This document shows positions 1 through 37,782 of a stretch of DNA of 37,782 nt, piece after piece. Within the stretch, counting starts at the first letter, position 1, and the number at the start of each line of letters is the position of its first letter. The DNA is taken from positions 1-37,782 of the forward strand of contig CALMRZ010000020.1 in assembly GCA_937872225.1 (NCBI GenBank). Reading direction: 5' to 3'. The notes under the pieces are model-generated. The model was not told where the DNA came from. It searched no databases and was given only the letters and a program-made list of their open reading frames with translations. The stretch is from an uncultured Spirochaetota bacterium (GTDB lineage: Bacteria; Spirochaetota; UBA4802; UBA5550). Both the position numbers and the translations under genes were made by a program.

Positions 1-1
1 A

Positions 2-418
2 TTGTATCAGAGCGGAGGAGTCACGCTCATGATCCTGGCGGACAATACGGTGAGGCTTACGGAACTCGAAAGCATAGGGACTCATACCTTTGCCGTTAAT
101 GCAGCGGGAATGGCGGTGGAGTATGACGACTCCTCCGGAGAGATTATTTATAGAGTGCACATACTGAACCCGGAAAACGGCGAAATGCAATATCACGCGA
201 CTATGGTACAGACATCCACTGATGTGTGGGAGGCCCAGTTCGCCGCACCGGTGAGCGAAAATATAGCGGTGTCTTATGCTCACAACCCGTCCTATACTAT
301 TAACACCTACTCATTTACATATAACAATTTAGCAGGTCATGGGGATATGCAATTCCAGACCGATGCCAAAATGGATGCGATCGGGAATATAATTTCGACA
401 ATCTACATTCTCTATTGA
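2..418 (+). CDS. 3' end of an unrecognised gene, truncated by the window edge
   Basis: An open frame runs in from the left edge and stops with TGA at 416-418, so at least 138 C-terminal residues are visible and the true start lies outside. I do not recognise the protein. The composition is rich in Thr, Val, Tyr and Asn with alternating polar and hydrophobic residues, which suggests beta structure. No membrane helix and no catalytic motif are visible. It is less GC-rich than most of the window, which may mean transferred DNA or simply a poorly constrained gene. It sits directly against insertion-sequence debris, so its last few codons could derive from the element rather than the original gene. 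Confidence 0.5.
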   Translation: MYQSGGVTLMILADNTVRLTELESIGTHTFAVNAAGMAVEYDDSSGEIIYRVHILNPENGEMQYHATMVQTSTDVWEAQFAAPVSENIAVSYAHNPSYTINTYSFTYNNLAGHGDMQFQTDAKMDAIGNIISTIYILY

Positions 419-699
419 GACAGGGCATACCTATACTTGTCTTGGTTGACGATGCGCAGCGCACCGCCGAGGTTTTTCACGGGACGCGGTCGCTTCGCTG
501 TATAAAACTGGAAGAGCCGGTAGCCCGTCGTGTCCGCATCGACGAAGATGACAAGACAGTTATCAAGGAACGGCATGATGCAGACATGAAGAAGCGATGG
601 CGTATCATGAGCCGTTCGCGCAGAGGCTGGAGCGTTGTGGAAGTCGAGACCCGGCATCCGTCTCTGTATGATGCCGTGGTGAGTGGAGGCAGCCTATGA
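415..699 (+). pseudogene. istA: IS21-family transposase IstA, C-terminal remnant
   Basis: About 94 residues are open, ending in TGA at 697-699, and overlap the next gene, istB, by ATGA as in complete IS21 elements. The C-terminal half (charged stretch with KKRWRIMSRSRRG, then VEVETRHPSLYD) resembles the extreme C-terminus of IstA proteins, which often end in an Arg-rich segment followed by a VEV-x-x-R-x-L-x-x-YD pattern. The DNA-binding and DDE catalytic parts are absent, so this cannot be a working transposase. Where element sequence begins is unclear: the first 15-20 codons overlap the end of the upstream gene and may not be IstA at all. The identification leans strongly on the istB neighbour. 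Confidence 0.55.
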
Positions 700-1460
700 A
701 CCCGCAGATCTCGTCCCTAACGACCCGGCTTGACTACCTCGGTCTCGCGGTCATGTCCAACTCGCTCGAATCCTTCCTCTCCGACCCGGCACGGAAGGAC
801 GAAACACTGCTCGACTCTCTCAACGCCTTTCTTGATATCGAGTACTGCCTTCGCAAGGAAGGCTCGGCACGAACGCGGATCAAGGAGAGCGGTATGCCGG
901 GCATGAAGCGACTGGAGGATTATGACCTCACCTGGATCAAGGGAGGGTTATCCCCGGCCAAGTTCAAGGAGCTCTCGAGCCTCGCGTTCATCGAGCGCAA
1001 GAAGAACGTGGTTCTGCTCGGGCCCTCGGGGCTGGGCAAGACCCACCTGATGCTGGCATTGGGGCACCACGCGTGTATGAACGGCTACACGGCCTATTAC
1101 CTGAGTTGTCGCGACGCTATCGATGCGCTCAAACGGGCCGATAACGCGGGCAGACTGAAACGCAAGCTAAAGTGGCTCACCAAGCCTCATGTGCTGTTGC
1201 TCGATGAAGTGGGCTACGAATCGTTATCCCCTGAGCAGGCGAGCATGCTGTTTCAGCTCATCAATGCGCGCTATGAACACGGCTTGATCATTATTACTTC
1301 GAATAAGTCGTTCGGCAAGTGGGCCGAACTCATGAGCGATGAGGCGGTTGCCACGGCCATGCTGGACCGTCTTCTGCATCATGCCCATGTGCTTTCCCTG
1401 AAGGGTGATTCGTACCGGATGAAGGATCGCCTCAAGGCGGGGGCGGTCAATTTTGATTGA
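696..1460 (+). CDS. istB: IS21-family helper ATPase IstB
   Basis: A 254-residue DnaC-like AAA+ ATPase that works with IstA to choose targets and stimulate transposition. The Walker A motif GPSGLGKTH lies near residue 110, the Walker B motif LLLDEVGYE near residue 170, and the IITSNKS sensor-1 stretch follows; the order and spacing are typical of IstB. The length matches the family. The ATG overlaps the IstA stop codon, implying translational coupling. It looks intact, but its partner is a remnant, so it has no obvious job unless another IS21 copy exists in the genome. Confidence 0.93.
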   Translation: MNPQISSLTTRLDYLGLAVMSNSLESFLSDPARKDETLLDSLNAFLDIEYCLRKEGSARTRIKESGMPGMKRLEDYDLTWIKGGLSPAKFKELSSLAFIERKKNVVLLGPSGLGKTHLMLALGHHACMNGYTAYYLSCRDAIDALKRADNAGRLKRKLKWLTKPHVLLLDEVGYESLSPEQASMLFQLINARYEHGLIIITSNKSFGKWAELMSDEAVATAMLDRLLHHAHVLSLKGDSYRMKDRLKAGAVNFD

Positions 1461-1513
1461 AAGCCGGCAAAGTTAGATCGTTGAAAAGCGGCAAAATTAA
1501 ATCGGTGCTGACA
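1461..1513. repeat. IS21 right-end terminal repeats
   Basis: Two imperfect direct repeats, 1461-1483 and 1485-1507, share 18 of 23 bases around the core GGCAAA(G/A)TTA(G/A)ATCG. They start straight after the istB stop codon and are followed by the terminal GCTGACA at 1507-1513. Multiple short repeats at each end, and TG...CA termini, are characteristic of IS21 elements and are thought to be transposase binding sites. The direct continuation into IS66 coding sequence at 1514 supports 1513 as the element edge. Confidence 0.6.
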
Positions 1514-1729
1514 GGCAGAAAAAACTGGCTTTTTTCAAATACGCCGCGCGGCGCTGAGTCAAGCGCCGTACTCTACAGCCTTATTGAATCCGCTAAAGCC
1601 AATGCCCTTGAGCCATACAGATATCTTCGCTATCTTTTTGAACGGATTCCGGGTGTTTCCTCAAGAGGACAACTGCGGGTGTTGCTGCCCGATATGATTA
1701 CCCCTGATATGATCAAGCTTGTTGACTGA
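1514..1729 (+). pseudogene. tnpC: IS66-family transposase (TnpC), C-terminal remnant
   Basis: Seventy-one codons remain, starting with GRKNWLFSNTPRGAE and continuing through YSLIESAKANALEPYRYL to a TGA at 1727-1729. This is the highly recognisable C-terminus of IS66 transposases, in which a G-R-K-N-(W/F)-L-F motif is followed by an RGA(E) turn, a YSLI(E/G)(T/S)AK helix and an (L/E)P..YL.. helix. The rest of the protein (about 400 residues), including the catalytic core, is missing. The frame is open leftward into the IS21 terminal repeats but that part is not transposase. Confidence 0.85.
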
Positions 1730-1734
1730 TTCAC

Positions 1735-1759
1735 GGGACGGGGTTAATTTGACGCTTAC
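1735..1759 (-). repeat. IS66 terminal inverted repeat
   Basis: Read on the minus strand the sequence begins GTAAGCGTCAAATTAACCCC, the expected type of IS66 terminus (IS66 ends usually start GTAAGCG). It lies 5-30 bp after the IS66 transposase stop codon, where the right end should be. The matching left repeat is not in the window. An 8-bp target duplication would start at 1760 (TTTATTCG), but its partner is lost. Confidence 0.65.
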
Positions 1760-1782
1760 TTTATTCGTGCCCGGTGACACAC

Positions 1783-2526
1783 TTATAAATAGCTGAGAAT
1801 AACCAGGGCAATCGTCGCGACCAGGAGCACTGCCACGGCCGGAGTCCAGTGAAGAGTCCAGCGCTCTCCGCGCCTGATCCCCTGGATTACTATGGCCTGG
1901 GACAGCGCGAAAGGTATCGAAAGAAAAAGAAAATACATTACTGCCAGGATTCTCTCGTCGCGGAGTGAATACCCATAGAACGGGACCAGCATAAGGGAAA
2001 TTACGATAGCCGCGATATGCAGCTTTTTCAGGGCCGGGGGAAGGGCCTTTGCCCCTTCCGGCGAAACGGCCTCGCTCTGCAGCAGGGCATACTCCCTTAT
2101 AGACACGGCCATGGCGTCAGCGAAGACCAGAACGACGCACACCAGACCTATCACCTGCCCGATCAGCATGTACACGTTGTCAAAGAGGAACTGGATGCCG
2201 GGGATGAGCCAGACGATGAACCCGGAAACGGCAGCAGCCATTGCGCGCCACGAGGCCCCGAATGCCCTGATCGACCGCGAGAAATTTTTACGGTAAAAAG
2301 AAAAGACCAGCATCAGGACGAAGGCGGCGATGGCAGACAGGTAGAAAACGGCCGGAGCGCCCTTGATCAGCTGGTACCCGTGGACGGTCTCGATTTTCTT
2401 CGATGTGCATCCAAGGACATCCACATAGGGCAGCAGAAAGGAAACGATAAAGAGGAAGCACGCCAGCCGAAGCACATGGGGCCGGGCCGCTTTCACCAGG
2501 CCGGAGAATCGTTCCCGTGTTGTCAT
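1783..2526 (-). CDS. Seven-helix membrane protein of unknown function
   Basis: The 247-residue protein is mostly hydrophobic, with about seven predicted membrane segments near residues 18-38, 58-78, 93-113, 118-138, 170-188, 193-213 and 226-247. I recognise no family. A cysteine follows the first helix (DVLGCTSKK). I prefer the ATG at 2526 to the upstream in-frame ATG at 2535, because AAGGA lies 8 bases before 2526 but directly abuts 2535. It follows holA after only 17 bp on the same strand, so it is probably the last gene of an lptE-holA operon. Nothing in the sequence ties it to LPS export or replication; the link is positional. Confidence 0.75.
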   Translation of the reverse strand: MTTRERFSGLVKAARPHVLRLACFLFIVSFLLPYVDVLGCTSKKIETVHGYQLIKGAPAVFYLSAIAAFVLMLVFSFYRKNFSRSIRAFGASWRAMAAAVSGFIVWLIPGIQFLFDNVYMLIGQVIGLVCVVLVFADAMAVSIREYALLQSEAVSPEGAKALPPALKKLHIAAIVISLMLVPFYGYSLRDERILAVMYFLFLSIPFALSQAIVIQGIRRGERWTLHWTPAVAVLLVATIALVILSYL

Positions 2527-2543
2527 ACGCACCATCCTTCCGA

Positions 2544-3557
2544 TTACAGAGTGTAAATCATATCCGCTACCAGGCTGAATACCGGGCTTGCTATCAGCTC
2601 TTTGGACGCCGAACCGCTTTTAAGGGAAAAATCAGCGCCGCTCATCAGCGCGAAAACCTTCCGCAGCCGGTCCCGTGGGAAGGCCTCGGTGTAGCGCCAG
2701 AACTTCTCCCTATTCTTGCTGTAGACGCCGGCCCTGGTCATCGCACCCTCGGGGGGCACTCCCTCGCCGACCAGGGAGTAGAACATTTCCAGCATCTCCG
2801 CCTGCCTCATGATCAGGTACAGGATCCGGAGGTCCGGCATTTCATCCTCCCGCACCTTCTTGCACAGCCCCAGCGCCCGGGGGTCTCTTTTGAACAGGGC
2901 GTCGATGAAATCGAACACCGAGGCGTCCCTCACATCATCAATGCAGTTCTTGACCAGGTCCGCGTCCACTGTCCCCGTCCTGCCGGAATACCTGATCATA
3001 TCGATGGCATCATCGATCTTCTTGATGTCGTTTCCGGTCCGCTCCACGAGGAAGTCCACCGCCCGGTCATCTATCGAAAGGCCGAGCTTCCGGATGCCGG
3101 CGATGATGTAATTGTATATATCGTTGTCGAAGTAGCGCCAGAACTGGACGACCTTGAACCGCTCCAACACGGAAGTCATGAACGCCGGGGGGCGCACTTC
3201 CCGCGTCGTCAGGATCAGGATCGAGCCATCAGGTATCTCCCGCACCATCTCCCGGAACGTCTCATGCCTGCCCGCGGGGAGGCTTTCTATGTTGTACATC
3301 ACGCACGCCCTCTTTGATGAAAAGAGGGGGGTTGAGAGGATGAAATCAGCTCCTGCCAGGAACTCGTCATTTTCCACATGGTATCTTCCTGTAGAATGGG
3401 CCCGCTCGCCGGGTTCGTCGAAGGCCATCACCATGATGCGGTTGATGCACTTGTCCTTTTCGCCCTCTTCTTCGCCCAGGAAAAGGTAGAGCGGCTCCAG
3501 GCGGTCGCCGTCAAGCTCCCGCTTGAACTGTTTTGCGTTCGGATATCTGGTGGTCAT
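2544..3557 (-). CDS. holA: DNA polymerase III subunit delta
   Basis: A 337-residue protein of the usual length for the delta subunit of the clamp loader, which opens the beta sliding clamp. The N-terminal AAA+-like fold starts PLYLFLGEEEGEKD, matching the family's LY.L.G.E...; Walker A is degenerate, as expected for delta. Further features are the ILILTTREVRPP strand and the helical lid region ending RTGNDIKKIDDAIDMI, close to the family's G.D......E..KL. The start overlaps the stop codon of the upstream lptE gene by ATGA (3554-3557), so translation is coupled. The lptE-holA order is also that of Escherichia coli. Confidence 0.9.
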   Translation of the reverse strand: MTTRYPNAKQFKRELDGDRLEPLYLFLGEEEGEKDKCINRIMVMAFDEPGERAHSTGRYHVENDEFLAGADFILSTPLFSSKRACVMYNIESLPAGRHETFREMVREIPDGSILILTTREVRPPAFMTSVLERFKVVQFWRYFDNDIYNYIIAGIRKLGLSIDDRAVDFLVERTGNDIKKIDDAIDMIRYSGRTGTVDADLVKNCIDDVRDASVFDFIDALFKRDPRALGLCKKVREDEMPDLRILYLIMRQAEMLEMFYSLVGEGVPPEGAMTRAGVYSKNREKFWRYTEAFPRDRLRKVFALMSGADFSLKSGSASKELIASPVFSLVADMIYTL

Positions 3558-4189
3558 TGCCGGTTTTCTCCGCCGCGGAACTCCGTTTCGTCCCCAGGCT
3601 TTCCTTTTTCAATACTGGTCATCTGGTCGGTATACCATCCCGTGACGGTCTTGGAAGTGATGCGTTTGCCCAAGTCGTCCAGCACGCACTCCGTGACCTG
3701 CGGCGCGGTTTCGATCGGCTGGACCAGGTCGGAAAAAGCCCGGAAGGCCTGGATCCCCCGCTCGAAAAAAATGACCCGGTTCCTCTTCAGGTCCATCAAC
3801 CGCACGTCGGCGGTGATCCATATCCTCTTTTTCACGGCACGCCCGATGGTGTCATACTCGAGGTTCTGGATCATGAACTTCGTGATGAGGATTTCCAGGC
3901 GCAGGTCCGACTTCTGACCATCGGCATCGACGCCGAGCCTTCCGTCAAGGCTTATATGGGCCTTGATCCGGTACAGGAGCTTATCGGTAATTTCTGAAGC
4001 GCCGGTTATGTTAACCGGGGGCATGATGTAAAGCCGGTTCGCGTTGCGCGGCACCACCGGCTCCCCCTCGAAGCCTTTGATGATCTTCCCGGCCATGGTC
4101 TCCTCGTCGCGGAGATCGGCGGTGCAGCCGCCGGCGAGAACCATGGCGATGATCGGGAGCGCCTTTTTCATGAACTGCGATGGATGCAT
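3554..4189 (-). CDS. lptE: LPS-assembly lipoprotein LptE-like
   Basis: A secreted lipoprotein expected to sit in the LptD barrel at the outer membrane and help deliver lipopolysaccharide to the surface. A short positive N-terminus and hydrophobic stretch (MKKALPIIAMVLAGGC) end in a lipobox-like LAGGC. The mature part follows LptE layout: RLYIMPPVNITG strand, a helix with DKLLYRIKAHI, the LRLEILITKF strand, then ITADVRLMDLKRNRVIFF. The start is uncertain: neither ATG 4189 nor the in-frame ATG 4171 (MKKAL) has a clear ribosome site, and 4171 gives a more standard signal peptide. The 4-base overlap with holA is strong contextual support because lptE and holA are neighbours in many Gram-negatives. 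Confidence 0.78.
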   Translation of the reverse strand: MHPSQFMKKALPIIAMVLAGGCTADLRDEETMAGKIIKGFEGEPVVPRNANRLYIMPPVNITGASEITDKLLYRIKAHISLDGRLGVDADGQKSDLRLEILITKFMIQNLEYDTIGRAVKKRIWITADVRLMDLKRNRVIFFERGIQAFRAFSDLVQPIETAPQVTECVLDDLGKRITSKTVTGWYTDQMTSIEKGKPGDETEFRGGENRQ

Positions 4190-4316
4190 AATTTTTTATT
4201 TTTTACCTAAAATCTGCTAAACTTTTACCGTACCGCTGCCGAATATAGTATTAATCATTTTACACTCTGGTCTTCCATTGATACAAAAGGGCGGTCATTA
4301 GAAGACCTTTCGCAAC

Positions 4317-4345
4317 AAATGGGATAGTTTACTATCCCATTTTTT
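4317..4345. terminator. Hairpin terminator after the GH13-GT5 gene
   Basis: A perfect 11-bp stem (4317-4327 with 4332-4342) closes on a TTTA loop; its arms are AAATGGGATAG and CTATCCCATTT. A run of six T follows on the plus strand (4340-4345) and ATTTGTT on the minus strand. The minus-strand gene to its right stops at 4372, so the most useful reading is as that gene's terminator. The plus-strand T-run may make it bidirectional. The rest of 4190-4371 contains the lptE upstream region and no other gene. Confidence 0.7.
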
Positions 4346-4371
4346 ATGGGCGAACGTCCCAGGGCGCCACT

Positions 4372-7300
4372 TCACTCCAGCACCCTTATCGTTTCAGTGA
4401 TGGCATACACAGTTTCCACGTATTCCCGCGCCGGCCGGTCCCAGTAATAGACTGATTTTTCCGCGTTCATCCGCGCCTTGAAGACCGTGGCCTCGTCATG
4501 GCTCCTGAAAAACTGAAGCGCCCGGTCCATGGCGTCGTAAAAGGCCCAGGAATTATAGTCTGAAAAGAGGAAGCCGTTCCCCTCGATCGCATCGCCGCGC
4601 ATCCTGACGGGGAACACCGTGTCCCGGAGGCCGCCGGTGGCCCGCGCCACCACCAGATTGCCGGCGGCGAAGGCCTCGATCTGGGAAATGCCGCCCGGCT
4701 CGTGCATCGACGGCATCAGGAAGAGGTCTGACGCCAGGAGGGGCACCGTTATGTCCTGGAAGCCGATGTTGACGCTCACCATGTCCGGATAGTACTGCCC
4801 CAGCAGGTAGAGGCCGTGGGCGATCTCCTCGCCCTTCCGGTCGCCGGACGACACCGCCCCGCCGATGACCCCCTGGTATTTCAGGTTTTTAAAGATACCT
4901 TCGGACGCCTCCAGGAGGAGCTGGTACCCCTTCTGCTCGGAAATGCGGTGGATATAGGAGAAGATGATGATGTCCGGGTCAACCTTCAGATTCCGGGCAC
5001 TCTGGAGGAAGAGCTTGTTCCGCATGCGCATCACTATGGCGCGGCGGGTTTCATCCGCGATCTCTTCAGCGCCGTTCTGCCCCTTGAGCAACTCCGGGTA
5101 CCTCTTCTCGATCTTTTCACGCAGGGCATCATCGGCTTTCACCTGTTCGATGAAGACCGGGTAAGCCGCGGCGACAAACCGAGAAGCGTCGAACCTCTTT
5201 ATCAGGTTCATCTTGAAGTCGCTCCCGATGGCGTTGCTGATGCCTATGACATTTTTCAGAATTCGTTCTAGGCCGTCGCAGGCAAACTCGATCTGCCTGG
5301 CATAGGACGGGCTCACGGTGATGACGCGGTCGGCAAAGCGTATCCCCGCGGCCATGCAGTTGAGCCGCTCGGGGTAGACCGGGTCGCAGAAATCGCCCGC
5401 GGTCCAGGACGGCAGGTTGAACAGATTGAACAGGTCAAAGCCGTTTTCCATCCGGTGGTACGCGTCGAAGTACTGCCAGCCTCCGTTATGGATGATGTGC
5501 AGGAAGGTGTTCCGCCTGAAGGCCATGCTGTTCAGGTAATAATGGTCGCATTTCACGATGCCGTTGAAGATCCCCGCATAGGCGTCATTGGTGAAGGTAT
5601 AGCTCGGGTTGAGGTTGAAGGAGGTGATCACTTCCACGCAGGCCCGTGAAAAGGCGACCCGTCGCCGTATCTTCTCGATGGACGTGACGCCCCAGTAGAG
5701 GCCGTCGAAAAACTCGTGATGATCCAAGAGGTAGTAGTGGACCCCCTCGACCCGGGCATAGTGGACGCCGACCTCGTAATCGTCCCCCATGATCTTAAAG
5801 ACGACATTAACCCCGGTATAGGTCAGGTTGTATTTTTTCACCGCCTCCTGCATCTTCCGAACCGACTTGTCGTCACCGTGCTTGTAGTACCCCGATATGA
5901 CGAAGACCTCCTCACCGAGCTTCACCAGCTCCCGGGGAAGTTCATAAACCACGTTGGCGAGGCCGCCGCTCTTGGAGAAGGGCTCGGCCTCGGCTGACAT
6001 GAACACCATGGCGCCCCGGCGGTTGTGCTCTATCAGGTCCCTCCCGATGGTGGCGAGGGCCTGATCGGGCTCCTTCGACATCCTCCGGGCATAATCGAGT
6101 GCCGTTTTTCCGCCAAGGACGCCGTTCCTGACCAGGTAAAAGGACCCCCGCTTCAGCCCCAGATCCATCAAGTCGCGGTGCTCCTTCCAGAATACCGGCA
6201 CCAGGTGGTCTTTAATGAAGGCGACGGTCCTTTCGTAGGTGGCGCAGTTCTTCGAAAGCTCCTCGTAGGCGAAATTTTCCCGGATATGGTCCACGTTTGA
6301 CATTTCGCAGAGGCGGATCAGGGAATCCCGGAGAAAATCATGGTAGTGCTCCGCCAGGTCCACCGGCTCAAGCTTGAGCAGCTTCACCCGCTCGGTGAAG
6401 GAGACCACGGTGTTCACGCGGGAGATCGTCAGTTCCCTGCCGGTAAAGTAGTTGTAATGGCCGGTCAGGTTCGAGTAAAGGGGATCGCTCAGGCGGTAGC
6501 AGCGGTCCCGCGGGATCGGGAGGGCCGGACTGTCGAACTGGATCGACGCGTTCTGGTTGGCGTCGGCGAAATTGAACACGCCGATCCATATATCCTGCCC
6601 CACGAACTTCGCCGCCGCCGCCACCATGGTATTGTTGGCCCAGACCAGGTATCCCCGTCCCTTCATCTCCCGGTGGAACCGGTACCACTCGGCGTAGAAG
6701 GGCTGCAGGCTGCGGTGCGCAGCGTATTCGAACTGGTTCCAGTTGACGAAGATGTTGTCCAGGTAGACCTTCCATCCCTCGCCTTCGGCGCTGCCCTCGT
6801 AATCCATGATGGCGCTGCTCATGAAGCAGGTGAGGCCCACGGCGGCGCGGAGCCCGCGGTGGCCAAAGGTGTTAAGGGCCCTCCGCTCGTCATGGTTCCC
6901 CAGGATGCCCAGCATTTCGGTCCCTTCCGGCAGGGACGAGGGGAAGTAGCTGTCGTAAATATGATAGATCTCGCGGACGTCAGTCTTCCCGTGGATGATG
7001 TTCTCGCAGATCTTGAAGAGCGACGAGTTGTACGGGATGAGGCCGGTGCGGGTGAGGAACCGCTCGTGGCCCCAGTAGCATTCGGCGACGTTGATGAAAA
7101 AGCCCTTCCCGAGCTCCTTCATCTTTTTCTCAACGTTCAGCATCAAGAAAAAGTGGAGCGGCACCGCTATAAGGTCGCGGCAGGCCGAGTCGTAGTAGCC
7201 GGTCGTGATGTAGTGATCGTCCTCACGGTCATTGACGATGATGGTCCCCTCGACCATCTCGGCGGGATCCCGCTTCCGCTCGAACACGAAGGGGAAGTTG

Positions 7301-9231
7301 TTCTTCTTCATCATGATCGGAACGGCATGGGCGGAGTCGAAGCGTATCCCGTCTATCCCGAACTTTTCCATGAGGACGGCAATGGAGTCCGACAGCCACT
7401 CCCACACCTCGAACTTGCGGTAATTCAAGAGCTTGCCGTCGTTCCACGAGCCGTAACGCCCGTCCGTGGAGGCGCGCACCACCAGGTTCCCCCCGTCGTC
7501 ATAGGTCCTGACCGAGTACTCGTCCGGCAGGTGGTCGCTTGACCGGTTGATGTGGGGGATGATGTCGACGATGACCTTGATGTCCAGCCGATGACAGGCG
7601 TCGACGAGCTTCTTCAGCTCCTCCTCGCCGCCCAGGGCCGGCTCGATGTCGACCAGGCTCATGGGCGAAAAGGGCGATGGCGACGAGGCGTTCGGCGCCC
7701 AGTCGCCGCGGTTGCGCCCCCGCTTCTGGACGCCCAGGAGATAGATGGTGGTCACGCTGTAATTCTTCTTGATGTCCCCCAGGTGGGCCCTGATGTCGGC
7801 GAATGTACCCAGACGGATCACCTCGCCGTTCTCGTTGTAGACCAGACCCGGGTGGCCGTTCCCGTCCGCCCAGTAGGCCCTGGTGTGGCCGTGGATATCG
7901 GGGAAGATTTCGAGGATGATTTCCCCCCTGATGTCGGGGACCGCGTTGATCCGGCCCGACAGGCCCGGCAGGGTAACCCAGGCCGTGGTCTTTCTTTTCT
8001 TTATAAGGACCGCGAAGTCATAGTGACCGTATTCCTCGAAGCGGTATTCGGCCGAGTACCGCTCCCTGCCCTCGTGGACCAGGGGTATCTCGACAAAATC
8101 GATGTCTTTATCAAGGAAGATGCCCCCCTGTGCGCTGTTCCGGTAGATCCTCAGATGGTAGACGACCGGTGCGCCGGGGATCTCGAAGGTGAAACGGTAG
8201 GTCTGCCCCACCGGTACATTGGCGAAGCGCGTCGCCAGGGGGGCGTCGAACTCCTTGGGAGCGAAGATCCTCTCGAGGACGATGTTGGCGCGGTTCCGTA
8301 TCTCGTGGATGTCGTGGCCCGACGCGGCCACCAGGAGCCGCACGATTTCCCGGAGGGACGCCCCATCGCCGGACATCTTGTAGCGCCGCGCCAGTCGCTC
8401 CAGGGACTTGACCGCCTCGAGGTTCCTCTCGTAATGAAAGTTCAGGATGTCGCCGGTGATGCGGGCGTCCAGCTCGCGCAGATACTTGGCGCGGCTCGCC
8501 GCGCTGAACTTGCGCACCCGCTTCTCGACGACCCCGGCCGCCTCCTCGACCTCGAACTGCTGGGCGTTCCGCAGGGTCTCGTCCAGCAGAAAGTTCAGAG
8601 ACCGCGATACGGCCGGGGGATACACCACGGCATGGGTGTAACCGGTCTGGATGGCCCGTTCCTCGATCATGAGGAGGAGCTTGAAGGCGCCGAAGAGCTT
8701 CACACCGGCGTTCCGCTTTTGTTCCGCCGTGAGGGCGTCGAAGATCTTGAGGCCCAGGTAGATCGTGGGAATTTCCGTCCAGGGCGGCCCCTGCCCCACG
8801 TGGGATATAACGGTGGTGTCCTCTGATATATGGAATAACGTGGGAACGCCGGGGAGCTCTTTCACGATGACGAAGCGCCGGGCCATGATTCCGTCGAAAT
8901 CGCCCTCCGCCGTGGCCCGGTGGGCAAAGACGATGGAGGCGATGAGGCGCGACGAAAGACGGATGTCGCTCATGAGTCGTCCCCGGACCGTCTGGTCGCC
9001 CTTTGAAACGGCGTCGAAGGCGCTGTTGCGCATGTCGATGAAGCGCTCCCGGTACAACTCGGCGGGATCGCCGGCGCGGAGGCTCGCCACGACCTCACGG
9101 TCAAGGTAGAACTCAAAGCAGCGGTTCTCCGCGAAGGCCCGCGAGATATGCTCTTTGACTATTTTATCGGAAATAAGATGCTCGTCGGTTATGCGGAAGC
9201 GGCAGAGGCTGCTGGAGATGACTGGTTCCAC
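4372..9231 (-). CDS. GH13 alpha-amylase-type / GT5 glycogen synthase fusion
   Basis: A 1619-residue fusion that probably builds and remodels glycogen or a related alpha-glucan in the cytoplasm. Residues 1-330 are an unrecognised helical region; about 340-440 looks like a beta-sandwich. A GH13 barrel follows, with GIRFDSAHA (nucleophile Asp632), VAECYWG (acid/base Glu717) and NHDE (Asp781), so its catalytic triad appears intact. From about 1075 comes a GT5 glycogen synthase: AEPFSKSGGLANVV (Lys1087, ADP-glucose loop) and HEPGGISQIE with the E-x7-E pair Glu1511/Glu1519. The start is GTG with GAGG nine bases upstream. No signal peptide is seen. The GH13 part could be a hydrolase, branching enzyme or glucanotransferase; I cannot tell which. 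Separate glgA genes are about 480 codons, so this is a genuine fusion. Confidence 0.88.
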   Translation of the reverse strand: MEPVISSSLCRFRITDEHLISDKIVKEHISRAFAENRCFEFYLDREVVASLRAGDPAELYRERFIDMRNSAFDAVSKGDQTVRGRLMSDIRLSSRLIASIVFAHRATAEGDFDGIMARRFVIVKELPGVPTLFHISEDTTVISHVGQGPPWTEIPTIYLGLKIFDALTAEQKRNAGVKLFGAFKLLLMIEERAIQTGYTHAVVYPPAVSRSLNFLLDETLRNAQQFEVEEAAGVVEKRVRKFSAASRAKYLRELDARITGDILNFHYERNLEAVKSLERLARRYKMSGDGASLREIVRLLVAASGHDIHEIRNRANIVLERIFAPKEFDAPLATRFANVPVGQTYRFTFEIPGAPVVYHLRIYRNSAQGGIFLDKDIDFVEIPLVHEGRERYSAEYRFEEYGHYDFAVLIKKRKTTAWVTLPGLSGRINAVPDIRGEIILEIFPDIHGHTRAYWADGNGHPGLVYNENGEVIRLGTFADIRAHLGDIKKNYSVTTIYLLGVQKRGRNRGDWAPNASSPSPFSPMSLVDIEPALGGEEELKKLVDACHRLDIKVIVDIIPHINRSSDHLPDEYSVRTYDDGGNLVVRASTDGRYGSWNDGKLLNYRKFEVWEWLSDSIAVLMEKFGIDGIRFDSAHAVPIMMKKNNFPFVFERKRDPAEMVEGTIIVNDREDDHYITTGYYDSACRDLIAVPLHFFLMLNVEKKMKELGKGFFINVAECYWGHERFLTRTGLIPYNSSLFKICENIIHGKTDVREIYHIYDSYFPSSLPEGTEMLGILGNHDERRALNTFGHRGLRAAVGLTCFMSSAIMDYEGSAEGEGWKVYLDNIFVNWNQFEYAAHRSLQPFYAEWYRFHREMKGRGYLVWANNTMVAAAAKFVGQDIWIGVFNFADANQNASIQFDSPALPIPRDRCYRLSDPLYSNLTGHYNYFTGRELTISRVNTVVSFTERVKLLKLEPVDLAEHYHDFLRDSLIRLCEMSNVDHIRENFAYEELSKNCATYERTVAFIKDHLVPVFWKEHRDLMDLGLKRGSFYLVRNGVLGGKTALDYARRMSKEPDQALATIGRDLIEHNRRGAMVFMSAEAEPFSKSGGLANVVYELPRELVKLGEEVFVISGYYKHGDDKSVRKMQEAVKKYNLTYTGVNVVFKIMGDDYEVGVHYARVEGVHYYLLDHHEFFDGLYWGVTSIEKIRRRVAFSRACVEVITSFNLNPSYTFTNDAYAGIFNGIVKCDHYYLNSMAFRRNTFLHIIHNGGWQYFDAYHRMENGFDLFNLFNLPSWTAGDFCDPVYPERLNCMAAGIRFADRVITVSPSYARQIEFACDGLERILKNVIGISNAIGSDFKMNLIKRFDASRFVAAAYPVFIEQVKADDALREKIEKRYPELLKGQNGAEEIADETRRAIVMRMRNKLFLQSARNLKVDPDIIIFSYIHRISEQKGYQLLLEASEGIFKNLKYQGVIGGAVSSGDRKGEEIAHGLYLLGQYYPDMVSVNIGFQDITVPLLASDLFLMPSMHEPGGISQIEAFAAGNLVVARATGGLRDTVFPVRMRGDAIEGNGFLFSDYNSWAFYDAMDRALQFFRSHDEATVFKARMNAEKSVYYWDRPAREYVETVYAITETIRVLE

Positions 9232-9265
9232 GTATCGATACCTCGGACAATAGATCGCGCCGGGA

Positions 9266-9300
9266 CCTGAGGGCGGGGGTCTCGATACTCCGCCCTCAGG
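9266..9300. repeat. Perfect 11-bp inverted repeat upstream of the GH13-GT5 gene
   Basis: Arms CCTGAGGGCGG (9266-9276) and CCGCCCTCAGG (9290-9300) are separated by 13 bases. It lies 35 bp upstream of the minus-strand GTG start, so it would be in the leader or promoter of that gene. No T-run follows on either strand, so it is not an obvious terminator. A perfect palindrome GTATCGATAC (9232-9241) also sits between the ribosome site and the GTG. A regulatory role is a guess. Confidence 0.45.
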
Positions 9301-9406
9301 ATCCCACCTTCATCGTATCGGCACGGAACCGTCCGTCAATCGAAAAATGGTACGGGTACGCGGCAACGCGACATAAAAGTCGTGCCGCCGTTAAGCAATA
9401 TTACCA

Positions 9407-9435
9407 TTGACAAACGGTCAATGCCGGATTATGCT
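9407..9435 (+). promoter_or_regulatory. Sigma-70 promoter with overlapping dyad, before the sensor kinase
   Basis: TTGACA (9407-9412) and TATGCT (9430-9435) are spaced by exactly 17 bases. The -35 box lies within a perfect dyad, ATTGAC-AAACG-GTCAAT (9406-9422), a plausible operator for a dimeric repressor. The next plus-strand start is 9523, giving a leader of about 80 bases. The remainder of the 291-bp gap 9232-9522 shows only the inverted repeat at 9266-9300. Confidence 0.6.
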
Positions 9436-9522
9436 GATGCAGCAGCAGCGACCGGTCCTCAGACAGGCATTGTACTCATGTGGTTTTCTGCCTGGAACAT
9501 ATAAAGATGAGGCGTGGCAGCA

Positions 9523-11436
9523 ATGGATGCGCAACTGATAACCGTACCATCACTATTGTTCCTCTCCTTCCTGTGCGGCGTACTGCTGGTGGCGAGCGGT
9601 CTGTACGTGGGCGTCTACGTCTTCACCAGGACCCCGGTTTACCTGTCTGTAGCGCTCCTTGGACTCACCGGATTGTTTTTCGTGGGGTCAGAGGCCGCCG
9701 TCATTACCTGCGGCCTCCTGAACGACCCGCACACGGGCATGCAGTTCCACCGTCTGGAGGCCCTTTCCGCGGCCTTTTTCCTCTTTGCCCTGCCCTATTA
9801 TCTCGGTCACCTCCTTGAACTCGGCCCGGGATTCAAGAAAGCGAACCGCGTCATTACCGCTGCCGGCGCCGTCGCCTTCATCATACTGGCCGTGGCTGCC
9901 TTTGCCGTGCCCGAATGGTTCATCGGCTTTACGAGCCACCTCAGCGCGACAGGGATGCCGTGGCGGGAAGGACGGGGCACGCCCGGCATCCTCTACCGCC
10001 TGCGGGACCTCCTCATAACGCTGGTGGCCCTCTACGGCGCGGCAATGATGGCGGCCGACCTCAAACTGAACCGGCGCTTCAGTTATGTCCTGTTCTCATT
10101 GATCGGCACCCTGTTCGCCATCTTGTCCGGGATCATCGATTTTGCCATCGCGGCGCGGGAACTGCCCAACGGTCTTTTCAGCATCAGGGTCTTCTCCATG
10201 TTCAGCCTGGGGGTCATGCTCTTCGTCCTGCTGTCGATGATCGGGATCATGAAATGGTTCATCGACCAGACAAAAATGATAGAACGGATGAACAAGATCG
10301 AGGCCCTCGGCATCATGGCGGGGGGGATCGCCCATGACTTCAACAACCTCCTTGCCGGCATACTGGGCAACGCGAGCCTCATGAAGGAGGGCACCGGGAT
10401 CGATGAAGCCAAGAAACCCCTCCTGGACGAAATAGAGAAGGCGGCGGTGCGGGCGAAAAACCTTTCCCACCAGCTTCTTACTTTCGCGCAGGGAGGCGCG
10501 CCGATCCGCAACACCGCGTCAATCGATCAGCTTGTTTTCGAGACGGTCGATTTCATCATGCGGGGGTCGAACATCACGGTGCACTACCACGTCGCGCCGG
10601 GACTGGGCGCCATATCGGCGGACATGAACCAGATCAGCCAGGTCGTTCAGAATATCATGATCAACGCGAAGCAGGCCATGCCCGACGGCGGCATCGTCGA
10701 TATCACCCTGGACAACTGCGCGGTAACGCTGGACACGCCCCATCTCGCCGCGGGGGAATATGTGCGACTCAAGGTGAGGGATTACGGCACCGGCATGGAT
10801 CCCGAGGTGCTGGCGTCCGTCTTCGATCCGTATTTCACGACAAAGGACAACGGTTCCGGCCTTGGCCTTGCCATATCCCTTTCCATAGTCAAGCAGCACG
10901 GCGGCTGGATCGACGCGGCGTCATGGCCGAAAAAGGGATCGGAATTCACGGTGATGCTCCCCCGCGCGGCGATGCCGGCTGACGCCAGCCCGGCCGAACC
11001 GGTGTCGGACGGCCTCCTTGCCGGCAGGGTCCTTGTCATGGACGACGAGGAGATCATCCGCACCCTGTGCGGAAACATGCTCGCAGCAATGGGCATCGAG
11101 TGCGACACCGTACGGTCCGGCGAGGAAGCGGTGGACGCTTATTCCGCGGCGGCGGGCCGGGGGAAGCCCTATGACGCGGTCATCATGGACCTCACGGTCA
11201 GGGGCGGCATGGGAGGCCGCGAAGCGCTGGGGAAAATCCTTGCCGTCGATCCTTCGGTGAAGGCCGTGGTCTCCAGCGGCTATTCTGATTCGAGCGAGAT
11301 GGCCGACTACCGCAGGTACGGCTTCGCGGCGGTCATTCCCAAGCCCTACACCTTCTCAGAACTCAAGAAGGTGATGACCCTGGTGCTAGCCGGCGAGCAG
11401 GACCGCGAAGGCGCCGAAATTAAAAAAAATGGTTGA
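9523..11436 (+). CDS. Membrane hybrid sensor histidine kinase with C-terminal receiver
   Basis: The protein has 637 residues. The first 250 are about seven membrane helices, a 7TM-type sensor. A HisKA segment follows with AHDFNNLLAGI (phospho-His271), then an intact HATPase: N-box NIMINAKQAM, G1 DYGTGMDP and G2 GSGLGLAIS. A receiver domain ends the protein, with acidic MDDEE, phospho-Asp556 (VIMDLTV) and a KPY motif. It should sense a membrane or external signal and relay phosphate to its own receiver, then probably onward to an unlinked partner. I chose ATG 9523 because GAGG is 10 bases upstream; the in-frame GTG at 9514 has GAGG almost touching it. No partner regulator is adjacent. Confidence 0.92.
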   Translation: MDAQLITVPSLLFLSFLCGVLLVASGLYVGVYVFTRTPVYLSVALLGLTGLFFVGSEAAVITCGLLNDPHTGMQFHRLEALSAAFFLFALPYYLGHLLELGPGFKKANRVITAAGAVAFIILAVAAFAVPEWFIGFTSHLSATGMPWREGRGTPGILYRLRDLLITLVALYGAAMMAADLKLNRRFSYVLFSLIGTLFAILSGIIDFAIAARELPNGLFSIRVFSMFSLGVMLFVLLSMIGIMKWFIDQTKMIERMNKIEALGIMAGGIAHDFNNLLAGILGNASLMKEGTGIDEAKKPLLDEIEKAAVRAKNLSHQLLTFAQGGAPIRNTASIDQLVFETVDFIMRGSNITVHYHVAPGLGAISADMNQISQVVQNIMINAKQAMPDGGIVDITLDNCAVTLDTPHLAAGEYVRLKVRDYGTGMDPEVLASVFDPYFTTKDNGSGLGLAISLSIVKQHGGWIDAASWPKKGSEFTVMLPRAAMPADASPAEPVSDGLLAGRVLVMDDEEIIRTLCGNMLAAMGIECDTVRSGEEAVDAYSAAAGRGKPYDAVIMDLTVRGGMGGREALGKILAVDPSVKAVVSSGYSDSSEMADYRRYGFAAVIPKPYTFSELKKVMTLVLAGEQDREGAEIKKNG

Positions 11437-11501
11437 TCGGATATTTATTTGTGTAAATAGAGACATCATTCAGACTCCATAACAGGTATGCAAACATTTA
11501 C

Positions 11502-12020
11502 ATGAAGAAAGCGAAAGGCCCTGCCGATGAATTCACCCGGGCTTATATGGAATATTATCCGCTCCTTCTCAGTTCGCTCCTCTCCAGGATAAGCAACCCG
11601 GAGGAAGCCAGGGACTTGTGCCAGGAGGTGTTCATAATTTTCCTGGAGAAATTCCATACGATCGCCAATAAGCGGGCATGGCTCTTCGGGACGCTGAGAA
11701 ATGTCCTCTACCAGCACTATGCCAGAAAGAAGCCTGACGTAGACATCGACGAAGTCTTCAATGACGAGGGCCTGGCCTTTACCAACGGCGCCAGGGACGC
11801 CAGGATCATGATAGCCGAGGCGATCGAACAGGTGGAATGTTCCGAGGAGGACCGGGTACTCCTTGATCTTATAGCGATACATGACTATTCATACGGAAAT
11901 GTTGCGGAAATCCTGGGGCTGTCGCGGAGGCAGGTTGAATACCGGTACGGCCAACTGGCCAAGAGTATTTTAGATTACCTTAAGAGCAAGGGGATAAAGG
12001 GCCTGGCGGATCTATTATGA
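11502..12020 (+). CDS. ECF-like RNA polymerase sigma factor
   Basis: A 172-residue sigma-70-type protein. Region 2 lies near residues 10-65 (YYPLLLSSLLSRI, then EEARDLCQEVFIIFLEKF, the classic D(A/L)-QE-F helix), followed by AWLFGTLRNVLYQHYARK. Region 4 lies near residues 115-165 with a helix-turn-helix (YSYGNVAEILGLSRRQVEYRYGQL). The length fits ECF factors. It would direct polymerase to a small regulon, probably of envelope genes. No good ribosome site precedes ATG 11502, so initiation may be weak or the start may differ. It overlaps the next gene by ATGA (12017-12020), the usual sigma/anti-sigma arrangement. Confidence 0.85.
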   Translation: MKKAKGPADEFTRAYMEYYPLLLSSLLSRISNPEEARDLCQEVFIIFLEKFHTIANKRAWLFGTLRNVLYQHYARKKPDVDIDEVFNDEGLAFTNGARDARIMIAEAIEQVECSEEDRVLLDLIAIHDYSYGNVAEILGLSRRQVEYRYGQLAKSILDYLKSKGIKGLADLL

Positions 12021-12571
12021 GCGACGATATAAAACAACTCCGGACCCTCATCGACACCTACAGGCTGTCCCGGCCGGTCTCCGCGGAACTCCAGCAGTAT
12101 GTCATCGACAGCAGGATGCCCGACCTGCGCCGTATCCTGAAGAAATCAGGCACATACACCCTGATAGCATGGCTCTCGATCATGATATTCTCGCTCCTCA
12201 GGAAATACGGACTCCATGTCACCATGATACAGAGCAAGATAATCGCCGGCCTTGCGGCTGCGGCGGTCGCATCAGGTTCCGCTGCGGCGGTATACGGCGG
12301 GGCGCGTTATGTCATCAAGGTCACAGGCCGCCCTGCTTCGCAGGTGGAGGAAACGGTCACGGAGCCTGAAACCGATATACAGAATAAAATCGAAAAAACG
12401 CCTGCTCAGCCGGACGTTCAAGAGCGGACTGAGGAAAAACAAACAATCCCTGTTCACAAAGAGAAGGCCGCTCCTTCCGGAAAAAAACATCACAGCACCG
12501 ACAAAGTGGGACCGGACAAAAAGAAAAAAGATGCCGAGGAAGACACGGTCAGCGATATACCGACATTATAA
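12017..12571 (+). CDS. Small membrane protein coupled to the sigma factor, possible anti-sigma factor
   Basis: The 184-residue product has an N-terminal cytoplasmic part of about 45 residues, two hydrophobic stretches (about 46-62 and 73-98, the second Ala/Gly-rich), and a long charged C-terminal tail rich in Lys, Glu and Pro. Its start overlaps the sigma factor stop codon, so the two are co-translated. That position and topology suggest an anti-sigma factor holding the sigma factor at the inner membrane. I see no zinc-binding HxxxCxxC motif or other known anti-sigma signature, so this role is inferred from context only. Confidence 0.65.
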   Translation: MSDDIKQLRTLIDTYRLSRPVSAELQQYVIDSRMPDLRRILKKSGTYTLIAWLSIMIFSLLRKYGLHVTMIQSKIIAGLAAAAVASGSAAAVYGGARYVIKVTGRPASQVEETVTEPETDIQNKIEKTPAQPDVQERTEEKQTIPVHKEKAAPSGKKHHSTDKVGPDKKKKDAEEDTVSDIPTL

Positions 12572-12591
12572 TCAACCTCGCAGGGTCCTCC

Positions 12592-13476
12592 TTACAGCAC
12601 CTCTTTTTTTTCCTCTTCTTTTTTCTTCCCGAAGTCAATCCGGTATATAACCGATGCGGTAAGGCCGTAGAAATGGTCGCAATATTCAGAATAATCCTCA
12701 TTCCTGGATTCCGACCAGACTGTCTTGAAAAACTGGTACCTGAACCCCACGGATATGTTCGTATGTATCGGTTTAATGAAATAGACAAATGACAGGTTCG
12801 CATTGGCGCCTATTTTATGCAGCGACCATTGCTCTTCTGGAAACGGAAGCACGAGTGACGGCGTGCCTGATGAATACCAATACTTTCTCCTGTTTATCGA
12901 GCTGGACTCATACAATAATGAGGTATTGATCAATATAAAGAAATTCTCCACCACATGAATGGAAAAACCGATTCCCAGGGCCGGGGCGTAATTATCATAC
13001 CTGTATTTCTCCAGGGTCCCCAAAAGCAGGGTCCAGACCAGAGGCAGCCACAGCGTTTCATTGTTTTGATATTTGTACTGCGTGTATTTAAATCCCGCGA
13101 ACAGCTTGAAAAACCTGGTGAATGAATAACCGACCGTCGTATCGCTGTCATACCGGTTGATAACGCGGGATTCCATCGTCGGGGACCACGGTATCGATGT
13201 CCGTTTGCGCTCGGATGCCGCTTCCAGCCGCGCGTAAAGGAAGCCTGAAGAAATGGTCACATTCCCCGGAAGCCGGAACGACAATCCCGGCCCGTAAAAA
13301 AAAGCGGGGTCCACTTTATACACCGAGCTTGGAGTGCTCCAGGAAGGCATCCACTGGCAGTACCAGGTCGACATGGCGATATCCATGCCGGCGGCCACGG
13401 CGCTGGCAGGAATCATCAGAAGAACCATCCCGGTGATCAGAAAAAGCAATCGATAGTTGCGTTTCGTTGTGTTCAT
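12592..13476 (-). CDS. Outer-membrane beta-barrel-like protein, paralogue of the one at 33853-34800
   Basis: I chose ATG 13476 (MNTTKRN) because it gives a clean signal peptide, hydrophobic through LLFLITGMVLLMIPASA with cleavage near AVAAG; the frame extends 28 codons further up without a signal-like start. The 294-residue protein alternates polar and aromatic residues in strand-like blocks, as in outer-membrane barrels, and ends in a charged Lys/Glu tail. Blocks such as DTTVGYSFTRFFKLFAGFKY, ISVGFRYQFFKT and DHFYGLTASVIYRI match blocks in the same order in the protein at 33853-34800. It converges with the sigma-factor pair, 20 bp apart. The ligand or function is unknown. Confidence 0.72.
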   Translation of the reverse strand: MNTTKRNYRLLFLITGMVLLMIPASAVAAGMDIAMSTWYCQWMPSWSTPSSVYKVDPAFFYGPGLSFRLPGNVTISSGFLYARLEAASERKRTSIPWSPTMESRVINRYDSDTTVGYSFTRFFKLFAGFKYTQYKYQNNETLWLPLVWTLLLGTLEKYRYDNYAPALGIGFSIHVVENFFILINTSLLYESSSINRRKYWYSSGTPSLVLPFPEEQWSLHKIGANANLSFVYFIKPIHTNISVGFRYQFFKTVWSESRNEDYSEYCDHFYGLTASVIYRIDFGKKKEEEKKEVL

Positions 13477-13846
13477 TTTTCCGTGGAAACCGTGATAGCG
13501 CCCTGTTTTCAACACCGCCCCCGGGGAGGCAACGGATACTGCCGATGTCTCTGACGGCACATGGTAACGGGCTCACGGTATCGGGCAAGCAAAAAAATCC
13601 CGCAGGAACTGCCTCCTTGTATTCCCGCGGTTTCCCGGAAGCGAAACGCGCCCCGGACCTTTCCCCGTCCACCCTGCAAGGAACCGTCCGCAGACCGCAT
13701 TGATGATGAGCTGGACGGCCTGATGCGGCAATGGCGGTTATATTCAGTGATATAAAATATTTTTGTGCCGTTTTCAGTCAAGACAGGACAGCATGGTTAT
13801 AGAAACGAATTTCAACCATGACATGGCTTGTTACACGGAGGGTTAT
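13477..13846. other. 370-bp divergent intergenic region
   Basis: This lies between the start of the minus-strand outer-membrane gene and the plus-strand small lipoprotein. No convincing gene is seen; the short open frames lack ribosome sites and are out of keeping with their neighbours. Near the plus-strand gene is an inverted repeat CATGGTT/AACCATG (13792-13798, 13814-13820) with an inner GAAA/TTTC pairing, which could fold in the mRNA leader. An AT-rich stretch (13741-13760, TATAAAATAT) is a possible -10 region without a clear -35 box. Confidence 0.5.
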
Positions 13847-14092
13847 ATGAAAACGATAGTCAGATGCAGTATCATCTTCATGCTTGCACTGTTTCTCGCC
13901 TGCGAATATAGAGATGAGGATAAGAGTAAAAAATGCGATAACACCTATGCGCTGAGCCTTGCCGCCTGCCGAACGCTTCCCGCGGCGAACCAGAGCGACT
14001 GTTTTTTTAATGCAATGGGGATTTTATTCGCCTGTGACCCAAAAAGCTACTGGAAAATGTGGGGATGCGACGACGGGGAGCCCTGCATGTAA
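13847..14092 (+). CDS. Small cysteine-rich lipoprotein
   Basis: An 81-residue product starting at ATG 13847, chosen because GGAGGG (13837-13842) precedes it and the signal peptide begins exactly there. The N-terminus KTIVRCSIIFMLALFLAC is a lipoprotein signal with lipobox FLAC, so the mature protein is about 63 residues. The mature part has seven cysteines counting the lipidated one (C...KKC, AAC, SDC, FAC, GCDD, EPC), enough for three disulfides, suggesting a compact extracytoplasmic domain. No known family is recognised. It converges with the AAA ATPase gene downstream. Confidence 0.75.
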   Translation: MKTIVRCSIIFMLALFLACEYRDEDKSKKCDNTYALSLAACRTLPAANQSDCFFNAMGILFACDPKSYWKMWGCDDGEPCM

Positions 14093-14093
14093 G

Positions 14094-14123
14094 AGGAAGG
14101 CCGGGGGCGCGGCCTTCGTCTCC
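14094..14123. terminator. Bidirectional hairpin between convergent genes
   Basis: Arms GAAGGCCG (14096-14103) and CGGCCTTC (14110-14117) enclose six bases, and outer GAGGA/TCCTC bases extend the stem past a short bulge. It fills the gap between a plus-strand stop at 14092 and a minus-strand stop at 14136. There is no good T-run, so termination efficiency is doubtful. Confidence 0.4.
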
Positions 14124-14135
14124 TCGCGCCCCATC

Positions 14136-15395
14136 CTACTTCGTTTCCTTCCATATCCGCAGCGACTGGCGGTAAAAATCGAAGGGCGGCGGCGACGGCT
14201 CGGTCTTCTTGATGAGGACCTTCCGCGCCCAGCGCCGCTCGGTGAACTCGCAGATGTCCTTGATGGCGCGGCCGGAAAGGCCTTCGCTCCGCTCGCCGAG
14301 GTGGGAGCACTCGTCCTCGCGCAGGTGCTTCGCGTAGTTGCCGAATATGGCCGACCGCTCCGCCCCGTTCGGCAGGGGGAAGAGGATCGTCTGGTCGAAG
14401 CGGCTGATGAGGGCGTGGTCCAGGTCGTCCTTCCGGTTGGTCGCGCCGATGGTGATGGTGGAGGCGGCGGAATCGATGCCGTCGAGTCTTCGTAAAAGAA
14501 CCGACAGCACCTGACGCGTCGCCTCGAACATGTTCTGGTCCCGGGAGCCCGCCAGCGAATCGATCTCGTCCAGAAAGATTATGGCGCCTCCCATGTCTTC
14601 GCAGGCGTCGAAGACCTGGGACAGGTTCTGCGACGACTGCCCGTACCACTTCGACATGATCGACTCCACGGGGACGTAGACCAGGGGGAGCTCCGACTCC
14701 CCGGCGATGATGCGCGCCGCCGTCGTCTTGCCCACGCCCGGGGCCCCGTCGAAGAGGATGGCCCGCGGCCGGTTGGATTCGAAGACCTTCCGGGTCATGC
14801 GGGCGATCGAATCGTACATGCCGGGGTTCTTCAGGGGAAGGATCACCGACTCGCGGATCTTCCGCTTCACCTCGTCGTACCCGGCGATGTAGTCCCAGTT
14901 CAGGTCCTTGTCGGCCTCCACGATGGAGGCGCCCAGCATCCGCAGGCGGTGCGCCGGGTCGTTGCGCGTGGCTGAGCGGGCGTGCTGGAAGAGCTCGATG
15001 ACCAGGTTTATCTCCTCCTGGGTGAGGTTCCCCTTCTTGGTCATCTCCACCCGAGACGAGGTGGAGAGGACGAAGAACTCGATCTTGAAGTTGTCCAGTA
15101 TGTTTTCGGTCTTGAATATGTTCCGGTTCAGGGCCTGAAAGGCGTAATAGCCGCTGTCGAAGGAGTGCACCCTGATATGGGTGATGTACTTCTTGACCAC
15201 CAGGAGAAAGTCCACCAGCATGGCGGAGGTGATGGGGTGGGTCGCGAAGAGAATGCGCGTGGCCCCCTTCTCGAAGGATATCTGGGGCGGAGCCAGCTCC
15301 GCGGTGTTTCCCCTCTCGTAATACGACTGGAGCTCTTTCTCGACCTGCTCCTTCATCCGGTCGTAGGATATGACTGGTTCTTCAGGTTTGTTCAC
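14136..15395 (-). CDS. AAA ATPase with a novel-looking N-terminal domain
   Basis: The 419-residue protein has an N-terminal region (about 1-170) that I do not recognise, then one AAA domain. Walker A is GAPGVGKTT (Lys223), Walker B IIFLDEIDS (Glu277), sensor 1 GATNRKDD, and an arginine-finger-like SRFD follows; pore-loop-like SKWYGQSSQN lies between Walker A and B. The WYG(E/Q)S pattern resembles the katanin/spastin/Vps4 and FtsH-like group, so it probably threads or remodels proteins as a hexamer. No protease domain is present. The start is GTG with AGAGGA about six bases upstream. It is last in a queF-DUF2937-AAA operon, with 12 bp to the preceding stop. Confidence 0.88.
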   Translation of the reverse strand: MNKPEEPVISYDRMKEQVEKELQSYYERGNTAELAPPQISFEKGATRILFATHPITSAMLVDFLLVVKKYITHIRVHSFDSGYYAFQALNRNIFKTENILDNFKIEFFVLSTSSRVEMTKKGNLTQEEINLVIELFQHARSATRNDPAHRLRMLGASIVEADKDLNWDYIAGYDEVKRKIRESVILPLKNPGMYDSIARMTRKVFESNRPRAILFDGAPGVGKTTAARIIAGESELPLVYVPVESIMSKWYGQSSQNLSQVFDACEDMGGAIIFLDEIDSLAGSRDQNMFEATRQVLSVLLRRLDGIDSAASTITIGATNRKDDLDHALISRFDQTILFPLPNGAERSAIFGNYAKHLREDECSHLGERSEGLSGRAIKDICEFTERRWARKVLIKKTEPSPPPFDFYRQSLRIWKETK

Positions 15396-15407
15396 GGGCG
15401 TCCTCTT

Positions 15408-15977
15408 TTATCCCATCGGATTCATAACCGGCTTCTGCTTCCGCCCGGCGATCTTTTTCACCAGAATGATCACGAGCCTGCTCAGGCAGAAATATAGGAT
15501 CATGCCGACGACGATGCCCACCGCGGCATAGGCCGCGCCTTCAAGGGTTACCGGCAGGCCCGGGGTGAAGCTCTCCCAGGCGCCCCGGGCAATGTCGAAG
15601 TCGACATGTCGGACGAAGATGAAAAACTTCTTGTATGCCGGGGCGTTCTGGAGCTCCTTCAGGGCGTCGGCAAGCTGGTTGTAGCGCTCCAGATCGCCGG
15701 CGATCTTCTGGCCGGTCTTGAACACGGCGGGGTCCTTCGAGTTCAGCAGGTGCTGGCTGTACTGGTAGAGGCTCTTGCCCACGTCCTTGGCTATCTCCCG
15801 ATACTTCTCCATGTTCCGCGCCGCCTCGTCGACATGGCCGCCGAGGCGCTGGATATACTGGGCCAGGTACTGGGGAAACTGGGCGAAGACAAGGGCCCCC
15901 AGGACGGCGCAGATACGGTCCAGCAGGGAATCGACGAACCTCACCGGGGCGAGGAGTAGTGCGTTTTTATCCAGCAT
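15408..15977 (-). CDS. DUF2937-like membrane-associated protein
   Basis: The 189-residue product starts at ATG 15977, where AAGGGGG precedes it; the frame stays open further upstream without support. The N-terminus (RFVDSLLDRICAVLGALVFAQFPQYLAQYIQRLGGH) matches what I recall of DUF2937 proteins: a short hydrophobic helix followed by FPQ...QY.QRL.GH. The middle is helical and charged, with a GLPVTLEGA turn, and residues about 145-170 form a second membrane helix. The function is unknown. The following AAA gene is 12 bp away, so the two may act together at the membrane. Confidence 0.68.
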   Translation of the reverse strand: MLDKNALLLAPVRFVDSLLDRICAVLGALVFAQFPQYLAQYIQRLGGHVDEAARNMEKYREIAKDVGKSLYQYSQHLLNSKDPAVFKTGQKIAGDLERYNQLADALKELQNAPAYKKFFIFVRHVDFDIARGAWESFTPGLPVTLEGAAYAAVGIVVGMILYFCLSRLVIILVKKIAGRKQKPVMNPMG

Positions 15978-16012
15978 CGGTATGCCCCCTTGCGCGCTCT
16001 GACCGAAATCGG

Positions 16013-16417
16013 TCACCGCTTCATCTTTTCTGAATCCATCACGCAGGTGGAGACAATCCCCCCCCTGACGTTGTACACGGTCTTGACCATGAGGTACTTC
16101 GGCTTGAGGCACCGGTACAGGTCGTTGTAGATCCTGTTGGTGGCCGCCTCCTGGTAGATCCCGACGTTTCTGAAGGAAACGAAATAATACTTGAGGGATT
16201 TCAGCTCAACCAGCTTCCGGTCAGGCACATAGACCATGACAACCCTGCCGATGTCCGGAAGTCCGGAAAAGGGGCAGACGGCGCTGAATTCATCTGTTTC
16301 GTAGGTTATTTCCTGGGGGTTGCCGTCATAATCAATGGTTTCCAGGAAATTGTCCCGGATGCTGTTTTCATCCTCAAAGTTGAATGTTTTGCCCTCTGCA
16401 ACAGCCATGTCCGCCAT
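16013..16417 (-). CDS. queF: NADPH-dependent 7-cyano-7-deazaguanine reductase (preQ0 reductase)
   Basis: This enzyme reduces the nitrile of preQ0 to the amine of preQ1, the last free-base step of queuosine synthesis. The 134-residue product has the catalytic pair Cys48 ([15 protein letters not shown]) and Asp55, seven residues apart as in Bacillus subtilis QueF, plus [21 protein letters not shown], the substrate and NADPH-binding part (the usual His before EA is Gln here). It is the short, single-domain type. I chose ATG 16417, with AGGG upstream; ATG 16408 is also possible. Its partners queC, queD and queE are not in the window. No preQ1 riboswitch-like structure was recognised in its leader. 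Confidence 0.9.
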
Positions 16418-16528
16418 CCTGTGCCCTGAATCCGGGCGATATAGAGTAAACAGATACAGGCTCCGGAGATGAAAATCAAGGAAAAAAAATGGCGCACTAC
16501 ACACTGTGGCAAGGGGAATAAAAAATAA

Positions 16529-16538
16529 CGAACGTTCG
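16529..16538. promoter_or_regulatory. Palindromic operator candidate CGAACGTTCG
   Basis: A perfect 10-bp palindrome lies 11 bp upstream of the -35 box of the acyl-CoA dehydrogenase promoter, in the divergent region shared with queF. Palindromes of this form are typical of TetR-family repressors, many of which control acyl-CoA genes. No such regulator is encoded in the window, so assignment to a factor is a guess. Confidence 0.45.
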
Positions 16539-16549
16539 CTCTTTTTTTC

Positions 16550-16578
16550 TTGACTAAAAACTGCCGCGAAAATATATT
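16550..16578 (+). promoter_or_regulatory. Sigma-70 promoter of the acyl-CoA cluster
   Basis: TTGACT (16550-16555) and TATATT (16573-16578) are 17 bases apart, close to consensus. The acyl-CoA dehydrogenase starts at 16632 with GGGAGG a few bases before the ATG. This is probably the promoter for all three genes through 19780. Confidence 0.65.
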
Positions 16579-16631
16579 GATTACAGTCCAGAGACAAAAG
16601 GAGATACCCGGGCAACAACAGGGAGGCAGCC

Positions 16632-17834
16632 ATGGATTTTGGAATATCCGACAAAATGAAGACCATTTTAACGATGATCGACGAGTTCGTCGACAGGGAG
16701 CTCATTCCCCTGGAGCATGAGTACCTCACCGCCGAGTTCCGCGACATGGTGCCGGTGCTTGCAGAGAAGCGCAAAATGGTGAAGCAGATGGAGCTCTGGG
16801 GCCCACAGATCCCCAAAGACCTCGGGGGCATGGGCCTCACCCTGGTAGAGCACGGCCTGGTGTCGGAATCGCTCGGCCGCTCTCCCCTGGGCCACTACGT
16901 GTTCGGCTGCCAGGCCCCGGACGCGGGGAACATCGAGATACTCCACCTCCACGGCACCAAAGAGCAGAAGGAGCAATACCTGAAGCCCCTCGCCGCCGGC
17001 GACATCCGGAGCTGCTTTTCCATGACCGAAGTTGACATGCCCGGGTCGAACCCGGTCATGCTGGAAACCACGGCGGTAAAGGACGGCGGCGATTACGTGA
17101 TCAACGGCCACAAGTGGTACACCTCGAGCGCCGACGGGTCGAAGTTCGCCATCGTCATGGCGGTCACGAACCCGGACGCCCCGACCTACCAGCAGGCGAG
17201 CATGATCATCGTGCCCACGGACGCGCCGGGGTACAACCTGGTGCGCAACATCCCGGTGATGGGCCATTCCGGCAGCGACTACGCGAGCCACGGCGAAATC
17301 CTCTACCAGAACTGCCGTGTCCCGCAGAAGAACCTCCTCGGGAAGGAAGGGATGGGCTTCGTCATCGCCCAGGACCGCCTCGGGCCGGGACGGATCCACC
17401 ACTGCATGCGCTGGATCGGGATCTGCAACCGCTCCTTCGATTTGATGTGCCGCCGGGCGGCGGAGCGGAAGATCACGGCCGACGGCAAGACCCTGGCGTC
17501 GCGCCAGATCGTCCAGTCCTGGGTGTCCGAGTCGGCCGCGGAGATCCAGGCGGCGCGCCTCATGACCCTGAACGCGGCATGGCGCATCGACAACCTGGGG
17601 GCCAAGGAGGCGCGGGACGACATAGCCCTGATCAAGTTCGTGGTGGCCAACACCATGCAGCATGTCATCGACCGGGCGCTCCAGGTGCACGGCGGCCTCG
17701 GCATGACCGACGACACGATCCTGGCCTACTTCTTCCGCCACGAGCGCGCCGCGCGCATCTACGACGGGGCCGACGAGGTGCACAAGTCGTCCTTCGCCAA
17801 ACGTTATCTCAGGAAATACGAAACGGGAAAATAA
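16632..17834 (+). CDS. Acyl-CoA dehydrogenase
   Basis: A 400-residue FAD flavoenzyme that introduces a 2,3-double bond into an acyl-CoA and passes electrons to electron-transferring flavoprotein. Visible family features are the N-terminal helical domain, the [13 protein letters not shown] stretch (flavin/substrate loop), [15 protein letters not shown], and the C-terminal [11 protein letters not shown] and [11 protein letters not shown]. Where medium-chain enzymes have the base in YEGT, this protein has YDGADE, so an Asp replaces the usual Glu, as in some ACAD10/11-like enzymes. That could mean an unusual substrate, such as a hydroxylated acyl chain; this is inference. It opens a cluster with a 3-hydroxyacyl-CoA dehydrogenase and an SDR. 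Confidence 0.93.
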
Positions 17835-17930
17835 AGCCCCCTCGGGGGTATTCAGAGGGGACTTCGCCACAGGCAGCGCGAACATATCGGCGCATTGGAA
17901 CAAAATAGAAAAACACCAGAGGAGAGGAGA

Positions 17931-18839
17931 ATGGACATCAGCGACATCAGGAAAGTACTCATCATCGGCGGCGGCACCATGGGCAGGCAGATCAGCATCC
18001 CCTGCGCCCTGGCGGGATATAACGTCGTCATCTACGACATCAAGGAGGACGTGCTCAAGAAGGCCCTGGAAGTAATACCGAAGTTCCTGGCCGGATTCGT
18101 GGCCTTCAAGAAGATAACCCAGGAGGAGGCCGACGCGGCAGTGGCCCGCATCAACATCTCCACCAACGCGGAGGAAGCGGCCCGCGACGCGGACATCGTG
18201 AGCGAGTCCGTGCCTGAAGACCCGGAGCTCAAGAAAAAGGTCTTCTCGCAGTTCAACAGGCTCTGCCCGGAGCGCACGGTCTTCACCACCAACACCTCGA
18301 CGCTCCTGCCTTCGATGATAGCGGCGGACACGGGCAGGCCGGAGAAGTTCCTGGCCTACCACTTCCATGACATCCGCATGACCAACGTCGTGGACATCAT
18401 GCCCCACCCGGGCACCGCGCCGGAGACCGTGGCCCTGGTCAGGGCCTTCGCGGAAAAGACCGGCCAGCTCCCCATCATGCTCACCAAGGAGAACCACGGC
18501 TACGTGTTCAACGCCATGATATCGGCCCTCTTCTTCGCGGCCCAGACCCTGGCGTCGCGGGAGGTCGCGTCCGTGGAGGACATCGACCGGGCCTGGATGG
18601 GGGTCACCCACATGCTGATGGGACCCTTCGCCATCATGGACAGCATCGGCACCGACACGGTATACCACATCACCAATTACTGGGCCCAGCGCACCAAGGA
18701 CAAGCAGTCCCTCAAGAACGCCGAGTTCATGAAGAAATACGTCGATGAGGGGCGCCTCGGACAGAAGGTCAAAAAGGGATTTTACGACTACCCGAACCCG
18801 GCCTTCAACAAGCCCGACTTTCTCAAGGGCGCACGATAA
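17931..18839 (+). CDS. 3-hydroxyacyl-CoA dehydrogenase, NAD-binding type
   Basis: A 302-residue enzyme expected to oxidise 3-hydroxyacyl-CoA to 3-ketoacyl-CoA with NAD. The Rossmann fold opens with VLIIGGGTMGRQI, and the SESVPED and TNTSTLLPS segments are typical. The family catalytic His is kept (LAYHFHDI), while the usual Glu of the following strand is Asp (NVVDIMP). The C-terminal domain carries GYVFNAM, DRAWMG and GRLGQKVKKGFYDYP, which fit 3-hydroxybutyryl-CoA dehydrogenases. I chose ATG 17931, which has GGAGAGGAGA upstream; an earlier in-frame start at 17895 does not. The 96-bp gap to the previous gene holds a small CCCCC/GGGGG hairpin (17837-17848). Confidence 0.92.
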   Translation: MDISDIRKVLIIGGGTMGRQISIPCALAGYNVVIYDIKEDVLKKALEVIPKFLAGFVAFKKITQEEADAAVARINISTNAEEAARDADIVSESVPEDPELKKKVFSQFNRLCPERTVFTTNTSTLLPSMIAADTGRPEKFLAYHFHDIRMTNVVDIMPHPGTAPETVALVRAFAEKTGQLPIMLTKENHGYVFNAMISALFFAAQTLASREVASVEDIDRAWMGVTHMLMGPFAIMDSIGTDTVYHITNYWAQRTKDKQSLKNAEFMKKYVDEGRLGQKVKKGFYDYPNPAFNKPDFLKGAR

Positions 18840-18844
18840 TATTT

Positions 18845-18991
18845 GCAGTTTGCTGTTCCTCAGCAAACTGCCAAGCGATACACGGATGTATCGCCGTTTT
18901 TCGAGGAATAATCCGAGAAAAACGCGAGGTTTTGCGAATTCACTTCGCAAAACCGACCCCCTGAAAAACTCCAGGGATGAAGTTTTTCAGG
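18845..18991 (+). repeat. Array of five different tandem hairpins
   Basis: Five inverted repeats follow each other with only 0-5 unpaired bases between them: H1 18845-18871 (perfect 11-bp stem GCAGTTTGCTG, 5-nt loop), H2 18875-18894 (perfect 8-bp GCGATACA, loop CGGA), H3 18895-18924 (13 bp with two mismatches, loop ATAA), H4 18928-18954 (perfect 11-bp GGTTTTGCGAA, loop TTCAC) and H5 18960-18991 (perfect 11-bp CCTGAAAAACT, 10-nt loop). The array begins 5 bases after the hydroxyacyl-CoA dehydrogenase stop and ends before the ribosome site of the SDR gene (GAGGAG near 19002). Stems differ in sequence, so it is not a simple repeat. No coding sequence is plausible across it. Confidence 0.9.
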
Positions 18992-19015
18992 AATAAAAAC
19001 AGAGGAGAAAGCATC

Positions 19016-19780
19016 ATGAAAATTGAATTCAACCTGAAAGGAAAAATAGCTGTGGTGTCCGGCGCGAGCCGCGGCATCGGCGAGTCGATCGCGAAGACCC
19101 TGGCCGCCCACGGCGCAGAGGTGATACTGACGAGCCGCAAGATCGATGCCCTCACCGAAGTGGAAAAGCAGATCATCGCGGACGGCGGCAAGGCAGTTTC
19201 CATCGCCTGCCACAACGGGAAGATGGACGAAATCGCGAACCTCTTCAAGGAGATCGAGGGCCGCTACGGGAAGCTTGACATCCTGGTGAACAACGCCGCC
19301 ACCAACTTCTATTTCGGCGACGTGCTGAACGCCCCCGAAGCGGCCTGGGACAAGACCATGGAGGTTAACCTGAAGGGATACTTTTTCATGAGCCAGTACG
19401 CGGCAAAGCTCATGGTGAAATCGGGCGGGGGAGCGATCGTCAACGTGGGATCGGTAAACGGGATCAAGCCCGCCCTCATGCAGGGCGTCTACTCCATCAC
19501 CAAGGCCGGGGTCATAGCCATGACCAAGTCCTTCGCCAAGGAGCTCGCCCCCTTCAAGGTGCGGGTCAACGCCCTCCTGCCGGGCCTGACCAAGACTAAA
19601 TTCTCATCGGTAATGACGGAGAACGAGGAGCTGATGGACAAGGTTTTACTGCCGATGATCCCGATGCGCCGCGCCGGCGAGCCGGAGGAGATGGCGGGCG
19701 CCGTTCTCTACCTCGTGTCAGACGCCGCGTCCTTTACGACCGGGGCGACCATCGTGGTGGATGGCGGGGCGCTGGCGTAG
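19016..19780 (+). CDS. Short-chain dehydrogenase/reductase (SDR)
   Basis: A 254-residue classical SDR with an N-terminal cofactor loop GASRGIGE, NNAAT, the catalytic Ser in VNVGSVNG, YSITK (Tyr and Lys) and the C-terminal GATIVVDGG. These are oxidoreductases acting on alcohols or ketones with NAD(P). I chose ATG 19016, preceded by GAGGAG, not the ATG 13 codons upstream, which lies inside the last hairpin of the array. It is third in the acyl-CoA cluster and probably handles a hydroxy or keto intermediate; the substrate cannot be read from sequence. It converges with the STAS gene, with 2 bp between the stops. Confidence 0.92.
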   Translation: MKIEFNLKGKIAVVSGASRGIGESIAKTLAAHGAEVILTSRKIDALTEVEKQIIADGGKAVSIACHNGKMDEIANLFKEIEGRYGKLDILVNNAATNFYFGDVLNAPEAAWDKTMEVNLKGYFFMSQYAAKLMVKSGGGAIVNVGSVNGIKPALMQGVYSITKAGVIAMTKSFAKELAPFKVRVNALLPGLTKTKFSSVMTENEELMDKVLLPMIPMRRAGEPEEMAGAVLYLVSDAASFTTGATIVVDGGALA

Positions 19781-19782
19781 GG

Positions 19783-20595
19783 TCAGAACTTCACCGTCTG
19801 GTCCGCGCCGACGGAAAAGGCCGTCTTGCAGTCCGGGCACCGGTATGAACCGGCCTTCTTGATGCGGATGAGGGACCTGCATGTTTTACATTCAACGATT
19901 ATTGAACCGAAGCCGCCAACCGACGGTTCCGCCGGCCGTCTGACCGCCTCGCTGCTTTTCACGGCGAACTCCCTGTTGCAGTGAGGGCAGAGATAATTGC
20001 CGTCCCTGCTCACGCGCACGAGGGACCTGCAGTGGGAGCATTCCATGATCCTGGTGCCGGGCCGCTGCTCCGCCGGCGCCTCCTTCACGGCCGCTTCCCC
20101 GTCCTTCTTCCGCTCCTCAAGCGGCTTTACCGACAGGGGCGGAACTTCTTCAACAGGTTCGGGTCCCGCCTGCGGGACCGCAGCCGCCGTAACGGCCGGC
20201 GCGGGTTCCGGGGGCGGCTCGTCCCGGAGGCCCTTTGCCCTGAGCTCCATCTGGCGGTCCATGACCTGAATCGCCTCGGCTCGGTCGCCGGCTATCCTGA
20301 AGACCTTGTCAAAGCCGAGGAGGGTGTAGAGGGTCATGATTTCATGGGGCAGGTTGAAGATGACGAAAAAGCCGTTGGCCTCGTAGATTTTTCTCTGGAG
20401 AAACAGGAGCAGGCCGATGCCCTCCGAGCTGACATACTTCATCTTCCCCGAATCAAACAGTATGAAGAGGAGGTTCCGCTCAAGGAGTTTGTTGATATAT
20501 TCCTCAAAACCCGGGCTGGTAACGCTGTCAAGGGGGCCGTCTATTTCAACAACGGCCACACGGTTGTCATGTATCTCCGAATGATTGATGATCAC
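19783..20595 (-). CDS. STAS-domain protein with two zinc ribbons
   Basis: The 270-residue protein begins with a STAS domain (about 1-105), the fold of anti-anti-sigma factors. FDSGKMKYVSSEGIGLL aligns with the SpoIIAA phosphorylation segment, with Ser57 at the position of the phosphorylated serine. A Pro/Ala/Glu-rich linker (about 120-180) leads to two related zinc ribbons with CxxC...CxxC spacing: Cys186/189/203/206 and Cys236/239/253/256. The start is GTG 20595, with AAGGAG seven bases upstream, four bases after the stop of the membrane-sensor gene, so the two are one operon. A partner-switch regulator with a metal-dependent dock is the best guess. The frame extends upstream but overlaps the sensor gene. 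Confidence 0.85.
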   Translation of the reverse strand: MIINHSEIHDNRVAVVEIDGPLDSVTSPGFEEYINKLLERNLLFILFDSGKMKYVSSEGIGLLLFLQRKIYEANGFFVIFNLPHEIMTLYTLLGFDKVFRIAGDRAEAIQVMDRQMELRAKGLRDEPPPEPAPAVTAAAVPQAGPEPVEEVPPLSVKPLEERKKDGEAAVKEAPAEQRPGTRIMECSHCRSLVRVSRDGNYLCPHCNREFAVKSSEAVRRPAEPSVGGFGSIIVECKTCRSLIRIKKAGSYRCPDCKTAFSVGADQTVKF

Positions 20596-20599
20596 GCCG

Positions 20600-21613
20600 C
20601 TACTCCTTGTCCTCCGCCGAAATGGCGTCCTTGATCTCCCGTCTCTGATGGAAGGTGGTCCCACCCACGGCCGCGTCCCCGCCAATGCCGCTTGCCGGCT
20701 CCCTGAGAAGCTCCACGATAACGGGGAGGTCGTCATCGGCCTGTTCAACCGCGGCCGGTGTCACGGTCATGTCATAGAATTCCCCGGCCGGAGCGCCGGA
20801 AAACGGGACTTCACCGTACGAGGCGGCCAGTGACATCTTCTGGATGCTCCGGTATCGGGCCATGACCACCAGGGTCACCATGAACGAAACGCCGCAGGCG
20901 ACCGAGAGGGCGACGAGAAAAATCCCCAGGGTCCGTTGCATGTGGGCGGCCAGAAATGCGTAGATCCGGTCCTTGCCCATGATGAAGCAGACAACGCCGA
21001 CGGGCTTCTTCTTCCCGGACACCGCCCTGCTGGCAATCCAGCCCGTTGAATCTATACTGGGATAAAAATAGCGCTTCAGGAGCATCCGGTATTCGCGCTT
21101 GAACGGCGCCTGTTTAGAGACGATGTTGTATTCGCCGAAGAAAACCTCCCTGCTCTTCATCTCAAGAGGGCGCAGGATGAGGTCCATGTTGTACGCCAGC
21201 TCGTCGCTGGCAAGGTTTCCCTTCAGGCTCTCGCTGACCGCGGGATCGGAATGGGCAATAACCCTGCCGTCCCGGAGCACAAAGAACGCCTCGCTGATTA
21301 TGCGCTGCTCGATTCTTTCCCTGAAGAGGGTCCGCAGGCGGGTAACGTTTCTGGCGCGGTAGCACATCTCCGCCATGTTTCCGAAGGCCTCGGCCACGGG
21401 AACGGCGTAGGAACGGGTATTCGACTCGATCTCAGCTATCCCCCCCCTGCCGATGTAAAAGAAGTAGGCGATGCTGGCGCCGGCGGCAACGAGGGATTCA
21501 ATGAAAAACAACATAAAAAAAATGCCGACCGGGAAAATCATTTTCACCCGTTTTTTGCCGGTATGCGATACGCCGGGAAGCCCTTCCCCGCCGGGATGCT
21601 CTTGTTCCGTCAT
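20600..21613 (-). CDS. Membrane sensor-like protein with extracytoplasmic domain
   Basis: The 337-residue protein has a membrane helix at about 25-53, an extracytoplasmic domain of about 170 residues, a second helix at about 227-252, and an 83-residue cytoplasmic tail rich in acidic residues and proline. The layout matches dCACHE/PAS-like receptors, and the outer domain contains FFVLRDGRVIAHSDPAV, reminiscent of CACHE domains. No kinase, HAMP or GGDEF domain follows. It precedes the STAS-zinc-ribbon gene by four bases, so it probably signals to it. I chose ATG 21613 (MTEQ) with AGAGG before it rather than the ATG six codons upstream. Confidence 0.78.
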   Translation of the reverse strand: MTEQEHPGGEGLPGVSHTGKKRVKMIFPVGIFFMLFFIESLVAAGASIAYFFYIGRGGIAEIESNTRSYAVPVAEAFGNMAEMCYRARNVTRLRTLFRERIEQRIISEAFFVLRDGRVIAHSDPAVSESLKGNLASDELAYNMDLILRPLEMKSREVFFGEYNIVSKQAPFKREYRMLLKRYFYPSIDSTGWIASRAVSGKKKPVGVVCFIMGKDRIYAFLAAHMQRTLGIFLVALSVACGVSFMVTLVVMARYRSIQKMSLAASYGEVPFSGAPAGEFYDMTVTPAAVEQADDDLPVIVELLREPASGIGGDAAVGGTTFHQRREIKDAISAEDKE

Positions 21614-21819
21614 AAAACCTCTGCCTGTCATTACAGGTACTATATCGGTGCCTTAAAGGCTAATTTTCAATAAAAAAAGCTTGTCAAGATCGTCCATTAT
21701 TAAATCATTTCATCCTGACAGTGCCGGGTAACGGGCGCGGGGACAGGGGCGGGCAACCATCCGGTTTGCGAAGTACCGCGGGGTCCGCTTCCCGCCGCCG
21801 TGACCCGCAGCGTGAACAT

Positions 21820-22500
21820 ATGCATAACAGTACCATAAGCACCAACGAGATCCTGGAAGTCTGGGACTGGGAAATGGGCCTTCCGACCGGCGAATCGGTG
21901 GCCCGTGATGTCGCCCACCGGGACGGGATACCCCACGAAGCGGTCCACCTCTGGATACTGCGCAATGTCCACATGCAGCCTGAGATCCTTTTCCAGTTCC
22001 GCGCCCCCCACAAGGAGAACTATCCCAACTGCCTGGACATCACGGTGGGCGGCCATGTCCCCTACGGTTACTGCGGAAACAAAGTGATGAAGGAGACAAA
22101 TGAGGAGGTCGGGATCGTCCCGGATGAGAAGGACCTGACCGACCTGGGCTGGTACCGCTACGAGGAACAGACCGGCACGCTGTTCCAGCGGGAGCTGCAG
22201 CATGTCTACCTTCTCCGCGACGACCGTGACCTGTTCCAGTACCGTTTCAGCGACGGCGAGGTCACGGGAATCTACGCCGTCGGCCTCGGCGATCTGAAAA
22301 GGATACTGGCGGCGGACACCGCCATTGAAGTGCGCGGCTTCAACGGCAGGGAGCCGGTGCGCAAAAGCATCACCCGGGCCGATTTCCACCCCCAGCTTTT
22401 CCACCGGTCGATGGAGGCCTACATGCGGGTCATAACCGGTGCCGCGACGGAACTCGCCGCAGGCAAACCGGTAACGACGAGAATGCCCGATCTGAAATAG
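21820..22500 (+). CDS. NUDIX hydrolase, isopentenyl-diphosphate isomerase-like subgroup
   Basis: A 226-residue NUDIX protein. The N-terminus WDWEMGLPTGESVARDVAHRDGIPH is the signature of the YfcD/IPP-isomerase-like branch (PTG...R..AH..G..H). The NUDIX box runs from GGHVPYG to KETNEEVGI: the E-x-x-E-E metal residues are kept, but the first Glu of G-x5-E is Gly and the Arg is Lys. It likely cleaves a nucleoside or isoprenoid diphosphate; the substrate is unknown. ATG 21820 gives the usual family start but has no clear ribosome site, and the frame is open 33 codons further up. It is followed three bases on by the first possible start of mnmH, so the two may be co-transcribed. Confidence 0.88.
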   Translation: MHNSTISTNEILEVWDWEMGLPTGESVARDVAHRDGIPHEAVHLWILRNVHMQPEILFQFRAPHKENYPNCLDITVGGHVPYGYCGNKVMKETNEEVGIVPDEKDLTDLGWYRYEEQTGTLFQRELQHVYLLRDDRDLFQYRFSDGEVTGIYAVGLGDLKRILAADTAIEVRGFNGREPVRKSITRADFHPQLFHRSMEAYMRVITGAATELAAGKPVTTRMPDLK

Positions 22501-22539
22501 AATGTGCGCATCCTAAAGGCGGCGGCGCCCGAGAAAACC

Positions 22540-23556
22540 ATGAACATACTATCCTACCGGGAATCATTGTCACTAACAGACAGCGTCTACATTGACGTGC
22601 GCTCCCCCCTTGAATTCGAAGCGGACCATATCACGGGGTCCGTCAACATTCCTCTCTTTGCAGACGATGAGCGGAAAGAAATAGGCACCATCTACCGCAT
22701 GGCGGGCAGGAACACCGCCATCGAGCGGGGGACCGAAATCGTCGGTGAAAAACTCCGCGACCTGGTGAAGTCGTTCATGCGCTATCAGGACAAAAACATC
22801 ATCCTCCTCTGCGCCCGCGGCGGCATGCGGTCGGGGTCCCTCGGGTCGCTCCTCGATTCCCTGGGACTCCGCGTCTTCAAGCTGGCCAGCGGCTACAAGG
22901 ACTACCGCCGCTACGTGATGGAGGAGATCGAATCCCTCGCGATGCCGGCCCCCCTCTTCGTGCTGCAGGGCCTCACCGGGTCCGGCAAGACCGAGGTCAT
23001 CCGGAAGTTCCCCTGGTCCATAGACCTGGAGGACCTGGCCGGGCACCGGAGCTCCGTTTTCGGCGGCATCGGCATCGCCCAGAAAACGCAGAAGCGCTTC
23101 GAAAGCCTCCTCGTGGACCGGCTCCGGGAGCTCGGGGGCGCTCCCTGCTGTCTCATCGAGGGCGAATCGCGCAAGATCGGCGATCTCCATATTCCCGATT
23201 CGCTCTACGGGCTGATGAAGGACGCGCCGGTCATCTATCTCGACACGCCGATGGAGCGGCGGGTGGAGATAATCTACAACGAGTACCAGCCCCACTGCAA
23301 CGACGAAAACATCCCGGCCATCGTGAAAAGCCTTTCGTCAAAACTGGGAAACACGGCGGTCGAGACCCTTACCGGCTTATATGCCGCGGGAAACATCAGG
23401 GAATTCATCCGCATCATGCTGGAGAAATACTACGATCCGCTCTACCGGCACTCACTCCAGCGGAAGAATTTCATCGCGACGGTGCGGTACACAACGGCCG
23501 ATGACGCCGTCGCCGAAATACGGGAGCGGATCGCGGCCTATTGCGGGCGCGGATAA
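22540..23556 (+). CDS. mnmH: tRNA 2-selenouridine synthase
   Basis: MnmH (SelU, YbbB) replaces sulfur by selenium in 2-thiouridine at the wobble position of tRNAs for Lys, Glu and Gln, using selenophosphate. The rhodanese-like domain (about 1-130) has the active Cys91 in LLCARGGMRSGS after IDVRSPLEFEADHI, and a P-loop domain follows with GLTGSGKTEV near residues 143-152. Length 338 matches the family. I chose ATG 22540 (MNILSYRE); a GTG at 22504 is also in frame, and neither has a strong ribosome site. Its presence implies that the cell makes selenophosphate (SelD), which is not in the window. Confidence 0.92.
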   Translation: MNILSYRESLSLTDSVYIDVRSPLEFEADHITGSVNIPLFADDERKEIGTIYRMAGRNTAIERGTEIVGEKLRDLVKSFMRYQDKNIILLCARGGMRSGSLGSLLDSLGLRVFKLASGYKDYRRYVMEEIESLAMPAPLFVLQGLTGSGKTEVIRKFPWSIDLEDLAGHRSSVFGGIGIAQKTQKRFESLLVDRLRELGGAPCCLIEGESRKIGDLHIPDSLYGLMKDAPVIYLDTPMERRVEIIYNEYQPHCNDENIPAIVKSLSSKLGNTAVETLTGLYAAGNIREFIRIMLEKYYDPLYRHSLQRKNFIATVRYTTADDAVAEIRERIAAYCGRG

Positions 23557-23785
23557 CGGCCTGTCCTTCCCCGCCCCCGGCGTTGATTCCCGCGATCGGG
23601 GCCCTGCCTGCCGACAGACCGGACATAATAAACAAATATTTTTTTTACATGGTTGACAATTAAGGGAGGCCTTTTCATTAATCAATACATGCGACGCCAT
23701 CGCAACCAAACGCTCCGGGGGGAGACGACCGTTTTTCAAAATTTCTGTTTTAACACGGAAAATGGTTTACTTGTGATAATGTTGT

Positions 23786-23802
23786 TATACATTTAATGTA
23801 TA
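23786..23802. promoter_or_regulatory. Perfect 17-bp palindrome upstream of lpoB
   Basis: Arms TATACATT (23786-23793) and AATGTATA (23795-23802) flank a single T. It is 31 bp upstream of the lpoB-like start and covers a probable -10 region (TATACA). Such an exact dyad suggests a binding site. The rest of the 277-bp gap from 23557 is AT-rich near 23630-23660 with a TTGACA (23652-23657) but no matching -10 box. Confidence 0.45.
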
Positions 23803-23833
23803 TACAAAATAAATTACTGCAAGGAGATTTCAA

Positions 23834-24403
23834 ATGGACAAAGCATCTTCGTTGATCGTTGCGGTATCCATTCTGCTGACAGGATGCAGCGGCACCCAGT
23901 ATAGGGACGCGTCGAAGGACAGGGGCTCCATGGAATGGGGTCCCCGGGAGATAAAGACAACGGTCAACAAAATGGTTGGCTCATTGTATTCCTACCTTAA
24001 AAACGACTGGAACCAGGCGGCCCTTATCAAGGTGCAGAGGATAAAGAACGACACCGCGGAGCACATCGACACCAAGATGCTTGCCGACGAGATAGTCACC
24101 AGCCTCATCCAGATGAGGATCCAGTTCATCGAGGAGTCATACACGAAGGAATCGATCCAGGAAATGGAAAAGGGCATGACCGGGCTCATCGACCCCGACA
24201 GCGCGATACCGGCGGGCAACCTGAAATCGCCCAACTTCTTTCTCTACGGCACCATCAACGAAAACGTCCGCTACGTGAGCGGGAAAAAGGTCCAGTACCT
24301 GACCGTGACCCTCACGATGAAGGAGCTGAGGACCGGGCTCACCCGCTGGCAGGACCGGCAGGAATTTCTCAAGGCGACGACCACCGACAGAATCGACTTC
24401 TGA
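23834..24403 (+). CDS. lpoB: LpoB-like outer-membrane lipoprotein, penicillin-binding protein activator
   Basis: A 189-residue lipoprotein. The signal peptide ends in the lipobox LLTGC, and a short linker follows. The folded part carries family features: IKVQRIKNDTAEHIDTKML strand-helix, a helix with EIVTSLIQMRI, then the strands FFLYGTINENV and VQYLTVTLTMKELRTGLTRWQDRQEFLK. In E. coli LpoB reaches through the peptidoglycan to stimulate PBP1B. AAGGAG sits seven bases before the ATG. It is followed after 19 bp by a TPR lipoprotein gene that accompanies lpoB in other genomes. A class A PBP lies at 34841-37591 in this window and is a possible partner. Confidence 0.85.
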   Translation: MDKASSLIVAVSILLTGCSGTQYRDASKDRGSMEWGPREIKTTVNKMVGSLYSYLKNDWNQAALIKVQRIKNDTAEHIDTKMLADEIVTSLIQMRIQFIEESYTKESIQEMEKGMTGLIDPDSAIPAGNLKSPNFFLYGTINENVRYVSGKKVQYLTVTLTMKELRTGLTRWQDRQEFLKATTTDRIDF

Positions 24404-24422
24404 GCGGAGGGGGGCCAGCCCT

Positions 24423-25769
24423 ATGAAACAGAAATTTTACCCAATTGCGATCCTCTTTCTCATAATCATCATGGTCTCCTGCGCCAAGGATTACCGCGAG
24501 GCGATCAACGCGCCGGAGGAGGCGTTCTACAAGGGCCAGGAATATGAGGCCGCCAAGATGCTCCTTCCCCAGGTCAACAAGTCCGGGAAGGACCAGCTCC
24601 TGTTCATGATGGAGGCGGGATACCTCCTCCACATAGCCGGAAGGTACGAGGACAGCAACAAGGTGCTACTGAAGGCGGCGAAGCTGGCCCAGATCAAGCC
24701 GATCAGCATTTCCAAGGAGGTCGGCGCCCTGCTGACGGACCAGACGGTGACAAACTACCGCGGGGAGGACTTCGAGAAGGTCCTGATCCACATGTACCTG
24801 GGGATCAACTTCCTGATGCTGAAAAAATACGACGATGCGGCGGTCGAGTTCAAGGCCGTCAACAACGAGCTGCAGAAGATCAAGACGGAAAGCGGGCAGG
24901 CGCGGTACAAGCAGAACCTCATGGCCAAGTACCTGGCCGCCATCGCCCACGAGCAGCGCGCCGACTCCGAGAACAGCGCCGATGACCGCGAATACGCGGA
25001 AGTTGAATACAAGCAGATACTGCAGCTCAAGCCGGGCCTCCCGATGGCGCGCGAGGACCTGATGCGCCTCCAGCAGAGAGGCTCCGGCAATGCCGGCGAG
25101 CTCGTGGTCATTTTCCAGGCGGGCCGCAGCCCCATCAAGGTCTCCCGCGGCAAGCTCCTGGATGACCCGGGCATGAATACGGCCGTGACTGTCGCGCTTG
25201 GCGCGCAGAAGCTGGCCGCGGGCGTCACCGCCGCGTCGATCCTCTCCACGGTGTCCCTCGCGGAAAACCCGATCCCGAAATTCAAGATACGGTCCAACAT
25301 GGTCAGGAACCTGAGGGTGACGGTCCTGGACCGGCAGCTCGCCACCGAAATGCTGGAGAACATCGAATACACCGCCATGAAGAACATGGAGGACAACTAT
25401 TCGCGCCTCCAGGCCAAGGTCGCCGGATCGATCATCGTGAAGGCTGTTGCGGCGGCCGCCGCCGGCGTAGCCGCCGCGGAGGTTACCCGGAAGCTTTCAG
25501 ACAACAACAAGGGGCTCTCATCGCTGGTTGGACTCCTGGTGGGCGCCGGGACCGGGACGGCCCTCTTCGCGACCATGAGGCCGGACCTCCGCTGCTGGCA
25601 CACCCTTCCTGCCAATCTCCAGCTGGGAAGGATGCGCCTGGCGCCGGGCAAGTACACGGCGCGGATCCAGTACATCGGCTATAACGGCGCGGTGGTGAAC
25701 GCTAAAACGGTCAACTTTGAAATAAAGAGCAGAGAGAAGCATTTCATCAACATTCGAACTGTAGAATAA
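24423..25769 (+). CDS. TPR-containing lipoprotein, COG3014-like, partner of lpoB
   Basis: A 448-residue lipoprotein: hydrophobic signal with lipobox MVSC, then a helical TPR-type region (about 25-215, repeats around FYKGQEYEAAKMLL and MYLGINFLMLKKYDDAAVEF). A C-terminal half follows with SPIKVSRGKL, a Gly/Ala-rich helix (AGVAAAEVTRK, LVGLLVGAGTGTALF) that could insert in a membrane, and MRPDLRCWHTLPANLQLGRM near the end. I recall that COG3014 proteins have this plan and often sit next to lpoB. The role is unknown but probably in peptidoglycan synthesis or envelope assembly. GGAGG precedes the ATG by about 10 bases. Confidence 0.8.
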   Translation: MKQKFYPIAILFLIIIMVSCAKDYREAINAPEEAFYKGQEYEAAKMLLPQVNKSGKDQLLFMMEAGYLLHIAGRYEDSNKVLLKAAKLAQIKPISISKEVGALLTDQTVTNYRGEDFEKVLIHMYLGINFLMLKKYDDAAVEFKAVNNELQKIKTESGQARYKQNLMAKYLAAIAHEQRADSENSADDREYAEVEYKQILQLKPGLPMAREDLMRLQQRGSGNAGELVVIFQAGRSPIKVSRGKLLDDPGMNTAVTVALGAQKLAAGVTAASILSTVSLAENPIPKFKIRSNMVRNLRVTVLDRQLATEMLENIEYTAMKNMEDNYSRLQAKVAGSIIVKAVAAAAAGVAAAEVTRKLSDNNKGLSSLVGLLVGAGTGTALFATMRPDLRCWHTLPANLQLGRMRLAPGKYTARIQYIGYNGAVVNAKTVNFEIKSREKHFINIRTVE

Positions 25770-25828
25770 TATAACCATTCCAGGGTGCCGGCTGGCCCCA
25801 TGGACACAGGACAGGGTTCCATTTTCAC

Positions 25829-27706
25829 ATGAGCGTCGATTACGAAAACAGGACGGACGAGCGGCGGCCTGCATCATCCGAATATGCCATCTTCGAAACG
25901 CTGAAATATCCGGTTTCGATCATCAGTAAGGACGGGTTGATCGTCTACGGCAACAGGGCCTACCATGAGTTCTTCCATGGCGGCAACGGCGAGATCCGTC
26001 TCGACTGGGAGCACCCCTTCTTCCCCGAGTACCGCAAGCGCATCGCCCAGTCATACCTGGCGGCGCTCCACGGCACCGAGAAGCGCTGTTTCGCCATCGT
26101 GAATTCCCCCAGCGGGAACCATCTCCCGGTGGAGATATACCTGTTTCCGATGTTCAGCGGCGACTCGATCCCTTCGATCCTGGCCCTGATGATCATCGTC
26201 GACGACCGGCTCCTTTCATTCGACCGGTCTACCCTGTCGATCATATCCGAAGAGAATTTCCGGTACGACAATCTCCACTTCGAATTTTCACCGATGCCCA
26301 TACTGCGCGTCAACGACGAGATGCAGATCATAAAGTGCAGCCATTCCCTCGAGGGGTTCGCCGGCTACAGCGCCGAAGAGATGCTGAATGAAAAATCCGT
26401 CACGTTCGACACCCTCTTCGGGCGGGATGCTGACAAGGTAAAGAAGGCGGTAACCGGCCTGGTCTCGGGCGAAAGCACCTTCCGGCGCATCGGCGAGGCG
26501 CGGATCACGGCGCGGGACAATGAAAAAAAGATAGCCAACCTCACCCTCTACCCGATCGTGGAGGACAAGGAAATCACCGCGGTCGAGATCATCATGGAAG
26601 ACATCACCAAGCTCAAGGAGCTCAAGGACCGGATAAACGCCGCGAGCCGCATACAGCTCTTCACCGACATCACCAAGGGGTTCCTGCATTCCCTGAACAA
26701 CACCATCAACGTGATCCTCAACAAGACACAGCTCGTCATGCAGATCACGGAAAAGGAGTCCATTGCCGAAGGCATCCAGATGATGGAGGAAGCCGCCCTG
26801 GAAATCGCGGGGCAGGTGAAGCGGATACAGAACTTCATCGGAGGCGCGCAGGAATCGGGTGAAGACCGTACCGAGCCCCTCGTTGACATCATAGAGGACG
26901 CCATTGAATTCTCGAAAATGCAGTTCAAGGTCTACAATATCGACAACATGAAAGCGATCCGGGTGGACAAGAAGTATTTCTCTAACGTGCAGGTCAACAC
27001 GAACACCCGGCTGCTGCGGGAGATAATCACCTCCATCATCCTCAAGGTGTCCAACACCATCCACAGGTCGGGCACCATCGTGATCACCCTGCGCCAGAAC
27101 CACGACCTCCATCTATCCGTCGAGGTCGCCAAGGACACCGGTCCTTCATTGCAGGCGGCGCACCCGGCCTTTGTCAATATTTTCTCCGGCATCGACATCC
27201 GCCAGGTCGCCGAGGTCATCAACATGAAGATTATTGAGGAGGAGTCGCCCGAGTCATACGCCATAAAGGCGATCATCCCGACGCGCATACTGATAGACCG
27301 AGAAAAGGGCGAGACGGGCGAAAGCGAATACCGGCTCCGGGACCTCGACATCATAGTGGTTGAAGACGAGGTGCCGCTCCAGAAAATTTTGTTCGAGCTC
27401 TTCGACAAGATGGGGAACCGCGTCTTCATCTGCGACGACGGGAGGAAGGCGATCGAGGAATTCAAGCGCAAGCCCTATGACCTGGTCATCACCGACTACG
27501 GGATCCCCGGCATCACCGGCATAGAGCTGTCGGCCCGCATCAAGGAGATCAAGGAAGACACGATAACGGTGCTCCTGTCAGGCTGGATACTGGACAACGT
27601 GAAGGCCTACAAAAACGTGGTTGACCTGTTCCTGCCCAAGCCCTTCAAGCTGGACGAACTGTTAAAGAAAATTGCGAGGATACTGGGCGAAAAGCGCAGC
27701 AAGTAG
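25829..27706 (+). CDS. PAS-kinase-receiver signalling protein with degenerate ATP-binding domain
   Basis: The 625-residue cytoplasmic protein has two PAS-like domains (about 20-130 and 145-265, ending EIIMEDITKLKEL), a helical dimerisation region with the His in FLHSLNNTIN (His287), a HATPase-like fold (about 365-485), and a receiver (about 505-620) with Asp556 in VITDYGIPG and a KPFK motif. The HATPase lacks the usual N-box Asn residues (SIILKVSNT in place of NLL.NA.K) and the G2 motif (SGIDIRQ in place of GTGLGL); only part of G1 remains (DTGPS). It is probably a pseudokinase whose receiver is phosphorylated by another kinase. No strong ribosome site is seen before ATG 25829. Confidence 0.85.
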   Translation: MSVDYENRTDERRPASSEYAIFETLKYPVSIISKDGLIVYGNRAYHEFFHGGNGEIRLDWEHPFFPEYRKRIAQSYLAALHGTEKRCFAIVNSPSGNHLPVEIYLFPMFSGDSIPSILALMIIVDDRLLSFDRSTLSIISEENFRYDNLHFEFSPMPILRVNDEMQIIKCSHSLEGFAGYSAEEMLNEKSVTFDTLFGRDADKVKKAVTGLVSGESTFRRIGEARITARDNEKKIANLTLYPIVEDKEITAVEIIMEDITKLKELKDRINAASRIQLFTDITKGFLHSLNNTINVILNKTQLVMQITEKESIAEGIQMMEEAALEIAGQVKRIQNFIGGAQESGEDRTEPLVDIIEDAIEFSKMQFKVYNIDNMKAIRVDKKYFSNVQVNTNTRLLREIITSIILKVSNTIHRSGTIVITLRQNHDLHLSVEVAKDTGPSLQAAHPAFVNIFSGIDIRQVAEVINMKIIEEESPESYAIKAIIPTRILIDREKGETGESEYRLRDLDIIVVEDEVPLQKILFELFDKMGNRVFICDDGRKAIEEFKRKPYDLVITDYGIPGITGIELSARIKEIKEDTITVLLSGWILDNVKAYKNVVDLFLPKPFKLDELLKKIARILGEKRSK

Positions 27707-27708
27707 CG

Positions 27709-28719
27709 TCATCCCTGCCGGGAATCAAGCAGCTCGCCGCCCATGCGTTTCATGTCATCGACCTTGCCCAGCACGACAAGGGTGTCTTCCGCTTCAAGGA
27801 CCTCGGAGGGCTGCGGGTTGAATATCAGCGCGCCGTGATGCTTCTTGATCAGCACGATGATGACCCCGTACTCCTTGCGGAGATTGCTCTCCACCAGGTT
27901 CTTCCCCACCAGGCGCGACCGGGGGAGGACCCGGTACTCCTCCATCTGGAGACCGAGGTTTGTTTCTGCCGCGGCGATGTCGATGAAATCCACCACCGTC
28001 GGCCTGATCAGCACGTGGGCCATTCTCTTGCCGCCGATGAGGTACGGCGACACGACCCGCGTCGCGCCGGCACGCTTGAGCTTTATCTCGTTGATTTCGT
28101 CCGACGCCCGCGACAGGATAAAGATGTCGGGCCGCAGCCCCTTGGCGGTCAGGGTGATAAACACGTTGTCCGCGTCCGACCCGACCGCCGTGACGATGCC
28201 GCGGGCCTTCATGATGCCGGCCTCCAAGAGTGCGGCGTCCACCGTGGCGTCCAGGGGAAGATAAAGGACCCTGTCGGCCTCCATCCGCTCGATGGACGAC
28301 TGCTGGTTCTCGATCACCACGAAATTCTGGCCATGCTGCTGCAGTTCCTTGGAGATAAGGCTCCCGATCCTGCCGTAACCGCAGATGATGTAATGGTTGG
28401 TCAACTGGGATATCTTTTTTTCCACTTTCCTTCTCCCGAGGGTTTTTGTCATCTCTCCTTCGACAAAAGTCCTCACCAGCGTCCCGATGGTGTACGCGGC
28501 CGTGGTAATGCCGCCGCTGATGATGAAAATGGTGAGGACCCGCCCCGCCGTCGACAGGGGGCGCACCTCCTGGAAGCCGACCGTGGAAATGGTGATCATG
28601 GTCATGTATAAGGCCTCGAAAAGGGGCATGCCTTCGATGAGATAATAGCCCATCACGCCGACGGCTATGATAATGAAGAGCAGGGTGAATGATTTCCGGA
28701 GATTCTTCATCACCTTCAC
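27709..28719 (-). CDS. Potassium-channel-like protein with RCK (TrkA) domains
   Basis: The 336-residue protein has two membrane helices (about 10-27 and 58-80) around a pore loop with ISTVGFQE (Thr46-Glu51). A TrkA-N/RCK domain follows with a Rossmann motif IICGYGRIG, then PLDATVD, and a TrkA-C domain (about 250-330, LPRSRLVGKNL and DTLVVLGK). This is the MthK/Kch architecture of ligand-gated potassium channels, which form tetramers with a ring of RCK domains. The filter is TVGFQE rather than the usual TVGYGD, so selectivity may differ. The start may be GTG 28719 or the ATG three codons inside. It converges with the PAS kinase gene, 2 bp between stops. Confidence 0.88.
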   Translation of the reverse strand: MKVMKNLRKSFTLLFIIIAVGVMGYYLIEGMPLFEALYMTMITISTVGFQEVRPLSTAGRVLTIFIISGGITTAAYTIGTLVRTFVEGEMTKTLGRRKVEKKISQLTNHYIICGYGRIGSLISKELQQHGQNFVVIENQQSSIERMEADRVLYLPLDATVDAALLEAGIMKARGIVTAVGSDADNVFITLTAKGLRPDIFILSRASDEINEIKLKRAGATRVVSPYLIGGKRMAHVLIRPTVVDFIDIAAAETNLGLQMEEYRVLPRSRLVGKNLVESNLRKEYGVIIVLIKKHHGALIFNPQPSEVLEAEDTLVVLGKVDDMKRMGGELLDSRQG

Positions 28720-28850
28720 GTATACCAGCCGATGATTTGAACCGTCAATATATTTTTATCCCTGCTCTAGCCCGGTTTATCATTGACACCGCCGGTTTCC
28801 GTGCGCTATCATGGCCCCCTGAAAACATAGATTGCGGCGGCCCGATCCAG

Positions 28851-29573
28851 ATGGAACAATCATTCATTACGCGCACAGCGGCCGGCATTGCCGTGGCCAT
28901 CCTCGCGGCAATCGCCCTCTCCTGCCATCCGGGGAGCGGCCTGGTGCAGGAGACCCTCCCGGCTGAAAGCGCCGTCGTCGACATCACGGGCGCGAAAACC
29001 GCGAGGATCCGCAGCATCTATTGCGACATCACCGTGGAGCCCATTGACGCGTCGGACTGGGAGCGCCTCGCCGGGGTCTCGGCCTACCGAAGGGCGGGAC
29101 CGGGTCCGTTATCCAGGCGCACGCCGCCCCTTGCGGCCTTCCTGGTGATCGTTAAAAACACGGTCAACGCGCCCATCCGCCTTGAGAAAGCGCAGATCCT
29201 CCATGACGGCGCCACCATGGCGGCCCTGACCGCCGACCGCGCCGGCGACCGCCTGAGATCGCCGGCCTATTCATGGATCGATTTCCGGAAGCTGCTGTCA
29301 CCGCGCAGGCTCATAGCGGAGCCGGAGCCCCTGAGGAAACTCGATTTCGACCGTGACACCATTGACACCAGGCTGGATTTTATACCGCCCCAGGACCATG
29401 TTCTGACCATCATCGCCTTTGACTGGATACCCGTTGAAATCAGGAAATACAGGGTTGATTTCACCGTCTCGGCCATGGGAGGCATGCGGAACCTTGCCGT
29501 TGAATTCACCAGGAATGAATATCGCGGATGGAAAAAAACCGGGAAAGACCCCATTTATGACTATGATGAATAA
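28851..29573 (+). CDS. Lipoprotein of unknown function
   Basis: A 240-residue product with an N-terminal signal (ITRTAAGIAVAILAAIALSC) and lipobox ALSC, so it is exported and lipidated. The mature part appears beta-rich: IYCDITVEPID, LAAFLVIVKNTVNAPIRLEKAQILHDG, then HVLTIIAFDWIPVEIRKYRVDFTVSAM, which looks like an immunoglobulin-like sandwich. I do not recognise the family. I chose ATG 28851, where the signal peptide begins; the frame is open upstream for 54 codons, but that part is not signal-like and overlaps the channel gene's start. The start codon has no obvious ribosome site. The thpR gene follows within 8 bp. Confidence 0.78.
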   Translation: MEQSFITRTAAGIAVAILAAIALSCHPGSGLVQETLPAESAVVDITGAKTARIRSIYCDITVEPIDASDWERLAGVSAYRRAGPGPLSRRTPPLAAFLVIVKNTVNAPIRLEKAQILHDGATMAALTADRAGDRLRSPAYSWIDFRKLLSPRRLIAEPEPLRKLDFDRDTIDTRLDFIPPQDHVLTIIAFDWIPVEIRKYRVDFTVSAMGGMRNLAVEFTRNEYRGWKKTGKDPIYDYDE

Positions 29574-29580
29574 CAGCGCC

Positions 29581-30141
29581 ATGACACGGCTCTTCTTCGC
29601 CATGCCCGCGGAGGGCATGGCGGAGGCCCTCAGGCCGGTCCATGATGAACTGGCCGGGTACCGCAGAGCCCTCAAGGCCGTTGAACCGGAGAACTATCAC
29701 ATCACCTTGAAGTTCCTGGGCGAAACCGACCGGGGCGCCCTCGGACGCCTGGCAGGCGATTTTCGCGCCCTTCACCCGGACCTGGGCGCCCTGCCCTGTA
29801 CCCTGCGGGGACTCGGCGCCTTTCCGGACATACGGCGGGCCCGGGTCCTCTGGTGCGGCCTCGACCTGGACCTTGTGGCCATGGAACGGGTCCGCCTGCT
29901 TATCGAGGACCTCTCGGAAAAGCACGGCTTCGCGAAGGAGCCCCGGCCCTTTCAGCCGCACCTTACCCTGGCGCGGGTTCGGAAGGACATGATAGTCCCG
30001 GCGGAATGCGCGGCCTACATTGCCGCGCACCAAGACACGGTGTTCGGGACGTCCCTGTTCGACCGCATTGTCCTGTTCAAATCGGAACTCCGGAGGGAGG
30101 GCCCCCGCTACACGGCGCTGGAGGAGAAAAAGCTGCGGTAA
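29581..30141 (+). CDS. thpR: RNA 2',3'-cyclic phosphodiesterase (2'-5' RNA ligase family)
   Basis: The 186-residue protein of the 2H phosphoesterase family has both HxTx motifs: YHITLKFLG (His40) and QPHLTLARV (His127). The enzyme hydrolyses 2',3'-cyclic phosphate ends of RNA and can join tRNA halves with 2'-5' linkages. The family start (M.RLFFA.P) points to ATG 29581, seven bases after the stop of the lipoprotein gene; an in-frame ATG at 29557 overlaps that gene. No strong ribosome site is present, so it is probably translated by coupling. Confidence 0.92.
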   Translation: MTRLFFAMPAEGMAEALRPVHDELAGYRRALKAVEPENYHITLKFLGETDRGALGRLAGDFRALHPDLGALPCTLRGLGAFPDIRRARVLWCGLDLDLVAMERVRLLIEDLSEKHGFAKEPRPFQPHLTLARVRKDMIVPAECAAYIAAHQDTVFGTSLFDRIVLFKSELRREGPRYTALEEKKLR

Positions 30142-30147
30142 AAGACG

Positions 30148-30175
30148 AAAGGCGAGGATACGGTTCCTCGCCTTT
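30148..30175 (-). terminator. Terminator after tRNA-Arg
   Basis: A perfect 11-bp stem (AAAGGCGAGGA 30148-30158, TCCTCGCCTTT 30165-30175) encloses six bases. On the minus strand it is followed by CGTCTTTT, so it should end the tRNA transcript, whose 3' end is 5 bases away at 30181. On the plus strand it lies 6 bases after the thpR stop and may end that transcript too, with a weaker T-run. Confidence 0.75.
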
Positions 30176-30180
30176 GGCAT

Positions 30181-30252
30181 TACCCCCGGTACGAATCGAA
30201 CGTACGCACATGGCTCCGGAGGCCACTGCTCTATCCACTGAGCTACGGGGGC
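30181..30252 (-). tRNA. tRNA-Arg (anticodon CCG)
   Basis: The minus strand folds as a full cloverleaf of 72 bases without CCA: acceptor GCCCCCG with CGGGGGT (the first pair is G-U), D-arm GCTC/GAGC, anticodon arm GTGGC/GCCAT around the loop CTCCGGA with anticodon CCG (reads CGG), a 4-base variable loop and T-arm GTACG/CGTAC with loop TTCGATT. The discriminator is A. CCA is not encoded and must be added by the cell. A TTGACA (minus strand, 30297-30302) lies upstream, but no good -10 box matches it. Confidence 0.95.
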
Positions 30253-30426
30253 GTTCGTTCGGCCTGAATGTAAAAAAGAAATAATCATGCGATCATTGTC
30301 AATGAATTTATTATAAAAAACTCGATAGATGAGCTGATAAGCTGGGATTGCGAAGGCCGGGTCACCTGGCCCCGTCTTCGGAAAAAACATCAAATTTCTT
30401 CTTGACCGTCATGCCGATTCCGGAAA

Positions 30427-31191
30427 ATGAATAACCATATGTTTACAATGAAAGAAAAGCCCCTGCTCGTTGCAAAAGACCACTATCTGCTTAAATTTGA
30501 AGACTTCAAAGAGCCGTCCGCGCCGGGCCAGTTCATCAACATCCGCGTATCAGAGGGAAGCGATCCCCTGCTCAGGAGGCCCTTTTCCCTGTTCGACCAT
30601 GAACAAGGCGTTATATCCTGCGTAATACGGGCCGTCGGAAAGGGGACGGAGCTCCTGTCTCAGCGGGAACCTGGCGGCATTGACATCCTGGGCCCCCTCG
30701 GGAAGGGTTTTACCATACGCAAAGGCGGCAGGGTCCTTATCGCCGGCGGCGGGGTCGGCAATGCCCCCCTCTATTACCTGGCCCGGAAACTGGCCGGATC
30801 CGGCTGCGATATCACCTTCATATACGGCGCCCGTTCCCGGGAATACATTTACCTCCCAGAACGCTACCGGGAGGCGGTGGGCCGCCTGGTCATCACAACC
30901 GATGACGGCTCCGAGGGCACAAAGGGGCTGGTGACGGACATGGCTTCAGACCTTATCGGAAGAGAGCGCTTCGATATGATATACACCTGCGGGCCGGCAC
31001 CCATGATGAAGGCCCTCGCGGGCATTGCCGGGAGCACTCCGATAGAGGTTTCCGTGGAAAACTATTTCGGCTGCGGCATCGGCCTCTGTTCCGGGTGCAC
31101 CATTGAAACAGCGGATGGCCGCAAACGAGCCTGCGTTGACGGGCCGGTGTTCGACGGCGCCTCGATCGGCTGGGAGACCATGCCGGATTAA
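30427..31191 (+). CDS. pyrK: Dihydroorotate dehydrogenase electron-transfer subunit PyrK-like
   Basis: A 254-residue iron-sulfur flavoprotein. It has the FAD-binding RRPFSLF motif (50-56), an NAD-binding IAGGGVGNAPL (105-115), YTCGPAPMMKAL, and a C-terminal cysteine set Cys216/221/224/236 (FGCGIGLCSGC ... AC) that holds a 2Fe-2S cluster. PyrK passes electrons from NADH-side FAD to PyrD in type 1B dihydroorotate dehydrogenase. No pyrD or other pyrimidine gene is adjacent, so it could serve a related oxidoreductase instead. The ATG has only a weak GGAAA upstream. The 174-bp gap to the tRNA contains AT-rich DNA but no obvious gene. Confidence 0.88.
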   Translation: MNNHMFTMKEKPLLVAKDHYLLKFEDFKEPSAPGQFINIRVSEGSDPLLRRPFSLFDHEQGVISCVIRAVGKGTELLSQREPGGIDILGPLGKGFTIRKGGRVLIAGGGVGNAPLYYLARKLAGSGCDITFIYGARSREYIYLPERYREAVGRLVITTDDGSEGTKGLVTDMASDLIGRERFDMIYTCGPAPMMKALAGIAGSTPIEVSVENYFGCGIGLCSGCTIETADGRKRACVDGPVFDGASIGWETMPD

Positions 31192-31197
31192 TAATAC

Positions 31198-31226
31198 TTG
31201 ACCGCGTGGCCATAGCGGAGTACCAT
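31198..31226 (+). promoter_or_regulatory. Candidate sigma-70 promoter for the cyclase pair
   Basis: TTGACC (31198-31203) and TACCAT (31221-31226) are 17 bases apart, directly after the pyrK stop codon. The first cyclase gene starts at 31263, giving a short leader. It may allow the pair to be expressed apart from pyrK. Confidence 0.4.
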
Positions 31227-31262
31227 GCGGAACATAACACCTTCTAACCGAGGACAATGACC

Positions 31263-32189
31263 ATGCAGATCCCCAGCAGTATCGTCTCACTCACCAGCAG
31301 AGCGGTATCGGAATCAATGGACGTCAACGTGATGACCCATGTTGCCAAGGACATCATAGACGGCTATGACCTGTTCCAGAGGACGGGGTTCCGCGAAAGC
31401 ATGGTCGTCCCCCAGAAAGACGCCGCGAACCAGATCGTGCGGGACATGGCCAGGTCAGGGAAGTTTTTCTACTTCATTTCCCTTCTCATCCAGATGCACA
31501 CCGCGGGGTACAAGGGGCGGATTTACCCCATCAAGTACCTGAAAGACATCGTGAAAATGATCAACGAGGAATGCGGCTTCATATATGACATGGAGAACAA
31601 TCTCTTCGTGGAGGACCCGGCGGTCCGCCGCACCAGGAACTGGGGCGCCTTCCTCGAGGGACGCGACTACAACCTCTCATTTCTCCGCCTTGACATAGTC
31701 GGGAACTCCCAGCTGGTGCGGAAGTATCCCGACAACCTGATCCAGGCCACCTACGCGGACCTCAGGAAAATCGTCGAAAAGGCCATCGACAAGAGGAACG
31801 GGCGCATATGGAACTGGGAGGGCGACGGCGGTCTGATCGCGTTTTATTTCGCCAACAAGAGCCACCTCGCGACCATGAGCGGCATGGAAATCATCAACGA
31901 GCTTTTCGTGTACAACGCGCTGCACTGCCGTCTTGAGGAGCCGCTGAAGGTCAGGGTCGCGGTCCACGCCGGGATGTGCCAGTACACCGAAAGCGTTGCG
32001 GACCTGCTGAAAAACGACGTCATCAAGGAAACCGTGCAGATAGAGTCAAAATACACCAGGCCCAACTCCATGACCATCAGCAATACGGTCGGATCAAAGC
32101 TGGATGCCTCGATCCTTGAAGGGTTCGAAACCCTCATGATCGACAACCGCTTAAAATTCTACGCGTACAGCGTATCAATGGAGCAGTAA
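31263..32189 (+). CDS. Class III nucleotide cyclase-like protein
   Basis: The 308-residue cytoplasmic protein has an N-terminal helical region (about 1-130) of no known family and a class III adenylate/guanylate cyclase-like domain from about 135. Both metal aspartates are present: Asp144 (LRLDIVGNS) and Asp188 (WEGDGGL), 44 residues apart, as in known cyclases. The strand VRVAVHAGM also fits. The usual Asn and Arg of the V-N-x-A-A-R-L segment appear as Gln and Lys (TVQIESKY), so activity may be low or altered. I chose ATG 31263 over ATG 31257 because AGGA is eight bases upstream. It ends TAA directly against the ATG of the next, homologous gene. Confidence 0.8.
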   Translation: MQIPSSIVSLTSRAVSESMDVNVMTHVAKDIIDGYDLFQRTGFRESMVVPQKDAANQIVRDMARSGKFFYFISLLIQMHTAGYKGRIYPIKYLKDIVKMINEECGFIYDMENNLFVEDPAVRRTRNWGAFLEGRDYNLSFLRLDIVGNSQLVRKYPDNLIQATYADLRKIVEKAIDKRNGRIWNWEGDGGLIAFYFANKSHLATMSGMEIINELFVYNALHCRLEEPLKVRVAVHAGMCQYTESVADLLKNDVIKETVQIESKYTRPNSMTISNTVGSKLDASILEGFETLMIDNRLKFYAYSVSMEQ

Positions 32190-33158
32190 ATGAAGATAGC
32201 CGTTTTTTCAAACACGAAAAACATCGAAAAAAGCTTCGCCGGCGCGGTGAAGGGCAAGAAGCACACCCTTCAGGTTTCACCGGCCTCGGAGCTGAAAAAA
32301 AGCTCGAAGAGCGTTCCCCGCGGCTCCCTTATCTACGCCGACCTGTCCTCATTCAAAAAAACCGAGGTCCCTCAAGTCATCAAGCTCCTGGCAAAGCTCG
32401 AGGGGATCCCCTTCGGCATCATGGACCCCAAGGGCGCCGTTGCCGACGTCGCCGACCTGTTTCACAACGGCGCCTCGGACTACCTGGACGCGGCCCTGCT
32501 GAAAAAGGGCGTGGACCAGAAGCGCATTGACCGGATCCTTGATTTTAAAAATATTGAAGTTGTGGATGAAAAGCTCACCGCGGCAAAGAAGAACTACATC
32601 CTGTCGGGACCGGACTGGAAAAACATCAAGCAGGGCCAGGAATACACTTTCTATTTCCTGTTCATCGAGCTGGACAACAAGAACGCCCTTAAGGGGCTGG
32701 CCCCCGAGCTCCAGAGCGACATCACGGAAACTTTCAGGCGGTATGTCGAGGAAACGATCGCGCCGATGAATGGACGGATATGGATGTGGATGAATTTCGG
32801 CGGTCTGGTGCTCTTCCCCTACAACGGCAAGCAGTGCGACGTCATCGAGGCGGCGCTGCGGCTGATGGTAAACCGCAAGCTCATGAGCGCGGAATCGATC
32901 CAGTTGGACATCAACCTGTCGTACCGAATCGCCATGCATGTCGGCAACACCGTGTACAAGAGCAAGGGAGACACCGGCAGCATCGTGTCGGATTCTATCA
33001 ACTCGGTTTTCCACCTGGGCCAGAAATACACCGAGCCAAACAACTTCTTCCTGACCGACGACATCTTCATGCTTATTCCCTCGCGCCTGATGAACTACTA
33101 CGTCCCCGCCGGCGAATACGAGGGAAGGAACATCTTCCGCCTGAAGCACATCCTGTAG
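32190..33158 (+). CDS. Degenerate cyclase paralogue with N-terminal receiver-like domain
   Basis: The 322-residue protein has about 115 N-terminal residues with receiver-like alternation (MKIAVFSNTK, LIYADLSSF, GIPFGIMDPKG, FHNGASDYLDA) but without the acidic pair of a true receiver. A cyclase-like domain follows and lines up with the upstream gene: FIELDNKNAL keeps the first Asp, but NGRIWMWMNFGGLVLF has Phe where the second metal Asp should be (NGRIWNWEGDGGLIAF in the neighbour). It is therefore probably inactive alone and may form a heterodimer. Its ATG begins at the base after the neighbour's TAA, so the two are co-translated. Confidence 0.78.
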   Translation: MKIAVFSNTKNIEKSFAGAVKGKKHTLQVSPASELKKSSKSVPRGSLIYADLSSFKKTEVPQVIKLLAKLEGIPFGIMDPKGAVADVADLFHNGASDYLDAALLKKGVDQKRIDRILDFKNIEVVDEKLTAAKKNYILSGPDWKNIKQGQEYTFYFLFIELDNKNALKGLAPELQSDITETFRRYVEETIAPMNGRIWMWMNFGGLVLFPYNGKQCDVIEAALRLMVNRKLMSAESIQLDINLSYRIAMHVGNTVYKSKGDTGSIVSDSINSVFHLGQKYTEPNNFFLTDDIFMLIPSRLMNYYVPAGEYEGRNIFRLKHIL

Positions 33159-33174
33159 GGCGGCGCACCCGCCG

Positions 33175-33738
33175 CTACTTGAAGAGCGGTGAGAGCTTCT
33201 TGAATTCCGCGGTGCCGGCCTTTTCCAGCAGCATGAACGATATGGTCTCGGTGGGATATACCACCGCCCCCGCCTGGGCCAGGGCCCGGAGGCTGTATTC
33301 CCAGTCATGCTTCCGCCGCGAGGCCACTGCGTCGCTGGCCACCACCACCCGGTAGCCGCCGCACAGAAGGCTCAGGGCCGTCTGGAACACGCACACGTGG
33401 GTCTCGATGCCGGTGATGACAAAGGTTTTCCGTCCGACAGCCGCCATGGTCCTTCCCAGGGCGTCGTCCCTGGTGCAGTCAAAATGAATCTTTTCAAGCA
33501 CGTCACAGCCGGCAATTTTTTCCTGCAGCGCGGGGAGCGTCTGCCCCAGCCCCTTCCGGTACTGCTCCGACACGACCAGGGGCATCCCGAAGGTCTTTGC
33601 CGTCTCGATGAGTATGGCGGTGTTCTTCACCACCTGTTCCATGATCTTCTCCTTCATGGCTGCGGCGAGCCTCTCCTGGATATCGATCACGATAAGGGCC
33701 GCATCGTCCCGTTTCAGCATAAAAGAATTTGCGTCCAT
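33175..33738 (-). CDS. Isochorismatase-family cysteine hydrolase
   Basis: A 187-residue enzyme with the catalytic triad of the family: Asp19 (VIDIQERL), Lys83 (VLEKIHFD) and Cys116 (IETHVCVFQTA). These enzymes cleave amides or related bonds in small molecules. The fold and length resemble YcaC-type hydrolases more than true isochorismatases; the substrate is unknown. A strong AGGAGG lies about eight bases before the ATG. It converges with the cyclase pair, 16 bp apart. Confidence 0.93.
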   Translation of the reverse strand: MDANSFMLKRDDAALIVIDIQERLAAAMKEKIMEQVVKNTAILIETAKTFGMPLVVSEQYRKGLGQTLPALQEKIAGCDVLEKIHFDCTRDDALGRTMAAVGRKTFVITGIETHVCVFQTALSLLCGGYRVVVASDAVASRRKHDWEYSLRALAQAGAVVYPTETISFMLLEKAGTAEFKKLSPLFK

Positions 33739-33757
33739 ACAATTACCTCCTCCTAAT

Positions 33758-33830
33758 ATGCCCCCCTAAAGCCCCCGGAGGGGGCTTTTTTGTCTATTTT
33801 TAATAAGCCCCCTCCGGGGGCTGGGGGGAT
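33758..33830. repeat. Mirrored pair of G/C-rich hairpins (REP-like)
   Basis: Hairpin A (33770-33786, AGCCCCC-GGA-GGGGGCT) and hairpin B (33806-33822, AGCCCCC-TCC-GGGGGCT) are exact reverse complements, and outer CCCCCC (33761-33766) pairs with GGGGGG (33823-33828), making one larger inverted repeat of about 27 bp. A T-rich spacer (33786-33800) lies between them. It separates two minus-strand genes and could terminate the outer-membrane protein transcript, but the pattern is that of REP/BIME-type repeats. A short relative (CCCCC/GGGGG, 17837-17848) follows the acyl-CoA dehydrogenase gene. Confidence 0.7.
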
Positions 33831-33852
33831 ATTATTCGATGTAGCATCAAAG

Positions 33853-34800
33853 TCACAGCTTCACCGGGTCAGGGCCGGTCAGGGTTACTGCATAGGCCAT
33901 CATGAAGGTGATGCCGTATGAGTGGTCATAGGCGCCGCCGTAGTCCAGGAACCCCTTTGTCAGGCGGCGGTGGCGGTAATACAGCACCTCGTACCTGCCG
34001 CCCAGCATGAATGATATGCCGACCGGCTCGAGAGTGTACCCGAGGGCCAGGGTTCCCTGCCCGCACCATGAATAAAAGCTCTCCTTGTCGAACTGGCCCG
34101 CCGGCATGGCAAAGGCGCCGTTGCGCACCTCATACTGGTAGTCGAAGACATAGGAGCTCGATGTGGCGAGGACCAGGCCGGCGCAGCTGAAAGATATACA
34201 AATGTTGTCATACTTCGGCATTGGCACCGTGACGCTTATCCCGAACCCCGGGCCCACGTCGATATGCTCGCCCTTTGCCGACGCTTTATATACCAGGGAG
34301 CCGGTACCGGTGGCAACGGCGTCATTGATCCCCTCGGTGAAATCGTATGCCCGTGTTTTCAGGCAGAGATAGGCGCCGAAATACCGGTTAACCTGGTAGC
34401 CCAGGTGCGCGTCAAAATCGTACTGCTTGATGTCCCGGTTACAGGACAACCGTGACACCGCCGCCGGAAAACTGGGGCCGGCCGATGCCGACCGGGACCG
34501 ATACTGACCGAACAAAAGGGTGGAGGAAAAATACCAGGTTTTCAGGAATTCAGCCTTAACGCTGAACCCGGCCAGGGGGGCCGGTGACGTATCATATCTG
34601 CCGATCCGGTAGGGAACAGAGGCGAGAAAATCCGTCCGGGGAGCGGTAAACCTGACCCCGTTCGTCCAGGGAGGCTTCCACCAGGTGTACCGGAACAGTC
34701 CGCCGACGCTGAGGCGGACCGATAGGGGCCCGCCGGACGCTTCAGGGACAGGCAGGGCCGAAAGCATGACGGCCGCGGATAACAGTATCACTCTCTTCAT
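33853..34800 (-). CDS. Outer-membrane beta-barrel-like protein, paralogue of the one at 12592-13476
   Basis: A 315-residue exported protein. The signal peptide KRVILLSAAVMLSALPVPEASG ends near residue 22. The mature part consists of alternating aromatic and polar strands, with few Lys in the barrel region. Blocks YDFDAHLGYQVNRYFGAYL, ISFMLGGRYEVLYYRHR and YDHSYGITFMMAYAV correspond, in the same order, to blocks of the protein at 12592-13476, so the two are probably paralogues. The function is unknown; a porin or surface barrel is likely. It follows the penicillin-binding protein gene by 40 bp and may be in its operon. Confidence 0.72.
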   Translation of the reverse strand: MKRVILLSAAVMLSALPVPEASGGPLSVRLSVGGLFRYTWWKPPWTNGVRFTAPRTDFLASVPYRIGRYDTSPAPLAGFSVKAEFLKTWYFSSTLLFGQYRSRSASAGPSFPAAVSRLSCNRDIKQYDFDAHLGYQVNRYFGAYLCLKTRAYDFTEGINDAVATGTGSLVYKASAKGEHIDVGPGFGISVTVPMPKYDNICISFSCAGLVLATSSSYVFDYQYEVRNGAFAMPAGQFDKESFYSWCGQGTLALGYTLEPVGISFMLGGRYEVLYYRHRRLTKGFLDYGGAYDHSYGITFMMAYAVTLTGPDPVKL

Positions 34801-34840
34801 GGATCAGCATATCCTTCCCATACCAGCTGGCTTCCGCCGG

Positions 34841-37591
34841 TTATTCCAGCAGATCATCGCCGATGTGATCGATGATTGACTCGTCCTTTTTCTTCTCCAT
34901 CTGGCGAATGATGGTCTGTTTCTGGTCCCGCGTAATGTTGTCCTTGGGGGCCTTCTTCGGGACAATGACGCCGCCGATGACGCCGGCGCAGACATTGCAC
35001 GTTTTTTCCGGGACCGTGCCCGGAACGAAAATCTCCTCAATGGTGTCGCGGCAGTCCGGCGAGGGAAGAAGGCCCGACTTCTCGCAGACCTCCTTGGTCT
35101 GAAGCGCCGCGTACTGCGGAAAATCAAGCACCGGCTCGTCCTTCAGGGCGTCCTTCATGTAATCACCCCATATGGGGGCCGCGACCGCGCCCCCCGCCTG
35201 GCCGATGCCGAGGGAGAGGCCCATCTTGTCGTATCCCACCCAGACACCGGTGGTGACCTGGGGCGTGAACCCGACGAACCAGGCGTCCTTCCAGCTGTTG
35301 GTGGTGCCGGTCTTGCCCCCGGCGGGCCTGCCGGGCGACGCCGCGCTCCCGGTGCCGGAGGTGATGACGCTCTGCATCATGCTGATCAGCACCTGGGCGG
35401 TCTCGGGCTTGATGACCTGGATGTCGCCGTCCTTTTCCTCTTCCGCGAGGAGCTTCTGCACCTCTTCCTCGCGGTTTTCAAGGATCTTTCCCTCGCGGTC
35501 CTTCACGTAGCGGATCGCGAAGGGTATCACGTCCTTCCCCCCGTTGGCTATGATGCTGTAGGCGCGGGTAAGTTCGTAGGGGCTCACCTCCATGGAGCCC
35601 AGGGCGATGGAGAAGTTCCGCGGGATGCGCTCCTTCGCCTCGGTCGCTTCGAACTTGAGGAGCTTCGCGAGATATTTCATGATATGATCGATGCCGAGCT
35701 GCTGCGATATGCGTATGGAGACCACGTTGACCGACAGGGCCAGCGCCTTGCGGAGCCGCACGAAGCCGGAGTAGTCCCCCTCGTAGTTTTCCGGGATCCA
35801 GTCGCCTCCCTCGTTGTCGAGGAAGACCACCGGCGAATCGAGCACGGTGGTGGCCGCCGTGAACTCCCCGCTCTCGATAGCCGCCGCGTAGATGAGTGGC
35901 TTGATGGAGGAGCCGGGCTGGCGCTTGGCCTGCATGGCGCGGTTCAGCTGGTTGATGCTGGTGAACTCGCTTCCTCCCACGATAGCCTCGATGTAGCCGT
36001 TCCGGTGGTCTATGGAGAGTATGCAGCCCTCGACCCTTTGCAGATTCTTGTCTTCCAGGTAGGTCTCCTTGTACTTATCAAGGAACTTGCTCACGTCCTG
36101 CAGTCCGATCAGCATATTGAGACCGTCCAGTTCCTCGACGATTTCATCGCGAAAGAAACTGTTGAGCTTTTCCTTCTGCCGTGAACCCTTCTTTGCAAAC
36201 GGCGGCAGGTCAAACAGCATCGAGAACAGTTCAACCATATCGGAGTAGTGTTCAACGACATAATCCTCTTTCCTGAAGGCCAGCTTAGCCGAGGTGGCGC
36301 TCTGACGGTCAAGGCCCCGCTTCAGGGTCTCCTGCGCGGCAAGCTGCTTCTTCAGGTCCATCGTCGTGTAGACCTGCAGTCCCTGCTCGTAGACCATCTC
36401 AGGCCCGTATTTCTTTACCAGCTCCCGGCGCACGTACTCGGTGAACCAGGGCGCCTTGTTGGTGCGGGCGCTCATGGTCGTCATGCTCGGCGAAAGCCCG
36501 CTCAGGTAATCCAGATAATCAGGCCAGAAATCCAGGTAAGCCCGCTCCGCCTGCCTGACCGTGATGAAGCCCATCTCAACCATCTTGGCCAGGACTATCT
36601 TGTGGCGCTGCATCGACCGCTTCGGGTGCCGTATCGGGGAAAACTGGTTCGGCGCCGACGGCAGCGTCGCCAGAAGGGCGCATTCGGCCAGGTTGAGCTG
36701 CCACACGTGCTTGTCGAAGTAGAGCTTGGACGCCGCCTCCACCCCGTAGCTGCCCTGGCCCATGAAGATCTGGTTCAGATAGAGGCTCAGTATCTCGTCC
36801 TTGGTGTAGGTGAATTCCATCATGACCGCGATGAAGGCTTCCTTGATCTTCCGGTAATAGCTCCGCTCCCTCGAGGTCAGGAGGACCTTGGACAGCTGCT
36901 GGGTTATGGTGCTTCCCCCCTGCTTGATCCTGCCGGAGAAGATATTGATGAAAAAGGCCCGCACGATCCCCTTGGGATTGACGCCCCAGTGATCGTAAAA
37001 CTCGTTGTCCTCCATGGCGATGATGGCGTTGGTCAGGTCCTTCGGGATTTTTTTCAGGGGAACCACGTCCCGCTTCTGCGCGAAAAGCTCAGATACCAGG
37101 ACGCCGTTGCGGTCATAGATCTTGGTCGTGGCGCTGGGCTGGAACGTGGCCAGGGACTGGACCCTGCTGAAATCGATGGCGAGGATGATGCCGAAGGCGA
37201 TGATCACGCCGGCCGCAATGCCGACCACGAGGGCCGGGGAGCGCCTCAGGGCGGCCATGAACGACTGCACCATGTCCACAACCGCCACGATGACCCGGTC
37301 AGCGGCACCGGACAGGGAATAGGCGGACATGGCGTAGCGCCGGACTTTTTTTACCCGGGCTGATTTGAGGAACGATCCTGTCCTGGAAAGGGCCCTCCGG
37401 GGGATCTTTCCCTTTATTTTTTCAAGCGCCATGGCGGCCGTGCCGCCTATCCTGCCGATGACATTCCGAAGCCCGGCCACGGCTGGGGCGGTCTTTTCCT
37501 TTATGGTATCTGTAACGGCAGGCAGCGCAGGATGGGCTGAATCAGCCCCCTTTTTCGATAAACGTGTGCCTTTTCCCTGGTATTTCGCCAT
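34841..37591 (-). CDS. Class A penicillin-binding protein (PBP1A-type)
   Basis: A 916-residue bifunctional enzyme that polymerises glycan strands and cross-links peptides in the periplasm. A long basic cytoplasmic N-terminus (about 115 residues, unusually long) precedes one membrane helix (about 118-141). The GT51 domain has MEDNEFYDHWG (Glu194), GGSTITQQLSK and ILSLYLNQIF. The transpeptidase has SSIKP (Ser561), SVN and KTGTT (Lys760). A C-terminal extension carries five cysteines (CEKSG, PDC, CNVC region). GAGG lies five bases before the ATG. An lpoB-like activator gene in this window (23834) suggests outer-membrane control of this enzyme. The symbol is left empty as PBP1A and 1B types cannot be separated surely. 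Confidence 0.94.
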   Translation of the reverse strand: MAKYQGKGTRLSKKGADSAHPALPAVTDTIKEKTAPAVAGLRNVIGRIGGTAAMALEKIKGKIPRRALSRTGSFLKSARVKKVRRYAMSAYSLSGAADRVIVAVVDMVQSFMAALRRSPALVVGIAAGVIIAFGIILAIDFSRVQSLATFQPSATTKIYDRNGVLVSELFAQKRDVVPLKKIPKDLTNAIIAMEDNEFYDHWGVNPKGIVRAFFINIFSGRIKQGGSTITQQLSKVLLTSRERSYYRKIKEAFIAVMMEFTYTKDEILSLYLNQIFMGQGSYGVEAASKLYFDKHVWQLNLAECALLATLPSAPNQFSPIRHPKRSMQRHKIVLAKMVEMGFITVRQAERAYLDFWPDYLDYLSGLSPSMTTMSARTNKAPWFTEYVRRELVKKYGPEMVYEQGLQVYTTMDLKKQLAAQETLKRGLDRQSATSAKLAFRKEDYVVEHYSDMVELFSMLFDLPPFAKKGSRQKEKLNSFFRDEIVEELDGLNMLIGLQDVSKFLDKYKETYLEDKNLQRVEGCILSIDHRNGYIEAIVGGSEFTSINQLNRAMQAKRQPGSSIKPLIYAAAIESGEFTAATTVLDSPVVFLDNEGGDWIPENYEGDYSGFVRLRKALALSVNVVSIRISQQLGIDHIMKYLAKLLKFEATEAKERIPRNFSIALGSMEVSPYELTRAYSIIANGGKDVIPFAIRYVKDREGKILENREEEVQKLLAEEEKDGDIQVIKPETAQVLISMMQSVITSGTGSAASPGRPAGGKTGTTNSWKDAWFVGFTPQVTTGVWVGYDKMGLSLGIGQAGGAVAAPIWGDYMKDALKDEPVLDFPQYAALQTKEVCEKSGLLPSPDCRDTIEEIFVPGTVPEKTCNVCAGVIGGVIVPKKAPKDNITRDQKQTIIRQMEKKKDESIIDHIGDDLLE

Positions 37592-37769
37592 TGCGTCCTC
37601 GTTTTCAGGTTAAAATCATTCCCTCATGATTTATTTTCAACAATAAAAACGCGCAAAATTGCAAATTAATATATTCAGCTAATTTTCAAAAATGACGAAT
37701 ATCTAAACTGGAATAAAATAAATAAAATGCCATCACGGACGGTGGCAGGGAATTTCAAGGAGGAAAAAT
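37592..37769. promoter_or_regulatory. Divergent AT-rich promoter region at the right edge
   Basis: The 178 bp between the PBP gene (minus) and a new plus-strand start are AT-rich (37620-37730), in contrast to the GC-rich genes, as expected for promoters facing both ways. I could not settle on a convincing -35/-10 pair. A short hairpin TGCCA/TGGCA lies at about 37728-37747. Confidence 0.4.
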
Positions 37770-37782
37770 ATGATTATAAACC
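37770..37782 (+). CDS. Start of a plus-strand gene cut by the window edge
   Basis: ATG at 37770-37772 is preceded by a textbook ribosome site, AAGGAGG (37757-37763), seven bases away. Only four codons (M-I-I-N) are visible, so nothing can be said about the product. Confidence 0.6.

Follow-up and report, generated by a model that had tools for sequence, protein, structure and literature searches.

The repeat bcr1 of Bacillus cereus is a dispersed mobile sequence of about 155 bp with a conserved multi-stem RNA fold; we know of no CsrA-type loops within it. Stable transcripts are already known for MITEs, as are sRNAs derived from them (PMC5896051, PMC10969869); the QMITEs are a source of small RNAs (PMC5896051). 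IS5-family insertion sequences use YTAR as their target (PMC10359306). With regard to post-transcriptional regulation, the SELEX consensus of CsrA is RUACARGGAUGU, obtained from ligands whose stems are mostly 4 bp or shorter, and the hexaloop determined by NMR for RsmE is ANGGAN, in which N is variable (PMC7652899). CsrA of Leptospira binds GGA hexaloops in gel shifts (PMC8668096). In the literature searched, which excluded most subscription papers, no report treats CsrA jointly with MITEs, repeats or insertion sequences.

The window, meaning the whole stretch of 37,782 nucleotides that was analysed, is contig C20 of a 4.69-Mb draft genome (G000) of an uncultured Spirochaetota bacterium. Sister genomes of the same genus include the MAGs Spirochaetes bacterium RBG_13_51_14, RBG_16_49_21 and Zod_Metabat.30. 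A preliminary description of the window had pointed to five adjacent inverted repeats between the stop of a dehydrogenase gene and the ribosome site of an SDR gene, four of them with perfect stems of 11, 8, 11 and 11 bp. The repeats are present as described, with perfect stems in hairpins 1, 2, 4 and 5 and an imperfect one in hairpin 3. The conclusion that the five hairpins form a single, eroded copy of a MITE-like, non-autonomous transposable element of ~150 bp in uncultured Spirochaetota is well supported. The element and its neighbors are laid out as follows.

17895-18839, + strand: upstream gene for 3-hydroxyacyl-CoA dehydrogenase (Pfam PF02737/PF00725), outside the element, with its stop at 18839
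18842-18845, + strand: left-hand YTAR target duplication, surviving as a remnant (TTTG here, TTAG in most copies), from alignment with full copies
18846-19001, + strand: whole element copy of the five-hairpin class (match to model R1 of 161 bits, E 1.6e-48; alignment A1)
18846-18860, + strand: left terminal inverted repeat, CAGTTTGCTGAAAAAC in relatives; just CAGTTTGCTG is retained here, with the loop TTCCT
18845-18855/18861-18871, + strand: hairpin 1, 11 bp, perfect, with a 5-nt loop
18875-18882/18887-18894, + strand: hairpin 2, 8 bp, perfect
18881-18888, + strand: predicted CsrA-type site 1, CACGGATG in GAUACACGGAUGUAUC, hexaloop ACGGAU at 18882-18887 with C-G closing
18895-18907/18912-18924, + strand: hairpin 3, imperfect, 8+3 bp with a 2x2 internal loop
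18928-18938/18944-18954, + strand: hairpin 4, 11 bp, perfect; compensatory changes between subfamilies are clearest in this stem
18960-18970/18981-18991, + strand: hairpin 5, 11 bp, perfect, plus two inner pairs; its 3' arm lies within the right terminal inverted repeat
18972-18979, + strand: predicted CsrA-type site 2, CAGGGATG, hexaloop AGGGAU at 18973-18978 with C-G closing
19002-19007, + strand: Shine-Dalgarno GAGGAG of the SDR gene, read from the sequence, immediately 3' of the element
19016-19780, + strand: downstream gene, SDR / enoyl-ACP-reductase-like (Pfam PF13561/PF00106), ATG at 19016, given as context only

The minimum free energy of the five-hairpin region is -72 kcal/mol, against -33.8 +/- 3.75 in dinucleotide shuffles (z = -10.2; 0/200 shuffles). 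A known RNA family is ruled out, as Rfam gave no match to the element at gathering or permissive thresholds. Elsewhere in the window, a tRNA gene was recognized at 30181-30252 on the - strand (Rfam RF00005, 63.8 bits). The loop of hairpin 5 also contains an ATG (18977-18979), which is in the SDR frame and precedes the likely start by 13 codons.

The evidence for mobility comes from other copies. A DNA search found one full-length copy in the source genome and many further copies within the genus at 78-86% identity; those with five hairpins number at least 16 in the sister genome G004, with a comparable set in G003, and their flanks are unrelated. Sister genomes hold dozens of dispersed copies that have terminal inverted repeats of ~16 bp and 4-bp YTAR target duplications. 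When aligned, the copies end sharply, in TTAG-CAGTTTGCTGAAAAAC on the left and, as the reverse complement, CTAA-CAGTTTCCTGAAAAAC on the right. In the window copy the right terminal ~10 bases (18992-19001; AAACTG+TTAG in other copies) are eroded, leaving the terminal inverted repeats to be seen in the sister copies. Pairing of ends across the genus yielded size classes of 50, 71, 97, 102, 156 (the main class) and 212 bp, of which those of 50-102 bp are deleted forms of the element and that of 212 bp carries two extra hairpins, GGACAGGATGTCC and ACGCAGGATGCGT, for seven in total. The flanking 4-mers are identical in 25/44 copies where 13.7 would be expected (0/5000 shuffles) and are mostly YTAR, with CTAA/CTAA, TTAA/TTAA and CTAG/CTAG among the YTAR-type pairs; a blind search for target duplications that did not use the YTAR frame gave nothing clear. 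Target duplication is thus seen across copies, and the window copy keeps just a remnant of it. As in MITEs, the element is short (<600 bp), free of a transposase gene and dispersed in many copies. The idea that the locus might be a composite of palindromic mobile repeats was right about mobility and wrong about the composite, since the five hairpins belong to one element. Similarly, the stems are not all different as once supposed, because those of hairpins 1 and 5 contain the two arms of one terminal inverted repeat in full copies. The preliminary description mentioned none of three features: terminal inverted repeats, target duplications and CsrA-type loops.

Empty sites were found for related families that have other terminal repeats than the window element. 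At the hom-thrC junction the element is present in G000 and G004 and missing from G001, G002, G003 and G005 (in G003 the junction reads GAAGATTCATTGAGCGCAGGAG), and at the C76 locus it is present in G000 while G004 has uninterrupted sequence (GACCATTAAGGAGG). The window locus has no clear counterpart within the genus. At hom-thrC the insertion (G000:C16:120269-120414, G004:C8:192831-192976) replaces the overlapping or near-overlapping stop and start of the homoserine dehydrogenase and threonine synthase genes of the sisters, and the inserted element has probably broken the translational coupling of the two.

Without a transposase gene the element must be moved in trans, and its ends lead to the IS5 family. 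Contig C52 of the source genome carries a 482-bp relic (L079 53-534) with a perfect CAGTTTCCTGAAAAAC at both ends and a C-terminal piece of a DDE transposase; this IS5-family relic is likely a former source of mobility in the genome. The same terminal repeat precedes an N-terminal transposase half in the sister genome G002, and an identical end is followed by a transposase reading frame of 279 aa on a Latescibacterota contig. Within the genus, halves or relics were found and no intact insertion sequence with the same repeat, so we infer mobilisation by an IS5-family transposase. Elsewhere in the phylum an intact IS5-type element has CAGGCTGCTGAAAAAG at both ends with flanking CTAG, and CAGGCTGCTGAAAAAG ends also occur on the elements of G164, a genome of the same taxonomic family as the host of that intact copy. 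Autonomous partners are therefore represented by partial copies for the identical repeat in the genus and by an intact copy for a related repeat in the phylum. The best matches of the transposase are NCBIfam IS5_4 and IS1182, these for fragments and below curated cut-offs, and Pfam DUF772 with DDE_Tnp_1; together with the YTAR target, this is the combination expected of the IS5 family. Among plasmid-borne insertion sequence relatives, clear matching ends were absent except in one from Rhizobium with TTAACAGGCTGCGGAAAAAGG. In G018 and G023, insertion sequence ends with this terminal repeat lie at many contig breaks, which suggests multi-copy IS5-type elements that assembly left unresolved. Outside Spirochaetota, the Bdellovibrionaceae MAG nzgw169 has elements of 86-178 bp (L149 1147-1270, L158 1264-1441, L177 6490-6575) with the same terminal repeat and other interiors, so the repeat is used by MITEs beyond the phylum.

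The interior of the element is conserved as structure. Among 28 copies, both partners have changed in 16 pairs, where shuffles give 5.8 and sliding gives 4-7, and the compensatory changes are clearest in hairpin 4. Because palindrome correction by template switching can also produce such changes, a function as RNA does not follow from covariation alone. An argument for strand-specific RNA selection from G-U and A-C mismatches was dropped as uninformative, the counts being 30 vs 31 cells with hairpin 2 of one subfamily misaligned in the count. The hom-thrC ortholog offers separate evidence. Its nine interspecies changes comprise seven at unpaired positions, one from G-U to G-C and one in a loop-closing pair; the rates of 2/~99 stem and 7/~31 unpaired positions differ at p = 6e-4. 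Since the changes fall mainly in loops and linkers, the structure of this copy is probably under selection. More telling than the covariation, the same five-hairpin layout recurs with other stems and other ends in the source genome and its sisters (the RAGTGCATCCC type and the hom-thrC type). A covariance model matched 9/46 genomes of the order and 17/393 of the phylum, including at least seven copies in the three-contig genome G164. Matches of this model lean towards the loop motif, as the model contains the loops; the eight fixed positions per loop would contribute, by estimate, at most 16 bits per loop, a minority of the 65-106 bits scored by the best matches outside the order. An expression-balancing structure or structured RNA, as proposed beforehand, is thus borne out in part, through covariation, strand-specific loop motifs and an ortholog that conserves the structure.

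The loops of hairpins 2 and 5 take the form C-ANGGAN-G, almost always on one strand, and this form is constant across families. Across 83 elements, the element strand has 107 occurrences of CANGGANG/CAGGANG and the opposite strand has five. Twenty elements from genomes beyond the order have A(N)GGA in 35/94 hairpin loops forward and 4/87 in reverse, and the share among flank loops is ~6%. No other column among the 146 of alignment A1 varies as much as either N of the hairpin-5 ANGGAN, while the A, the GGA and the closing C-G of that hairpin are nearly invariant. The source genome has an intact csrA adjoining fliW, and it encodes Leu4 and Arg44, which we take to be RNA-contacting residues. The loops of hairpins 2 and 5 match the CsrA/RsmE hexaloop, and CsrA may, judging by sequence, bind them. 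Two features count against this reading: the stems of the element are longer than those of most CsrA SELEX ligands, and just two of the five hairpins contain a predicted site. In G001 a divergent copy lies ~560 bp upstream of csrA (G001:C64:39985-40154; L210 1501-1670), and both of its loops are without the GGA motif.

Placement gives no ground to claim targeted insertion. The positions of young copies reflect where YTAR sites are available; convergent gaps hold 1/60 copies vs 4.5 expected (p = 0.13), and in co-directional gaps 23 sense vs 16 antisense copies do not differ significantly. A preference for insertion before genes was accordingly rejected. The old intact copies (the window copy on C20, those on C76 and C16 of the source genome, G004:C14 and G001:C35) are all in sense, between two genes and no more than 45 nt from the start that follows (5/5), compared with 7/45 young copies (p = 4e-4, the old/young grouping being post hoc and counted by eye). 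This is a suggestion only that old intact copies are enriched in sense just before the next gene.

Several explanations may be weighed against this evidence. That the hairpins arose by local accident, or are stacked terminators, is barely credible. Nothing except the presence of palindromes speaks for either; no U-run follows any of the five stems, which rules out terminators, in agreement with the earlier remark on missing T-runs, and the copies elsewhere exclude a unique accident. It had been said that an accident should show no second copy, no conservation and no covariation, and all three are found. A less extreme alternative, which we consider unlikely, is an ordinary IS5-derived MITE whose hairpins are generic RNA structure, serving RNase III/E processing, stabilisation or operon insulation, and whose GGA loops descend from a master copy and have no binding partner. 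The known MITEs Correia and ERIC act through RNase processing (PMC10969869), every stem here is very stable, and the young copies lack an orientation bias. Such a MITE nevertheless leaves unexplained why C-ANGGAN-G is kept in hairpins 2 and 5, and on one strand, despite differing stems and terminal repeats, and why the N positions are maximally variable.

Two further alternatives accept that the loops matter. In one, many transcribed copies would act in trans as a sponge, titrating CsrA like CsrB/RsmZ with cis effects incidental. Each element has 2-4 predicted sites, and G003 and G004 each contain tens of copies, which recalls CsrB, whose loops repeat CAGGA(U/A/C)G (PMC7652899). The source genome, on the other hand, has few intact copies, the best preserved being single and within operons, and G002 and G005 carry csrA yet have no covariance-model match, making a sponge quite improbable. 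In the other, which we hold to be very improbable, the fixed loops serve another protein or a DNA-level role such as transposition. Since the motif stays conserved while the element is mobile, it could be a target of selection for spreading; the fixed and free positions nonetheless fit the published CsrA/RsmE hexaloop in both hairpins.

The reading that we favor, and regard as probable, is a MITE-like element mobilised in trans by an IS5-family transposase, with a body that forms a five-hairpin RNA presenting CsrA-type loops. It builds on an observed mobility signature, a co-varying structure, a one-strand loop motif, an intact csrA and constraint at one ortholog. An IS5-family DDE transposase would recognise the terminal repeat CAGTTTSCTGAAAAAC, move the element in trans and duplicate a 4-bp YTAR target. 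The body would encode an RNA of five hairpins, or seven in the longer class, with hexaloops of the CsrA/RsmE-bound form, C-ANGGAN-G, on hairpins 2 and 5. Insertion in sense within an operon, as here, would set the hairpins just before the Shine-Dalgarno of the next gene, where a CsrA dimer could bridge both loops and alter the translation or stability of the downstream message; usefully placed sense copies would then be retained. That transcripts run through the element, that CsrA binds them and in which direction the SDR gene responds are predictions made from the DNA. A wider proposal, tentative and somewhat short of probable, is a phylum-wide superfamily with predicted CsrA-binding hairpins as cargo, which would swap terminal repeats to suit IS transposases and place genes under CsrA control or drain CsrA. 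If so, the SDR gene, threonine synthase and an FMN oxidoreductase would have been brought under CsrA control. If true, a mobile element would be spreading the binding sites of a global post-transcriptional regulator, as an RNA counterpart of promoter- or operator-spreading transposons. The proposal makes testable how post-transcriptional regulons such as Csr acquire new members, and offers a sequence handle on CsrA targets in never-cultured spirochaetes.

Among known systems, Correia/NEMIS, ERIC and Coxiella QMITE1/2 resemble the element in being short, non-coding and dispersed, with terminal inverted repeats, target duplications and a stable RNA fold. Unlike them, it has five discrete hairpins in a layout constant across terminal-repeat families and, in two of the hairpins, a fixed loop that appears to be of RNA-protein recognition type. 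The likeness to bcr1 lies in size, dispersal and multi-stem fold. IS5-family insertion sequences share the YTAR target duplication (PMC10359306) and the terminal repeat, and differ in carrying the DUF772 + DDE transposase that the element lacks. Like CsrB/CsrC and RsmX/Y/Z, the element is a hairpin array with GGA in loops on one strand; those are fixed single-locus sRNAs, CsrB with many more sites, whereas the element is mobile, here intercistronic, has 2-4 sites and lacks the Rfam family match of a CsrB/RsmZ-type sRNA. CsrA-regulated leaders such as that of Leptospira flaB (PMC8668096) likewise place a GGA loop near the Shine-Dalgarno, but the predicted site described here is delivered by a transposable element.
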